Shown here piece after piece: positions 1-64,000 of a stretch of 64,000 nucleotides of DNA (positions are counted from its first letter, which is position 1; each line of letters starts with the position of its first letter). The position numbers and the translations under genes are program-made. The stretch is from Scardovia inopinata JCM 12537 (lineage in GTDB: Bacteria; Actinomycetota; Actinomycetes; Actinomycetales; Bifidobacteriaceae): contig NZ_AP012334.1 in NCBI RefSeq assembly GCF_001042695.1, forward strand, positions 1,116,001-1,180,000, read 5' to 3'. The notes under the pieces were generated by a model, which ran no database searches, had not been told where the DNA came from, and worked only from the letters and a program-made list of their open reading frames with translations.

Positions 1-421
1 CGATTTCTTGGGCTATGTGGGCTAGAGCCTTTTCTCCGTTGTGACCAAAAGGAGGATGCCCCAGGTCGTGGCAGAGGCAGGCACAGTCAACCAGGTCGGG
101 ATCGCAGCCGAACATTTTAGCCATTTGCCGCCCAACCTGGGCTACTTCCAAGGTATGAGTCAGACGGGTTCTGGCAAAATCATCCGTTCCTGCTACCAGA
201 ACCTGGGTTTTAGCCCCCAGCCGGCGCAGGGCAGAAGAATGCACAATCCTGGCCCGGTCACGTTCAAATTCGGTTCTGGATCGGGATTTCTCCGGTTCAT
301 TGACCCAGCGTTCCTCATCATGATTGCTATAACCCTCATGGCGAAGAGCAGACTCGGCATCATAGTCAGCCTGATCAGAGGCTGAATTCCCAAGATTTCC
401 ATGGTTTTCCAGAGCCGTCAT
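1..421 (-). CDS. dgt: dGTP triphosphohydrolase-like HD protein, N-terminal part (runs off the window)
   Basis: The first 140 codons of a deoxyguanosinetriphosphate triphosphohydrolase-like protein, which would hydrolyse dGTP to deoxyguanosine and triphosphate in the cytoplasm. The frame from the ATG at 419-421 reads [20 protein letters not shown], then [11 protein letters not shown] and [14 protein letters not shown], which are the HD-domain metal-binding motifs of the family. A TAG lies a short way upstream in frame, so 421 is the natural start, although no clear ribosome site precedes it. The first ~45 residues are acidic and poorly conserved. The gene follows alr on the same strand after 56 bases, suggesting co-transcription. 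The C-terminal part lies outside the window. Confidence 0.92.
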
Positions 422-477
422 AGTTGGAACTTTAGCAGACTCAGCCTATTTCGCACTCACAAGAAGAACAAAACAGC

Positions 478-1860
478 TCAAAGCAAACAAGACTGATCAA
501 GAAGAGCACAGTCCGACGGCGGCAATACATCATGCGCATGCAGGTATAAGCGGGGAATCCGGTTACGCAGACAGGTAAAAATTTCATAGCTGATAGTGCC
601 GGCAGCTCGTGCCCAATCATCAGCTGTCGGCTCCCCAAACTGCTCTCCCCTGCCCGGGCCGAAGAGTTCCACAGTATCACCTTCGCAGACCCCCAAATCA
701 GAGGCGAATCCCTGCAAATCGAGAATGCACTGGTCCATGCAGACTCGTCCGCTGATATGGACAATCTTTGGCCCCTGGGAAGTCATAATGCGAACAGGGG
801 CCCCTGGATGGTCCACCCCCAAGGAACCAGCCCTGTTAAAACCAGAAGCAGACCGATGAATTCCATCAGCATACCCAACCGGCAAATCAGCTGTGCTGGT
901 TGCCTGTGTAGTCATATAGGTTCGCCCATAAGAAATTGAGTGACCAGCAGGGAGATTTTTAACTGTTCCCAGCTGGGCCTGAACAGTCATGGCTGGTTTT
1001 AACCCCCAGTCTGATGCAGTTCCCATGGCCGGATCTGGCTCATATCCATACAAGCCAACGCCAGGCCTAACCAGCTCATAATGAATCTGTGGCCGGGTCA
1101 AAGTGGCAGCAGTGTTTGCCAGATGGCGAAGAGAAGGATGAAGTCCTGCATTATCCATCCGGTCAACAAAACGGGAGAAACTGGCGATTTGTTCCTCTGT
1201 TGCTGCCCGGCATTCAGGGTCGGCAGGATTATCAGCCACAGCAAGATGGCTCCACACCCCCACGACATCCAAAAGATTTTCGTGAACTTTTTCTTTCAGG
1301 AGATTCAGAGCTTCTTCAAATTCTTCAGGAGTAAAACCATTGCGTCCAAAACCCGTATCAACCTTAATATGCACACGGGCTTTCTTTCCTGCTGTCCGCG
1401 CAGCGGCCGCAACAGCTTCAATCCCCTGCACAGAGCCCAGGGCAATATCAATATCATGACCTATCAGTTTGTCAAAAGGGTCATATTTTCCGTTGTAGAG
1501 CCAGGTAAGAATCCGAGCCCGGTCAGGGCCAATCCCCAGCTTCCTCAGTAAAAGAGCTTCCCTGGACTGGGCTGTCCCCAGCCAAGTCGCGCCTCCTGCA
1601 AGGGCAGCTAAAGCAGTAGGAATGAGCCCGTGCCCATAAGCATCGGCCTTGACTACGCCCATCACCTGGGCCGGGCCTTGTGCCGGATTTTTTCCAGATT
1701 TTGCAGCCTCATCAGCCAGATCGGTCAAATGACGCATATTGTCTCTCAATGCAGCCAGATCTACTATCGCCTGAGCAGGATATTGATATAGGGCGGCCTG
1801 ATAGTTTTCTCTTGCCTGAGGCGATTCCAAGTCCCCCCACTGAACTGCTGATAGACTCAT
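478..1860 (-). CDS. alr: alanine racemase
   Basis: PLP-dependent racemase that converts L-alanine to D-alanine for peptidoglycan; cytoplasmic. The PLP-binding motif VVKADAYGHG places the Schiff-base lysine at K71, and the catalytic tyrosine of the second half-site is Y311 in SISYGRTY. GRVCMDQ near the C-terminal domain is also typical. At 460 residues it is longer than the usual 370-390: about 30 residues precede the family start and a short hydrophilic tail follows. The start is supported by an AAAGGA site 8 bases upstream of the ATG. It lies 60 bases after the ABC transporter operon on the same strand and may be read from it. Confidence 0.97.
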   Translation of the reverse strand: MSLSAVQWGDLESPQARENYQAALYQYPAQAIVDLAALRDNMRHLTDLADEAAKSGKNPAQGPAQVMGVVKADAYGHGLIPTALAALAGGATWLGTAQSREALLLRKLGIGPDRARILTWLYNGKYDPFDKLIGHDIDIALGSVQGIEAVAAAARTAGKKARVHIKVDTGFGRNGFTPEEFEEALNLLKEKVHENLLDVVGVWSHLAVADNPADPECRAATEEQIASFSRFVDRMDNAGLHPSLRHLANTAATLTRPQIHYELVRPGVGLYGYEPDPAMGTASDWGLKPAMTVQAQLGTVKNLPAGHSISYGRTYMTTQATSTADLPVGYADGIHRSASGFNRAGSLGVDHPGAPVRIMTSQGPKIVHISGRVCMDQCILDLQGFASDLGVCEGDTVELFGPGRGEQFGEPTADDWARAAGTISYEIFTCLRNRIPRLYLHAHDVLPPSDCALLDQSCLL

Positions 1861-1920
1861 ATTATGGTCCTTTCATGACCAAGCGGCGCCACATATGCAC
1901 CACTCTATAGGTACTCCTGT

Positions 1921-2760
1921 TCAGTATATATCCCAGGCCGCTGCTTCCATAAGCCTGCGAGTGTAATCTTCGCGAGGATTCTTCAAAACTTCCCCAGCAG
2001 GTCCGTATTCCACTATCTTCCCCTGATGCATAACCATAATATTATCAGCCAGAAGCCGGGCAATCCCCAAATCGTGAAGAACAATGAGCAGGCTCATCCC
2101 CCTGGTGCGCAAATCCTGAAAAGCAGATACAATCCGGACTCTTCCGCTCACATCGACAGCACTGAGAGGTTCGTCTGCGACCAACAGTTCAGGATTCGTG
2201 ACCAGAGCTCTGGCCATGGCAACTCTCTGAGCCTGACCTCCCGACATATCCTGAGGGTATCGTCTGAGAAAAACTTCAGACTCCAGGCCCACCATTTCCA
2301 AAGCATGCGAGGATTTCTCCACAAGGATTTTTTTGTCTTTGATTCCGGAAAGGCGCAAGGGTTCAGCAATAATGTCTGCCCCAGCCCACCGGGGGTTCAG
2401 GGAAGAGTAAGGATTTTGAAAAACGAGACCCGTTCCTTTCTTCAACAGAGACAAACCGGATCCGCTGACAATATCCTTCCCCTTCCACAGAACTTGACCT
2501 GAATCGGGGGCCAGCATACCCAGGCAGATCTGAATCGCAGTCGTTTTCCCTGAACCCGATTCCCCTACCAGGGCTAGAGACCGGCCCTTTTCCAGAGAGA
2601 AAGACAGAGAATCAACAGCTCTTACCGGTTCAGGAAAAGAAGGAAAAGTTTTGCTGATCTTCTGGGCTTCCAGAAGAGGCTGCGGCTGCTGCGCCTGCTG
2701 TGCCGGCTTTATGTCCTGATTTTCAGAGGCGATAGAGAACAATGGCTGACTGTCGGTCAT
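1921..2760 (-). CDS. peptide-type ABC transporter ATP-binding protein (OppF/DppF-like)
   Basis: Second ATPase of a peptide/nickel-type ABC importer; it hydrolyses ATP on the cytoplasmic face. Walker A GESGSGKT is at residues 66-73, the signature MSGGQAQRVAMARAL is near 165-180, and Walker B with VADEPLSAVD follows, then an HDL switch histidine. The first ~30 residues are a Gln/Pro-rich extension absent from most relatives. The oligopeptide-specific C-terminal cap is short, so the substrate could be peptide, nickel or another small solute. The start overlaps the stop of the preceding ATPase by 4 bases, typical of translational coupling. Last gene of the five-gene transporter operon. Confidence 0.92.
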   Translation of the reverse strand: MTDSQPLFSIASENQDIKPAQQAQQPQPLLEAQKISKTFPSFPEPVRAVDSLSFSLEKGRSLALVGESGSGKTTAIQICLGMLAPDSGQVLWKGKDIVSGSGLSLLKKGTGLVFQNPYSSLNPRWAGADIIAEPLRLSGIKDKKILVEKSSHALEMVGLESEVFLRRYPQDMSGGQAQRVAMARALVTNPELLVADEPLSAVDVSGRVRIVSAFQDLRTRGMSLLIVLHDLGIARLLADNIMVMHQGKIVEYGPAGEVLKNPREDYTRRLMEAAAWDIY

Positions 2761-3563
2761 AGGGCGAGCTCCTTCGCAGATTCAACCAGTTTCCGGGTCA
2801 TCGGGTGCCGGGAATCTTGTTCATTCTGACCGGTGTCTGAAGAGTGTCCGGACAGCAGATCGGTAATGGTTCCCTGATCGACAAGAGTTCCCTGGTCAAT
2901 AACATAACACCGCTGGGCAATGCGGGATAGGACGGAAAAATCATGGGTAACAAATAAGAGGGAGGCTCCTGAATTTTCCACCTTGCTCATCAGTAAATCA
3001 AGAATACGCTTCTGAGTAATCGTATCAACAGCTGTGGTGGGCTCATCGGCAGCAATAAAACGGGGATTATCCATCATGGCTTCAGCGATAGCAGCCCGCT
3101 GGGCCTGCCCGCCGGATAATTCATGAGGGTACCTGTCTGCTAAGGATGGGTTCAAGCCGACTGATTCCAGGGCCTTGGCAGCTAGGTTCTTCTTTTTTCC
3201 CTTGGATAAGCCCGATAGCTTCCCCCTGGCCGCAAGGGGGAGGAGGACATTATTTTCAATGGTTGCTACCGGATTCAGAGCCTGAGCAGGGTTCTGAAAG
3301 ATCATAGCCATATACGGTCCACGAAGTTTCGCACACTGAGAGTCCGGCAGTCCTACCAGCTCTGCCCCATCCACTGTGATTGACCCCTGGACCCTGGCAT
3401 GAAGAGGGAGCAGTCCTAAAACAGCCTTGATAATCATGGATTTCCCTGACCCTGAGGCACCAATCAGTCCTACTCTTTCTCCGTCTTGCACAGTCATGGA
3501 CAGGTTGCTGACAACCGCCCTGCTTCCAATATATATTGAAAGATCGCTTATCTGAATAGTCAT
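2757..3563 (-). CDS. peptide-type ABC transporter ATP-binding protein (OppD/DppD-like)
   Basis: First ATPase of the importer. Walker A GASGSGKS is at residues 35-42, the signature ELSGGQAQRAAIAEAM near 148-165, and the Walker B region reads FIAADEPTTAVD. The Q-loop segment MIFQNPAQALNP is characteristic of the OppD/DppD branch. At 268 residues it is shorter than OppD (~330) and lacks the Cys-rich C-terminal extension, so it resembles ATPases of nickel or short-peptide systems. It shares 4-base overlaps with its neighbours on both sides. Subtype assignment is inference; the ABC family is certain. Confidence 0.93.
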   Translation of the reverse strand: MTIQISDLSIYIGSRAVVSNLSMTVQDGERVGLIGASGSGKSMIIKAVLGLLPLHARVQGSITVDGAELVGLPDSQCAKLRGPYMAMIFQNPAQALNPVATIENNVLLPLAARGKLSGLSKGKKKNLAAKALESVGLNPSLADRYPHELSGGQAQRAAIAEAMMDNPRFIAADEPTTAVDTITQKRILDLLMSKVENSGASLLFVTHDFSVLSRIAQRCYVIDQGTLVDQGTITDLLSGHSSDTGQNEQDSRHPMTRKLVESAKELAL

Positions 3564-4516
3564 GATTGAGCCTCCACCGCAGAACGTAACCGGGGGTTAG
3601 TGACCGGATCCAGGCATTCTCTCAGCTGATCGCCACAAAGGATAAGTGCTGCTACAGCCAGAGTTGCGCACAAGCCAGACCAGATGACAGTCAGGGGATA
3701 CACTCCGATCAGTTGGGAGGAGGCTGCCAGGGAATGCCCCCACGAAGGGATATCAGCAGGGAGGCCTATTCCCAAGTAAGTAAGACCAATCTCAGCCAAA
3801 ACGGCAGTTCCAGCGCATTCAGACAACTGAACGGTCATCATAGGAGCAATGCTGGGCAGAATATGGCGTCGAAAAACTTCCCAATCTCCAGCACCTGCCC
3901 ATCGGGCAGCCCGAACGTAATCAGATCGGGCAGCCAGTCTGGCCTGGGGGCGGACAATCCTCATGATGGTAAAAGAGTAAGCCAGGGAACAGGCAACAAT
4001 GACAATAGCTACGGACTTACCCAGAGGAACGGCCACAATCATAGCAATAACAATGGTAGGAACAGCCATGAGTGTATCGATGACCACCACTGACACCTGG
4101 CTGACCCAGGAACGGGAGCTGACAGTCAAAGCCGTTCCTGCACACCCTAAAAGAAAAGTCACCGCAGTAACCAGGAGAACTATCAACAGCTCGGTACCGC
4201 TTCCTTTGAGCAGCCAGCTGAGAATATCTGCCCCTGCTGCGTCAGTCCCCATAAGATGACTTGCGGACGGGGGTTGTAGGATATGATTCTTTTCCTGTCT
4301 CAGTAGAGGATAGGGGGTCCACAGCAGGGAAAGCAAAGCGGCTAAAAGCCAGATGATCAGGATAATGTTGCAGAACCAGCCGCTGGCCGTTGACCACAGG
4401 GAGGAAAGGACAGTACGGACAGGGCTCGATCTTGCAGCAGGGCTAAGAGCAGGAGTCTTATCCGCAGGCTGGTTTATAAGCTGGCCCGCAGGCTGGTGCT
4501 TTTTTTTCAAACTCAT
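3560..4516 (-). CDS. peptide-type ABC transporter permease (OppC/DppC-like)
   Basis: Membrane subunit of the importer. A 40-residue polar N-terminus is followed by a first membrane segment (IILIIWLLAALLSLL) and the cluster of helices of the BPD-transporter fold. The coupling motif ARSDYVRAARWAGAGDWEVF, which contacts the ATPases, is clear, and HLMGTDAAGADILSWLLKG is the typical DppC sequence after the first helix. Length (318) fits the family. It overlaps the stop of the upstream permease by 4 bases (ATGA) and the following ATPase gene by 4 bases. Confidence 0.93.
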   Translation of the reverse strand: MSLKKKHQPAGQLINQPADKTPALSPAARSSPVRTVLSSLWSTASGWFCNIILIIWLLAALLSLLWTPYPLLRQEKNHILQPPSASHLMGTDAAGADILSWLLKGSGTELLIVLLVTAVTFLLGCAGTALTVSSRSWVSQVSVVVIDTLMAVPTIVIAMIVAVPLGKSVAIVIVACSLAYSFTIMRIVRPQARLAARSDYVRAARWAGAGDWEVFRRHILPSIAPMMTVQLSECAGTAVLAEIGLTYLGIGLPADIPSWGHSLAASSQLIGVYPLTVIWSGLCATLAVAALILCGDQLRECLDPVTNPRLRSAVEAQS

Positions 4517-5553
4517 CGCAGCCCCTCCCCTTCAGCAGCTTCCAGAACGAGTCTGGGATCCAGGAGCGAATGCACAATGTCAACAATCAAACCAACCAGG
4601 AAGAAGAGAGCGGCCAAAAGCATAATCTCACTCTGAGCTGCCAGGAGATCCCTATTCTGTATATCCCTCATCAGCATTCCTGACAGGCCGGGCAGGGCAA
4701 AAAGCTGTTCGACAACCAAAACCCCTGTGACCATACTGGCAAATGTCATCCCAAAGACACTGATCAACTGAGGCAAAATCAAGCGCAGGGCAGTTTTTCG
4801 AATAGCCTCTTTTCTGGTCATTCCTGCTGCCATGCTCAAAGCAACATAGTCGGACTCAGCTAATTCCAGCAAACCAGACCGAGTATACCGAAGAATGGAG
4901 GCAGCGGTTATAATCCCTACACTGGCTGCCGGCAGGATCAAACTCAGCAAGGCCTGTCCTGGCTGAGCCCAACCCTGGTCAGGAAAACCAGAAACAGGAA
5001 ACAAACCAATCAGCCCTATCCCCTTCCCCAGAAGCATTATCAGGAGCAGGCCCAGCCATAAGGCCGGAATAGCAGCAGCCACGATAGCCACAATTCTGTA
5101 TGCATTTTGAACCGCCGGGTGCTGGGATGAAGCAGAAGAAATTCCCAGGGGCAGGCCTAAGGCCAGGGCAATAATCAAGCTGAGAATAATCAGAGGAAAG
5201 GTGATCTGCGACCGCTGAGCAATCTGTGACGCCACTGCTTCCCCTGTCAGGGTGGAGGTACCCCAGTTTCCTTGGAATATACCCAGCAACCAGTGCCCAT
5301 ACTGCTGGATATACGGTTGATCTAAGCCCAACCGCTTCCTGGCGGCAGCAACCTCAGCCGGGGTCGAATTAATACCAGCTACCAAGAGGGCCTGATCGCC
5401 TGGGAGTACTCTCAACAGAAGAAAAATCAGAATCGATAAGAGCAGGAAAGCGAGAAGGAAAAAAGCAAGCCGACGGATGATGGCTACGGCTCTTCTGCCT
5501 CCCAGCCTACCGAATCTTGGCTTACCGAATCCCGATTTATGCAGATGTGGCAT
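4513..5553 (-). CDS. peptide-type ABC transporter permease (OppB/DppB-like)
   Basis: Partner membrane subunit. A basic N-terminus (about 25 residues) leads into a membrane helix beginning at AIIRRLAFFLLAFLLLS, followed by the DppB hallmark LPGDQALLVAG with KRLGLDQPYIQQYGHWL. Later helices carry the ATPase-coupling loop ELAESDYVALSMAAGMTRKEA. At 346 residues the length is normal. It starts 34 bases after the binding-protein gene and overlaps the next permease by 4 bases, so the operon order is binding protein, B, C, D, F. Confidence 0.95.
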   Translation of the reverse strand: MPHLHKSGFGKPRFGRLGGRRAVAIIRRLAFFLLAFLLLSILIFLLLRVLPGDQALLVAGINSTPAEVAAARKRLGLDQPYIQQYGHWLLGIFQGNWGTSTLTGEAVASQIAQRSQITFPLIILSLIIALALGLPLGISSASSQHPAVQNAYRIVAIVAAAIPALWLGLLLIMLLGKGIGLIGLFPVSGFPDQGWAQPGQALLSLILPAASVGIITAASILRYTRSGLLELAESDYVALSMAAGMTRKEAIRKTALRLILPQLISVFGMTFASMVTGVLVVEQLFALPGLSGMLMRDIQNRDLLAAQSEIMLLAALFFLVGLIVDIVHSLLDPRLVLEAAEGEGLR

Positions 5554-5587
5554 AGTGTAATCCTGGCATATCCTTATTGACGAAAAG

Positions 5588-7192
5588 CTATTGACGAGAA
5601 GCTGTCAGATTCCACAAAGGTAGATAGGATTGGTTTAACGTAATCGGAAAACCAGAAACCCCTTTGCGACTAGCTGTTACCACTCGGTAATTGAAAAGCC
5701 AGTCAGCAGCAGCATCCTGACTGACAATCTTCGCTGCCTGAGCCAACTTGGAATCCCTTTCTGAATCAGACTTTGAGGCCAGAGCCTGTTTGTAGAGAGT
5801 CTGTACGCGAGGATTGTTATAGCCATAGTAATAGTCAGGGTTAGCCCACTGATAAAAATCATGACTTTCATTATGGTCCACCAGGGACAAATCGTATGCG
5901 CGTTTCTGGTAAACATCAGTCAGCCACGTGTTGAAGTCAACCCGGTTGACGGTCAGATTAATTCCTATCTGAGATAGCTGTGATTTGAGCTGATCCCCAA
6001 TCTGAGCAGGATAAATCGTGGCGTATTCCAACGACAGGGTTATTTTCTTATCCTTCCCATAACCGGCTTCCTTCATGAGTTTTCGAGCTTGAGTAAGGTT
6101 GTGAGGGTACAAGCCAGTCAGATCTTGATGCCCTGGATCCAGTTTGGTGATAGGCCCTCCCAGAGGGAGATCATAGTTTCCCCGAGATTTAATAATCGCC
6201 TCGTGATCAATGGCGTATCTAATTGCCTGCCGGACTTTTTTATTGGTCAGCGGCGCTTTCTTATTATTGAAAGCCAGCACATACTTATCGGTATCATCTC
6301 CCACAGAAACAGTAAAACGAGAATCGGCTGAAACCGATGGGGCAAGTTTGTCATCCAGGGGAGCGAGAACATCTACCTGACCGCTTTTGAGCGCATTATA
6401 GCCAGCATTGACGTCTGCATAATAACGAATACGGACAGTGCTTGTTTTTGCACGCCTACTGCCCCAATATTTTTTGTTGGCTTTCAAGGTTACCGAGGTT
6501 CCTGGTCTGTAGGAGGAAACCAGGTAAGGCCCGGATCCCACAGCCTGAATCTTTGGCTGGTAGGAAGCATCTTTATCGAAGACCAGGCCTGCGCGGCCAG
6601 AAAGGTTCCACAACAGTAAGGAGTATGGAGCTTTGAGTTTGATAACCACAGTTTGAGGGTTCGGTGCAGAAACAGACTGGTAATTAGATAGAAGAGAATA
6701 TCCCTGATATTTCCCTTTCATCATGCTTCTGATAGACCAGACCACGTCGGAAGAGTCCAGGACGTGCCCATTAGAAAACTTCATTTTCTTATTCAGATGG
6801 AAGGTATAGGTTTTCCCATCCTGTGATATTGTCCACGATCGGGCCAGGCCGGGTTGAATTTTATTCGCAGAAGTACGGGAAACCAGGCCTTCATACACAT
6901 TGCCAATGAGAAGCTGATCCAAACTACTGCCCGACTGGGTTCGTATATCCAAATTCGTGGGGGCCAGTTGGAGGCCGATGGTAACGCTATCCGCTTTTCC
7001 CTGTTCCTGACCTGTCTGCCCCGATCTTTGGCGGCTCCAGACCAGAAACGCACCGATGACAGCCAGAACAAGAACAATAATGATGACGGGGATCCACCAT
7101 TTTTTCTTTTTCCCTGCCCCTGAGTTTTCTGATAGGAGTTCCTGGACACTTGTTGTTTTTGATTCTGTTTCCTGCCCATTGGTAGAAGGCAT
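5588..7192 (-). CDS. peptide-type ABC transporter substrate-binding protein, membrane-anchored
   Basis: Extracytoplasmic solute-binding protein of family 5 (SBP_bac_5). After a 34-residue polar segment ending in GKKKKWW comes one long hydrophobic helix (about residues 36-53), then the mature domain. Family signatures include YTFHLNKKMKFSNGHVLDSSDVVWS and the block KKVRQAIRYAIDH. There is no lipobox cysteine after the hydrophobic segment, so the protein is probably held by an uncleaved N-terminal helix instead of a lipid. A GGAGATGAG site immediately precedes the ATG, which supports this start. First gene of the operon; substrate unknown, peptide import is the default. Confidence 0.93.
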   Translation of the reverse strand: MPSTNGQETESKTTSVQELLSENSGAGKKKKWWIPVIIIVLVLAVIGAFLVWSRQRSGQTGQEQGKADSVTIGLQLAPTNLDIRTQSGSSLDQLLIGNVYEGLVSRTSANKIQPGLARSWTISQDGKTYTFHLNKKMKFSNGHVLDSSDVVWSIRSMMKGKYQGYSLLSNYQSVSAPNPQTVVIKLKAPYSLLLWNLSGRAGLVFDKDASYQPKIQAVGSGPYLVSSYRPGTSVTLKANKKYWGSRRAKTSTVRIRYYADVNAGYNALKSGQVDVLAPLDDKLAPSVSADSRFTVSVGDDTDKYVLAFNNKKAPLTNKKVRQAIRYAIDHEAIIKSRGNYDLPLGGPITKLDPGHQDLTGLYPHNLTQARKLMKEAGYGKDKKITLSLEYATIYPAQIGDQLKSQLSQIGINLTVNRVDFNTWLTDVYQKRAYDLSLVDHNESHDFYQWANPDYYYGYNNPRVQTLYKQALASKSDSERDSKLAQAAKIVSQDAAADWLFNYRVVTASRKGVSGFPITLNQSYLPLWNLTASRQ

Positions 7193-7343
7193 AACTCATC
7201 TCCTGATGAACGTGACTGGTCACCGCCTGGCCTCTGCCGGGTCGCTGCCTGTCGTGATTCACATATAGAAACATTCTACCCTTCTAGCCTGACTAATTTT
7301 TATTCTCCCCTCCACATCGCAGAACTCCCTCCACATCGCAGAA

Positions 7344-7374
7344 ACCGGCGACCAGCCCTAGGCTGATCACCGGT
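7344..7374 (-). terminator. probable hairpin terminator after the lipoprotein gene
   Basis: A 14-bp stem with a 3-base CTA loop; two positions are G:U-type pairs. It lies between the lipoprotein gene and the ABC operon, both on the minus strand. Read on that strand, the stem is followed only by a short TTTC, so it is a weak intrinsic terminator at best. Just beside it (about 7312-7340) a CTCCACATCGCAGAA unit occurs twice in tandem. Confidence 0.5.
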
Positions 7375-7464
7375 AGAATAAAAATCCAGTAAACGATTCC
7401 AGTAAAGAATCACTTATGCCTACTAATATGCATATTGATATGCATACTGACCGCGATTCCCGTA

Positions 7465-7947
7465 TTAATTATCAAAGGTTCGGGAAGCAATCAAAGTTCC
7501 ATGTTCCGCATAAACATCAACCCTCACTTTGACACCGTCAACGCCAACCTGATCCTTGCATTCCTGAATAATTTGGGACATGGAGCTATGCATAGCTTCA
7601 AACATGGTGTCAGTACGCCCACTCATAGCCTTTTTCAAATCAGCATCCGTATAGCCTTGGTTCTTCAGCTTGAGGGTATAAATAATGGTCTTGCCCTTAT
7701 GAGTAACAGCAACCGATCCTACGGAGCTCTTGGAAGAATTAAACTTGGCCACTTCTTGTTTGACCTGCTTAGAGTTAACTACCATATCGATCTTCTGATC
7801 ATCAGACTTAAACCAGAGACTGGGACTGGTGCAAGCTGAAAGGCTGAAAAAAGCTGCAAACGCCATAATCAAGGCCAGGATAGTTCGGGTCAGTCTCGAC
7901 GTCGGGGTCTTGGAAGAAGTGGCAGTTTTTACGGTGGAAGAAATCAT
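7465..7947 (-). CDS. small lipoprotein, DUF4854-like
   Basis: A 160-residue exported lipoprotein. Residues 1-20 are Ser/Thr/Lys-rich, 21-35 hydrophobic, and LSAC at 36-39 is a lipobox with C39 as the lipidated residue. The mature part has a pattern VNSKQVKQEVAKFNSS ... TLKLKNQGY ... VDVYAEHGTLIASRTF that resembles DUF4854 proteins of bifidobacteria, recalled by pattern and not searched. Function unknown. It is transcribed alone, upstream of the ABC operon and divergent from the GH2 gene, and ends just before a hairpin. Intergenic bases 7375-7464 hold two TATGCATA octamers 12 bases apart, of unknown meaning. Confidence 0.82.
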   Translation of the reverse strand: MISSTVKTATSSKTPTSRLTRTILALIMAFAAFFSLSACTSPSLWFKSDDQKIDMVVNSKQVKQEVAKFNSSKSSVGSVAVTHKGKTIIYTLKLKNQGYTDADLKKAMSGRTDTMFEAMHSSMSQIIQECKDQVGVDGVKVRVDVYAEHGTLIASRTFDN

Positions 7948-8079
7948 ATGATTTGAACCTTTCTATGATCTTCTGTATTTACATTCAGTCTCATTTGTGC
8001 ATCTTTACTTGTAAAAAATTACATAAGCAACAAATGCTACAGTTATATTATACAAGGCAGAGGCAACAAGGAGGTCTGC

Positions 8080-10071
8080 ATGCTGGACGTGAGACGAGTT
8101 TTATCCAGTGCTCCCCGTAAGCACGATCGTGGTATTATGGCCGATTTAACTACTCCCTGGCCTATAGAAACCGATTCTTATCCCCGACCTCAGATGATCC
8201 GAAAAGAGTGGATATGCCTCAACGGATGGTGGACTTATTATATACAGAAAACCAATAAGCCCTACCTACGACAGAAAAATTCTATTCCCCCACTTCCGGA
8301 GGCTAAACGGTTCTGCCATCGCATCCGAGTTCCCTTCAGCCCGGAGGCCCCGGCTTCTGAGGCTCATCATCTCCTTAAGCCTGATGAAATACTCTGGTAC
8401 CAGAGGCAGCTGCCTGACTGTGACCTGTCGGGAGGGAAACGCTGCATCCTTCATTTTCAGGCAGTTGATTATTCTTGCGCCTGTTGGGTAGGAACCAAAC
8501 TTGTTGCACAGCACCGAGGAGGTTACACGGCCTTCAGCTGCGACATCACCGAAGCTCTTTCCCTCGCAGCTGCCAGTAAGACAACCAAGAAAAGCAAACC
8601 CCTAACCCTCACCCTGGCTGTCGTTGATCCCAGCGATCAGGGGCATCAACTCAGGGGTAAGCAAAGGCTCAATCCCAGCGATATTTGGTATAGTGCACAA
8701 AGCGGAATCTGGCAGACTGTCTGGCTGGAAATTGTACCCCCTGCATACATTCGATCTTTAAAAATTCTTCCCAACCCCGATGAAAGAAAACTGACTGTAA
8801 GAGCAGCAATCATCAACACGAAACCAAATAAAAATGCGCATAATCATGTGCATAATCATACTTCTTTGTCTTTGTCACTAGTTCTATTGACCGCTCAGGA
8901 TCAGCCACTTGCTAGAAAAACCCTGTCTCTCAACCCACAGGCAGCCACAATTCCCGCTAATCTTGAGCTTAATCTCCCCCATCCACACCCCCGCTTGTGG
9001 TCTCCCGATGATCCCTACTGCTATCACCTGGAAATCACCTTAGATTCAGTCTCTTACCAGAGAATCAGCCAAGCAGAGGCACCATCTCAGCCAGAAGACC
9101 CAGCAAAACAAGAGCAGAAAAGCCCGTTTCACTACACAGATTCCGTATCGAGTTACTGTGCCTTCCGGACAATCAGCCTGAATAAAGATTCACAGGGGCA
9201 GGTCCGTTTTTGTCTTAATCATAAGCCATATTTTCTCAAAGGTCTTCTGGATCAAGGGTATTGGCCCGAGAGCCTGATGACGGCCCCCAGTGACCAGGCT
9301 CTCATACATGATATTCAAACTGCAAAAGATATGGGATTTAATATGCTCCGCAAGCATATTAAAGTGGAATGCGACCGCTGGTATTATCTGTGCGACACTA
9401 TGGGAATCTTAGTATGGCAGGATATGGTCAGTGGCGGAGACAGCCCCTATAATGTCTGGACCAGCAGCCGAATTCCTACCTTCTTCCAATTTTCCTGGAA
9501 TCATCTTCCTGACAACAATCCCCGCTTGTATGCAGCTTTAGGGGCAAGAAACCGCGATTTTCGCCGGGAATGGACCGAAACCTGTCAGACAGTTGTCAGG
9601 AGCCTGTCCAACCACCCCTGCATTGTGACCTGGGGGCTCTTCAACGAAGCCTGGGGTCAGTTTGAGGCCAGAAAAGCCACAGCGATGGTTGGCAGACTGG
9701 ACCCAACCCGGCTGATTGATGCCACCAGCGGCTGGTATGACCAGGACTGCGGAGATTTTATCAGTGTACATAATTATTTTCGCCCCCTGACCGTTCCCAG
9801 ATTCGGCAGGAAGCGGGCGTCTCTTATCTCTGAATGCGGCGGGCTGACATACCCTGTTCCCGGTCACAGCAGTTTTCATCAATCCTACGGCTATGCCTCC
9901 TACCAGTCTGGAGCAACCTACAGGACAGCTGTCAAACAGTTCCTCAACACGATTCAATCCTTAGAGAGTCAAGGGCTTTCCGGCTATATTTATACCCAGC
10001 TATCTGATATAGAAGAAGAAACTAACGGATTGATGACTTACGACCGCAGGGTCAATAAACTTCTGGGATAA
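8080..10071 (+). CDS. glycoside hydrolase family 2 protein (beta-galactosidase/beta-glucuronidase-like)
   Basis: A 663-residue GH2 enzyme, presumably cleaving a beta-linked sugar inside the cell, because no signal peptide is present. An N-terminal jelly-roll domain (WICLNGWWTYYI ... VPFSPEAPAS) precedes an immunoglobulin-like domain and a TIM barrel. In the barrel, TWGLFNEAWGQF near residue 520 supplies the acid/base glutamate and SLISECGG near 583 the nucleophile glutamate. The sequence between the sugar-binding and Ig-like domains has a His/Asn-rich insert (residues ~250-262). A perfect AAGGAGG six bases before the ATG fixes the start. The next gene, a GT4 glycosyltransferase, begins 46 bases downstream. 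Exact substrate cannot be told. Confidence 0.9.
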   Translation: MLDVRRVLSSAPRKHDRGIMADLTTPWPIETDSYPRPQMIRKEWICLNGWWTYYIQKTNKPYLRQKNSIPPLPEAKRFCHRIRVPFSPEAPASEAHHLLKPDEILWYQRQLPDCDLSGGKRCILHFQAVDYSCACWVGTKLVAQHRGGYTAFSCDITEALSLAAASKTTKKSKPLTLTLAVVDPSDQGHQLRGKQRLNPSDIWYSAQSGIWQTVWLEIVPPAYIRSLKILPNPDERKLTVRAAIINTKPNKNAHNHVHNHTSLSLSLVLLTAQDQPLARKTLSLNPQAATIPANLELNLPHPHPRLWSPDDPYCYHLEITLDSVSYQRISQAEAPSQPEDPAKQEQKSPFHYTDSVSSYCAFRTISLNKDSQGQVRFCLNHKPYFLKGLLDQGYWPESLMTAPSDQALIHDIQTAKDMGFNMLRKHIKVECDRWYYLCDTMGILVWQDMVSGGDSPYNVWTSSRIPTFFQFSWNHLPDNNPRLYAALGARNRDFRREWTETCQTVVRSLSNHPCIVTWGLFNEAWGQFEARKATAMVGRLDPTRLIDATSGWYDQDCGDFISVHNYFRPLTVPRFGRKRASLISECGGLTYPVPGHSSFHQSYGYASYQSGATYRTAVKQFLNTIQSLESQGLSGYIYTQLSDIEEETNGLMTYDRRVNKLLG

Positions 10072-10117
10072 ATCACAGTCACCTGTAAAACCAGTAAAAG
10101 GATGGTGCGATAGAACG

Positions 10118-11371
10118 GTGAGCAGAAAAACAGACAGTAAACAAACATATCCGGGTAAGAAATACCTAACCATTGCCCTGGTCATCGATTCTTTGAGCAA
10201 CTTAAGCAACGGAACAGCTAATTCAGCAAACCAGCTTGCTGCCGAATTAACCCGGTTGGGCCATCAGGTCCGGTTGGTGGGGGTTCAGGCCCCAGAGCCT
10301 TCCTACAGAGCAGAAGAACTCCACCTGCCTGTTGCCACAGCCTTAGCCCATCAGCAGCAGGAGTGTCTGGCAAAACCCAATAAAGCCCTCTTCTATCGCG
10401 CCTTCGCAGGAGCAGATATTGTTCATATTTACGAGCCTTTCATTTTTGGGAGGGCTGCGAGGGATTATGCCTGGTCCCACTCTCTTCCAGTTACCGCCGG
10501 CTTCCACATCCAACCTGAAAACATTACATACGCTCTGGGGCCTCTTCGCCATTTACCCGGCCTGGAAAACCTGACCTATGGAATAATGAACCGGTATTTT
10601 TATCGGGGCATCAGGTATCTTCATGTTCCTTCTCAGGCAGAAGCCCGTCTCTTGCACAGACACGGGTATTGCAACCAGTTTCATATTATTTCCAATGGCT
10701 ATCAGGAGATTTTTCATCCTGCATCTGCCGAGTCTTCGGCTAATGACTCCTTTCCTGATAACTCACCTGCCGGTGGGCCACTCCACCGGGGCTCACCCAC
10801 CTTCCTGATTGCCGCAGCTGGCCGCCTGTCAGCAGAAAAAGACCATGCTACCCTGCTGAAGGCTGTGTCTCTCTGCCGTCACCGGCGAGACATGGCAGTC
10901 GTCATAGCTGGTGATGGACCCCTGCGCAGACGTCTAACCCGGATGGCCGCTGATATTCCTGATTGCCCCATCTCTTTCAACTTTTACCCTCATGAAAGCA
11001 TGCCGCGTTTTTACCAGCAGGCAGACCTGCTGGTTCATCCTTCCATCGCTGATATTGAGGGAGTCAGCGTCCTCGAAGCCATGGCCTGCGGACTGGTCCC
11101 TGTCATTGCTTCCTCTCCCCTGAGCGCAGCTGGAAGTTTTGCTCTCACCTCCAGGTCGCTCTTCCCAGCGGGAAATGCTCACATACTCGCCGATCAATTG
11201 GATTGGTGGTTTGAGCATCCCCACATGCTGAACCTGTGGGGCAAAAGATATGCAGCAGCCGCAGCAGAGCGCTACTCCCTGAAAGAATGCACCGCAAAGT
11301 TCCTGTCCATGGAAAGGGAAGCAATGGCAGATTTCAACCTGACTCACAGTTCTTCTGGTTTCCCCCGCTAG
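10118..11371 (+). CDS. GT4-type glycosyltransferase
   Basis: A 417-residue GT-B fold enzyme that would transfer a nucleotide-activated sugar to a lipid or sugar acceptor at the cytoplasmic side of the membrane. The N-terminal half has LVIDSLSNLSNGTANSANQL and VHIYEPFIFGR. The C-terminal half carries the donor-site sequence AAGRLSAEKDHATLLKA and the E-x7-E type motif DIEGVSVLEAMACGLVPV. The start is a GTG at 10118 with AAAAGG 14-18 bases upstream. About 20 residues near 207-225 are a Ser/Pro/Gly-rich linker between the two domains. It resembles diacylglycerol glucosyl/galactosyltransferases and phosphatidylinositol mannosyltransferases; the acceptor is not determinable here. Confidence 0.9.
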   Translation: MSRKTDSKQTYPGKKYLTIALVIDSLSNLSNGTANSANQLAAELTRLGHQVRLVGVQAPEPSYRAEELHLPVATALAHQQQECLAKPNKALFYRAFAGADIVHIYEPFIFGRAARDYAWSHSLPVTAGFHIQPENITYALGPLRHLPGLENLTYGIMNRYFYRGIRYLHVPSQAEARLLHRHGYCNQFHIISNGYQEIFHPASAESSANDSFPDNSPAGGPLHRGSPTFLIAAAGRLSAEKDHATLLKAVSLCRHRRDMAVVIAGDGPLRRRLTRMAADIPDCPISFNFYPHESMPRFYQQADLLVHPSIADIEGVSVLEAMACGLVPVIASSPLSAAGSFALTSRSLFPAGNAHILADQLDWWFEHPHMLNLWGKRYAAAAAERYSLKECTAKFLSMEREAMADFNLTHSSSGFPR

Positions 11372-11468
11372 CCCGGCTTGCTCGACCATTCCGACATACC
11401 CCGGCGCGGCGTCCACTAAGTCGTGTATAGTTTTCATCTGTTGCACGGGTATGGAACCCTTGCATATG

Positions 11469-11541
11469 GTGGCTGTAGCTCAGTTGGTAGAGCACCTGAT
11501 TGTGGTTCAGGAGGTCGCGCGTTCGAGCCGCGTCAGCCACC
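11469..11541 (+). tRNA. tRNA-His (GTG)
   Basis: Full cloverleaf: acceptor GTGGCTG/CAGCCAC, D-arm GCTCAGTTGGTAGAGC, anticodon stem CCTGA/TCAGG around TTGTGGT (anticodon GTG), and T-arm GCGCGTTCGAGCCGCGT. A G at 11468 faces the C at 11541, consistent with the extra G-1 of histidine tRNAs. Genomic CC follows. Confidence 0.96.
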
Positions 11542-11601
11542 CCCTTCTTCTTGACTTAATATCTTAATATAGTAACTTCAGATGGAGGGACGGCTGTCCT
11601 T

Positions 11602-11976
11602 ATGCTTATGGATATTGTGACCGCAGGCCTTATAGGACTACTTGAGGGCAGTTTTTTTGGGGTAATTCTTGCCTTTGCTTTTCACGATAAAATTCTGTTC
11701 TTCGTTTTCCTTGTTGGCCTGGCAATACAACGAATGCTCTCCTGCCTGCTTGATAATGTGTTCAATCAACACTCTCAGGAAAATTCCACCAGCAAATATA
11801 TTAACAGACCTATTCCCAGCATAGTTATCCAGTGGGCTCTTTATGGACTGCTTATGAGCGTTATAGATATAACACAATCACACTCCAACGCATATTGGAG
11901 AATACCTCTGGAGATAGCTATCTCAGCCTGTATAGGTCTTCTTATTGGTTTTTGGGAAAATAGAAAATCCGCATAA
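11602..11976 (+). CDS. small membrane protein of unknown function
   Basis: A 124-residue protein I do not recognise. It contains about four hydrophobic segments (roughly residues 4-25, 30-47, 73-91 and 102-117) and ends with the charged WENRKSA, so it is an integral membrane protein. A second in-frame ATG lies two codons into the gene; a GGAGGG sequence about 15 bases upstream could serve either start. It stands between tRNA-His and the convergent ogt gene. No homology-based function is offered. Confidence 0.6.
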   Translation: MLMDIVTAGLIGLLEGSFFGVILAFAFHDKILFFVFLVGLAIQRMLSCLLDNVFNQHSQENSTSKYINRPIPSIVIQWALYGLLMSVIDITQSHSNAYWRIPLEIAISACIGLLIGFWENRKSA

Positions 11977-12011
11977 ATATGCTATGTTATGCTATGTTCT
12001 ATTTTAATTGT

Positions 12012-12545
12012 TTAATTGTCACAGAGGATCCCCTCCAGCTCTAAAAGGGCAACCTTCTTGTCAAGTCCGCCTGCGTATCCGGTCAGACTGCCATCAGATC
12101 CAATTACCCGATGGCAGGGAACAATCAGAGAAATCGGATTATGACCGACTGCTCCTCCAACGGCTCGTGCTGATTGTTTCTTACCTCCCTCCTGACGAGA
12201 AAGCTCTGCTGCAATATGCCCATAAGTCATGGTCTGTCCGTAAGGGATTGTTGTCAAAATCTTCCATACAGACTGTCGAAAAGCAGTCCCTTCAGCCTTG
12301 GTAGGAGGAACAAAACCAGGATCGCGACCAGAAAAATACAGATCAAGCCAGTGTTTCACCGAAGAAATAGTCCGCGAAGCAGGAGCCGTACTGTCTCCTC
12401 CAGTTTCATTTCCCAGCTGGGGAGGATAATGCCTTTGCCCGTCAAACCACAAGCCGGTCAGATATTCTCCTTCAACCGTTCCGGTCATCCTGCCCAGGGG
12501 AGAATCATAGTGAAAAATAGAAAGGCCTGCACAGTTATTATTCAT
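12012..12545 (-). CDS. ogt: methylated-DNA--[protein]-cysteine S-methyltransferase
   Basis: DNA repair protein that removes O6-alkyl groups from guanine by transfer to its own cysteine. The active-site motif IVPCHRVI puts the acceptor at C144. GQTMTYGHIAAEL (helix-turn-helix region) and RAVGGAVGHNP precede it as in all family members. Length (177) is normal for the Ogt/MGMT single-domain form; no Ada-type regulatory domain is attached. A group of three 11-base tandem repeats lies 62-94 bases upstream of its start. Confidence 0.96.
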   Translation of the reverse strand: MNNNCAGLSIFHYDSPLGRMTGTVEGEYLTGLWFDGQRHYPPQLGNETGGDSTAPASRTISSVKHWLDLYFSGRDPGFVPPTKAEGTAFRQSVWKILTTIPYGQTMTYGHIAAELSRQEGGKKQSARAVGGAVGHNPISLIVPCHRVIGSDGSLTGYAGGLDKKVALLELEGILCDN

Positions 12546-12606
12546 GATAGTCTCCTCACTTATGCATTCCTAGTGCATATGCTCTTCTTTAAGACTACAC
12601 TCCCAG

Positions 12607-12639
12607 TATCAATTGCATATCAATTGCATATCAATTGTA
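12607..12639. repeat. three tandem 11-bp units upstream of ogt
   Basis: The unit TATCAATTGCA occurs at 12607-12617 and 12618-12628, and with one change (TATCAATTGTA) at 12629-12639. Each contains the palindrome CAATTG, so three identical half-turn-spaced sites lie on one face of the helix. Position upstream of the minus-strand ogt gene suggests a regulatory array, though the downstream end of tcyP is also near. Confidence 0.6.
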
Positions 12640-12731
12640 CTGTTGCTGCCCATGATAGCACCTGGGCAGGCCCCTCTCGGATTTAACTTCCAGATCGGTG
12701 TATATGTGGAAAGGCAGGTGAGACAGCTGTC

Positions 12732-14117
12732 CTACAGCTCCCTAGAAACGACTGCCGCCCGGTCTGCAAATTTATGCATATCCACTTCACCCATAGATTT
12801 GGCGGTGATCAGACCAGTCAAAATGCTGTCATTCACATTCAAAGCAGTCCGAGCCATATCCACAATAGGATCAATAGCAATGAGGACGCCCAGAATGCCC
12901 ACAGGCAGGTTCAGGGTTCCCAAAACCATAAGAGTGGTAAAGGTGGCACCGCCTCCCACTCCGGCTACCCCAAAGGAAGAGATGGTCACCACGGCAATCA
13001 GAGACAGAATGAACTGCGGCGAGAACACATTGATTCCTACGGTGGGGGCAATGATAGCTGCCACCATGGCCGGATAAAGTCCGGCGCAGCCGTTCTGTCC
13101 AATAGTCAGCCCCAGGCTGGCTGCAAAGTTAGCAACAGTAGAGCTGATACCCATGGATTCGTTCTGGATACGGACGTTCAGAGGCAGGGTCCCGGCGCTG
13201 CTCCTCGAGGTGAAGGCGAAAATCAAAGCAGGCCAGGCCTTCTTATAGTAAGTGACTGGATTAATTCGGGCGATAAGCAGAATGATGGTATGGATCAGGA
13301 ACATAACCAAAACTCCGGCATAAGCAGCTACAATAAAGACGGCCAGTTTAGCCATGTCAGCAAAACTATCGGTTGCAGCAGCCTTGGTAATTAAAGCAAA
13401 AATGCCATAAGGAGTCAGGGCCAGAATCATCTTGACCAACCGGTTGACAATCCTGTCCAGCGCCTCAATCCCGCGGGCGAAGGTTGCAGCTTCCTGTGGG
13501 AACTGTTGTTTGACCCTGAGGAAGGCCACTCCTATCAGGAGGGAGAAAATAACTACAGCAATAGTGCTGCTTGCCCGTGAACCAGCGAAATCTGCAAAAA
13601 TATTATTCGGCAAAAAACTGACAATCTGTTGGGGCAAAGTCAAACCCTTTAAATCAGCCTGATGCTCTTTAATGGAATCCAAGGCAGTGGAAGAAGCTGC
13701 CGCCCCCGACAAAAACTTAGCTCCGTTCAGACGGAAAATGAGAACGGACGCAATTCCAACCAGTGCTGCAATCGCAGTTGTTCCCAGCAAAAGTCCCACA
13801 GTGGTAGCAGCCATTCGACGCAAATTTTCTGCTACTTTCAATTTGGTGAAGGCTCCCACGAGGGAAACAAAAATCAGCGGAATAATCACCATTTGTAGAA
13901 GTGAAATATATCCATTTCCAACAATATTAATCCAGTCTATAGCATCGGTCAGGATTTCGCTTTTGGTTCCATATAGCAGTTGAAGGGTTACTCCAAAGAT
14001 GATACCCACTACCAGGCTCAAAAAGACCAGCCTGGTGAAGCCAACATGCTTATGGTGGAGAAAGATAAGGGCAGCCAGGATAGCCGCCGCTACAAGAACA
14101 ATTATAAATACTTGCAT
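12732..14117 (-). CDS. tcyP: L-cystine symporter, TcyP/YdjN-like (sodium:dicarboxylate symporter family)
   Basis: A 461-residue polytopic transporter of the DAACS/SDF family. The N-terminal block (RLVFLSLVVGIIFGVTL, then LYGTKSEILTDAIDWINIV and GNGYISLLQMVIIPLIFVS) matches the TcyP/YdjN branch more closely than glutamate carriers. Further on, AFTSRSSAGTLPLNV corresponds to the serine-rich re-entrant loop and NGCAGLYPAMVAAI to the substrate-binding region. It likely imports cystine with a cation. An AGAAGGAA site sits 7 bases before the ATG. The leader carries 14-base-spaced direct repeats (separate entry). Confidence 0.9.
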   Translation of the reverse strand: MQVFIIVLVAAAILAALIFLHHKHVGFTRLVFLSLVVGIIFGVTLQLLYGTKSEILTDAIDWINIVGNGYISLLQMVIIPLIFVSLVGAFTKLKVAENLRRMAATTVGLLLGTTAIAALVGIASVLIFRLNGAKFLSGAAASSTALDSIKEHQADLKGLTLPQQIVSFLPNNIFADFAGSRASSTIAVVIFSLLIGVAFLRVKQQFPQEAATFARGIEALDRIVNRLVKMILALTPYGIFALITKAAATDSFADMAKLAVFIVAAYAGVLVMFLIHTIILLIARINPVTYYKKAWPALIFAFTSRSSAGTLPLNVRIQNESMGISSTVANFAASLGLTIGQNGCAGLYPAMVAAIIAPTVGINVFSPQFILSLIAVVTISSFGVAGVGGGATFTTLMVLGTLNLPVGILGVLIAIDPIVDMARTALNVNDSILTGLITAKSMGEVDMHKFADRAAVVSREL

Positions 14118-14132
14118 GAATGAGTTCCTTCT

Positions 14133-14167
14133 ATTCGTAAAATTTTATTCGTATAGATTTATTCGTA
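14133..14167. promoter_or_regulatory. three ATTCGTA repeats with exact 14-bp spacing in the tcyP leader
   Basis: ATTCGTA starts at 14133, 14147 and 14161, each preceded by T-rich sequence. They lie just upstream of the tcyP ribosome site. Farther upstream TATGCATTG occurs at 14241 and 14255, again 14 bases apart. No known riboswitch or T-box pattern was seen. An operator array for a sulfur-responsive regulator is possible but unproven. Confidence 0.4.
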
Positions 14168-14954
14168 TACTTGTGAGTTTTATCGATGGCACTCTTGATA
14201 AAGACAGTAATTATGATAATTGTGTTTGCTATTTGTTAATTATGCATTGTCACATATGCATTGCAGTGCTACCATTATCAGATTTATACCGATCCTGTCT
14301 GATTGATATCGCCTGAGCGTACTTGCCTGCACCCAATTAGTCGCCTGCATTGTTACATCAATGTCACAGTAATGCCTGTAACAAATCATGTACTTGCTGT
14401 TATCTCTTGCGGAGTCCACCTTGAGAGTCCGTCTCTAGTGAAAACTGCTGGATAGTGATAGCAAAAGCGACTACTCTGCTTTTGTATAAAATAGTCAAAC
14501 TGAATATATTCTTCACTGTCGCTATATCTAAAATATAAATATCTATAATATAATCAATATATATAACACAGCGACTTGGAAGAAGAATTCTTTATGACTT
14601 TTGTGACTGTAGCAAGGGGACGTGAAGTATCACTCGGCGCAGATACAGACCATCTGACAGGTCAGACAGGTCATGATCTCTCGTGCTGATGATAATTCGT
14701 GCATAATCAGTTCCTTATTTGCTTATTGCTTACTTAAGGCTTTTCCAATGTAAAAGACAGCCCGGACCGGACACGCCTGCCTAAGAAAAGCATTATCAAA
14801 TTACTCTGCTGGCGAATGAAAGAGCTCCTATACCTGAATATTCTACCAGGCTTGAGAGCTCAAATAGCTTCATGACATATTGTTCTTCTCTGTAGATAGG
14901 TTATACAAAGATACAAAATGCAGATATATTATGTGTTGGTCTAGTATCAGTACC
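14168..14954. other. AT-rich intergenic region between tcyP and the restriction gene
   Basis: About 790 bases without a convincing gene. It contains the presumed tcyP promoter region, a short hairpin CAAAAGC/GCTTTTG near 14463-14486, and a very AT-rich run at 14525-14570. A 31-codon open frame at 14594-14689 follows a GGAAGAAG sequence with correct spacing; its product resembles nothing I know and it may be a remnant. The last 200 bases lie beyond the 3' end of the restriction gene. Confidence 0.5.
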
Positions 14955-17900
14955 TTATTTTGTCCACGAAGTCGGCCAATTAATCGGTTTGTCTAATTCT
15001 TCCAAAGCAGGAAGAGAGTTTACTATTCTCTGAGTTTCTAGAGTTAATGTAACCAACGATTCCAGGAGATCAACCACATACCTTGGATTTTTTGTTTCAG
15101 TTATCCATTCGTTTGGATCTTTTTTAATCCCACTCTTTTTATCTGTTTTGACTCGATATTGATCCATAACCCATTCAATAGGTGATTTTCCAGAAATTTT
15201 ATAATCATATATTGTATCGGGAATACCATGAAGAACAAGATAATTATTGATAATAATAGTAGTCCTATCATCACCCTTAAGATTTTCAGCGGTCTTAGGG
15301 ACCTTACCGAAGGTAAGTCTATCAATGTGATAAAGCTCTTCTGGATCTTTAGAAAATAAGCTCTCGTAAGCTGACGAATTAATCCATTCTTCGGAAATAC
15401 GGTCTTCCCCAACATATCCTTCTAAAGATTCATAGTTGATATGCAACTCAGCAAGTTCTCTCCCTATGCGTTGGAAAGTAGAAAAATCTTTTGCCAGAGG
15501 GATCCTAGCTAATTCTTTCCTCAGGTTATAAGTAAAACGCTGACGATATTCGTTATTATGGAGGATGCCATAAATATAATAAAAAATTTGCTCTTTCGCT
15601 TTAGAAACATTATCTGAATGTAAAGCAGAAACATCAGGGTAAACTTGACGAAATACCTCAAGCGTCTGATCTGTTATTGCATCATGTCTAATAAAAGTAG
15701 TGCCATCTGCTGTTGTGAAGCGGACATCACCGTTTTTGAGTGATGCTTCCGAAAAGTCCAGCTCTAGCTCATCTTTCAAGTCTGATTTTTCTTTATCAAT
15801 CTCTTCGTACCAGTACAGTGGGAAACACTGTCCTCCGGCAGTCATCGAATTTAGATCTGCTAATGTCTGGGTCATCAGGCATGAAAACCCACTATTTCCT
15901 ACCCCCGTCGTTACAATGCATCGATTGATAAACTGAGAATCATCAATGAGGGAGGGGGAAGCACTCCTGTACATCCTCTCGCACTCCTGTACATCATCTT
16001 CAAGATTAGAGGAGTTCGCTTCGCTCACCAATTTTAATGGGAATAAAATCGCACTCCTGTACATCATCTCGATAAGTCTGGGGTCATAATATAGCCATTC
16101 CTTTGTAAATGGACGATACATGCTCTGCACAAGAAACTTATCAGAGTATTTTATTTTGATACCTCTTCGAAGCCGATTCAACAATTCACGATCCCAACTT
16201 AGAACCTTAGGATCGTATTCAACAAAATCTTTCGGATCAATTTCCCGTTTATTTAAAGTTGAATGCCAGAAAATACGATTTTGCTCGTACCAATCAATTG
16301 ATTTCTTTGTACGATTCTCAATAGTTTGCCTTCCAAAACCATAGCTAAAGCTGTCCCTGCCAGTTTTTATGCCGTTTGAATACACTGAAAAAATTCCAGC
16401 GGCACCATGAACACTCTTCAATCCAAGCGGTATAAACCCTTGGAACGCATCATCTCTCTGATTCAGCCAATCTCCATGAGAATCAGGAATAATAATCTTC
16501 CAATCAGTCTGGTTCTCTTTCACCATGTCTGAAAGCGTAGAGAGTTTCTCTGACCGCTTGAGGTAATCTCCAATATCATGGTAATGAATCACACCCTGGT
16601 GCTCTGCTTCAGGATCACAAACTAATAGAGTGATGGTAATAGGAGTCTTCGATTGCGAACCGAAGACATTATCACCCTGCCGTTTGAGTTCCTCTTTGGG
16701 CAACCGACGAAACTCTTTATTTCCCATCAAATTCAATACATAAATATCACTAAACTCTGCAACCAATGATTTTCTAAAGCCGTCAAAGGCAGTTCCATCA
16801 AGCCAGCCTCCGCCGCTTACAAAACAAATGATCCCTTTACCTGATATTGCAGTGTCTGCTCTTATGTTACGGCTAAGAATTCGATCTGAAGCCCACCGAA
16901 ATGCCCGGATATATGAGTCATATAATGCATTTTTATTTACTGCCTTAGTATTAGCAGCGTATGTTTGTGCAATACGTTTATCCAAATTCTCATAGTGATC
17001 ATTTGAATTATTATCATTTGCTGATTTTTGACCAGCAGAATAGGGAGGGTTCCCCATTATCACTGTAATAGGCTTTTTATTCTGTTCAATAACTCGGGCA
17101 CTATTCCGGGTGAATACTGATTCATCAATACTGTTACTGTCCTCTGTCATTTGGAAAGTATCGGTCAGAACTCCACCACTAAATGGCTCATAAACAGGAG
17201 GTTGGATGTTATCTTTACTCCCCACCTCTTTGATCTTGGAATAATTATCAAACTGCACTGCATAGTATTCTGATTCAATATTTACCATAGCAATGTAGTA
17301 GGCTAGAAGCATTATTTCATTAGCAAATATTTCAGAACGATACTTTCGCTGTAACTTATTCGGCGAAATAAGACCTGACCTAATAAGTTCAACAATGAAT
17401 GTTCCTGTACCTGTGAACGGATCGAGAATAGTCACTCTATCATCTTCAAGATGCTTACCAAAATGCTCAGTGAGTTTGTTATCAACCAAATGAAGAATAT
17501 AATTGACGATTTCTAACGGAGTATAAACAATTCCAAGCTTATCAGCATCTGATTTGAAAGCAGTACGGAAAAAAGACTCATAAAGATTTCGCACCAGAGT
17601 TTGACGAGCAGCTTCATCATTCCTCACCGCTTGAGCAGATGTTCGTACTTGAGAATACAGTTGGCGAAGATCGTCATTGGGATCCGCAGCCTTGATCTTA
17701 GGACGTAACAATTCAGTAATCGGCATTAGCGCCTGCGAAACAGGATTATTCTCAATAAAGGACTTGCCCGAAGAATCTTTTTCATGCGAGAAGAGAGCAT
17801 CGAATATAGGAGAAGTAAGGATATGCTGGGACAGCATGCCCACAGCATCATCCTTGGTTATATTAGGATTCAGAGTATCTCGTAACCCATGCAAAAATGA

Positions 17901-20438
17901 ATCGAACTCTTGCGATATCTGTTTGTCAGTCCGTATCTGCTCATTAATAATATTACTTGTTTTAATAGCGATTTCAGAAATTGAGTCTGCCCAATCCTCC
18001 CAATAAGTTGTATCTCCGCATTTACGCACAAGCTGTGCTTGGAACTGTTCGGATATCTCACCTCCAAAATCAAATTCGCCTTGTTCACTGGTGTTTTGAT
18101 CATTCAGCAGAGAGTCATTGCCGCTATCCTGATCAATAAACTGGTTCGATCTAGTTGAATAGCGCCGCTTCACTGATTTCCTATGTAAACTCAGAGCATT
18201 GATACGAGCGTCCAACCGTTCATCATGAGACCTTAACGACTGTAAGATATCCCACACCGTATGAAAATCTGAAGTGGATAAAATCGCATCCGGAGTTGAG
18301 CCATCAGGGATAACAACAGGGAGAATAATATAACCATAATGCTTATTCTCTGCTTTTCGCATTACACGCCCTACCGCCTGTACTATATCAACCTGCGAGG
18401 CCCGGGGCTGGAAGAAAATAACTGCATCCAGCAGAGGAAGATCTACCCCCTCAGTTAAGCATTTTGCGTTGCTGAGTATACGGCATCCATCTGGATCTTC
18501 CTGCCGATCAGCTAGCCAATTTAGCAGTTTTCGACGTTCCTTGGTCGGCATAGAACCATCTACATGCTCAACCTTCGGAATAATTGTTCCCTCCAGTGAA
18601 GCGCCTTGCTTTTCAGATTGTTGAATATATTCAGAAATTACATCGCTAAAACCATCTGCCAGTATTTTCGAATCGTGAATAGTCCTCGTAAAAGCAACGG
18701 CAGTATGCATATGCTCGATTGATGAAGTTAAACCAGAATGAGAATCCACATCATTATCGTTTAAGATAGCAAATTGAACCTGTTCTCCAAGCCCCGTATC
18801 AATATCAATGTCCTGCTGTTCCTGACGATGAATCCCCTTAGTCATCAAACCGTTCCAAGCACCAAGAACTTTCGCGGAAAGAGATTCTGCCTGTGTTCGA
18901 ATTTTTAGCTTATCCTGAGCTGCTTTTTCTGCCTTATCTTTAGCACGCGATCTTCTTTCGAGCTGTTCAATCGAATCAATTTGTTCCTGGAATGTTTGTG
19001 TTTCTTGTATTCTCTTTGCAAAGTTAGTTCCTTGAGATTCAGCAATTCCAAGCACCAGCACCCGGTAATCAGTAAGAATTCCTTTAGCTACTGCATCGCC
19101 GAACTTCAGACGATGGAATTCCCTCCCAAATGTATCTTCATCGTCCATAGAAAAGGTAGTGAAGTCATTTTTAACTGCCTTAGTCTGCGCAGCTTGTGTA
19201 TAAACTCTAGGAGTTGCAGTCATATACAAGCGCTTTTTAGCATGAACAAGACTATTATCATGCACCTTCACAAACGCTGATTTAACACCAACGTTATCAG
19301 CAACACCTGCTGTCCGATGGGCTTCATCACAAATGACGAGGTCAAACTCTGGAAGTCCTTCTTGCGCCTGAGCAGCGATGATTGTATCAATCGATTGATA
19401 TGTTGAAAAAACTACAGACAGGCCGGTAGATTGCTCTCCTATTTTAATATGATCAGCCAAAAGTCGAGGGTCAGTCGTTGTTGGAAATGGGACATCAAGA
19501 ACACTCCCGTCCCATTCATCATTATCTCTTTTATTAGCAGTTGTGTCTGAACACACCACAAAACTTGAAATTTGCTCTTTGCTCTGATGCGTCCAATAAT
19601 TAAAAGTTTGTGAAACTAGCGCGATTGACGGAGCTAAGAACAGCACTCTGAAAGGACTATTCTTTGATTCGGAATATTCATTATCTCTTTCTTCCCTTAA
19701 TTCCTCTGCAAGACGCAATGCAGTTAAGGTTTTCCCAGTGCCGCAGGCCATAATAAGTTTTCCCCTGTCGTCGGTTTTAAAACCGTCAATACAGTCCTGT
19801 ATTGCTTCATTTTGATAAGGACGAGGTTCAAATTTTTTAAGATTATGGTAATGCGATTCTGGTAAAAATGCAGACCAGTCAACGAATTCATTATTCAATT
19901 GTTCCGAATCGAGTACTACCACGTTACGGGGAGATGCCTCTTTTTCGAGTGTTTGTGTAAGCCCTCCACCTGTATGAGCAATAATAAAATGGCCACGCTT
20001 AATGCCACGCGTATCACTAGAAGCAAAAAAAGTAGAAACATCTGAAAAATCAAGCTTTCGATCATCTGCGTAATACTTGCATTGAATAGCCCATAACTCA
20101 CCTGAACGATCTTTGGCAACAAGATCTATACCGGTATCATTCTTGGGAAAATCTTCATATTCCCCATGAATCAGAGGGTTACCCTCATCTCCCCACATCC
20201 AAACATTTATAAAAGTCGATGCCCATGCCGGATCATGCATGAGAAAGTATCTGACTGCATATTCAAACGCAGTTCCACGAACACGCTGATTTCTTTTTCC
20301 TTGTGAAGAAAGCTTCACTGCATCTAGTTTTTCAATCGCATCCAGAACATCGTCAAAAGTAGTCGTTGCCATGTTTGCTATGATATCGTTCTGGAAGAAT
20401 AACTCGAAGTAATCTCGACACTTCGAAAACATACTCAT
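14955..20438 (-). CDS. Type ISP-like single-chain restriction-modification enzyme (nuclease-helicase-methyltransferase)
   Basis: An 1827-residue protein combining all activities of a restriction system. Domains in order: Mrr-like PD-(D/E)xK nuclease (RGTAFEYAV at ~55, D105 in NDTGIDLV, QCK at 119-121); SF2 translocase with Walker A CGTGKT (~232-237), DEAH (371-374), TATPRVY (~408) and a helicase C-domain (QAVGRVMRKAENKHYG); N6-adenine methyltransferase with DPFTGTGTF near 1003 and NPPYSAG near 1127; then a target-recognition region with YRPFTKEWLYYDPRL. This order is that of LlaGI/LlaBIII-type enzymes, in which one protein recognises, methylates on one strand, translocates and cuts. The start is uncertain: MATTTFDDVLDAIEKL from 20372 looks like the family start. 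No separate specificity gene is nearby. Composition is AT-rich relative to flanks, suggesting transfer. Confidence 0.9.
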   Translation of the reverse strand: MSMFSKCRDYFELFFQNDIIANMATTTFDDVLDAIEKLDAVKLSSQGKRNQRVRGTAFEYAVRYFLMHDPAWASTFINVWMWGDEGNPLIHGEYEDFPKNDTGIDLVAKDRSGELWAIQCKYYADDRKLDFSDVSTFFASSDTRGIKRGHFIIAHTGGGLTQTLEKEASPRNVVVLDSEQLNNEFVDWSAFLPESHYHNLKKFEPRPYQNEAIQDCIDGFKTDDRGKLIMACGTGKTLTALRLAEELREERDNEYSESKNSPFRVLFLAPSIALVSQTFNYWTHQSKEQISSFVVCSDTTANKRDNDEWDGSVLDVPFPTTTDPRLLADHIKIGEQSTGLSVVFSTYQSIDTIIAAQAQEGLPEFDLVICDEAHRTAGVADNVGVKSAFVKVHDNSLVHAKKRLYMTATPRVYTQAAQTKAVKNDFTTFSMDDEDTFGREFHRLKFGDAVAKGILTDYRVLVLGIAESQGTNFAKRIQETQTFQEQIDSIEQLERRSRAKDKAEKAAQDKLKIRTQAESLSAKVLGAWNGLMTKGIHRQEQQDIDIDTGLGEQVQFAILNDNDVDSHSGLTSSIEHMHTAVAFTRTIHDSKILADGFSDVISEYIQQSEKQGASLEGTIIPKVEHVDGSMPTKERRKLLNWLADRQEDPDGCRILSNAKCLTEGVDLPLLDAVIFFQPRASQVDIVQAVGRVMRKAENKHYGYIILPVVIPDGSTPDAILSTSDFHTVWDILQSLRSHDERLDARINALSLHRKSVKRRYSTRSNQFIDQDSGNDSLLNDQNTSEQGEFDFGGEISEQFQAQLVRKCGDTTYWEDWADSISEIAIKTSNIINEQIRTDKQISQEFDSFLHGLRDTLNPNITKDDAVGMLSQHILTSPIFDALFSHEKDSSGKSFIENNPVSQALMPITELLRPKIKAADPNDDLRQLYSQVRTSAQAVRNDEAARQTLVRNLYESFFRTAFKSDADKLGIVYTPLEIVNYILHLVDNKLTEHFGKHLEDDRVTILDPFTGTGTFIVELIRSGLISPNKLQRKYRSEIFANEIMLLAYYIAMVNIESEYYAVQFDNYSKIKEVGSKDNIQPPVYEPFSGGVLTDTFQMTEDSNSIDESVFTRNSARVIEQNKKPITVIMGNPPYSAGQKSANDNNSNDHYENLDKRIAQTYAANTKAVNKNALYDSYIRAFRWASDRILSRNIRADTAISGKGIICFVSGGGWLDGTAFDGFRKSLVAEFSDIYVLNLMGNKEFRRLPKEELKRQGDNVFGSQSKTPITITLLVCDPEAEHQGVIHYHDIGDYLKRSEKLSTLSDMVKENQTDWKIIIPDSHGDWLNQRDDAFQGFIPLGLKSVHGAAGIFSVYSNGIKTGRDSFSYGFGRQTIENRTKKSIDWYEQNRIFWHSTLNKREIDPKDFVEYDPKVLSWDRELLNRLRRGIKIKYSDKFLVQSMYRPFTKEWLYYDPRLIEMMYRSAILFPLKLVSEANSSNLEDDVQECERMYRSASPSLIDDSQFINRCIVTTGVGNSGFSCLMTQTLADLNSMTAGGQCFPLYWYEEIDKEKSDLKDELELDFSEASLKNGDVRFTTADGTTFIRHDAITDQTLEVFRQVYPDVSALHSDNVSKAKEQIFYYIYGILHNNEYRQRFTYNLRKELARIPLAKDFSTFQRIGRELAELHINYESLEGYVGEDRISEEWINSSAYESLFSKDPEELYHIDRLTFGKVPKTAENLKGDDRTTIIINNYLVLHGIPDTIYDYKISGKSPIEWVMDQYRVKTDKKSGIKKDPNEWITETKNPRYVVDLLESLVTLTLETQRIVNSLPALEELDKPINWPTSWTK
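15961..16069. repeat. short direct repeats inside the recognition-domain coding region
   Basis: GCACTCCTGTACATC occurs at 15961-15975, 15981-15995 and 16051-16065. The second and third copies are identical over 21 bases (15979-15999, 16049-16069). Offsets are 20, 70 and 90 bases, so two of the three pairings are not multiples of three and the copies are read in two different frames (MYRSA versus VQEC). Confidence 0.85.
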
Positions 20439-20455
20439 CGAACGAAAGGATACCC

Positions 20456-20665
20456 ATGGCAGAAGTTAATGATGTAGCAAATAAGCGGATTTTAGATCTG
20501 GTCAATCCTGATTATATGAAGCGAATCCCCTTCTTTGTTCGCTCTCACGCCACCAGCAAAACCTGCGGAATGATTGCCCGCGAATTCTCAGAGATATATG
20601 AGGTATTCTCCAAGCAGGAAGAGCCCAGCGAAGATGAGAAATCACAGATGAGTCTGGATTGTTAA
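20456..20665 (+). CDS. small hypothetical protein divergent from the restriction gene
   Basis: A 69-residue polar protein, not recognised. Its ATG follows AAAGGA by 7 bases. The sequence is basic/aromatic in the first half (MKRIPFFVRSHATSKTCGM) and acidic at the end (SKQEEPSEDEKSQ), with no membrane segment. It starts 17 bases from the longest possible start of the restriction gene, or 83 from the likelier internal start, so the two share one short promoter region. Position suggests a role with the restriction system, or a remnant of one; coding status is moderate. Confidence 0.5.
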   Translation: MAEVNDVANKRILDLVNPDYMKRIPFFVRSHATSKTCGMIAREFSEIYEVFSKQEEPSEDEKSQMSLDC

Positions 20666-20733
20666 TGACATTTTTAAAGAGAGAATGGCCAAACACAATC
20701 TGTAATGACGAAGTCCAATGGCAAAATTGATGT

Positions 20734-22053
20734 ATGAAGCAGAATAAGCAGAATAGGCAGACAGCGACCGCACAAGCTTCTGCCTTTGCCTTTCGGTACG
20801 GGACCCCCTACGCACAAACTCATTCCTCCCGCCAGGACCCCCTCCATACAGTGCGGGTCATGCTCCTGGGCTCAGGCGAGCTGGGCAAAGAAATAGCTTT
20901 GGAACTCATGCGGCTGGGAGCCCGAGTGTGTGCCCTGGACTCTTATGAGCACGCCCCTGCCATGCAGATGGCTCACGATTGTATTGTTCTTGATATGACC
21001 GACCCTCAGGCTCTGAAGGAAGCTATTGATCAGGTTCAGCCCGACATTATTGTTCCCGAAGTAGAAGCCATAGCCACCGATGTTCTCACCGAGGCCGTTG
21101 CCGAAGGCATCCAGGTAGTGCCCAGCGCAAAGATTGCTCAAATCTGCATGAATCGCGAGCGCTTGAGGACTCTGGCCCACGACGGTCTGGGACTGCCCAC
21201 CACTCCCTATCGGTTTGCCAGCAACCCTGATGAGCTGAAAGCAGGAGCCCAGGCGGTTGGCTATCCCTGTGTTGTCAAGCCGATTATGAGCTCATCCGGG
21301 CATGGTCAGTCAATCATGCGGTCAGCAGCTGATCTTGACTCTTCCTGGCAGACTGCCCAGCTGGGGCGAAGGGCAGCACACGAAGGCGAGGTTTCCCGGG
21401 TGATTGTTGAAGCCCTGGCTCCTCTGGATTATGAGCTGACCATAATAACCGTCTTCTCTTGTGCCGGAGTAGTAACCTGCTCCCCCATAGGACATCGCCA
21501 GGTAGACGGGGATTACCGGGAATCCTGGCAGCCGGCCGCAGTTCCTGAGTCAGTGCTGCACAAGGGTAACAAGATTGCCCGGCGGATGGTAGAGGGACTG
21601 GCAGCCGAAGCCAGCCGGTCACATGAACATGGCTGGGGTGTTTTTGGAGTCGAGCTTTTTGTTCTCCGTGACGGCCAGGTGCTTTTCAACGAGGTTTCTC
21701 CCCGCCCGCATGACACTGGCATGGTCACCATGATTTCTCAGCATCTGAGTGAATTTGCCCTCCACGCGCGGGCGATTCTGGGTATTCCTGTGACCGAGGA
21801 ATCCCTGGAGTTTATTCATCCTGGTCAGGTTAGCGCCAGCAGGGCCCTGGTAATTGAGGGCAAGGGGCAGGTTGCTTTCAGCAGTGTCAGTACAGCTTTG
21901 GCAAAGCCTCACAGCGACTTGCGCATTTTCGGCAAGCCCTCAGTCAATGGCCGCAGAAGAATGGGGGTTGCCCTTGCTTATGCCCCTACCGAAGAGGAAG
22001 CCCGCAAGGCCACACAACAGATAGAAGATTCTCTTTCTTATGATCTTTTTTGA
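20734..22053 (+). CDS. purT: formate-dependent phosphoribosylglycinamide formyltransferase
   Basis: ATP-grasp enzyme making formyl-GAR from GAR, formate and ATP, the folate-independent form of purine step three. The N-terminal Rossmann-like domain starts at RVMLLGSGELGKEIALELMRLG (about residue 41 onward) with the PurT-specific DSYEHAPAMQMAH and PEVEAIATDVL. The ATP-grasp core follows with CVVKPIMSSSGHGQS and metal-binding LFNEVSPRPHDTGMVT. About 30 N-terminal residues rich in Gln/Ala/Ser exceed the usual start, and the ribosome site is weak, so translation could begin elsewhere. First of the forward purine genes, separated from purC by 337 bases. Confidence 0.96.
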   Translation: MKQNKQNRQTATAQASAFAFRYGTPYAQTHSSRQDPLHTVRVMLLGSGELGKEIALELMRLGARVCALDSYEHAPAMQMAHDCIVLDMTDPQALKEAIDQVQPDIIVPEVEAIATDVLTEAVAEGIQVVPSAKIAQICMNRERLRTLAHDGLGLPTTPYRFASNPDELKAGAQAVGYPCVVKPIMSSSGHGQSIMRSAADLDSSWQTAQLGRRAAHEGEVSRVIVEALAPLDYELTIITVFSCAGVVTCSPIGHRQVDGDYRESWQPAAVPESVLHKGNKIARRMVEGLAAEASRSHEHGWGVFGVELFVLRDGQVLFNEVSPRPHDTGMVTMISQHLSEFALHARAILGIPVTEESLEFIHPGQVSASRALVIEGKGQVAFSSVSTALAKPHSDLRIFGKPSVNGRRRMGVALAYAPTEEEARKATQQIEDSLSYDLF

Positions 22054-22390
22054 GGATACGATAGGCCCCATTGAATAAATGGCTTGATGAAAAGTGCTAT
22101 ACCCAGAAGTACCCCCGGTCAGCCCCCATACCTATGATGGCATATACAAAACTCACTATTAAATCATGCTTTTTATTATCCATGTCAGCTCCTGTGCTCT
22201 CCCCCAGTATAACTCTTGTTTCAGCAGAACGACGGCAGCCCTTTTCGTCTTTGTCAGACGTCCATATTTTGAGATTTTTATGTTCATTATTCGCCTCTTC
22301 CCTGTAGTCATCAACAGGTAAATTTGAGAGGTGCCAGGGATGAATTCGTCCCCTATTTCTGCCGTCCATTTGAAAGGCTAACCAGCAATC
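22054..22390 (+). promoter_or_regulatory. purC upstream region with a candidate operator
   Basis: 337 bases between purT and purC. A 16-base near-palindrome GGGATGAATTCGTCCC (7 of 8 pairs) lies at 22338-22353, about 38 bases before the purC ATG, where a repressor site would be expected. A GACG/CGTC-bearing imperfect hairpin is near 22231-22262. I see no purine, THF or ykkC riboswitch consensus. Open frames on both strands here have no coding support. Confidence 0.35.
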
Positions 22391-23158
22391 ATGCAGAAGT
22401 TAACGCAGCTCTACGAAGGCAAAGCAAAGAAGTTGTACTCCACAGATAATCCTGACATTCTGTGGGTGGAATACATGAATCAGGCAACTGCCGGCAACGG
22501 TGCCAAGAAAGAGCAGATTGAGGGCAAAGGTCGACTGAACAACCAGATTACCACCGTTATCTTTAATGAGCTTGCATACCGCGGTATTGCAAGCCATTTT
22601 ATTTCTCAGCTCAGCCCTACCGAGCAGCTGGTCCGCAAGATGAATATGTATCCCCTGGAAATCATCATGCGCAACCGTGCAGCCGGCAGTTTTGCCAAGC
22701 GTTACGGCGTTGAAGAGGGAACTGTTCTCAGCCGCCCTGTTCTGGAGCTTTGCCTGAAGGATGACGCCCTGGGCGATCCCTTTATTAATGATGATGATGC
22801 CATAGCCCTAAATCTGGCAAACCGGGACGAGCTGGACATCATTGCTGCCAAGGCCAGGGAAATCAATCACACTTTGACCGCGATATTCAACGAGATTGAT
22901 GTCACACTGGTTGATTTCAAGGTAGAGATGGGTAAGACCTCAGACGGCACCATTCTCCTTGCCGATGAAATTACTCCTGACACCTGCCGCCTGTGGGACA
23001 AGGCCAAAACCAGCCAGGGACATGTAGAGCATCTGGATAAGGATCTTTTCCGGCGGGATTTGGGCAACATTATCCCCGCTTACGAAGAGATTCTTGATCG
23101 TCTGGAAAAGCTTCACGCTTCCCATCCGCTGAATGCTGCCGGGGAATTACGTCACTAA
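22391..23158 (+). CDS. purC: SAICAR synthetase
   Basis: Phosphoribosylaminoimidazole-succinocarboxamide synthase joins aspartate to CAIR using ATP. At 255 residues it is the short bacterial form. [10 protein letters not shown] near the N-terminus is the ATP-site loop; [17 protein letters not shown] and the block LVDFKVEMG...[15 protein letters not shown] are the family signatures. It is followed 39 bases later by purL on the same strand. Confidence 0.97.
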
Positions 23159-23197
23159 AAATAAATCAGATAGTTCAAACTTAACTAAAGGACAGCT

Positions 23198-26100
23198 GTG
23201 GTAGACCGCATTTATGTAGAGAAAAAATCTCAATTTGATACCCTTTCCCACCAGCTTTTCACAGAGCTGCGCACTATCCTGGGGCTGAAAAATTTGGAAG
23301 GACTGCGGGTCCTGAAACGGTATGATGTTGAGGGAATATCCCCACAGCTTTTTCAGCAGTGTATACCCACTGTCTTCAGCGAGCCTCAGACTGATCTGAC
23401 GTATGCAAATATGGAGGAAGCCGGTCTGGATACTCATGATCCCCGGGTTTTTGCGGTTGAATCCCTGCCCGGCCAGTTCGACCAGAGAGCTGCTTCTGCC
23501 AGCGAATGTATACAGCTGATCTCTCAGGGAGAGCGGCCTCTGGTTCGTACAGCTCAGATTTATATACTCCAGGGCTCCAAGCTGACTGCTGCCGATATTT
23601 CCTCGGCTCAGTCTTATGTGATTAACCCGGTAGATTCACGGCCTGCCCGGCTGGATATGCCTCAAACCCTGACTATGACCGTCCCTGAGCCCGCCCCGGT
23701 GGAAATTATTAATGGTTTCCGGGCCATGACGTCCCAGCAGCTGGAAGAGATGATCGAAGATCGTGACCTGGCTATGGACCTGGCAGATCTGGCCTTCTGC
23801 CAAACCTACTTTCAGGAAGAGCAGAGGGATCCCACGATTACTGAAATCCGCGTGATAGACACTTACTGGTCAGACCACTGCCGCCACACCACCTTTGGAA
23901 CCCAACTGGATCAGGTGACAATTGACGACGACACAGTCCGCAGGGCCTTTGACCGCTATCTGGAGATTCGTCATACTTTAGGCCGGGACAGCAAGCCTGT
24001 CTGCCTGATGGATATGGGAACCATTGGGGCTAAGTGGCTGGAAAAGCAGGGAATCCTTACCAACCTTGACAAGTCTGAAGAGATTAACGCCTGCACAGTC
24101 AAAGTAACGGTGGACGTTGACGGGCAGGATCAGGACTGGCTATTCCTGTTCAAAAATGAAACCCATAATCATCCCACTGAAATTGAACCTTTTGGCGGTG
24201 CTGCTACCTGTGTGGGCGGAGCTATCCGCGATCCCCTTTCCGGCCGCAGTTATGTATATCAGGCAATGAGGATTACCGGCTCTGGTGACCCCCGGACCCC
24301 TGTAAGCAAGACCCTGACCGGTAAACTCCCTCAGCGCAAAATTTCCACTACTGCCGCTGCCGGCTTCTCCTCTTATGGCAATCAGATTGGCCTGGCAACT
24401 GGTCAGGTGCAGGAACTCTACCACCCCGGTTATGTAGCTAAACGGATGGAGATTGGGGCTGTTGTTGGCGCAGCTCCCCAAAAAAACGTTCAGCGTCTGC
24501 GGCCCCAGGCAGGAGATGAAGTTATCCTTCTGGGAGGCCGGACAGGCCGCGACGGAATCGGAGGAGCAACAGGAGCTTCTAAGTCCCACACTTCCCAGTC
24601 TATCGAGAAAGACGGGGCTGAAGTGCAGAAGGGCAATGCCCCTATTGAGCGAAAGTTGCAGAGACTTTTCCGCCGTCATGATGCTGCCAGTTTGATTAAA
24701 CGCTGCAACGATTTTGGAGCAGGCGGCGTATCTGTTGCTGTAGGCGAGCTTGCTGACAGCCTGCGGATTAATCTGGATGCAGTTCCCAAAAAATATGAGG
24801 GGCTCGACGGCACAGAACTGGCTATTTCTGAGAGTCAGGAACGCATGGCAGTAGTCCTGGACCCGAAGGATATGAACACTTTCCTTGACATTGCCCGACA
24901 GGAGAATCTGGAAGCAAGCCTGATAGCGGAAGTTACTGATTCAGGCAGAATGACCATGAGCTGGCGGGGAAAGACAATTGTTGATTTGAGCCGCAGCTTC
25001 CTCTCTTCCAACGGCTCCCCCAAACATCAGACGGTTCAGGTTCCCCGCCAGGGATCTTATCAGGTTAATCCTTCCTGGCTGACAGGCAGCCTGGAAGACC
25101 GTCTGAAAGCGCTGACTTCCGATATTAATGTAGCTTCTCATAAGGGATTGTCTGAGCGCTTCGACTCCACCATTGGAGCAGGAACTGTACTCATGCCTTT
25201 TGGAGGTGCAAATCAGCTGACTCCTTCCCTGGCCATGGTGGCCAAATTCCCCACGGATGGACAAACCACCACAGCCAGCGCTATGGCCTGGGGCTTCAAT
25301 CCTTATCTGACTGAGGCTAATCAATTTACCGGTGCTTACACAGCTGTGGTGGAATCTCTGTCTAAACTTGTTGCCACTGGCTTTAGAAAAGAAAAAGCTT
25401 ACCTGTCTTTCCAGGAATATTTTGAAAAGCTCCGTCAGGATCCCAAGCGCTGGGGTAAGCCAACAGCTGCCCTCTTAGGTGCCCTAATGGCTCAACTCGA
25501 TCTAGGTGTGGGGGCCATTGGCGGAAAAGATTCTATGAGCGGCTCCTTTGAAAACATGGATGTTCCCCCCACTCTGGTTAGCTTTGCTGTCTCCACTGGC
25601 AAAGCAGCCAATGCTATCTCACCCGAATTCAAAAAAGCCGGGGATCAAGTTCTCCTTCTCTCTCCCCTTTATCAGTCCGATGAGATAACCCCCCAGCCGG
25701 ATAATCTCCTAAAAGTTATGGAAGCAGTCAGCAAGGCTATGGAAGCCGGACATGTACGGGCTGCCAGCACCCCCGGTTTTGGCGGTCTTGCTCAGGCCCT
25801 CTTCCTCCAATGTGTGGGGAACAGCCTCGGTTTAGATTTGGATGATTCTTTTGCCAGCAATCTTGACCGCCTCTTCCTGCCTCGATACGGTTCTTTCCTT
25901 CTGGAAGTTGATGATTCTTCTTTGCTCCGGGCCTTTGCCGACCAGGGAATTGCTGTGGAAACTGTTGGACAAACCAGCAGCAACTACCAAATTAAGACAG
26001 CAGAAGAATCCATTGACCTATCCCTCATCCAGGAAATATGGGAAAGTGGAATGGAGTCCGTTTTTCCTTACAGAGATAAGGCTGCGGGAAATGATCAGGC

Positions 26101-26998
26101 AAGAGAGGTCGTTCCCCTCATCTCCTATACTCCTGTCTCCCATACTCACGACCAGGCATCGGACAAACCCGGCAGTAAGAGCTGGGACGGGCTTGGCCGC
26201 CCCAGAGTCATTATTCCCGTTTTCCCTGGGAATAACTGCGAGTATGACAGTGCCAAAGCTTTCCGCCTGGCAGGCGCTCAGGCAGATACTTTTATTGTCA
26301 ATAATCTGAGCCCTGCCGCCGTATCTGACAGTGTTCACGAATTTGCTCAGCAAGTTCGCAAGTCTCAGATTATTATGATTCCAGGCGGATTTTCAGGCGG
26401 GGATGAGCCGGACGGATCGGCTAAATTCATTACAGCCTTCTTCCGCTCACCCGAAGTCACCGATGCCGTCCGGGATCTGCTCAAGAACAGAGACGGCCTG
26501 ATGTTGGGGATTTGCAATGGTTTCCAGGCTTTAATCAAGCTGGGCCTGGTGCCCTATGGAGATATTGTCCCCATGAAAGCAGACTGCCCCACCCTGACTT
26601 TCAACACCATTGGCCGTCATCAAAGCCGCTTGGTTCGGACCAGGGTAGCTTCAACTCTTAGCCCCTGGCTAAGCCAGACCACTGTGGGAGATGTGCATAC
26701 CATTGCTATCAGCCATGGAGAGGGCCGCTTTGTTGCTTCTGATGAAGTAGTCAACCAGCTCATTAAATCTGGCCAGATTGCTACTCAGTATGTAGACCAG
26801 GAGGGGGTCCCATCCCTGTCTCTGGATGCAAATCCCAATGGCTCCCTTCTAGCTGTAGAAGGAATAACCAGCCCTGATGGCCGAGTCTTCGGTAAAATGG
26901 GACATAGCGAGCGCAGTGGTACAGATTTATTCAGGAACGTTCCCGGCACTACCCTGCAGCCTATTTTCCAGGGCGGAGTCAATTACTTCCTGGATTAA
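23198..26998 (+). CDS. purL: phosphoribosylformylglycinamidine synthase, single-chain
   Basis: A 1266-residue large PurL that turns FGAR into FGAM using glutamine and ATP, so no separate PurS or PurQ is needed. The N-terminal PurS-like domain is followed by two AIR-synthase-like halves (DTYWSDHCRHTTFGT; KNETHNHPTEIEPFGGAATC; later GFNPYLTEANQFTGAY and GAIGGKDSMSG). The C-terminal glutaminase domain begins at PRVIIPVFPGNNCEYDSAK, with the nucleophile cysteine in GICNGFQ near residue 1106 and the catalytic His-x-Glu in SHGEGRF. Translation starts at a GTG preceded by AAAGGA. The sequence is closer to the actinobacterial/bifidobacterial single-chain form than to the three-subunit Bacillus type. 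Confidence 0.97.
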   Translation: MVDRIYVEKKSQFDTLSHQLFTELRTILGLKNLEGLRVLKRYDVEGISPQLFQQCIPTVFSEPQTDLTYANMEEAGLDTHDPRVFAVESLPGQFDQRAASASECIQLISQGERPLVRTAQIYILQGSKLTAADISSAQSYVINPVDSRPARLDMPQTLTMTVPEPAPVEIINGFRAMTSQQLEEMIEDRDLAMDLADLAFCQTYFQEEQRDPTITEIRVIDTYWSDHCRHTTFGTQLDQVTIDDDTVRRAFDRYLEIRHTLGRDSKPVCLMDMGTIGAKWLEKQGILTNLDKSEEINACTVKVTVDVDGQDQDWLFLFKNETHNHPTEIEPFGGAATCVGGAIRDPLSGRSYVYQAMRITGSGDPRTPVSKTLTGKLPQRKISTTAAAGFSSYGNQIGLATGQVQELYHPGYVAKRMEIGAVVGAAPQKNVQRLRPQAGDEVILLGGRTGRDGIGGATGASKSHTSQSIEKDGAEVQKGNAPIERKLQRLFRRHDAASLIKRCNDFGAGGVSVAVGELADSLRINLDAVPKKYEGLDGTELAISESQERMAVVLDPKDMNTFLDIARQENLEASLIAEVTDSGRMTMSWRGKTIVDLSRSFLSSNGSPKHQTVQVPRQGSYQVNPSWLTGSLEDRLKALTSDINVASHKGLSERFDSTIGAGTVLMPFGGANQLTPSLAMVAKFPTDGQTTTASAMAWGFNPYLTEANQFTGAYTAVVESLSKLVATGFRKEKAYLSFQEYFEKLRQDPKRWGKPTAALLGALMAQLDLGVGAIGGKDSMSGSFENMDVPPTLVSFAVSTGKAANAISPEFKKAGDQVLLLSPLYQSDEITPQPDNLLKVMEAVSKAMEAGHVRAASTPGFGGLAQALFLQCVGNSLGLDLDDSFASNLDRLFLPRYGSFLLEVDDSSLLRAFADQGIAVETVGQTSSNYQIKTAEESIDLSLIQEIWESGMESVFPYRDKAAGNDQAREVVPLISYTPVSHTHDQASDKPGSKSWDGLGRPRVIIPVFPGNNCEYDSAKAFRLAGAQADTFIVNNLSPAAVSDSVHEFAQQVRKSQIIMIPGGFSGGDEPDGSAKFITAFFRSPEVTDAVRDLLKNRDGLMLGICNGFQALIKLGLVPYGDIVPMKADCPTLTFNTIGRHQSRLVRTRVASTLSPWLSQTTVGDVHTIAISHGEGRFVASDEVVNQLIKSGQIATQYVDQEGVPSLSLDANPNGSLLAVEGITSPDGRVFGKMGHSERSGTDLFRNVPGTTLQPIFQGGVNYFLD

Positions 26999-27089
26999 AA
27001 GTAGATTAAAAGGAGCAGCGCCACAGTATGCGTCCGAGTATGTACCAGGTCACAGTACGAAAGATTAAAAATAAGGCAGGGAATGACAG

Positions 27090-28661
27090 ATGTCAGCAGA
27101 ACTTGAAGGAATTCATGAGGAGTGCGGCCTCTTTGGTGTCTGGGGACACCCGGAAGCAGCCCGTCTGACCTATTTTGGCCTTCATGCCCTTCAGCATCGA
27201 GGGCAGGAAGGTGCCGGGATTGTTGTCAATAATGAAGGCAATCTTCGCAGCCATCGGGGATTGGGCCTGCTGAGCGATGTTTTCAAGGATAACACAACCA
27301 TAGAGGATTTACAGGGAACCCGGGCTCTGGGCCATGTCCGCTATGCAACCTCAGGCACTGGTTCTCTCAACAATGTGCAGCCTTTCCTTTTCACCTTTCA
27401 TGATGGCTCCGTTGCCCTGGCCCATAATGGGAATCTGACTAACTGCACAACATTACGGACTCATCTGGAAGATCAGGGAGCCATTTTCCACTCGAATTCA
27501 GATACTGAAGTCCTTATGCACTTGATCCGTCGCTCTCCCCGTCAGACTTTTCTCGACAAGCTTAGGGATGCTCTCAACACGGTTCACGGTGGTTTTGCCT
27601 ACCTGCTTATGACCTCCAACGCCCTTTATGGGGCCCTTGATCCCAACGGTTTTCGCCCCCTGAGCCTGGGGAAGATGACTAATGGAGCTTATGTACTGGC
27701 ATCCGAGACCTGTGCCCTCGATATCGTCGGTGCTACTCTAATCCGAGATATTGAACCTGGGGAAATCTGCATCATCAACGATGAGGACTACCGGATTGTC
27801 TCTTACACCAGTAAAACGCAAAAAGCCATCTGTTCCATGGAATTCATCTACTTTGCCCGACCAGATTCCAACATCTATGGGGTTAATGTGCATTCAGCCC
27901 GCAAACGAGCCGGTATCCGCCTGGCCCAGGAATCCCCGGTAGATGCAGATATGGTCATTGCTGTTCCCAATTCTTCTCTCTCAGCCGCTTCCGGCTACGC
28001 CGAAGCCAGCGGCCTGCCCAACGAGATGGGTCTGGTAAAAAATCAGTATGTTGCCCGGACATTTATTCAGCCAACCCAGGAACTGCGGGAGCAGGGAGTC
28101 CGCATGAAGCTATCTGCTGTGCGGGGCGTGGTGAAAGATAAACGAGTTATTGTGGTTGACGATTCCATTGTTCGGGGCACAACTTCCAAACGGATTGTTC
28201 AACTCCTTCGGGAGGCAGGGGCCAAAGAGGTCCATATGCGGATCGCTTCTCCTCCTCTCAAATATCCTTGTTACTACGGGATTGACATCTCTCGAACATC
28301 GGAGCTAATAGCTGCCAAGAAAACCGTTCCTGAAATCTGCGATTATATTGGAGCAGATTCTTTGGCATATCTCAGCCTTGATGGCCTGGTGGAAACAATC
28401 GGGCTGCATGCAGATGCTCCCTACGGCGGCTTGTGCGTTGCCTACTTTAATGGTGACTACCCTACCAGCTTGGGCGACTATCAGCGGGAGTTTTTAGCTT
28501 CTCTCAGCCCCGAAGACCGGGAGCGGATTACCACATACGCCATGATGCATTCAGCCTATAATGGCAATGAATTCAATGAAAGTCTTGATCTGACCAACAG
28601 TAGTGAAATTACAACAAATAATTATCCGAATTCAGCTCAGGAAGCCCAGCAGGTTCAGTGA
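27090..28661 (+). CDS. purF: amidophosphoribosyltransferase
   Basis: First committed enzyme of purine synthesis, making phosphoribosylamine from PRPP and glutamine. The first 11 residues form a propeptide; C12 of [10 protein letters not shown] would become the N-terminal nucleophile. HIRYATSG-like [10 protein letters not shown] and AHNGNLTN belong to the glutaminase domain. The PRPP loop [18 protein letters not shown] is near residue 355, and [16 protein letters not shown] with conserved cysteines suggests the Fe-S-containing class. A Ser/Asn-rich tail of ~25 residues ends the protein. Confidence 0.97.
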
Positions 28662-28755
28662 CCCACCTGCTGCCGGCCAGACACAAACCAATCAACAGAC
28701 AGACATTATTAAATTATTAAATACACATTATTACCATACAAAAAGGAAGGTGCTC

Positions 28756-29787
28756 ATGCCAGAAGCATACGAAAAAGCTGGAGTCAGCGTAGAGGCTGGT
28801 TATGAAGTTGTTCGCCGCATACAGCAGCATGTTGCTGCTACAGCCCGCCCTGGTGCCGGCGGTATCGGAGGCTTTGGGGGTCTCTTTGACCTGACAGCCC
28901 TCAAGGTACAAGAACCGGTTTTAGTCTCCGGAACCGACGGGGTAGGCACCAAGCTCTTAATAGCTCATATGATGGGCAAGCATGACACTATCGGTATTGA
29001 TTGTGTGGCCATGTGCGTCAACGACATTCTGGCACAAGGCGCTGAGCCTCTTTATTTCCTTGATTACATTGCCTGCGGAAGGAATAATCCCGAGCTGCTG
29101 GAGCAGGTAGTGAAAGGTGTTGCAAACGGCTGCGTTCAGGCTGGTGCTGCCCTGGTCGGAGGCGAGACGGCAGAAATGCCCGATATGTATGCCGAAGAGG
29201 AGTACGATCTGGCAGGTTTTACCACCGGGGTTGTGGAGAAAAGTCAGATTATTGATGGATCTACTATTCAGGAAGGTGATGTTCTTATTGGCCTTCCCTC
29301 ATCAGGAGTTCATTCCAACGGTTTTTCCCTAGTTCGTAAAGCCCTGTTCAAAGACGGAGGCTTAAGCGTTGACAGCCAGCTGGACCAGCTTGATGGCCGC
29401 AGGCTGGGGGACGTCTTACTGACTCCAACCAGAATTTATGCTCAGGCCCTCAAACCACTCTTTGGTAAGGGTCTTCTGCAGGGTATAGCTCATATAACCG
29501 GCGGTGCCTTCCTGGAAAAAGTACCCCGCATTATCCCCCAGGGTCTGGCTGCTTCCTTCTCCATTGACTCCTGGCCGGTTCCCCCGATTTTTCAGGTAAT
29601 TGAAGACTATGGCCAGGTGGATCATCTGGAAATGTATAATATTTTCAACATGGGTATTGGCATGGTTCTTATGGTCCGCCCCGCTGATGTGGCCCAGGTG
29701 GAATCTATTCTCGATGCACATCATGAGAAGCATTACACAGTAGGCAGCATCATCCGGCAAAAGGGCGACCGGGTAGAGCTGCACTGA
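28756..29787 (+). CDS. purM: AIR synthetase
   Basis: Phosphoribosylformylglycinamidine cyclo-ligase, closing the imidazole ring with ATP. I choose the ATG at 28756 (343 residues) because AAAAGGAAGG lies just upstream and the protein then starts [19 protein letters not shown] as in the family. The open frame extends further upstream into the purF 3' region but that part is not conserved. [23 protein letters not shown], and [13 protein letters not shown] are the family motifs. Confidence 0.97.
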
Positions 29788-29913
29788 TTGTACCCCATAG
29801 CTAATGCTCACAGAATCAATGCCGCAGGGCAAAGTTTGAACAGGATACACTCATACACAGGGCATATATATAATAGCTGCAGCAGTCACGCTCAGCAGAA
29901 AAAAGAGGAACAA

Positions 29914-31206
29914 ATGGCACATACAGTTCTGGTAATTGGGTCCGGTGCCCGTGAGCACGCTATAGCTTATACTCTTTTGAAGGGTCAGACTGTAGGTAAG
30001 GTCTATTGTGCGCCTGGCAACCCTGGAATGGTGGCTGACGGCATTACTGTGATTCAGCTGGCTCAGACAAATCATGCAGCCATCATTGATTTTGTCAAAG
30101 ATAAAAGCATAGACTGGGTTTTTGTTGGCCCTGAGAACCCTCTGATGGAGGGGCTGGTCGATGATTTAACCGCCGCAGGAATTAAAGCATTCGGACCTAC
30201 CCGCCAGGCTGCTCAGATTGAAGGCTCAAAAACTTTTGCCAAGCAGCTGATGCACCGCCATCATGTGCCCACGGCTAAATACGAATCCTTTGATAATCTG
30301 GCCGATGCCCTGGCATATGTAAAGAGTCACGGAGCCCCTATTGTGGTGAAGGCTGACGGCCTGGCAGCCGGCAAAGGAGTAACAGTTGCCATGAATGAGG
30401 ACACGGCCAGGGCAGCTCTGACCGATATTTTTGTTGACAATAAGTTTGGTTCTGCCGGAAGCAGCGTTGTCCTGGAGGATTTCCTTCAGGGACAGGAATT
30501 TTCCCTCATGAGCTTTGTCAACAAGAATCATTTCTGGACCATGCCGGTTTCGCAGGATCATAAACGTGCCTACGATGGCGATCTGGGTCCCAATACCGGC
30601 GGAATGGGTGCCTACAGTCCTCTCCCCCAAATTTCCAACGAAACTGTTCAGACTGCTATCAATACCATTGTCAAACCCACTGTTGAGGGAATGAACGCCG
30701 AAGGAATCCCCTTTACCGGTATTCTCTATGCCGGACTGATTGCCACAGCTGACGGCCCTCAAGTCATTGAATTCAACGCCCGGTTTGGAGATCCGGAAAC
30801 TGAAGTTGTACTCCCCCGCCTGACTTCTGATTTAGGTGCAGGAATTGAAGCAATTCTGTCCGATCAGGAGCCTGTTTTCACCTGGGAGGACAATCAACGC
30901 ACCACTTTGGGCGTTGTTCTTGCCTCCGACGGCTATCCTGATCACAGCCACACTGGTTCTCTCGTACCCGACCTGCAATCAGCCATCAACCAGGCAGGTA
31001 TTGAAGAATCTACACACATTTTCTATGCTGGTGTAAAAAATTCCGCTGCTGGTGAGCTTCTGTCCTCCTCTGGCCGTGTTTTGCTGATAGAAACAACAGC
31101 AGATTCTCTTCCAGAAGCACAGGAACGGCTCTACTCCATCCTCGATTCTACCCATACAGACGGTTTCTTCTACCGCCACGATATAGGAGCCAAGGCACTG
31201 GCTTAG
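29914..31206 (+). CDS. purD: phosphoribosylamine--glycine ligase
   Basis: ATP-grasp enzyme forming GAR from phosphoribosylamine and glycine. The ATG at 29914 follows AGAGGA by 4 bases and gives 430 residues beginning MAHTVLVIGSGAREHAI, the family start. VVKADGLAAGKGVTVA is the ATP loop and GDPETEVVLPRL the metal/substrate region. The frame is open upstream to the purM stop without conservation. Last gene of the forward purine run; what follows is the AT-rich peptide-exporter cluster. Confidence 0.97.
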   Translation: MAHTVLVIGSGAREHAIAYTLLKGQTVGKVYCAPGNPGMVADGITVIQLAQTNHAAIIDFVKDKSIDWVFVGPENPLMEGLVDDLTAAGIKAFGPTRQAAQIEGSKTFAKQLMHRHHVPTAKYESFDNLADALAYVKSHGAPIVVKADGLAAGKGVTVAMNEDTARAALTDIFVDNKFGSAGSSVVLEDFLQGQEFSLMSFVNKNHFWTMPVSQDHKRAYDGDLGPNTGGMGAYSPLPQISNETVQTAINTIVKPTVEGMNAEGIPFTGILYAGLIATADGPQVIEFNARFGDPETEVVLPRLTSDLGAGIEAILSDQEPVFTWEDNQRTTLGVVLASDGYPDHSHTGSLVPDLQSAINQAGIEESTHIFYAGVKNSAAGELLSSSGRVLLIETTADSLPEAQERLYSILDSTHTDGFFYRHDIGAKALA

Positions 31207-31534
31207 GCGATCAGCAGCAACTCATCCTTTTTACGTAATTCTTTACATGCTACAAACAAATTCTTAAAGAGTAGAACAATTGTGCAAGCATAAACGCTAC
31301 AACCTAAAAAAAGAAGTTCGTATAATGTGGACTAGTTTTTGTTCTATGTGGAATCAGGCCACATCAGCTACTTATTCACTACCAAATAGAAAATTAGACC
31401 ATAACTTTCCCGCAATATTCAATTGTAAGAAGTAAGGTAAATATTATTTATATTTCTATATTTATTCACGAATTCAAATACGCTAAACTATTTTTTTAAA
31501 GAAACGCCGTTTTCTTCTTTATTTTTTAGTGATA
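31207..31534. other. AT-rich region between purD and the peptide operon
   Basis: No recognised gene. A good -10 TATAAT is at 31321-31326, without a convincing -35 at 17-18 bases. Downstream, a 29-codon frame from ATG 31346 to 31435 would be almost leaderless from that promoter; it has no ribosome site and I do not call it. A small hairpin AAGAAA/TTTCTT near 31499-31516 followed by T-rich sequence might be a weak terminator. Confidence 0.35.
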
Positions 31535-31577
31535 TACTTCTTTCTAGTGTATTAAATAAATACACTAGAAAGAAGTA
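31535..31577. promoter_or_regulatory. perfect 19-bp inverted repeat before the peptide operon
   Basis: Arms 31535-31553 and 31559-31577 are exactly complementary around a 5-base AAATA spacer. The left arm overlaps a -10-like TATACT (31533-31538), and the right arm contains AGAAAGAAG, the only plausible ribosome site for the ATG at 31581. It could therefore be a repressor operator over the promoter, or an RNA hairpin that hides the ribosome site if transcription starts further upstream. Not followed by a T-run, so not an intrinsic terminator. Confidence 0.7.
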
Positions 31578-31580
31578 ATT

Positions 31581-31748
31581 ATGAGTATTACTGTTAGGAA
31601 AAGCAATGCTGAGCTGAATGAGCCAAATAACCGGCTTATTATTGTCAATAAATCATTCATCGTGATTACCCTTATTCACGATATTGTTATGCTAGATAAA
31701 AGTCCAACTCTACAGAAGAAACGGACTTTTAGGCTGGCAACAATTTAG
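31581..31748 (+). CDS. 55-aa peptide heading an unrecognised exporter operon
   Basis: A short open frame too small for usual gene callers. The product begins MSITVRKSNAELNEPNNRLI, has a hydrophobic middle (residues ~19-38, IIVNKSFIVITLIHDIVML) and a basic C-terminus (QKKRTFRLATI); it has no cysteine and no signal-peptidase site. Support for being real: an AGAAAGAAG ribosome site 5 bases upstream, immediate position after the inverted repeat, and only 8 bases to the next gene, with that gene's ribosome site overlapping this stop. It may be a ribosomally made peptide precursor (leader plus core), a small regulator or a short membrane peptide. I cannot assign a family. Confidence 0.55.
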   Translation: MSITVRKSNAELNEPNNRLIIVNKSFIVITLIHDIVMLDKSPTLQKKRTFRLATI

Positions 31749-31756
31749 GTTATCCA

Positions 31757-32605
31757 TTGTCTCAGCAATCGTATAAACAAGTACTAGCTAATATGAGAGG
31801 ATTGGTGGGTAAAATTATCCAGAGTAACCTACCCTTCTTCTCATATTCCTCTCTTGTCGAATCTGGCAAGGTAGAGAATATAAAAATTCTCAGTGAATTC
31901 TTTATCTACTTATTGGTGACTCAGGATAAATCGAATAAATTACTTTATTCGAAAAACAACCCTATGAATCTGCACCTTGCGCCATCTATTGATGATTCTT
32001 TGTATGAACAACTTCTTATATTACAAGGCGTATTATTTAATAATAATAGTGCTTCACTACCCGACCAAGAATTGACACGTAGCCAATACGATTCATTATT
32101 ACCACATGAAAGGATCCAGTACTTATGGATTCTAAACCAAACAAAGCCAGAAAATCTAGCAATAAAAATTAAAGAGGCACTCTTAGAAAGTAATGCCAGC
32201 AGACAGACAGACTTATACTATTATGACTTTGCCGATCTTTACTATTTGACCCATTCGATATTTTTTGCTTGTGATTTTGGGAAAACCGATATTCACAAAT
32301 TCATAGGAGAAAAAATAATTGAGAAGATGATACAGAATATCTTGGCAGATATAGTGTTTGCTCTCAAACTGAAGCATGACGATTTATGCGCAGAATTATT
32401 TATCTGTGTTGCATCGATCAAAGAACACCTACGTCCAAGAGAGAGAGAACTATGTCAACAATTATTCGAATTTTTTTATCATAATCGTTTAGTTCCGTTT
32501 CTTTCTAAACCAACTGTCACCTTTAGTAAAAAAACAGATGCTTATCATATTTCATTAGTTCTCGGGATGTTGGGGGCCTCCTATGCTAACAACACAAGAG
32601 GTTGA
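31757..32605 (+). CDS. unrecognised all-helical protein A of the exporter operon
   Basis: A 282-residue soluble protein with no known catalytic motif. Translation appears to start at TTG 31757, eight bases after the peptide stop; an internal ATG at residue 13 is the alternative. Sequence is rich in Leu/Ile/Lys/Asn and probably alpha-helical throughout. A YYDFADLYYLTHSIFFACDFG motif near residue 155 recalls DUF6895-type actinobacterial proteins, but this is memory of a pattern, not a search. It overlaps the next gene by 23 bases. Very AT-rich compared with purD and purK. Role unknown; as part of a peptide-plus-exporter unit it could be a modifying or immunity component. Confidence 0.75.
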   Translation: MSQQSYKQVLANMRGLVGKIIQSNLPFFSYSSLVESGKVENIKILSEFFIYLLVTQDKSNKLLYSKNNPMNLHLAPSIDDSLYEQLLILQGVLFNNNSASLPDQELTRSQYDSLLPHERIQYLWILNQTKPENLAIKIKEALLESNASRQTDLYYYDFADLYYLTHSIFFACDFGKTDIHKFIGEKIIEKMIQNILADIVFALKLKHDDLCAELFICVASIKEHLRPRERELCQQLFEFFYHNRLVPFLSKPTVTFSKKTDAYHISLVLGMLGASYANNTRG

Positions 32606-33245
32606 AAAGGAAATAGTGCTCAGGTTCAATCATGAATATGAACTTTTTGAATATCTTGAATCCGTTTATCAGATCTGTAAAACGTACATTTTATTTCACC
32701 CCACGCTAGCTAAAGACAGCTTGACACTTCTTCAAACGTTGTTACAACAATTCTTAGATTATTTTGATATTGATTCGTTAAAAAGAACGAACAATAAATT
32801 ACTCATAAAAATTCTACCAATTGAGTTTGTCTGCGCACAGTTTCGACTAATTAAAAGTGACTTATTCTCAGGTGATTTATACTCGTATGAAATTCCTCTA
32901 GAAAATTATCTTGTACTAAAAGTCGTTGAATTAACTCATTTTTATCCGAATCTTCAGCTCCCTCCTGATTTCTTTAATTTGCGAAAAAATAATGATTATA
33001 TTCACTGTTTAGATTTGTTATTTGCTAAATCTAAGCTTGGACTTGTGACATGCTTTGAGTTAAAAGAACAAGCTGAAAAAGTTTTAGAAGAAACAGACAG
33101 TAATATTCTCAACGAAGATAGCTATATTATGCTAGCTACTGCTGTCCCTAGATTAAAAAATATTCTTCCAAAAAGTATTGATACTTCTCTCTTAAAAAAT
33201 ATAAGTATAGATAAATTGTTCCTGCTTGATTCGGAGATATCGTGA
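32583..33245 (+). CDS. unrecognised protein B of the exporter operon
   Basis: A 220-residue soluble, probably helical protein. It starts inside the end of protein A's gene and ends in a GTGA overlap with the next start. Features: acidic-aromatic N-terminal segment (RFNHEYELFEYLESVYQICK), a central LVLKVVELTHFYPNLQLPPD, three scattered cysteines, no membrane span. AT-rich: 17 of 60 bases G+C in the line at 32641. It has no motif I can name. The tight overlaps indicate that A, B and C are made together, perhaps as one complex. Confidence 0.72.
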   Translation: MLTTQEVEKEIVLRFNHEYELFEYLESVYQICKTYILFHPTLAKDSLTLLQTLLQQFLDYFDIDSLKRTNNKLLIKILPIEFVCAQFRLIKSDLFSGDLYSYEIPLENYLVLKVVELTHFYPNLQLPPDFFNLRKNNDYIHCLDLLFAKSKLGLVTCFELKEQAEKVLEETDSNILNEDSYIMLATAVPRLKNILPKSIDTSLLKNISIDKLFLLDSEIS

Positions 33246-33787
33246 CTACCGCTCAGATATTAAAACATCGCATTTCTAAAGAAATTCCGATTCCTAACAC
33301 TTTCGACTTTACAAAATGTAGTCTGACCAAAACGGACAAAATTATCTTAGACTACCTGCTCAACTTTCTCTCCTACAAATTACCCAATACTTCAGCAAAA
33401 GAAAATACTCTATTTCTTTTACTCTCTCCCGAGAAAGATAACACAGAAGAATGGAAGTTACTTATTGATACAGCTGTACTCCACCCCTCAGTAGTATCCG
33501 GCCTCTCCGCCTACTACCGTCAGACATATAATCTCGGATGTCTCGCAATTCTTTGTACCAAAATCGTAGAAATACCACATATGGAAAAAGAAAGAGAAAA
33601 TATTTTACAATTTATAGATACTCAGAAACGAAGCAATGGCTACTATGGTTATGCAAATCCGTTTCTCGGTGAGACTACTAATATTTCAAATTACGAGAAA
33701 CAATTAATTTTCAATTCAACTCTATACCTATTATTGAGTAAAAAAATACTCGACATGAAGGAGAAAAATCATGACGGTGCAGAATAA
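33242..33787 (+). CDS. unrecognised protein C of the exporter operon
   Basis: A 181-residue protein starting at GTG 33242, which overlaps the stop of protein B by four bases and follows GGAG by 6 bases. Its C-terminal third has the segment FIDTQKRSNGYYGYANPFLG, reminiscent of the Q-x-x-x-G-x-(F/Y)-G repeats of alpha/alpha-toroid proteins, and a basic helical tail. It overlaps the MFS gene by 17 bases. No enzyme motif is visible. Same low-G+C character as A and B, whereas the exporter that follows is closer to the host. Confidence 0.72.
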   Translation: MTTAQILKHRISKEIPIPNTFDFTKCSLTKTDKIILDYLLNFLSYKLPNTSAKENTLFLLLSPEKDNTEEWKLLIDTAVLHPSVVSGLSAYYRQTYNLGCLAILCTKIVEIPHMEKERENILQFIDTQKRSNGYYGYANPFLGETTNISNYEKQLIFNSTLYLLLSKKILDMKEKNHDGAE

Positions 33788-35039
33788 ATCCCGAATGCAG
33801 CTGGCAATCGCTCTCATAAGTTACCTTATTGGGAACCTGACCAGCAGCATCTTCTCCTTCGTCCTGAGCATGTACGTTCTCAAACTCACCGGATCAAGCT
33901 TCACCTTTTCCGTCATTCTCCTGATTAATCCGCTGATTACCGCCCTGCTCAGTCCTGCTGTTGGATATTTTGTTGATACCTTCAATCACAAAAAAGTGTC
34001 CCTCCTGTCCCAGGCTGCCAGCGTGGCGATGATGGTTATTTTCCTCATCGCGCATGACCGTTTCACTACTCCAGGAGAAATTATTCTTATCGGAATTACC
34101 GTAGTGGTTCTTTCTCTGTGTGACAGCTTCCAGTCAACCTCCTACAAGGCCTCAACTATCCATATGGTAGCGGAGAACCATCAGCAAACTCTCATAGCAT
34201 GGGAACAGCTGATGTCTACCATCGTTATACTTCTTTACCCGACCTTGGGAGGTGTTTTTTATGGCTTCTTATCTGTAGAGATTATCGCAGTCATAGAGCT
34301 GTGCGGAGAACTGGTTGTTCTTATAGCCATAGCCTGCCTGAATTTTTATCTGGTTGCGGGTACAAAGAAAAATGAAACTGATACAGATAGTTCGCATAAA
34401 GAGTCGCTGCGGGAATCGTTTAAAACAGGCCTATCATACATGGCTTCGGATAGCGCACTCATCAATCTTCTAATCTTCGCTATTATTGCGAATTTTGCTC
34501 TGGCAGCAATCAATGTTGGCTTACCCGTCGTCTTCCTCAATCAACTGAAAATTAATACAAGTCTTTATGGGATTGTTCAGTCCTGCCTGGCCCTGGGAAT
34601 GATAGTATCCAGCCTGCTCCTCGGCATTATCAAGCTCAAGGGCAATAACCTGCGTCTGACCTCATATGCCGGTTTCGCATTAACCATAGGCTTGGTCATT
34701 ATGGCAGCAGACCTTATGCTTTCGCCTCCACAAATAATACTGGTGATAATTTTTGCTGTTTCCATTGCGCTGATAGGCATGGCCATAACAGCCACCAACC
34801 TCCCCTTCGGAATCTACATCCGTACCCAGATTGACGAAGATAAGCAGGGCAGGGTCAGTGCCATGTCCAATGCTGTGGTCAGTTTTCTCTCACCCGTAGG
34901 CATGGCCCTATACGGTTTTCTTTTTGACCATGTAGCAGCGGGCTACCTTTTCCTGGTTTCCGGCTTCATCCTTCTGGCAGATACCATTGTCCTCTTTGTC
35001 CGGGGAGGAAAAGCTCCTCAGATGATGGCAAAGAACTGA
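33771..35039 (+). CDS. MFS exporter (macrolide-efflux/MefA-like type)
   Basis: A 422-residue 12-helix major facilitator protein. The motif-A-like loop after helix 2 reads GYFVDTFNHKKVSLLSQ, and the first helix SYLIGNLTSSIFSFVLSMYVL is typical of the MefA/enterobactin-exporter (TMS) group. The central loop (residues ~200-225) is hydrophilic. AAGGAG lies 8 bases before the ATG inside the end of protein C's gene, so expression is coupled to it. It probably exports the product of the operon or gives self-protection. Composition (31/60 G+C at 34861) is nearer to the chromosome than the three upstream genes, so the cluster is mosaic. It ends 4 bases from the convergent purK stop. Confidence 0.88.
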   Translation: MTVQNKSRMQLAIALISYLIGNLTSSIFSFVLSMYVLKLTGSSFTFSVILLINPLITALLSPAVGYFVDTFNHKKVSLLSQAASVAMMVIFLIAHDRFTTPGEIILIGITVVVLSLCDSFQSTSYKASTIHMVAENHQQTLIAWEQLMSTIVILLYPTLGGVFYGFLSVEIIAVIELCGELVVLIAIACLNFYLVAGTKKNETDTDSSHKESLRESFKTGLSYMASDSALINLLIFAIIANFALAAINVGLPVVFLNQLKINTSLYGIVQSCLALGMIVSSLLLGIIKLKGNNLRLTSYAGFALTIGLVIMAADLMLSPPQIILVIIFAVSIALIGMAITATNLPFGIYIRTQIDEDKQGRVSAMSNAVVSFLSPVGMALYGFLFDHVAAGYLFLVSGFILLADTIVLFVRGGKAPQMMAKN

Positions 35040-35052
35040 CCGCCTAGCGGTC
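35038..35052. terminator. tiny hairpin joining the MFS and purK stops
   Basis: GACCGC-CTA-GCGGTC: a 6-bp stem whose left arm includes the MFS TGA and whose loop is the purK stop codon read on the other strand. It may end transcription from both sides, although no T-run follows on either strand. Confidence 0.3.
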
Positions 35053-36204
35053 TACATCATCCCAACAGCCAGTTGCCATCAAATCCTTGGCAGTCTGCTG
35101 AGGGTTATCTGTCAGAACAGTAATATGCCCCATCTTACGGTTATGTTTTACTTCCGCTTTTCCATAGTCATGAAGATTCCAGCCAGGATGAAGGGGAGCA
35201 ATCTTTTGGGTAAGGTCAACGTGCTGTCCCAATATATTGACCATAACCGCAGGCGATAACAGACGAGGCTGGGGCAAATCCCAGCCAATAATCCCCCGGA
35301 TATGAGTATCATACTGGCTGACAGAACATGCTTCAATAGTGTAATGCCCAGAATTATGAGGGCGGGGAGCCAATTCGTTGACCAAAATCCGCTGATCTTT
35401 GGTAATGAAGAGTTCAATAGCCAGAGTACCGCTGAGCTGGAAGCCATCAGCCAAAGCCAGGGCAAGTTCCTTTGCTTTCTTTTCCAAAGATGGGGACACA
35501 GATGCCGGAGCCAGAGTCATATGCAGAATATTATGCCTGTGCTCATTGCGCACCAGGGGAAAAGTAACATAGTGCTTCCCATTTCCGGAAACCAGGATGG
35601 AGGCTTCATAATCAAAATCAACAAAGGCTTCCACAATTGCCTGCGGCCACTTGTCTGCCGGCCAGACTTTTTGGCAGTCTTCAGGAGACTTCAGAACAAT
35701 CTGCCCATGACCGTCATATCCTCCGCTGGCTGTTTTCAGTACTGCGGGAAAGCCAATCTTCTGCAAGGCTTGGTCCAGATCCTGCCTGGAGTTAACAGGC
35801 AGCCAGGGAGCTGTTTCAATTCCCAGGTTATTAATAAAACTTTTCTCATGAACTCGGTTTTGAGTAATTCTCAGCAAATTAGTGCCCTGAGGAATAGGAA
35901 CACAATCAGATACCTGGTCCAAGGCATCGGCATCCACATTCTCAAACTCATAGGTCAGCACGTCACTGCGCTGAGCCAATTGCCGAATTGCAGCCTGATC
36001 GTTATAATCAGCCACAATCTGAAAATCGGCAACCTGACCTGTAGGGCAATGATCAGTAGGATCTAAAACCCCTATCCGCAGGCCCATATAGCGAGCGGAA
36101 AGGGCCATCATTCGTCCCAGCTGGCCGCCGCCCACAATGCCTATAGTGGCTCCTCTGCCCAAAGACCTAATTTTCCCACCGGTGGCATCATACAAGCTTG
36201 GCAT
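35044..36204 (-). CDS. purK: N5-carboxyaminoimidazole ribonucleotide synthase
   Basis: ATP-grasp enzyme making N5-CAIR from AIR, bicarbonate and [26 protein letters not shown] at residue ~19 is the hallmark; [14 protein letters not shown] is the ATP loop and [18 protein letters not shown] the metal/substrate site. Length (386) is normal with a 16-residue N-terminal extension produced by the 17-base overlap with purE. Reverse orientation to the other purine genes; forms a purE-purK pair. Confidence 0.97.
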
Positions 36205-36727
36205 TGGATTCCTCCACCATGTCTTTCAAACCTTGACGGTAATCAGCCAGAGCCTGTGCCAATCGTGAATCTGTGGTAGACAGAATGCTGACTGCCAGCA
36301 ACCCCGCATTGGTAGCGCCGGAATTGCCCACAGCTGTGGTAGCTACTGGTATTCCCCCAGGCATCTGGACAATAGACAGGAGGGAATCCCAGCCGCTTAA
36401 AGCGTGCGAGCGCACAGGAACGCCTATCACCGGCAGGGTGGTTTGCGCTGCCAGCATTCCAGGAAGATGTGCTGCCCCACCTGCACCAGCAATAATCACA
36501 TGAAGGCCTCTGCTTCGAGCCTGATGTGCAAAATCTGCCATTAATTCCGGGGTCCTGTGAGCCGAAATAACCTGTTTTACATAAGGAACCTGGAATTGAT
36601 CCAGAATATCGCAGGCCTTCTTCATGGTCTCCCAATCACTGGCTGACCCCATGACAACAGCAACAAGCGGTTTGGACCCATCCTGCTTCTTTGCCTCTTC
36701 TCGTGCATCTCTGTCTGTTTCTGCCAT
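36188..36727 (-). CDS. purE: N5-CAIR mutase
   Basis: Converts N5-CAIR to CAIR. I choose the ATG at 36727 (179 residues) because GAAAGGG precedes it and the family core [23 protein letters not shown] starts ~20 residues later; the open frame extends 48 codons upstream without conservation. [11 protein letters not shown] and [17 protein letters not shown] with PVIGVPV are the family signatures. It overlaps purK by 17 bases. Confidence 0.96.
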
Positions 36728-37037
36728 GGCCGCCCTTTCGCCTATCGTCTGTGTAATCTGTTTATGACAACTCAATCTCGGCAGCCAATAAACTGCGTAA
36801 TCGTATTGCCTGCTCCTCTTTATTGTATCGATCAAGGAGTATTTGTTTGTCTCCGGTATGCTTTTCCTCATCCACCAGCCATCTAAGCAGGAGCAAAATC
36901 TGAGTTTTTAGATTTTTTCCAGACTATAAAAAGAAAATTGCGATAATTTTATCGGTTCATTATGACCATCCTGGAATCTCATCGCAAGGTAAAGAGAGTT
37001 TCATTCTTTGTAAGATTCCCATCTGAAAGGAAAGATC
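36728..37037. other. divergent intergenic region between purE and the GT2 gene
   Basis: 310 bases. It holds the promoters of both directions, not individually identifiable. A CGATAA-TT-TTATCG palindrome is at about 36938-36951. AAAGGAAAGATC directly precedes the GT2 start. Nothing else recognised. Confidence 0.4.
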
Positions 37038-38000
37038 ATGGACCAAAGGAATATGACAGAGAACACAGCAGAAATCATTGACCGCTGCGGAAGCCCTCAG
37101 GATAGTGACGTTGATTTTGTCATTCCTGTCTATAACGAAGAGGAAGAGCTGGAGACTTCTATCAGGCAGCTGGGAGCATATTTATCGGGAACGGTGAATG
37201 AATATGGGGCTATTATCGCAGATGGAGTTCCGGCAAATTTCAGCTGGCAGATTGTCATAGCAGATAATGCCAGCACTGATACTACCTGGTCGATTGCTTC
37301 CGAACTCAGCCACCGCTACCCCGACCGTATCAGGGCAGTGAGAATTAGGGAAAAAGGGCGGGGACTCGCTCTCAAAAGTGCCTGGGGAGAGTCTAAGTCC
37401 CAGGTCTGTGCCTATATGGACGTCGATCTGTCTACAGGACTGGAACAGATCGACTCTTTAATTCTTCCACTTTTATCTGGAGAAGCCGATATTGCAATTG
37501 GCTCCCGCCTTCTTGCAGGTTCTTGGATTAAACGATCTGCCCGCAGAGAGTTTATTTCTCGCTCATACAATTTTCTTCTTCGAACATATTCCCGAGCTCG
37601 TTTTCACGATGCGCAATGCGGATTTAAGGCAATTCGGCGGCAAAGATTTCAGGACTTGCTCCCTCTGATTGTGGACAATGAATGGTTTTTCGATACCGAA
37701 CTCCTTCTTCTGGCCCAAGATAAAGGCTGGAAAATCAAGGAAATACCTGTTCGCTGGGTTGAAGACAGGGGAACGACGGTCAAGATCTTTGATACAGCCT
37801 GGAAAGACCTTCAAGGCATGAAACGGATGAAAACTTTCAGAAACAGCACCAATCCTGAGCAAATCCTCAGTCATCAGGCGGATGCCTATAGGCAGACTCA
37901 CGCCAGCCCCTTCGCCGGAAGCCTGATTCCCATATCCCTCTTGGGTAATTCCACAGTCTCAAGAAATCATCCTGCTATCCTCACAAATTTCACTGCGTAA
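37038..38000 (+). CDS. GT2 glycosyltransferase, dolichyl/polyprenyl-phosphate mannosyltransferase type
   Basis: A 320-residue GT-A enzyme expected to transfer a sugar from a nucleotide donor to polyprenyl phosphate at the inner face of the membrane. VDFVIPVYNEEEELETSI opens the fold, IADNASTDTTW follows, and AYMDVDLSTGL is the metal-binding DXD. GFKAIRRQRFQDLLP and DNEWFFDTELLLLA resemble the ALG5/DPM1 families. There is no membrane segment of its own; the last 40 residues are a polar tail. A gene for a GT39-type membrane transferase begins 36 bases later, the natural user of its product. Confidence 0.92.
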   Translation: MDQRNMTENTAEIIDRCGSPQDSDVDFVIPVYNEEEELETSIRQLGAYLSGTVNEYGAIIADGVPANFSWQIVIADNASTDTTWSIASELSHRYPDRIRAVRIREKGRGLALKSAWGESKSQVCAYMDVDLSTGLEQIDSLILPLLSGEADIAIGSRLLAGSWIKRSARREFISRSYNFLLRTYSRARFHDAQCGFKAIRRQRFQDLLPLIVDNEWFFDTELLLLAQDKGWKIKEIPVRWVEDRGTTVKIFDTAWKDLQGMKRMKTFRNSTNPEQILSHQADAYRQTHASPFAGSLIPISLLGNSTVSRNHPAILTNFTA

Positions 38001-38036
38001 TCATCGCTGCGTAATTAAAATTAAGAAAGGCAACTC

Positions 38037-40154
38037 ATGACATCAGCAATCGCAGGGTCAAAAACAAAAATATCAGCCGCTGACCCACCGCAGGCACCAG
38101 ACACACAGGCACTCGGTTCACAGGCATCAGCAGTTACCAGCCTCTACATCCTGCCTCACCGCCGTCGATCAGACTGGATAGCCGTGAGCCTGCTCATGGT
38201 GGCTGCCTGTGCCGTTTTCTTCATCAATCTAACAGCATCAGGATACGCCAACGAATTTTATTCTGCAGCAGCGCAGGCAGCCTCTCAAAACTGGTCTGCT
38301 TTCCTATGGGGATCTTCCGATGCGGGAAATGCCATCACAGTAGATAAGCCGCCGGCTTCCATCTGGCTGATGGGCCTGTCAGTCCGACTTCTGGGGCTAA
38401 GTTCTTTCTCTATTCTTCTTCCGGAAGCCTTGCTGGGGATAGGGTCAACATATCTTCTGTACGCTACTGTCCGTCGATATTGGGGCAACTGGGTTGGCAT
38501 CATAGCCGGTGGCATATTTATTACCACCCCCGTGACTGCTCTCATGTTCCGCTTCAATAATCCCGACGCCCTGCTGGTTTTCCTCATGATTGCTGCCAGC
38601 TCCTGCCTCATGCGGTCTTTGGAGTACAACACCAGCAGAAAAGGTAACCGCCGTCGGACATGGTGGATGGTTCTATCCGGTGTCTTAGTAGGCTTCGGTT
38701 TCTTAACTAAGCAATTCCAAGTCCTCCTGGTTTTGCCAGGAATGATCATGGCATTCTTAGTTGCCTCCCCTACAAAATTTATCCGCCGATTGGGTGATGG
38801 TTTGCTAGCTCTTATTGCCATGATTGTCAGTGCTGGCTGGTGGGTTATTCTTACCGTTCTTGTTCCAGCAGATAAGCGGCCTTATATAGGGGGTTCTCAG
38901 TCAAATTCTTTCCTGGAGCTGACTTTTAGTTATAATGGCCTGGGCCGGTTAACAGGAAACGAAACTGGTTCTGTTGTCCCTGGTGGATCTGGGGCAGGGG
39001 GCTCCCGGACAGGAGGATCCCAGGCCGGAATGTGGGGGCAGACCGGCTGGAACAGGTTATTTACCAGCGATTTTGCAGGACAGATTACGTGGTTGGCATT
39101 TTTTGCCTTTGCCGGTATCATCGTAGGCCTGATCATCACTCACCGGGAGAAACGGACAGATCTACGCCGGGCTCATGTTCTAATGACAGGTACTTGGCTC
39201 CTGGTTACCTGGCTGATTTTCAGCTTTATGTCCGGGATTTTCCATGCTTACTATACTGTTGCTCTCAGCCCCGCTATATCTACCCTGGCAGCCATTGCCA
39301 TAGCTGGATTATGGATGAAAAGAAAAAGCAGCTGGTCGGTACTAACAGCTTCTGCCCTGATACTGATCACCGGTCTGTGGTCGCAGAAAATAATCTCCTC
39401 AGCCGGATCTTATTCCTGGTTAGCCTCTCTGACTCTTATCGTGACCATTACGGGGTCAGTCCTTCTTGCAATTACCGGCTTACTCCAAACTCACGGTCAA
39501 GCATCTATCAGTCTGCGTCTGGCAAGAATCCTTGCACTGGTCATCAGCTCTGCCGCAGTTCTTGTCGGCCCCCTCACCTGGACAGTGGCAACTGTATCTA
39601 CCGGCCATCAAGGATCCATCGTCTCTGCAGGACCGTCTTCCCAAGGCGGCTCCCCTATGGGCGGCGGCCCAGGAGGAAATATCGGACCTGGAGGCAGGCC
39701 TGGAGGAAAAGGATTCTTCAATGGAAGCAGCTCAGGCGAGAGCAGGAAACAGCAGGCATATTCAGGTCAAGCAACAGGAGGCTCCGGTCTCCTGGGAGGC
39801 AGGAGCAATTCAGTCAGCTCCCGTCTCATCTCCCTGTTATCCAAGAATGCCAGTTCCTACAGATGGGCAGCTGCTACGACTGGGTCTCAGAATGCTGCTA
39901 CCTATCAGTTGGCCAGCCAGAAGCCCGTCATGGCTATAGGAGGATTTAATGGATCTGATGCCTATCCTACCTTGGCACAATTTAAGCGCTATGTCAGGCA
40001 AGGATTAATCCACTACTATATTTCTTCAGGCAGTGGCATGGGAGGCCAGCAAAATGGAGGGTCATCCACTGCATCTCAGATTGCTCAATGGGTCTCAACT
40101 CACTTCACAGCAACTACAGTTGATGGAGTAACCCTGTACGATCTGACTTCCTGA
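38037..40154 (+). CDS. GT39/ArnT-like polytopic glycosyltransferase
   Basis: A 705-residue membrane enzyme that would use a lipid-linked sugar to glycosylate a protein or glycan outside the cell. After a 45-residue polar start come about 11-13 membrane helices; the first loop carries NEFYSAAAQAASQNWSAF and DKPPASIWLMGLSVRL, where the catalytic acid of GT39/ArnT enzymes lies. A Gly/Ser-rich external segment is present (residues ~535-600, GGSPMGGGPGGNIGPGG...). The end (QIAQWVSTHFTATTVDGVTLYDL) is a soluble domain common to actinobacterial members. Sugar and acceptor are unknown. Confidence 0.88.
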   Translation: MTSAIAGSKTKISAADPPQAPDTQALGSQASAVTSLYILPHRRRSDWIAVSLLMVAACAVFFINLTASGYANEFYSAAAQAASQNWSAFLWGSSDAGNAITVDKPPASIWLMGLSVRLLGLSSFSILLPEALLGIGSTYLLYATVRRYWGNWVGIIAGGIFITTPVTALMFRFNNPDALLVFLMIAASSCLMRSLEYNTSRKGNRRRTWWMVLSGVLVGFGFLTKQFQVLLVLPGMIMAFLVASPTKFIRRLGDGLLALIAMIVSAGWWVILTVLVPADKRPYIGGSQSNSFLELTFSYNGLGRLTGNETGSVVPGGSGAGGSRTGGSQAGMWGQTGWNRLFTSDFAGQITWLAFFAFAGIIVGLIITHREKRTDLRRAHVLMTGTWLLVTWLIFSFMSGIFHAYYTVALSPAISTLAAIAIAGLWMKRKSSWSVLTASALILITGLWSQKIISSAGSYSWLASLTLIVTITGSVLLAITGLLQTHGQASISLRLARILALVISSAAVLVGPLTWTVATVSTGHQGSIVSAGPSSQGGSPMGGGPGGNIGPGGRPGGKGFFNGSSSGESRKQQAYSGQATGGSGLLGGRSNSVSSRLISLLSKNASSYRWAAATTGSQNAATYQLASQKPVMAIGGFNGSDAYPTLAQFKRYVRQGLIHYYISSGSGMGGQQNGGSSTASQIAQWVSTHFTATTVDGVTLYDLTS

Positions 40155-40200
40155 TTCTCCACGATTCATTGAAGCAATTGATCGAAATGATTAATCGAAA

Positions 40201-40250
40201 TGAATTCTCACCTGGCGGAAGCCCATCGAGCTAAAGCCAGGTGAGATTCA
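40201..40250 (+). terminator. long-arm hairpin after the GT39 gene
   Basis: CTCACCTGGC ... GCCAGGTGAG with flanking bases gives a stem of about 12-14 bp with a 19-base loop, 47 bases after the stop codon. There is no T-run, so factor-dependent termination or mRNA protection is as likely as intrinsic termination. Bases 40251-40434 show no other feature. Confidence 0.4.
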
Positions 40251-40434
40251 TGTCAGCCAAGTGACAACACAATGCCTTTCATGAAAATGAAATGACCAGC
40301 TTCGTGTAACATTGTGTAGCATAGAGAATATCTATCATTTTCAGGCATACACGTCGAAAACCTTCCGCAGCTCACGGACTGCACCTATGCTGTAAAAATG
40401 AGCGATGAAAGATCACACAGTGAAAGGAGAACCT

Positions 40435-40803
40435 ATGCGGTTGCTCGGTAATATTATTTGGATTATTCTTGGCGGATTGATAATTTCGATCGCCTGGTTT
40501 CTCCTGGGGCTCCTCTTCTACATCACTATCATTGGTATCCCCCTTGGCCGGCAATGTTTCAAAATGGCCAGCCTTACCCTCACTCCTTTTGGAAAGACTA
40601 TTGTTTATAGCCGGGGAGCAGGATTCAGCATCCTTAACATTGTATGGGCACTGACATGTGGCTGGGTAATGGCCTTAGCGTACATCACAGCCGGAGTTGG
40701 TAATTGTATAACGATTATAGGTATCCCCTTTGGTATTCAGTCTTTCAAGATGGCAGCACTGGCTTTCTGGCCCTTTGGCTCTGAAGTAGTATCTTTCGCA
40801 TAA
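40435..40803 (+). CDS. YccF domain membrane protein
   Basis: A 122-residue integral membrane protein with an internal duplication: ITIIGIPLGRQCFKMASLTL in the first half and ITIIGIPFGIQSFKMAALAF in the second, each ending in a PFG. This is the doubled YccF (DUF307) domain. The ATG at 40435 follows AAAGGAGA and starts MRLLGNIIWIILGG, the family start. Function of the family is not established. It stands alone, with an insertion sequence 54 bases downstream. Confidence 0.9.
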   Translation: MRLLGNIIWIILGGLIISIAWFLLGLLFYITIIGIPLGRQCFKMASLTLTPFGKTIVYSRGAGFSILNIVWALTCGWVMALAYITAGVGNCITIIGIPFGIQSFKMAALAFWPFGSEVVSFA

Positions 40804-40857
40804 AGACACCTGCAATTTACGGGAATTATCGTATAAACATCCAGATAATAAGTTTTA

Positions 40858-41905
40858 CTGATTTGCCAATTTAATCGTTACACTCGTGGGTAAAAGAAAA
40901 GGGCCATTGATATCCTGTGAATTACCACATCCTACAGGAAAGAATAAATTCAATGACCCATACACAACTTACCATACAAGAAGCAGCACTCATACACAGG
41001 TACCTTCATTCAGGATTATCAGTTATGCAGGTTAGCGTCATTACTCATCAGTCTCGCCCTACCATTTATCGTATTAATCAGTGGGTAGACACTGGTAAAA
41101 TATTTCTGAATGGTTCCAATACACTCGTATCCCTAGAAGTCTTCGAGGAAGACATCGCTTGTGTTTGGCTTCTAGGACTGTGCGCGCATTCGTCAGTATC
41201 TGTCATATGGGTATAGTCCTGGTGTAATCGCTCGCACGAAGAATGTTGGGTGTTCTACACGTAGTCTCTACTGGCTTGCTCAGAAAGGAACTCTCTCTAT
41301 CGCGTTACTGCAATGGAAGGGGAAACGACGGAAGAATCATCACGAGGAAAAGAGAGCCGGTTAATAGGCGCGGTGTCTATCCACGAAAGAAGCAGCATCT
41401 TTCCTGACTACATGCACGTGTTTGGACATTGGGAAGGAAACACTATCGTGGGTAAAGGCAGAATACGCTGTGTCATAACACTAGTAGAAAGACTGAGTAA
41501 ACGTATCGTAACTCTACCTACCACGGGTCGTAAAACAGATGATATAGAAGAATCTCTGCATGAGTGGCTTACACGACAGCCAATAAACACGGTAAAGTCT
41601 ATTACTTTTGGCCGGGGTTTAGAATTGCTCAGTGGAAACAAGCCATTCGTGATACTGATACAAGTGTGTTCTTTGCTAATCAAGGATGCCCTGGGCAGCG
41701 TGGTTTAAACGAGAACTCGAATGGATTGCTACGTCGTAGTGGGCTGCCTAAAACTATGGACTTCACTAACGTGAACGCCTGGTATATTCGTCGTGTCGCA
41801 GCTAAACGCAATCGTATTCCTTGTGAGAGTCTAACTATAAAACACCACACAAAATATTTATGACTCATACATCGCCAAACTGTAACGATTAAATTGGCAA
41901 ATCAG
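40858..41905 (+). mobile_element. IS30-family insertion sequence, decayed
   Basis: A 1048-base element bounded by perfect 25-bp terminal inverted repeats (40858-40882 and 41881-41905; inner core GATTTGCCAATTTAATCGTT). Size and transposase type are those of IS30. The only gene inside is broken by frameshifts (next entry). I could not identify a clear target duplication; IS30 elements make short ones. It sits between yccF and the 3' end of an rRNA operon. Confidence 0.9.
40953..41863 (+). pseudogene. IS30-type transposase, frameshifted
   Basis: Starts at MTHTQLTIQEAALIHRYLHS with the N-terminal helix-turn-helix (SRPTIYRINQW). The reading frame changes near 41170, near 41355 and near 41600; in the right frames it yields RIRQYLSYGYSPGVIART, then the catalytic region FGHWEGNTIVGK, then NQGCPGQRGLNENSNGLLR. 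The first catalytic aspartate of the DDE triad (normally HWEGD) is asparagine here, a second inactivating change. Not functional as read. Confidence 0.9.
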
Positions 41906-41927
41906 GAATTTAATAGGTATTGGTGGG

Positions 41928-41956
41928 GGGTTTAACTGGTGTGGCCGGTTAAACCC
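41928..41956 (-). terminator. hairpin beyond the 5S rRNA gene
   Basis: GGGTTTAACTGG-TGTGG-CCGGTTAAACCC, a 12-bp stem with one G:U pair and a 5-base loop. It lies 25 bases downstream of the 5S gene on the minus strand and is the likely end of the rRNA operon, although a T-run is missing. Confidence 0.6.
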
Positions 41957-41980
41957 TTCATCGTACTGTTAATGTTTGTG

Positions 41981-42097
41981 TGTGGCGGTGTGCTACTTTC
42001 CCGCGTCCTGTCGGATGGAGTATCATTGCCGTGCCAGGTCTTAGCTTCCGGGTTCGGGATGGTGCCGGGCGTTTCCCCTGGGCTATGACCGCCACAA
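41981..42097 (-). rRNA. rrf: 5S ribosomal RNA
   Basis: Read on the minus strand it begins GTGGCGGTCATAGCCC and contains CACCATCCCGAACCCGGAAG and the 3' GTAGCACACCGCCAC, which pairs with the 5' end. About 117 bases. Placed after 23S at a spacing of ~230 bases. Ends estimated to within a few bases. Confidence 0.93.
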
Positions 42098-42326
42098 GAC
42101 TCTATTCTCTTATTATTCTGTTGTTTTATTGTGTGGTGGGTTGGGGACCGGTTAGTGGACGGGGCGGCTGCTTGCTTGAGGTTGGGTGGTGTAGTATATA
42201 GTTTGAGAGTGTGTCACTAACAGTAGTGTGTTCTCTTGTTGCTGTGAGGAGTGTTACACTGTTCTTACCCGCATGCTCATACATACTCGTATAAGCTGAT
42301 GGTAAGAATGGTGAGAAAGAGAGTAG

Positions 42327-45400
<3,074 letters not shown>

Positions 45401-45557
45401 ACATCACTCACCAGCCTAACGACCCCAGACAACAACTGTCATCACACAATAATGATCACACTAAACTAAAACATTCACCCCACACCCCCCTCCCACAAGA
45501 GAGAAGCACGGGAAGAAAATGCACCACAAACACCCCACCCCAACAGGCAAGGCATTC

Positions 45558-45587
45558 GCTCGCGTCCACTATCCAGTTCTCAAACCA
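45558..45587 (-). promoter_or_regulatory. rRNA spacer antitermination/processing box
   Basis: On the minus strand the 16S-23S spacer (45401-45778) contains GGTTTGAGAACTGGATAGTG. The same TTTGAGAACT core occurs in the 16S leader, as in other actinobacterial operons, where it acts in rRNA antitermination or processing. The spacer has no tRNA gene. Confidence 0.6.
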
Positions 45588-45776
45588 CCACCCCAGACAC
45601 GCAGCAACCACCCACCAGCAATCACCACACACCAGGAAGCCCCCACACCGCACAGTCGCGGTTTGGAAACCCAACAGCATGCCCCACACTACCCTCTTGT
45701 TTTCCGACTCATCCACACCACACCAGCCACACGACTGGCAGAAAAAACACCCCCACACAGGGGGCACACATCTCCG

Positions 45777-47322
<1,546 letters not shown>

Positions 47323-47542
47323 AAACCTCACAGAAGACTCAAAACAAGCCCACAAAAAAGAAAAAAACAAAAAGCACAAGGACACCCAACCACCCACAGG
47401 CAGCCAAGCACCTCACACAAAAAACATGCCCCCCACAAGCACACCACACAAGCACACCCATGAGAAACACACTGGCAATCAAAAAACAAAAACCAAACCA
47501 AAAACAAACTTTCAGTTCAGGCATAAAAAGTAGCACAAAACA

Positions 47543-47563
47543 CGCTATTGAGTTCTCAAACCA
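47543..47563 (-). promoter_or_regulatory. 16S leader box matching the spacer box
   Basis: GGTTTGAGAACTCAATAGCG on the minus strand about 220 bases upstream of 16S. It shares TTTGAGAACT with the spacer box at 45558-45587 and is the likely nut/BoxA-like or processing element of the operon. I could not locate the rRNA promoter with confidence. Confidence 0.55.
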
Positions 47564-48154
47564 CCACCACACAACCAGCCACAACCCCCAACCACGAAGG
47601 AAGCAACCCCGCAGGCAGCAAAAAAAAACAATACACCACCCCACCCCACACCACAACCCCCCGGCGTGTCGCAAAAGACTAATTTCTTATCATGCCTTGC
47701 TAATCAAGGCATTTGCATATCTCTATTCGAAAAGTCCCTTTCTCCATGATGTCTCCATGATGGGAAATGGAAACAAATTATTTGTTCCATTATCCTTGGT
47801 AATAGTCAAAAATTTCTTCATCAGCATAAACGTACTGTTCTGAATCTGAATTATCTTTCACCTTGAGTGGAGAAACAGAAGTATTGCCGAATAGAGGCAT
47901 TACGAAGCACAGGCATAGCAAAGCAGAAATACATAACCGTCTCATATAGTGTCCCCAGTTAAGAGATCTGGGACATAAGTCACTTTATAATAGCTTTACC
48001 GGTAAGGTTGTTTTATCTAGCTCACCCTGGATAAAACAACCTTTAGAACACACCTAATATTGACGCATTGAATAGAATAGAAGTTTGCTGCAGATGTATT
48101 GGATGTATTAAACAGTATTAGAACAAAAATAAAACAGATTCGAGGCGAGCTGCT
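47564..48154. other. intergenic region between the rRNA operon and the kinase gene
   Basis: About 590 bases holding the upstream part of the rRNA operon and the leader of the kinase gene. Inverted repeats: 47692-47712 (8-bp stem), 47767-47790 (ATGGAAACAAAT/ATTTGTTCCAT), 47951-47974 (GTCCCCAG/CTGGGAC) and 48004-48043 (next entry). TCTCCATGATG is tandemly doubled at 47741-47762. No gene seen; the open frame across the rRNA leader has a low-complexity translation and is not real. Confidence 0.5.
48004..48043 (+). promoter_or_regulatory. perfect 14-bp hairpin in the kinase gene leader
   Basis: AAGGTTGTTTTATC pairs exactly with GATAAAACAACCTT across a 12-base loop, 111 bases before the kinase ATG. 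No T-run follows, so it is more likely an operator or RNA switch element than a terminator. No known riboswitch fold recognised. Confidence 0.45.
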
Positions 48155-49057
48155 ATGTCTATCTACCAAAAAAATACCGATCCGACCGGTCCACTTCTTT
48201 ATCAGCGCGATTCTACATATATCCCCCGAGTTGCTGCTGTTCATGACATGTGTGGTTATGGAAAATGCTCTCTGACTGCGGCGATTCCTATTCTTTCTGC
48301 CAGCGGATGCGACGTCTGCCCCGTTCCCACCGCTCTTTTGTCAGCCCACACTCAATATAAAACCTATACTTTTCACGACACTACGGATATCCTGTCTGCT
48401 TATCTTGATGCCTGGCAAGAAGAAGAGGTTGACCTGGACGCTGTATACTCAGGTTTTTTGGGGAACGCTCAGCAGGTTGATTTGATTGAACGATTATATA
48501 AGGACTATCCTCGGGCTCTGAGATTAGTAGATCCAGTCATGGGCGATGGTGGGAAAATGTATCCTACCTATACCCAGGAGCTATGTCAGGCTATGGGCCG
48601 GCTGGCTGATGGGGCAGATATTCTCATGCCCAATTTGACTGAAACATCTATACTGACTGGAAGAGAGTATAAAGGACAGAATCTTACCGATACTCAGGTA
48701 AATGCTGCTCTAGATTCCCTCCTGGATCTGGGGGCCAAAAATGTGGTTCTCAAAGGTATTGATCGGCAGGATGGGGTGCTGAGGAATTTTGTGGCAACTC
48801 AGACAGGTGGATCCGCAGGAAAAGTTGAGATTGCCCACGAGAAACTTCCCTTTATGATTCATGGAACTGGCGATGCCTTCGCTTCCGCTCTCTGCGGAGC
48901 AGTTATGGCTGGGAAACCCTTGGATCAAGCTGCTTACATTGCTGGCGATTTTGTTCGCAACGCTATGGTTTCTACCCGCCGGCAGCCGAATTTTGAGCAG
49001 AGAGGGGTCAGTTTCGAATTAAATCTTGCTCAGCTGACTGCATTGGTACAAGACTAA
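48155..49057 (+). CDS. pdxK: pyridoxal/pyridoxamine kinase
   Basis: Ribokinase-fold enzyme phosphorylating B6 vitamers for the salvage of PLP. RVAAVHDMCGYGKCSLTAAI near residue 26 matches the family's SHVxYGxxGN-type start region, RLVDPVMGDGGKMYPTY and DILMPNLTETSILTG are conserved, and HGTGDAFASALCG near 236 carries the catalytic aspartate. About 20 residues precede the usual start. HMP kinase is a less likely alternative. A strong terminator follows. Confidence 0.92.
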   Translation: MSIYQKNTDPTGPLLYQRDSTYIPRVAAVHDMCGYGKCSLTAAIPILSASGCDVCPVPTALLSAHTQYKTYTFHDTTDILSAYLDAWQEEEVDLDAVYSGFLGNAQQVDLIERLYKDYPRALRLVDPVMGDGGKMYPTYTQELCQAMGRLADGADILMPNLTETSILTGREYKGQNLTDTQVNAALDSLLDLGAKNVVLKGIDRQDGVLRNFVATQTGGSAGKVEIAHEKLPFMIHGTGDAFASALCGAVMAGKPLDQAAYIAGDFVRNAMVSTRRQPNFEQRGVSFELNLAQLTALVQD

Positions 49058-49279
49058 TTGCTTCCTCTTACACGATTAGGAGCTCATGATTAAGAGTTTA
49101 TGATTAAGAACTCAAAATCGAGAGCTCTTACTTTTCATGCCCGGAATAGGGTTCAGAGGTCTATGCTCAGAGGCATATAAAGAAAGTTTTGCTGCAAAAA
49201 TTGCTGCAAACAATATGGCCAAGCACCCGGGGAAGGCTGCCTATATTGTATAGGCCTAAATTGTAGAGGTATAAACTGC

Positions 49280-49317
49280 AGTGGCAGCAGGCTATTACCA
49301 GCCTGCTGCCACTTTTC
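49280..49317 (+). terminator. strong intrinsic terminator after the kinase gene
   Basis: A perfect 14-bp stem AGTGGCAGCAGGCT/AGCCTGCTGCCACT with a 6-base ATTACC loop, followed by TTTT. The interval from the kinase stop to here (49058-49279) contains two copies of ATGATTAAGA and a small GCCTAT/ATAGGC hairpin but no gene. Confidence 0.85.
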
Positions 49318-49426
49318 CACATTTTATCCGCAGTGATAAAGTCCTTAATTTTGAGGCGTGTTTCACGTTTGACCACATTGGGCAAAAAACTTCTCATGCT
49401 GAGGCGTTGCATGCTTTAGTAGAGAT

Positions 49427-49885
49427 ATGAGTCAAACACATGTATTAAAGCCCCTGCAGGGACTTTGGGAAAGTAAGCCACATAAGGACTGTCTCCAGCC
49501 CGTAGCTTCCATGACAGCAAAGGAGCTAGGAGCATACGGAGAGACAATAGCATGTTCCTATCTTGAACGAAACGGCTATCGGATAATTGACCGTAACTGG
49601 TCATGCCGGTATGGAGAGCTGGACATCGTCGCTCTGGCACCGCCGACAGTTGCTCAACCTCGCAGGAGACTGATCATCGCCGAGGTGAAAACCCGACGGA
49701 GCATGCTCTTCGGAACACCTATGGAGGCTATCACCCCGCAGAAACTCGAGCGTATGAGGAGGGCTAGTTTTCTCTGGCGTGATGCTCATCCGGCGGAGGG
49801 CAAAAGACAGACTCGTTTTGATGCCATAGCAATTGATTTTGAAGATTCCTTAAAACCCACCATTTCTCATGTGAAAGGAATCTAA
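49427..49885 (+). CDS. yraN: YraN/UPF0102 family protein
   Basis: A 152-residue nuclease-fold protein (PD-(D/E)xK type) of unknown exact role, nearly always next to comM and dprA. The core begins at LGAYGETIACSYLERNGYRI (residue ~34) and continues RNWSCRYGELDIVAL and RLIIAEVKTRRS, where the acidic and lysine residues form the nuclease-like site. The first 28 residues are not conserved, so translation might begin at the ATG at 49511. It is 7 bases from comM. Confidence 0.92.
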   Translation: MSQTHVLKPLQGLWESKPHKDCLQPVASMTAKELGAYGETIACSYLERNGYRIIDRNWSCRYGELDIVALAPPTVAQPRRRLIIAEVKTRRSMLFGTPMEAITPQKLERMRRASFLWRDAHPAEGKRQTRFDAIAIDFEDSLKPTISHVKGI

Positions 49886-49892
49886 GAATCAC

Positions 49893-51560
49893 ATGCCTAT
49901 TGGAACTGCCTTTTCTGTCGGATTATGGGGCTTGAAAGCATACACAATTCAGGTACAGGCTTTCACCAGCAGTGGTCTGCCTTTCTTTTCCATAATTGGT
50001 CTGCCGGATACCTCCCTGGCTGAAGCCCGTGACAGGGTCAAGTCTGCCTGCACAATTTGTGGCTTTCCCTGGCCACAAACCAGGGTAACCGTTAACCTAT
50101 CTCCTGCTTCAGTTCCGAAAAGCGGGTCTTCATTCGACCTAGCGATAGCAGCAAGCATTCTTGCTTCGTGCCAAGCTATCCACACCGATGTTATCAGCAA
50201 GTGTCTTCTCATTGGTGAGCTCAATCTTGACGGATCTGTTATGCCTGTGAAAGGCATTCTCCCTATGCTTCTATATGCACAACGCAATGATTTGCATACT
50301 GTTGTTATTCCTCAGGAAAATCTTCAGGAAGCAACTTTAGTCCCTGGCTTGCGGGTGATTGGAATCCGCCATATTGCTGAGCTCATGATGCTTTTAAGGC
50401 CTCGGTCGGAAATGGAGGAAACATTGATCAAACGATACGGGCCTCTGAAGGATGATGGGAGCACTCTTGCTGGTTTGTCTGTCCAGCTGGATAACAATCA
50501 CTTCCAGCTGCACAGAGAATTATCAGAGTTCTCCGATTCAGCAAGCTGCGGATTTGACAACCAGCAAAATCTTGATTTCACACAGGTAATAGGGCAAACC
50601 TTTGCCAAACACGCTTTGGAAGTAGCTGCAGCTGGAGGGCATCACATGATAATGACGGGGCCTCCCGGCGCAGGAAAAACCATGCTAGCCCGGCGGCTTC
50701 CCACTATTCTTCCCCCTCTGACAAAGGAAGAACGCCTGGAAGTTGCTTCGATTAAATCTGTTTGCGGCACCCTCCATGGAGCAGATCTGGACTTTCTCCC
50801 TCCTTTTGAAGCTCCTCACCACACAGCAACCGTTGCCTCTCTGATTGGAGGAGGAGCCGGTTTTGCACAGCCTGGCTCAGCAACCAGATCGCATTGCGGT
50901 GTCTTATTCATGGACGAGGCTCCTGAATTCTCAACAAAATGTCTTCAAGCCCTGCGGGAGCCGTTGGAGGAAGGGATCATAAGCCTGTCTCGAGCAAAAG
51001 GAACAACGTTTTATCCAGCCCGATTTCAGCTTATTATGGCTGCCAATCCCTGCCCCTGTGGTTTTAATTGGGGAAGCGGCAAACGCTGTACCTGTACACC
51101 CCGGCAGCGAAGCAGGTATTGGGGACGATTATCAGGGCCGATTATGGACAGGATTGATATTCATATTGCAGTCGATACCCCCAAACTCATCGATATAGAA
51201 ACTACTCAGGAATTCTTTGAAAAAGCTGCGGAAGGGAAAACAGCATATGGCAACCAAACCTACTCTTCTACCGCCATGCGCGATCGAGTGATTACAGCTC
51301 GTCAGCGGGCGGCCCGCCGTTTTCAGAAGGTTCGCTGGTCCACCAATGCACAGGCCCCAGGACAGTGGATGCGGGAAAATACACCAGAAAAAGTGCTGCG
51401 GCTGGTACGTCACGCGGTTGAAAAAGAAGAACTCAGTATGCGTGGCGCTGACAGAACACTGCGTATAGCCTGGACTCTAGCTGATTTGGAAGGACATGCT
51501 GAGCCTACTAGCACCACTATGGAAGAAGCTATTATGCTAAGGACCGGTGATCTGACATGA
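49893..51560 (+). CDS. comM: ComM/YifB-type AAA+ ATPase
   Basis: A 555-residue Mg-chelatase-like AAA+ protein; relatives act as a helicase in branch migration during natural transformation. The N-terminal Lon-like domain reads SVGLWGLKAYTIQVQAFTSSG; Walker A is GPPGAGKTMLARRLP near residue 256; Walker B and sensor regions follow (GVLFMDEAPEF; ANPCPCG with the Cys cluster CTCTP). Slightly longer than most (~510). The dprA start overlaps its stop by 4 bases. Confidence 0.95.
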   Translation: MPIGTAFSVGLWGLKAYTIQVQAFTSSGLPFFSIIGLPDTSLAEARDRVKSACTICGFPWPQTRVTVNLSPASVPKSGSSFDLAIAASILASCQAIHTDVISKCLLIGELNLDGSVMPVKGILPMLLYAQRNDLHTVVIPQENLQEATLVPGLRVIGIRHIAELMMLLRPRSEMEETLIKRYGPLKDDGSTLAGLSVQLDNNHFQLHRELSEFSDSASCGFDNQQNLDFTQVIGQTFAKHALEVAAAGGHHMIMTGPPGAGKTMLARRLPTILPPLTKEERLEVASIKSVCGTLHGADLDFLPPFEAPHHTATVASLIGGGAGFAQPGSATRSHCGVLFMDEAPEFSTKCLQALREPLEEGIISLSRAKGTTFYPARFQLIMAANPCPCGFNWGSGKRCTCTPRQRSRYWGRLSGPIMDRIDIHIAVDTPKLIDIETTQEFFEKAAEGKTAYGNQTYSSTAMRDRVITARQRAARRFQKVRWSTNAQAPGQWMRENTPEKVLRLVRHAVEKEELSMRGADRTLRIAWTLADLEGHAEPTSTTMEEAIMLRTGDLT

Positions 51561-52627
51561 GTCACACTATTCTTACTGAACAGCAGCAGGAAATTTTAGC
51601 CCTGGCGACTTTAGCCTATTGCGCCAACAGTCCTCAGGCTATTATGTATGCCCTGCTTAAACCTCAAGAAGGCGGCGTTGAAGCAGCAGACCTGGTGAGA
51701 GAAATCAGGTATCTTCTGGCAGAGAGGATTTCTTTATCAGCTGTGCAGCATAAGTATGTAGAAAGGATTCTTCGCTATCATCGGTATGACAAAGAAGACA
51801 AAGCATATAAGGCTTTTGCCCAAGTCCTACTTCGGTGGGTAAAAAGAATGAAAAAAATTGAGAATCTTGACTCTTCCGAACTGTGGATTTATTTAACACA
51901 GAACAACGAATATAGCATTATTACCCCTTCCAGTCCCTATTGGCCCTGGCAGTTGGAAGATCTGGATCAAATACTGGGGAATACCCCTCCCCTCTGTTTA
52001 TGGGTGAAAGGAGACCCGCAAGCCCTGACTTCCTGCTCTTCTCCCGTGGGAATCGTAGGTTCCAGAGACTGTAATGAGTATGGAAAGACAACGGCTTTCA
52101 ACTGCGGAAGAGATGCGGCTCTCCATGGACACTGCGTAATTTCAGGAGGGGCCATGGGAGCTGATAGTGCAGCCCACTGGGGAGCCCTGTCAGCCTTCCA
52201 AGATTTGGGAAATAATGCTGGTAGAACTATAGCCATATTTGCCGGAGGGCTCGATACCTGTGGTCCCCACCGCAATGCACGCCTTTTCCAGACAATCGAA
52301 AATCATCATGGAGCTCTCATTAGTGAGTTGCCACCTGATACCTTGCCGGAGAGCTTTCGTTTTCTGATGCGGAACAGACTGATCGCTGCTTTGTCACGAA
52401 CATTAATTGTGGCTCAGGCCCGTCACCGTTCTGGCGCCCTGAACACTGCTACCTGGGCGGCTGATCTCAATCGGATGGTTTATGCAGCCCCGGGAGACAA
52501 CATTAAGCCTTATAACACCGGTTGCAATGGCTTAATTGCTCAAGGAAAGGCGTCACTTCTACTAACCTCAACGGATCTGTCAGACATATGTCATGAACCG
52601 CATGATCCTCTGATAAGTCATGATTGA
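51557..52627 (+). CDS. dprA: DNA-processing protein DprA
   Basis: A 356-residue single-strand DNA binding protein that loads RecA on incoming DNA. The Rossmann-like core is clear: VGIVGSRDCNEYGKTTA, HCVISGGAMGADSAAHWGAL, IAIFAGGLDTCGPHRNA, ISELPPD, and FRNRLIAALS with SGALNTATWA. A poorly conserved N-terminal ~100 residues is probably a SAM-like domain. Overlaps comM by 4 bases. Confidence 0.95.
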   Translation: MSHTILTEQQQEILALATLAYCANSPQAIMYALLKPQEGGVEAADLVREIRYLLAERISLSAVQHKYVERILRYHRYDKEDKAYKAFAQVLLRWVKRMKKIENLDSSELWIYLTQNNEYSIITPSSPYWPWQLEDLDQILGNTPPLCLWVKGDPQALTSCSSPVGIVGSRDCNEYGKTTAFNCGRDAALHGHCVISGGAMGADSAAHWGALSAFQDLGNNAGRTIAIFAGGLDTCGPHRNARLFQTIENHHGALISELPPDTLPESFRFLMRNRLIAALSRTLIVAQARHRSGALNTATWAADLNRMVYAAPGDNIKPYNTGCNGLIAQGKASLLLTSTDLSDICHEPHDPLISHD

Positions 52628-52756
52628 TAACACAAGATTGATAACTCATAAGACCAATCGTGAACCGTAACGAACGCATAAGGAGGAAAAAATGGACAAG
52701 AATCAATATTAATAAATCAAATCAGAAATGTTAAAGAGATATGACAGAATCACAGT

Positions 52757-55003
52757 ATGGTTTCTGCTTTTTCATCTTCATCCACCAGGTCAAACAGGAT
52801 AGGCGAATCACATGAATCGGATAAGCCCAAACCTGGGAATACTCCCGGAGGAACCAATCGCAAAAAGGAAGATTACGATGTCGTGATTGTTGGGGCAGGT
52901 GCTGCGGGTTTATCTGCCGCTCTGGGCCTTCTTCGGTCAGCTTCTGCCGCATCGCCTGACTTATCTAATAGTAACAGGCCTCGCCTGCTCGTCATCTCCA
53001 AACTTCCAGCCTTGCGGTCGCACACAGGTTCCGCAGAGGGAGGAATTGCTGCAAGCCTGGGTAATGAAGAGAAAGATTCCTACCAATGGCACTGGTATGA
53101 CACGGTGAAAGGAGGAGACTGGCTTGTAGATCAAGACAAGGCACGTATTCTTGCGCAAGAAGCACCGCAAACAGTGATAAACCTTGAACATGATGGAGTC
53201 GCCTTCAGCAGGAAAGAGAATGGCAGAATTGCACAACGCCGCTTCGGTGGACATACCTCAGATTTTGGGAAAGCTCCGATTAAACGAACTGCTTATGCGG
53301 CGGACAGAATTGGTCACCAGATTCTCTATTCTTTGTGGCAGCAGTGCATCAAAGAGGGAGTTACCTTTGCCGAAAATTGGTATGTGACTGATCTCGCCAT
53401 TGACCATAATCAGGTGGAGGGGGTAGTTGCTCTCGATACAAGCACTGGAACTCTTCATAAAGTGTCCGCCTCTAATCTTGTTCTGGCAACCGGTGGAGCA
53501 GGGCGGCTTTTTCACACTACGTCAAATTCCTGGGATTTAACAGGCGACGGTATGGGTCTTGTCCTGGAAGCAGGACTCCAGGTTGAAGATATGGAATTTA
53601 TCCAGTTCCATCCCACGGGTTTGGCCCATACAGGGATCCTTCTTTCTGAGGCTGCCAGAGGTGAAGGTGGGGTTTTGCGCAACCGCAAGGGAGAAGCATT
53701 TATGGTTCATTATGCCCCTGAGCATAAAGACCTTGCACCCAGAGATGTAGTTACCCGGGCAATCATGGATCAGGTTGACTCAGGTCTGGGAGTAGCAGAC
53801 CCTCAAGGTCCTGATGGCCTCCGGGATTGCGTCTGGCTAGATCTAACCGCCATAGATAACCATCGACTGCAGAATTTTTTGCCTGAGGTTGTCGCTACTA
53901 TCAAGCGTTACGCGGGATTAGATCCTCGGAAAGATATGATTCCGGTCAAACCTACTGCCCACTACACCATGGGTGGCATTCCCGTCACCGAGTATGGACA
54001 GGTCTATACCTGGCAATCAGGTTTTGGCAAGGACGAAGATTCAAATGCTCGAGATACAAAAACTCGGGGCATAAAAGCTCAGGGCACGATAACTCTGATT
54101 CACGGTCTCTATGCGGTTGGTGAATGTTCCTGCCTGAGCGTCCACGGTGCCAACAGGTTAGGGGCCAATTCCCTCCTGGATGCCTGTGTTTTTGGAAAAC
54201 GAGCCGGGGAACATATCACCAGCTGTCTGGAAAAGCACTGTACTTGTAATGCTGAGCCTGACTCACCACATGACCCGTCTGGCATCTTTCATGTCTTCCA
54301 TGATGGATCACACACTGCCTCGAATGGCGAGTTACCAGCTTACAGCGAGGGCCAACAGAAGTTGGAAGAACTCTTCCAGACACGACAGAAAGATATTGTT
54401 CATTTGCTGCACCACTGTATCAGACAAGATAATTTGTCTGCTATCCGATCAGAAAGGAACTACACATCTTCCGACCTCAGCGCAAACCATGAAAAAGAAG
54501 GAAGCGACGATCTAAATTATCCAGAGTCAGAACAGGGGTCAGTCCAGCGGTCAAAACAGGATTCAGGACAGGACCAGAATTTTTTTCAGGAGTCGGGCAA
54601 TGATGGGAAAGAGAACGCCTACGAGCTCATGGAAGAGTTGGGTACACTGATGGAAAGCAAATTCGCCATCCGCTGCAATCAGGACTCTATCAGTCAAGCA
54701 CTGAATACCCTTCAATCCGTACTTATCCCGAAAATCCGTGCTCTCAGTGCTCACAGTGATCAGAAGGAATATAACCAAGAACTTACCGCTATCCTGGAAG
54801 TGAGAAATTTAGCTGAAGTCGCCAGGGCCATGCTTCGCAGCGCGATGAATCGTCATGAATCTCGAGGTTCTTTATACCGCACTGATTTTCCGCAGCGTGA
54901 TGATACTCACTTCCTCCACCACACATTCATCAACTTGTCCGGCGACGTTGAGACCAAACCTGTGACAGTTGGATTCTTTCCCATTGAGAAACGCTCCTAC
55001 TAG
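52757..55003 (+). CDS. sdhA: succinate dehydrogenase/fumarate reductase flavoprotein subunit with an inserted segment
   Basis: A 748-residue FAD enzyme interconverting succinate and fumarate. The dinucleotide-binding GAGAAG is at 46-51, the covalent-FAD histidine is likely H89 (RSHTGSAEGGIAAS), and the active-site region LAPRDVVTRAI lies near 326 with PTAHYTMGGIPV near 396. After a capping domain a hydrophilic insert of ~100-150 residues (~490-640, rich in Ser, Gln, Asp, His) is unusual. The helical C-terminal domain is intact (NLAEVARAMLRSAMNRHESRG). L-aspartate oxidase is excluded mainly by the partner sdhB 110 bases on. No sdhC/D gene is nearby. Confidence 0.9.
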   Translation: MVSAFSSSSTRSNRIGESHESDKPKPGNTPGGTNRKKEDYDVVIVGAGAAGLSAALGLLRSASAASPDLSNSNRPRLLVISKLPALRSHTGSAEGGIAASLGNEEKDSYQWHWYDTVKGGDWLVDQDKARILAQEAPQTVINLEHDGVAFSRKENGRIAQRRFGGHTSDFGKAPIKRTAYAADRIGHQILYSLWQQCIKEGVTFAENWYVTDLAIDHNQVEGVVALDTSTGTLHKVSASNLVLATGGAGRLFHTTSNSWDLTGDGMGLVLEAGLQVEDMEFIQFHPTGLAHTGILLSEAARGEGGVLRNRKGEAFMVHYAPEHKDLAPRDVVTRAIMDQVDSGLGVADPQGPDGLRDCVWLDLTAIDNHRLQNFLPEVVATIKRYAGLDPRKDMIPVKPTAHYTMGGIPVTEYGQVYTWQSGFGKDEDSNARDTKTRGIKAQGTITLIHGLYAVGECSCLSVHGANRLGANSLLDACVFGKRAGEHITSCLEKHCTCNAEPDSPHDPSGIFHVFHDGSHTASNGELPAYSEGQQKLEELFQTRQKDIVHLLHHCIRQDNLSAIRSERNYTSSDLSANHEKEGSDDLNYPESEQGSVQRSKQDSGQDQNFFQESGNDGKENAYELMEELGTLMESKFAIRCNQDSISQALNTLQSVLIPKIRALSAHSDQKEYNQELTAILEVRNLAEVARAMLRSAMNRHESRGSLYRTDFPQRDDTHFLHHTFINLSGDVETKPVTVGFFPIEKRSY

Positions 55004-55113
55004 ACTATTTTTTATAAACACAGGGCATGAGTCTGCCCAACCGAAAATCCACCCTCGTCACAGGACGAGGAAGCAGCAGTCATACTTTCATAGCTCATGA
55101 GGAAATCAGGCAC

Positions 55114-56319
55114 ATGAATAAGCTTAGAGTAGCCTTTCGGGTTCACCGCCTCAGCCATATTCAGGTGGCAACCGAACCAAAGAGCGCCGCAGATGTGGCG
55201 GCTAGAGCGTCTGCAGATGCAGTAGTTAACACAGCAGCGGGTGTAGGCAACAATTCCAGACCGAGAGGCCTGCCCCGTAGGAGACATCGTAGTCCTTTCG
55301 CTACTACATTTGCCCCTAAAGAACCTTCATCTGAGGAAACCAAAACCCGCTCCTGGGTCCAAACTTACAATCTGACTGTCTCCCCTCATCAGACTATCCT
55401 GGACTGCTTACTGCAGATAAAACGAGAGCAGGACCCGACCTTGGCCTTCCGCTATTCCTGTGGTCATGGAATGTGCGGAACAGATGCTGTAGCCATCAAT
55501 TCTGTCCCCAAGCTCCTGTGCTCATCGACAGTAGGAGACAATATACAGACAGATCAGATAAACCAGATAAACCAAACAGACCAGGCAAGTCAGACAGATT
55601 ACCCAGGTTATCCAGATTACCCAGATTATCCGGATCAGGACAGGATTCGTAAAGCTTCTTCTCCTAACGGTTTCCGCAAAACCGGCAGCCACAGACTCGG
55701 CGACAACGCAAACCAGAGACCTGACATATACGAGCATGCGCACGCACACGAAGGCACAACCCAAAGCACACATACCAATACAGATAACATCACAAAACAA
55801 GGCCTAGACGGGTGGATTGACCTGGCTCCCCTACCTGGTTTTACTGCGGTAAGAGATCTGATAACAGATATCAAACCCATGCTTGACCAGATAAAGAAAC
55901 TCAAACCTTATTATCTGCAGGATCCGGATTATCTGCAGGATCCGGATTCTCTGCAGGATCCGGAAAATTCGTCATCAGCAGATAAGGGAAATATCACCGC
56001 TCTTGAATATCTGCAAAAACCAGAAGAATTAGCACAATTTGAGCTGCTCTCAACTTGTATCAGTTGTGGAATCTGCGAAGGAGCCTGTCCTGTTTTTGTC
56101 GGCGGGGAAGCCTTCATCGGTCCGGCAGCCCTGGTCAGCCAGATTAGATTCATTAAGGATTCCCGAGATCGTGCACAGACTGAACGATGGAAACGACTGT
56201 CTGAAGACGATGCCCTATCCGCCTGCCAATCGGTCAGAGCTTGTTCCCTGAACTGCCCACAAAATATTGATGTAGGGGAAGTTATCTGGCAGGCAATTAC
56301 CCGTTCAGCCGGTCAATAA
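55114..56319 (+). CDS. sdhB: succinate dehydrogenase/fumarate reductase iron-sulfur subunit with repeat-rich inserts
   Basis: Electron-transfer partner of the flavoprotein. I prefer the ATG at 55114 (401 residues), where MNKLRVAFRVHR begins the ferredoxin strand and GAGGA precedes it; the frame is open from 55027. In the numbering from 55027: 2Fe-2S ligands C145, C150, D153, C165 (Asp in third place, as in E. coli SdhB); 4Fe-4S/3Fe-4S ligands C344, C347, C350, C354, C400, C406, C410. The family length is ~240-260; extra length comes from three inserts near 48-105, 174-262 and 298-318, the latter with YLQDPD repeats. All cluster ligands are kept, so it can function. Confidence 0.88.
   Translation: MNKLRVAFRVHRLSHIQVATEPKSAADVAARASADAVVNTAAGVGNNSRPRGLPRRRHRSPFATTFAPKEPSSEETKTRSWVQTYNLTVSPHQTILDCLLQIKREQDPTLAFRYSCGHGMCGTDAVAINSVPKLLCSSTVGDNIQTDQINQINQTDQASQTDYPGYPDYPDYPDQDRIRKASSPNGFRKTGSHRLGDNANQRPDIYEHAHAHEGTTQSTHTNTDNITKQGLDGWIDLAPLPGFTAVRDLITDIKPMLDQIKKLKPYYLQDPDYLQDPDSLQDPENSSSADKGNITALEYLQKPEELAQFELLSTCISCGICEGACPVFVGGEAFIGPAALVSQIRFIKDSRDRAQTERWKRLSEDDALSACQSVRACSLNCPQNIDVGEVIWQAITRSAGQ
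55915..55965 (+). repeat. in-frame coding minisatellite in sdhB
   Basis: CTGCAGGATCCGGAT recurs three times with an 18-base period (55915, 55933, 55951), encoding LQDPD units. A second degenerate run at about 55555-55640 encodes QINQINQTDQ and YPDYPDYPDQ. Units are multiples of three, so copy number can change without shifting frame. Confidence 0.85.
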
Positions 56320-56359
56320 ACAGGGTTAATTTCTCCGACGATACCCCTACTATTTAGGT

Positions 56360-57037
56360 ATGGATCAAAATTTTCACACATCTCTTTCAAAAATTTGGGA
56401 GTATACGGAACAGCACGAACTGGACCAGGAATCTGAGTTTATGCATGATACCCGCAAAAACAGTGTCTTAGTCCAGGAAGGGCAGCTGACAGCATCTGCG
56501 AGCGAATGCGAATTTATAGCCCAAGAGGCAAGAATTCTGAATGCGCATTCAGTCATTGTGATTGGAACGTCTTGTCTAATGGAAGTCCTTCATCTGGCCT
56601 ATTCCCTGCCCTCATCGGCTTTGGTGACAATAGTCAATCCATCTTCTCAGACCAGCCAGGCTATTCGCCGCTTTTATTCATCCGTCCAGGCCGATACATC
56701 GGTTAAGTTACGCATGGTCAACGCCAACATCAATGAATATCTGCCTCGTTTGAATGAAAATGACTACGATATGATTGTCCTCAAAGACGGGATTACCGAC
56801 GTGCAAAAAGCAATCAGCATGTCAGCACGTCTGTTGAAAAGCAGAGGAGTCCTGGTCATCAGCGATGTTATGGCCTTACAAACACCGGGATCAAAAGGGG
56901 GAGTTGTTAACCCAGCAGACCGCAGTGAAAAAGCAGTTGATATGAGAGCCTTGATTACTCAGCTTCCTGACGATGATAGCTTCAATTCAGTTCTACTTCC
57001 TATCGGCTCTGGGGTTTTCCTTAGTGTAAGGAAGTAA
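56360..57037 (+). CDS. predicted SAM-dependent O-methyltransferase (COG4122-like)
   Basis: A 225-residue Rossmann-fold protein, related to Rv1220c/caffeoyl-CoA methyltransferase-like proteins. AHSVIVIGTSCLMEVLHLAYSL is the SAM-binding motif I region, though with ST in place of the usual G-x-G spacing (GTSCLM), then TIVNPSSQTSQAIRRFY and DYDMIVLKDG. ALLKSRGVLVISDV-like RLLKSRGVLVISDV is the motif with the metal-binding acid. Methyl acceptor is unknown. Ends in a 17-base overlap with the convergent LOG gene. Confidence 0.78.
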   Translation: MDQNFHTSLSKIWEYTEQHELDQESEFMHDTRKNSVLVQEGQLTASASECEFIAQEARILNAHSVIVIGTSCLMEVLHLAYSLPSSALVTIVNPSSQTSQAIRRFYSSVQADTSVKLRMVNANINEYLPRLNENDYDMIVLKDGITDVQKAISMSARLLKSRGVLVISDVMALQTPGSKGGVVNPADRSEKAVDMRALITQLPDDDSFNSVLLPIGSGVFLSVRK

Positions 57038-57683
57038 ATGTGTGGGGCGGACTTACAATATCCACAGCCTCTTCAACGTCATCAGTAAAATTGACAATTC
57101 CAGGATCCAGGGGAGAAATCATACCGTTATTCAAGACGGTCGTATCCAACCAGTCGAAAAGATCATGCCAGTAATTTCCCTGATAGAGTACAATCGGTAT
57201 GCGAGGTGCCTTTCGGGTCTGAATCATGGTCAGGGTTTCAAACATCTCATCGAAAGTTCCAAATCCTCCCGGGCAGATAATAATACCTTGAGAATGCTGA
57301 AGAAACATAATCTTTCGCACGAAAAAGTGCTTGAAAATAATTGACGTGTCCACATATTTGTTAATTCCCTGCTCCCTGGGCAAGGTAATTCCCAAACCAA
57401 CCGAACGGCCCCCGGCCAAATGAGCACCCTTGTTAGCCGCCTCCATAATACCCGGTCCGCCGCCTGTAATTACTGCCTTTCCCCGGGCAGCAGCCAGGGA
57501 AGCCATATCTTGCGCTGCCTTATAGTAAGGGCTTCCTTTCCCTAAACGGGCAGAACCAAAAATAGAAATCGCCGGTCCAATATCAGACAGAACTTTAAAA
57601 CCATCTCGAAACTCCTGGGCAACAGTCTCAATCCATTCCTCAGAATTTCCACTATGAATACCAGAAAAATCAGCTTCAGTCAT
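57021..57683 (-). CDS. LOG family protein (TIGR00730 type)
   Basis: A 220-residue member of the 'lysine decarboxylase-like' LOG family; characterised relatives are cytokinin-riboside 5'-monophosphate phosphoribohydrolases, in bacteria often of unknown substrate. AISIFGSARLGKGSPYY opens the nucleotide-binding fold, AVITGGGPGIMEAANKGA follows, and CPGGFGTFDEMFE is the catalytic PGGxGTxxE motif. Length is normal. Convergent with the methyltransferase gene, 3' ends overlapping by 17 bases. Confidence 0.93.
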   Translation of the reverse strand: MTEADFSGIHSGNSEEWIETVAQEFRDGFKVLSDIGPAISIFGSARLGKGSPYYKAAQDMASLAAARGKAVITGGGPGIMEAANKGAHLAGGRSVGLGITLPREQGINKYVDTSIIFKHFFVRKIMFLQHSQGIIICPGGFGTFDEMFETLTMIQTRKAPRIPIVLYQGNYWHDLFDWLDTTVLNNGMISPLDPGIVNFTDDVEEAVDIVSPPHTFTSLH

Positions 57684-57757
57684 TATCTATAACTCCTTAG
57701 TATCAACCATCATAAAAATAAAAAGCACACCACACGTCTACAGCACATCTTCATGGT

Positions 57758-59038
57758 CTAATCCTCTCGGTTAAATTCCAGGTCAGATGCGTCCCACCGG
57801 TCTCTTTCCTCGACAGACAAGCGTTTGTACTGGTTAGATTGCCTGTGCAAAAGCACAGCTGCAAGACAGGCAGACAAAACCGACCCCAGTAGAACGCCCA
57901 TCCGAGCCTCATTTTGCAGCAGAGGGTGTTTATAGGCCAAGGAGGCAATCAGAAAAGCGACTGTAAAACCAATCCCGCAGGAGGCTGACATGGGCAGAAG
58001 AGTTCTAACTTTCAGACCAGGTGCAAGCTTCATCCCCAACAGATGGGTGGTCACCCAGGTTGCCGTTAGAACACCTAACGGTTTGCCAATAACTAGAGCC
58101 AAAATCAGCCCCAGAACAATGGGAGACAGAAAGAAATTGACCCCGCCAGAATCAGCCAGGGAAATTCCGGTAGCGAAGAAAGCAAAAACAGGCAGGGCCA
58201 GCAGAGAGGAAAAAGGCTGAAGTTTATCATGGTACCGCTCTGCCCTAGGGCTGGACTCACCGTGTAACGGCCGTGCAGGTGTCAGCAGACCGGCAAGCAC
58301 CCCTGCCAAAGTAGGGTGGACACCAGATTCGAACATCATGATCCAAGTAAGTATTCCCACCAAAGCAACCAGAAGCCAGGGAACCTTTGCGCGCCGAACC
58401 AGGAAAGACCAGAACAGAGCCATGACCACGATTCCCAGGAACCAGTACCAGGCGTTGAGAGATGAATAGAAAACAGCAATAACAATAATCCCCAGGAGAT
58501 CATCCACAGTTGCCAGAGTCATGAGGAAGGCTCGGATAGAACCTGGAAGGGCCTGGGCAAAAATGGCCAGAATAGCAAGAGAAAAAGCAATATCGGTGGC
58601 TGTAGGAACAGACCAGCCGGTAGCTGCCTGAGAAAAATCAAGCCCGTGGAGCAGATTACACTTATAGCCTGCTCCAACAGTAGCCAGGAAAATTACCGGA
58701 GGAACCAGCATACCACCCACAGCAGCTAGCATAGGCACTGCTGCCGCCTTGGGTTTTGATAAAGAACCAGTTGACAGTTCCTGCTTCAGCTCCAGACCCA
58801 CGACCAAAAAGAAAATGGTCAACAACCCGTCCTGAGCCCAGTGACTGATCTCCAGAATCAGATTGGTTCCGGGAATTCCCAGAGAATAGTCAGAAATTCT
58901 CCTATAGATTGAGGCTGAAAAGGGCATATTTGCCAGGAGAAGACCCGCTAGCGCAAAAGCAACCATGATAATCCCCGAAGCCCTGTCCGAGTGGGCTAAG
59001 CGCTGAACCGATCGGCTAAAACGGGAAGACTGTGCCAT
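57758..59038 (-). CDS. nhaA: Na+/H+ antiporter NhaA
   Basis: A 426-residue antiporter, 11-12 helices, exchanging sodium for protons for pH and salt homeostasis. LEISHWAQDGLLTIFFLVVGLELKQEL and VPTATDIAFSLAILA match the family; the ion-binding pair of aspartates is in TVDDLLGIIVIAVFYS. The start has AGGAAAGGATAG upstream. The C-terminus has an extra acidic tail (WDASDLEFNRED). Single gene, terminating before LOG. Confidence 0.95.
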   Translation of the reverse strand: MAQSSRFSRSVQRLAHSDRASGIIMVAFALAGLLLANMPFSASIYRRISDYSLGIPGTNLILEISHWAQDGLLTIFFLVVGLELKQELSTGSLSKPKAAAVPMLAAVGGMLVPPVIFLATVGAGYKCNLLHGLDFSQAATGWSVPTATDIAFSLAILAIFAQALPGSIRAFLMTLATVDDLLGIIVIAVFYSSLNAWYWFLGIVVMALFWSFLVRRAKVPWLLVALVGILTWIMMFESGVHPTLAGVLAGLLTPARPLHGESSPRAERYHDKLQPFSSLLALPVFAFFATGISLADSGGVNFFLSPIVLGLILALVIGKPLGVLTATWVTTHLLGMKLAPGLKVRTLLPMSASCGIGFTVAFLIASLAYKHPLLQNEARMGVLLGSVLSACLAAVLLHRQSNQYKRLSVEERDRWDASDLEFNRED

Positions 59039-59135
59039 TCGCCTATCCTTTCCTGGCCTATTCGCTCACATAGTGTCTCTTGACCCGCCTCCTGGGCCTC
59101 TGTCATCCCCCCGGCCCAGCGGAGAAATCAATATC

Positions 59136-59165
59136 AAAAAAGCCGGAAGTTAGTGGCTTCCGGCT
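59136..59165 (-). terminator. terminator of tRNA-Arg
   Basis: AGCCGGAAG ... CTTCCGGCT, a 9-bp stem with a 7-base loop. On the minus strand it is followed by six T residues, 6 bases after the end of tRNA-Arg. Confidence 0.9.
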
Positions 59166-59171
59166 AGTCGG

Positions 59172-59245
59172 TGCGCCAGACAGGATTCGAACCTGCAACC
59201 TTCTGATCCGTAGTCAGATGCTCTAATCCGTTGGGCTACTGGCGC
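59172..59245 (-). tRNA. tRNA-Arg (ACG)
   Basis: Minus-strand cloverleaf: acceptor GCGCCAG/CTGGCGC, D-arm AGCCCAACGGATTAGAGC, anticodon stem TCTGA/TCAGA around CTACGGA (anticodon ACG), T-arm GCAGGTTCGAATCCTGT, discriminator A. The ACG anticodon is expected to be edited to ICG. A terminator follows at once. Confidence 0.95.
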
Positions 59246-59301
59246 CTTGTTGTCGTCAACTGCTCTCTGACAACAAACATACATTTAAGCACGGGGGGTA
59301 G

Positions 59302-59347
59302 AAAAAGGGAATCCGGCGTGTCCAGCCTGATTCCTGAGATTCCCTTT
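59302..59347 (-). terminator. terminator of the MprF-like gene
   Basis: AAAGGGAATC ... GATTCCCTTT, a 10-bp stem with a 24-base loop, lying just beyond the stop codon of the minus-strand gene and followed by T-rich sequence (TTTTTCTACC). Confidence 0.75.
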
Positions 59348-59349
59348 GA

Positions 59350-62220
59350 CTATGATCCCTGCTCCCCGTTTGCCCTAGCCTGTTCAGCCGGATGTGCATG
59401 CCTGGTCAGACTTCCAGCCATGGAGAATAGGTCTTTTACCTTCACCGAAGGAAGATAGGCATGTCCGACAGCCAGAGCAATCTGCCCCAGCTTGGAGGAA
59501 TCCGGATATGCTACATAAACGTGAGCCTGATGGGGTTGGAACTTCTTTTTGAAGAAGAGCAGGGAGTGAAATCCATAAGCGGGTTCCAGGATATCAGCAG
59601 TCATCTGGAGCAGGTGAGTCAGGCTGGCTGAAGCGCTGTCACTGGCCCGGATTCCCGACAAGGGGGCAGCAGACAGACTCATAAACTCAACATTCTGCAT
59701 ATCAGGACCACCTTGACCATCCCTAAGGCGCTCAGCCATTCTGGCTATCAGGAACTCCATTATGCCATTGGACGCATCCGGCCGATGCCTCATAAAATCA
59801 AGAGTCCAGCCTATAACTCTCCCCTGGCGGTAAGTTGGCAGCCAGGAAGTCACCGCCTGAACGACTCCCCGAGGATCTACTGCATACAAGAGCTTTACCC
59901 GCGGATCCATCAGCTCCTTAACTGACCCCAGGGTGAAACCCATCTCGGGGAGAGCTTTCTGCCCGCTCCAGGCCTCTGAAATTCCCATAATCTGCGATTG
60001 GATATCCAGGGTTGAGTCCTGGTAGGTAGACAGAACATCAGTAATGTTCTCCCGCTTTGCCTTGTTAATGGCAGTTCGGATATCCTGCCATTTTTTACCG
60101 GTCGTCTTCCACTGAGTGGGGTCAATAATCATTTCAGTGCCGACATCCAAACTTGACCAATGCTTTTTCTCCAAAAACTCAGTCAGCTCCTGATGAATCG
60201 AGTAGAAGACCGGGGTCCAGGACCGGTTCTGACAGAATTGAATGAAATCATTAACAGACTGTTCGTATTCAGAAGGGTCGCCGAAGGGGCCGGTCACAGT
60301 AAGCGCTATTCCTACATACACCCGGTAGGCAATGGCACTGCGGCCTGAAGAAGAAAACCAGTAATTGTTGCCCTGCCAGGTTGTCATGAAAGACATGGAT
60401 TCTCCTCCCAGCTCTACGATCTGGTCGGCTTTTCGATGTTCTGAAACACCAACCACACCTGTATCCGATAGGCAGACTGCAACCACTACGACAATGATCA
60501 CCCATAAAAGAGGGCCAAAAACAGCCCCGGTCATCTGAGTCAGAGGACTCAGGAAAGTAAAATGCAGATGTCGGAGAATCTTCAAAAATCCTGTGGGAAG
60601 AAAATAGTAGGTAAGAGAAAGAACAATCTCAAGGATGGATGCAGCGTCTGGATGAGTCGAAGACCAGGAAGAGTACCGATACTGCCGCTGATAATCTCCG
60701 TAGGGCCGTCTGGCCCGAGGCCAGCCTCCGTTGAAGACATCTGATTCCCACTGACGGTGTTGACCGCCAGTAGTTTTGGCAATAATCACATAAAGGAGGC
60801 ACAAAAGAAGAAAAGACGCAACAATAACTGCTCCCCCAATCACCTTGCGTCGCCGACGGGTGACAATAGTGAAATTCCTGCGTTGAAAAGCATAGATAAT
60901 CAGGAGTGTCAGAGGCAAAACACAGGTAGCAATGAGTTCCCTCAGGGACACTTGAATCAAAGAGGATACTTTCAGATTTTTATTATTGGGATCAATTTTA
61001 AGAAGAAGAAAGGGAAAAATAAAATAGTACAGATCGGCAATGATTACCATAGCAGTATTAAAGATGATGGCAAGATCGACAGCCAAAAGTCGTCCCCGGT
61101 ATATTCCCCGGGCAATAAGAACCATTACCAGTACTGATAGAAGAGATACCAAAATATGGCTGAAAGAATTGACGTGGAAGAAGCCATACCGGAGGTAGCA
61201 TGAGGCCCGTGATCCGCCGGCCATCATGCAAGGAGCCAAATTCCTGGTATTGATCTGTGCCGAAGAGACCAAAAAACTCAGCTGTGAAAAGGGACCGGCA
61301 TGGATAGGCGATGTGGCTGAGATAAGGGGGCCACAGGCAGAAATAAGGGTAACTATTCCCAAGATATGCCAAGTTTCAGCTGTTTGAGCAGGTTGAGCGT
61401 CAAAATCGCGAAGAGATAGGCGGGAAACAATAAAACCACATGCCTGGCCAACAAAGGCAGAAACCAGAAGGGCATAGTCAACAGGTTCCCCTCTGTAGAG
61501 CAGAGTAGCCGCAATAACTGCGTAGGTGTAAATATAGACACGTCTGCGCCACAGTGGGGTCATCATAATAGCAGCTGCCATAAAAGCCCCAATAACCAGG
61601 ACACATGGTCCATACGACTGGGACATCACATAGAGGATCGCCCATCGTTTTCGATGCCCTTGGAATGCAAAGCATAGTGCCAGTCCTGAGCTCAGACCAA
61701 TTAACATACTAACTATGCTGATGACTACGGTCAGCCTTCGCCCCAATCGAGACTCTGCTACTGACATCATAGTCAGAATAATTATAAGCCCGAGCAAGAT
61801 CTGCCAGGAATCATCAACAAAAAAGACAGCTGTCAGAACGGTATACCAGCGTCCCTGCATAATGTTCTCATAGCTGGATTGGAGGAAACCCAGGCGGTCG
61901 GTTGTTTGAGCCAAGCTTAGATCAACCGGAGTCGAGAAAATTATCCGAGGAATAATGTTGATCAGAAGAAAAAGAAAAGAGGAAATAATTGTTAACGGAT
62001 GATGCGCGATCCACTGCTGACCATCACGAATCAAAGGCTTCCAGGGATGTCTGCTGGAATTGTTAGCCGTTAGCAAGGGACGTTTTGCTTTCTTCGTAAC
62101 CTGATGCTCACCAGCCTGACTATCAGTGCTCTTGGCAATCGAGCTGGTTTTACTTTCCCCAGCATTCTTTTGATTAAGCTGATTCTGCTGATTTCTCCGA
62201 CTATCCCCAGTCTGTAGCAT
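59350..62220 (-). CDS. MprF-like protein: rhomboid-like membrane part plus DUF2156 transferase domain
   Basis: A 956-residue protein. A 75-residue polar N-terminus precedes a set of ~12 helices; the first resembles rhomboid topology (MQGRWYTVLTAVFFVDDSW, then GRRLTVV) but the serine-protease GxSG is replaced by SYGPC, so no protease is expected. After a linker with GGESMSFMTTWQGNNYWFSS begins the DUF2156/phosphatidylglycerol aminoacyltransferase domain (GDPSEYEQSVNDFIQFCQNR; MIIDPTQWKTTGKKWQDIRT; GWTLDFMRHRPDASNGIMEF). Such proteins transfer lysine or another amino acid from tRNA to phosphatidylglycerol. AGAGGAGA fixes the start. Which amino acid is unknown. Confidence 0.85.
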   Translation of the reverse strand: MLQTGDSRRNQQNQLNQKNAGESKTSSIAKSTDSQAGEHQVTKKAKRPLLTANNSSRHPWKPLIRDGQQWIAHHPLTIISSFLFLLINIIPRIIFSTPVDLSLAQTTDRLGFLQSSYENIMQGRWYTVLTAVFFVDDSWQILLGLIIILTMMSVAESRLGRRLTVVISIVSMLIGLSSGLALCFAFQGHRKRWAILYVMSQSYGPCVLVIGAFMAAAIMMTPLWRRRVYIYTYAVIAATLLYRGEPVDYALLVSAFVGQACGFIVSRLSLRDFDAQPAQTAETWHILGIVTLISACGPLISATSPIHAGPFSQLSFLVSSAQINTRNLAPCMMAGGSRASCYLRYGFFHVNSFSHILVSLLSVLVMVLIARGIYRGRLLAVDLAIIFNTAMVIIADLYYFIFPFLLLKIDPNNKNLKVSSLIQVSLRELIATCVLPLTLLIIYAFQRRNFTIVTRRRRKVIGGAVIVASFLLLCLLYVIIAKTTGGQHRQWESDVFNGGWPRARRPYGDYQRQYRYSSWSSTHPDAASILEIVLSLTYYFLPTGFLKILRHLHFTFLSPLTQMTGAVFGPLLWVIIVVVVAVCLSDTGVVGVSEHRKADQIVELGGESMSFMTTWQGNNYWFSSSGRSAIAYRVYVGIALTVTGPFGDPSEYEQSVNDFIQFCQNRSWTPVFYSIHQELTEFLEKKHWSSLDVGTEMIIDPTQWKTTGKKWQDIRTAINKAKRENITDVLSTYQDSTLDIQSQIMGISEAWSGQKALPEMGFTLGSVKELMDPRVKLLYAVDPRGVVQAVTSWLPTYRQGRVIGWTLDFMRHRPDASNGIMEFLIARMAERLRDGQGGPDMQNVEFMSLSAAPLSGIRASDSASASLTHLLQMTADILEPAYGFHSLLFFKKKFQPHQAHVYVAYPDSSKLGQIALAVGHAYLPSVKVKDLFSMAGSLTRHAHPAEQARANGEQGS

Positions 62221-62336
62221 TATCTCAGTCTCCTCTGTTTCTTCGCACGTCTGTTACCATAATAAGCTCCGGCCCCAGCAGACACACCGAATACGTCTGG
62301 GGCAGGCCTGGAAGTGAAAGCATCTTTGCAGATATT

Positions 62337-63785
62337 TCACTGACCTATCCCAGCCATACGCTTGACATGAGGAAAATTCTTGATAGCAACCGGCTGGGAG
62401 CTAAGACCTGTCTGATAGCAGAAAAGAGCAACTCCGAAGTTCATCACAGTCCTGACTGTTCTCCAGTCATGCCCGGTCCCCTGGGCGACCACAGCGGTAA
62501 CGCTCATTCCTTTTGCCAGAGCTGCCCTGGCAATAATGCGGGCATTTTTTTGACCCAACGTATCGTAATATCCATTCCCAAAAAGAAAAGTCTGACTGGG
62601 TTGCCCATACTTAGCTATGGCTGTCGCCGGCACATGGTCATCGTACTGTTCCCGGGAACCTCGGTAAAAGCGAGTAATCATGGACGAGACTGACCCATTA
62701 GTTTCATGTTCCTCCCCACCGACTGAAAAAATATGGCCATAGAGCTGATGATGCCGGGGGCCCAGATGGGTTGCACAGGTACCACCCATGGAAAAACCAC
62801 CGATTCCCCAAGACGCTCCTGGTTTTTGAACCGGCAGATGAGCCACAACCCAGCGGGTCACGTCGACGGTCAGGTAGGTCTCCACTTTCCCATATACAGG
62901 AGTATCAGAGCACAAGGTATCATGTGAAGGATTTCCCAGCTGATCCGGCGAAATCACAATTGGGGCCAGGCCATCATTTTTCTTGGCAAAAGCATCCATG
63001 ATCTTATGGATTTTTCCTGCGGCAAAAAACCTGTCAGGATCTCCCGGCTGCCCTGCCATGAGAATCAGCAGAGGCAAGCGGGGAGGATTTTTGACCAAAG
63101 CAGCAGGAGGCAAATAAATTGTTGCAGGACGAGCTTTGAAATGTGATGTTTTACCCGGAATAGGAACGATTCTTACGATCCCCTCTTTTCGCACAGAAAG
63201 CGGACGCGAGGAAAGAGATTCTCCTGACTTGCTGTGGCTGAACATGGCTTTCCACCGTTTTACTGTCATAACAGAAGGACGATGGGGCTTCTCGCTAAGC
63301 TGGGGATATACCCGCTTCCCCAGGAGTGATTTTACCGTGGGATACTGGCCGTAGACTGCATTCACTCCCAAAGTTGACCAGATCAGGGCAAGAATAACCA
63401 GAAAAACAGCAGCGGCTTTTCTCCACTTTTTCCAGACCGACAGGCTGACAAGGGCATAACCGAGGATTCCCATGCCCACGGCGACTGTACGAATCACCAG
63501 AGCGCCCAGCTGGACATTGAAGAGAACCCAGACGTCAGAAATGAGGTAGGTCAACATACCACCCAGAAAAAAGAAGATACAAAAACCGGCAACTTGTCTG
63601 AGCAAAATAGACAGGGTCGACCGGCCGGAGCCTTTCTTCTTCATGCTGTCGGCCTGCCTCATGCTGTCAGCCTGCCTTCTTCCCACAGGAATTCCCACAG
63701 GAAGGCAACAGATAGCCATAATAATCATCAATACAGTGACAGTTGTTGGAAGAGGCCCGGTCTCCAGATTAATATCAAACTGCAT
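62337..63785 (-). CDS. membrane-anchored esterase, alpha/beta hydrolase fold
   Basis: A 482-residue protein with about four N-terminal membrane helices (residues ~13-30, 50-75, 85-105, 115-135) followed by an external esterase domain of the esterase D/antigen 85-like type. PLLILMAGQPGDPDRFF starts the fold; the nucleophile elbow is GGFSMGG near residue 330; the histidine is probably in GTGHDWRTVR near 440. Acceptor could be a cell-wall lipid or glycan. CAGGAGAG precedes the ATG. It lies upstream of the MprF-like gene on the same strand, separated by 116 bases with a GCCCCAG-type inverted repeat. Confidence 0.88.
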   Translation of the reverse strand: MQFDINLETGPLPTTVTVLMIIMAICCLPVGIPVGRRQADSMRQADSMKKKGSGRSTLSILLRQVAGFCIFFFLGGMLTYLISDVWVLFNVQLGALVIRTVAVGMGILGYALVSLSVWKKWRKAAAVFLVILALIWSTLGVNAVYGQYPTVKSLLGKRVYPQLSEKPHRPSVMTVKRWKAMFSHSKSGESLSSRPLSVRKEGIVRIVPIPGKTSHFKARPATIYLPPAALVKNPPRLPLLILMAGQPGDPDRFFAAGKIHKIMDAFAKKNDGLAPIVISPDQLGNPSHDTLCSDTPVYGKVETYLTVDVTRWVVAHLPVQKPGASWGIGGFSMGGTCATHLGPRHHQLYGHIFSVGGEEHETNGSVSSMITRFYRGSREQYDDHVPATAIAKYGQPSQTFLFGNGYYDTLGQKNARIIARAALAKGMSVTAVVAQGTGHDWRTVRTVMNFGVALFCYQTGLSSQPVAIKNFPHVKRMAGIGQ

Positions 63786-63883
63786 CAGTACTCTCCTGAA
63801 ATCATCCTCGGATCATTCTACTCTTTCCCCAGCTTTTCTTTTTCACCCTGGGTTCTAGTTTATAGAGGCTAGGTTTATAAGGT

Positions 63884-64000
63884 CTAGTCCATAACAACAG
63901 TGGTCATGGACATGGAGGAATCAATGGGAAAATCATCGGACGATGGCTTGCACCCTGCCTGAACCAGATTGACTCCCAGCATGGCTACCATGGCACCATT
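63884..64000 (-). CDS. tsaD: tRNA threonylcarbamoyltransferase TsaD, C-terminal part (runs off the window)
   Basis: The last 38 residues of an open frame entering from the right edge: NGAMVAMLGVNLVQAGCKPS, ending DSSMSMTTVVMD and TAG at 63884. The motif DNGAMVA near the C-terminus and a D-S-S-L-x-V/M-T tail are those of TsaD, the catalytic subunit for t6A37 in ANN-decoding tRNAs. Upstream part not in the window; assignment rests on this tail. Confidence 0.75.
   Translation of the reverse strand, partial: NGAMVAMLGVNLVQAGCKPSSDDFPIDSSMSMTTVVMD

Follow-up and report, generated by a model that had tools for sequence, protein, structure and literature searches.

A five-gene island between purD and purK/purE

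The short reading frame P0001 opens a run of five genes on the same strand (31581-35039) in the window, by which we mean the whole 64,000-nucleotide stretch of DNA analysed here (Table 1). The four genes behind it, P0002 to P0005, are uninterrupted, the end of each overlapping the start of the following one, and the operon is flanked by purD (PF01071) and by a convergent purK/purE pair (PF17769, PF00731). The G+C content is about 30-39% across the first four genes, compared with about 50% in the surroundings, and about 41-52% in the transporter gene. P0002 was found only in the window's own genome, seemingly one of the Bifidobacteriaceae, among 151 genomes of its family, as was PF21836 among 99 relatives. 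Given this confinement among the sampled relatives, the five-gene island was probably acquired.

Single-protein searches with P0002, P0003 and P0004 gave no close relatives in plasmids, and searches of this kind found none in viral contigs, in the first genome-contig scan or in phages. Neither P0003 nor P0004 matched a Pfam family, and NCBIfam gave a single match, far below its cut-off, for P0003. P0005 is a probable exporter. Among plasmids it comes closest, at 29.1% identity, to a Lactiplantibacillus gene that neighbours a ThiF-type and an Rgg gene. There is no protease gene in the operon, and Pfam and NCBIfam revealed neither a lasso cyclase (Asn_synthase-like) nor a transglutaminase-like protease among P0002-P0005; the operon thus lacks the cyclase and protease by which a lasso peptide cluster is recognized.

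Table 1. Features of the operon and its start region (positions are those of the window)
Feature	Position	Strand	Description or basis
TGATATACT, possible extended -10 promoter element	31530..31538	+	Over left repeat arm; by eye
Perfect inverted repeat	31535..31577	.	Arms 31535-31553 and 31559-31577, 19 nt each, 5-nt loop; operator or translation-blocking hairpin
P0001, candidate precursor peptide	31581..31748	+	55 aa; first gene of five-gene run
P0002, divergent DUF6895 protein (PF21836)	31757..32605	+	TTG start; Pfam; alpha/alpha-toroid-like model
P0003	32583..33245	+	220 aa; no detectable homologue; place and overlap as gene X of Bacilli cassettes
P0004, homologue of protein Y	33242..33787	+	181 aa; motif near QxxxxGYYGYANPF
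P0005, MFS transporter	33771..35039	+	PF07690/PF05977; TIGR00900-like, below that model's cut-off

The short frame and its start region

The preliminary description had presented P0001 as a short gene lying directly after an inverted repeat, and its account of the frame proved accurate. The frame runs from ATG over 55 codons to TAG, and the repeat ends 3 nt before the start codon. The ribosome site is present but weak (AGAAAGAAG, by eye) and falls within the 3' arm of the repeat. At the other end the TAG (31746-31748) lies inside TTTAGG before the TTG at 31757, in the ribosome-site region of the next gene, as had been described. The product is free of Cys and has the layout claimed for it, in which a polar N-terminus is followed by a hydrophobic middle and a basic tail. 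The highest mean over 12 residues of the middle is 2.38, and Ser-Pro stands between it and the tail.

Of 2000 dinucleotide shuffles of 31560-31760, 14 contained an open reading frame of at least 55 codons, a number that fell to 7 when only ATG starts were counted. The codon-usage log-likelihood of P0001 is -0.2, a neutral value that gives no support for coding. Leave-one-out windows of P0002-P0004 range from -0.6 to 10.6, and P0001 overlaps only the bottom of this range; it lies below all seven short ORFs that precede DUF6895 genes elsewhere (3.1 to 12.1). Based on the shuffle odds and the neutral codon usage, P0001 is a probable rather than a proven coding frame.

P0001 had no match in Pfam or NCBIfam. 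The other 150 genomes of the family sample yielded nine weak matches, none with an E value better than 0.016, and the strongest of them has internal stops; plasmids gave four partial matches at E 0.4 and phages none. No orthologous cluster with a counterpart of P0001 was found in this sample, in which P0002 is confined to its own genome. A chance open frame in a 5' untranslated region, with the peptide of the operon encoded elsewhere or the operon decaying, would fit this lack of visible conservation, the shuffles that reached the same length, and the truncated or broken DUF6895 copies of other genomes (L140, L146). We consider such an origin quite unlikely, as P0001 starts directly behind the repeat and sits 8 nt from P0002, and the genes that follow form an unbroken series of overlapping frames.

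The repeat arm is unique in the genome, even when up to three mismatches are allowed, and the region 31480-31640 folds far better than its shuffles (z -5.8, 0/200). No Rfam family matched within 31100-34000, and the promoter scan did not list TGATATACT at 31530-31538. Ahead of the short ORFs of seven other loci we saw no repeats like that of the window, and only two of these loci have repeats with 8-bp arms. Lying across the start region, the repeat would control expression of the operon: it could be an operator over the possible promoter TGATATACT or, with transcription starting further upstream, a hairpin that hides the ribosome site.

Such a hairpin leads to another reading of P0001, as an upstream leader ORF whose translation, together with the hairpin, regulates P0002 by coupling, the true substrate being encoded elsewhere. 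The neutral codon usage, the ribosome site in a strong hairpin arm and the stop codon within the ribosome-site region of P0002 are all in keeping with it. However, no other plus-strand ORF of at least 25 codons was found between the repeat and P0002, and the Bacilli peptide profile described below had no match across the window's genome, in a search that had no positive control in this genome. A peptide gene also adjoins the enzyme genes in many DUF6895 loci, and we regard a purely regulatory leader as unlikely.

P0002 is a divergent DUF6895 protein

P0002 belongs to the Pfam family DUF6895 (2.5e-8, 34.1 bits, cut-off 23.8) and scored 30.2 bits against a profile of Bacilli DUF6895 proteins. 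It can be aligned along its length with the latter at 16-20% identity, and the range over all members aligned is 14-20%. In an alignment of ten proteins from several phyla, the invariant positions, all shared by P0002, are T165, H166, D173, G175, D209, E213, Y263 and H264, which form the motifs Thr-His, Asp-x-Gly, Asp-x(3)-Glu and Tyr-His. Further members vary: position 173 is Glu in the DUF6895 proteins of L138 and L139, and by eye Asp-x-Gly is missing from those of L150-L152 and its Asp from that of L156, with both His residues kept in all six. In a tree of 29 DUF6895 proteins the longest branch is that of P0002, weakly supported (42/50), and the tree does not place its closest relatives.

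The structure model of P0002 has a pLDDT of 68 and a pTM of 0.71. No solved structure was found by sequence, and Foldseek returned nothing at E 0.001. The best row from VIA-align was a cellobiose 2-epimerase (Z 11.3, rmsd 4.3, 268 residues aligned), and the remaining rows include other helical-barrel proteins. Since unrelated helical models reach such Z values, this match shows mere compatibility of the model with an enzyme fold.

Judging by the title of a paper, a DUF6895 protein is reportedly a lasso-peptide epimerase, there called 'distinct'. From that title we infer epimerisation as the reaction of P0002, with which the two invariant His residues and the alpha/alpha-toroid-like model would be compatible. 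The lasso-peptide epimerase of MS-271, MslH, is reported to be a metal-dependent peptide epimerase. Its likeness to P0002 is one of function, by analogy only.

DUF6895-X-Y cassettes in Bacilli

A pattern scan of genome contigs returned 32 stretches, 23 of which hold a protein scoring at all on our own DUF6895 profile, and it led to a cluster in Gemella. Around this cluster and one relative, DUF6895 was counted in 6 of 398 genomes of the class, 4 of 245 of a family and 5 of 295 of an order, the three sets overlapping. Six Bacilli loci are complete (L123, L135, L136, L138, L139, L145). All six have DUF6895 followed by a gene for a protein that we call Y, with a motif like QxxxGYFGYxxPF, and five of the six have, between the two, a gene at a position that we call X. 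A peptide of 64-78 aa with a conserved [AG]GxxxW[ST]G[WY] core is encoded in five of them (L123, at 459-668, L135, L138, L139 and L145), and none was found in L136. In L135 the peptide gene stands directly ahead of DUF6895, the same place as that of P0001. ABC transporter genes lie between or around the genes in four of the five loci with this peptide. The L138 DUF6895 protein matched five plasmid records, and the Y protein of the same locus had no close relatives in plasmids.

P0004 is a homologue of Y. It scored 34.5 bits, a value reached by none of 1000 shuffles (965 scored, maximum 11.9), with a global z of 9.7, so that the window, too, has a Y homologue downstream of DUF6895. P0003 scored -2.2 bits against X, as 871 of 1000 shuffles did or better, and its global z was 1.5 (21/300); it shows no detectable homology to X and presumably corresponds to it by the same place and overlap. 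Y-like genes behind DUF6895 also occur in Eremiobacterota (L119; 25.2 bits, 0/500 shuffles, 178 scored), in Pectobacterium (L127; 13.4 bits, 0/500, 419 scored) and on a Pseudalkalibacillus plasmid (17.4 bits, 0/300, 281 scored). Other assignments failed: P0004 as a DUF6895 paralogue was not supported, and its structure model was unusable (pLDDT 50); P0003 resembled neither DUF6895 nor the Streptomyces helper described below.

We found no name for these Bacilli cassettes. They share with the window the order of an upstream peptide gene, DUF6895, a gene at the X position and Y. They differ in that their peptide is unrelated to P0001, P0003 is not detectably an X protein, and ABC transporters stand in place of the MFS transporter.

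In three more divergent loci, L150-L152, DUF6895 is accompanied by a different small protein and by a gene of the size of an exporter, and two of the three have a short ORF in front; the small proteins, encoded behind DUF6895, had no detectable similarity to X or Y. In L140 and L146 the DUF6895 gene is truncated or frame-broken, L140 having a short ORF upstream and L146 an exporter-sized gene behind; these copies point to decay of the cassette in some lineages. Next to the Gemella cluster are a 41-aa peptide that looks secreted (by eye) and an RNPP-type regulator, suggesting quorum control of that cluster.

DUF6895 loci in the genus Streptomyces and in other phyla

In a sample of the phylum, 6 of 396 genomes lay above the PF21836 cut-off, namely the window's own and five of one genus. 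The same kinds of genes on a Streptomyces contig (L124) suggest that this genus is Streptomyces or a near relative. Within the Streptomyces genus, DUF6895 was present in 73 of 150 genomes at E 0.001, 72 of them above the cut-off. A match below the cut-off (G202, locus L018) was discarded as a false positive, its locus reading by eye as a Rho gene.

In type A loci of this genus two DUF6895 genes are adjacent (paired loci L024-L028 and L077-L096), and a conserved peptide ending in LLLSPPTPRPKKG, or nearly so, was found by motif in 21 of the 25 loci fetched. Its gene precedes one for a helper of about 235 aa. At L024, the type A locus that was scanned, the gene behind encodes a PF00144 hydrolase. 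Type B has a single DUF6895 gene; of the 13 such loci fetched (L057-L064, L072-L076), seven encode a different peptide, which ends in LLLLSPKEPKEPRGK or a close variant. Single loci with such peptides ahead of helper and DUF6895 lie among L057-L063 and L074. One of the 13 single loci, L073, is a lasso-type cluster, with DUF6895 beside Transglut_core3 and Asn_synthase. In type C (L065-L071, n = 7), two DUF6895 genes surround a third gene, and a gene of MFS size lies behind. At L065, the one type C locus scanned, the third gene codes for a radical SAM protein and the one behind it for a protein of the MFS. By eye, the peptides of three of the seven have an acidic stretch followed by a short tail like ..EAGCIVNNSSD, with L069 partly similar, and these loci are possibly a further RiPP type.

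We found no name for the paired and single loci of the genus. Like the operon of the window, they have a short peptide gene first, whose product has a hydrophobic stretch, Ser-Pro and a basic tail. They differ in that the peptide has no similarity to P0001, the helper of about 235 aa matches none of P0002-P0004, and a PF00144 hydrolase gene lies behind one scanned locus. DUF6895 lasso-peptide epimerase clusters, represented here by L073, share the family PF21836 with P0002 and differ in that P0002-P0005 include neither a lasso cyclase nor a transglutaminase-type protease; moreover, P0002 has the low identity to aligned members given above.

Short genes directly upstream of DUF6895 were also found in three phyla, on a Pseudalkalibacillus plasmid (L155, 5545-5805), on a Streptomyces plasmid (L156, 5762-5968) and in Bordetella ansorpii (L115, 1284-1523), and a short peptide gene is likewise upstream in L140. 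The peptides of L155 and L156 align better than all 500 shuffles and those of L156 and L115 better than all but 1 of 500, whereas for the pair L155-L115 more than 10 of 500 shuffles did as well, which is not significant. With related N-termini in two of the three pairs, these genes possibly encode a shared leader with differing C-termini. Ten short peptides scanned in Pfam, NCBIfam or both gave none above cut-off and one chance-level Pfam match below it. The ten comprised one type A and one type B peptide, five of the Bacilli type or from other Bacilli, and those of L155, L156 and L115; type C, L150 and L152 lay outside the set.

Comparison of P0001 with the precursor candidates

P0001 showed no homology to any of the precursor peptides found in this analysis. 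Against three Streptomyces peptide profiles it was unscored, rank 96 and rank 140 among the 233 ORFs of the window. Against the Bacilli peptide profile it ranked 16 of 233, a score that 462 of 992 scored shuffles equalled. Pairwise comparison with the precursor peptides found gave nothing significant, the best score being equalled by 63 of 500 shuffles. The layout of a hydrophobic stretch, Pro and a basic tail occurs in five of six Streptomyces-genus peptides and in none of seven Bacilli peptides. Of the 233 ORFs of the window three show it, P0001 among them, and so do 222 of 5000 shuffled versions of P0001. Chosen after the peptides were seen, the layout is weak evidence.

The hydrophobic middle and basic tail, together with the MFS transporter in the operon, would also suit a hydrophobic peptide that stays unmodified, either a bacteriocin or a membrane peptide, with P0002-P0004 as immunity or regulatory proteins. 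We think this improbable, since DUF6895 genes are found in modification clusters and the published title gives DUF6895 an enzymatic role.

Discussion

The operon sets a short ORF beside a gene of DUF6895, a little-known family whose enzymes apparently modify peptides, and P0001 is a candidate precursor. The preliminary description had offered 'precursor or signal peptide', and the first half of this is favoured by the context: P0001 lies upstream of DUF6895, as do peptide genes in many loci, and the operon combines DUF6895 with a homologue of Y and a transporter of the MFS. A pheromone-type signal found no support: a secretion signal is not evident by eye and a regulator gene is absent from the operon, although the relative in Gemella adjoins an RNPP-type regulator.

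We favour, at a probability of roughly 0.5, the reading of P0001 as the substrate in a RiPP-type operon of small size, in which P0002, together with P0003 and P0004, would modify the peptide and P0005 would export it. The role of P0001 as the substrate is suggested by its position and not by homology, and is about an even chance. Among the Streptomyces-genus loci fetched, 21 of the 25 paired and 7 of the 13 single ones have a short peptide gene ahead of DUF6895, as do five of six complete and two of three divergent Bacilli loci, the peptides falling into several unrelated families. These genes support the view of P0001 as a DUF6895-modified precursor. Modification is supported by the DUF6895 gene in the lasso-type cluster L073, by the DUF6895 pair flanking a radical SAM gene and by the published epimerase title. 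Against a precursor role stand the missing likeness to precursor families, the neutral codon usage, the dissimilarity of P0003 to X, the lack of a protease in the operon and the varying residues of DUF6895.

Under the favoured reading, P0001 would be translated first, and P0002 would then modify the peptide together with two partner proteins, P0003 and P0004. The modification would most likely be epimerisation of residues in the hydrophobic segment (about 27-38) to D-amino acids, with the polar N-terminus acting as the recognition (leader) part, and P0005 would export the product. Translation of P0001 and export of the peptide by the MFS protein are steps that we infer. Overall, the observation is real and merits pursuit, P0001 being probably the gene of a precursor in a RiPP-type system.

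Literature searches, including 'PF21836' and one peptide motif, found no description of such a RiPP-type system, and the DUF6895-X-Y cassette looks like an undescribed one. More tentatively, and with less confidence than we place in the substrate role, DUF6895-X-Y might be a lasso-independent RiPP class that has spread horizontally over Bacillota, Actinomycetota and other phyla and installs D-amino acids in unrelated linear hydrophobic peptides, P0001 being a member with a new core and MFS export. If so, one small overlooked gene would mark a widespread peptide modification outside lasso clusters, DUF6895 being present in about half of the sampled Streptomyces-genus genomes (73/150) and in a few per cent or fewer of the sampled Bacilli (6/398). 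Ready substrates would be at hand for testing DUF6895 enzymes, and the window would hold a minimal D-amino-acid peptide system of one peptide, three proteins and one exporter.

Elsewhere in the window, transposase-like broken frames (by eye; no Pfam match) lie at about 41313-41863, beside minus-strand genes for 5S, 23S and 16S rRNA (41980-47321). A fused restriction enzyme-methyltransferase of 1827 aa is encoded at 14955-20438 on the minus strand, its best PADLOC models being Type IIG and Type I.
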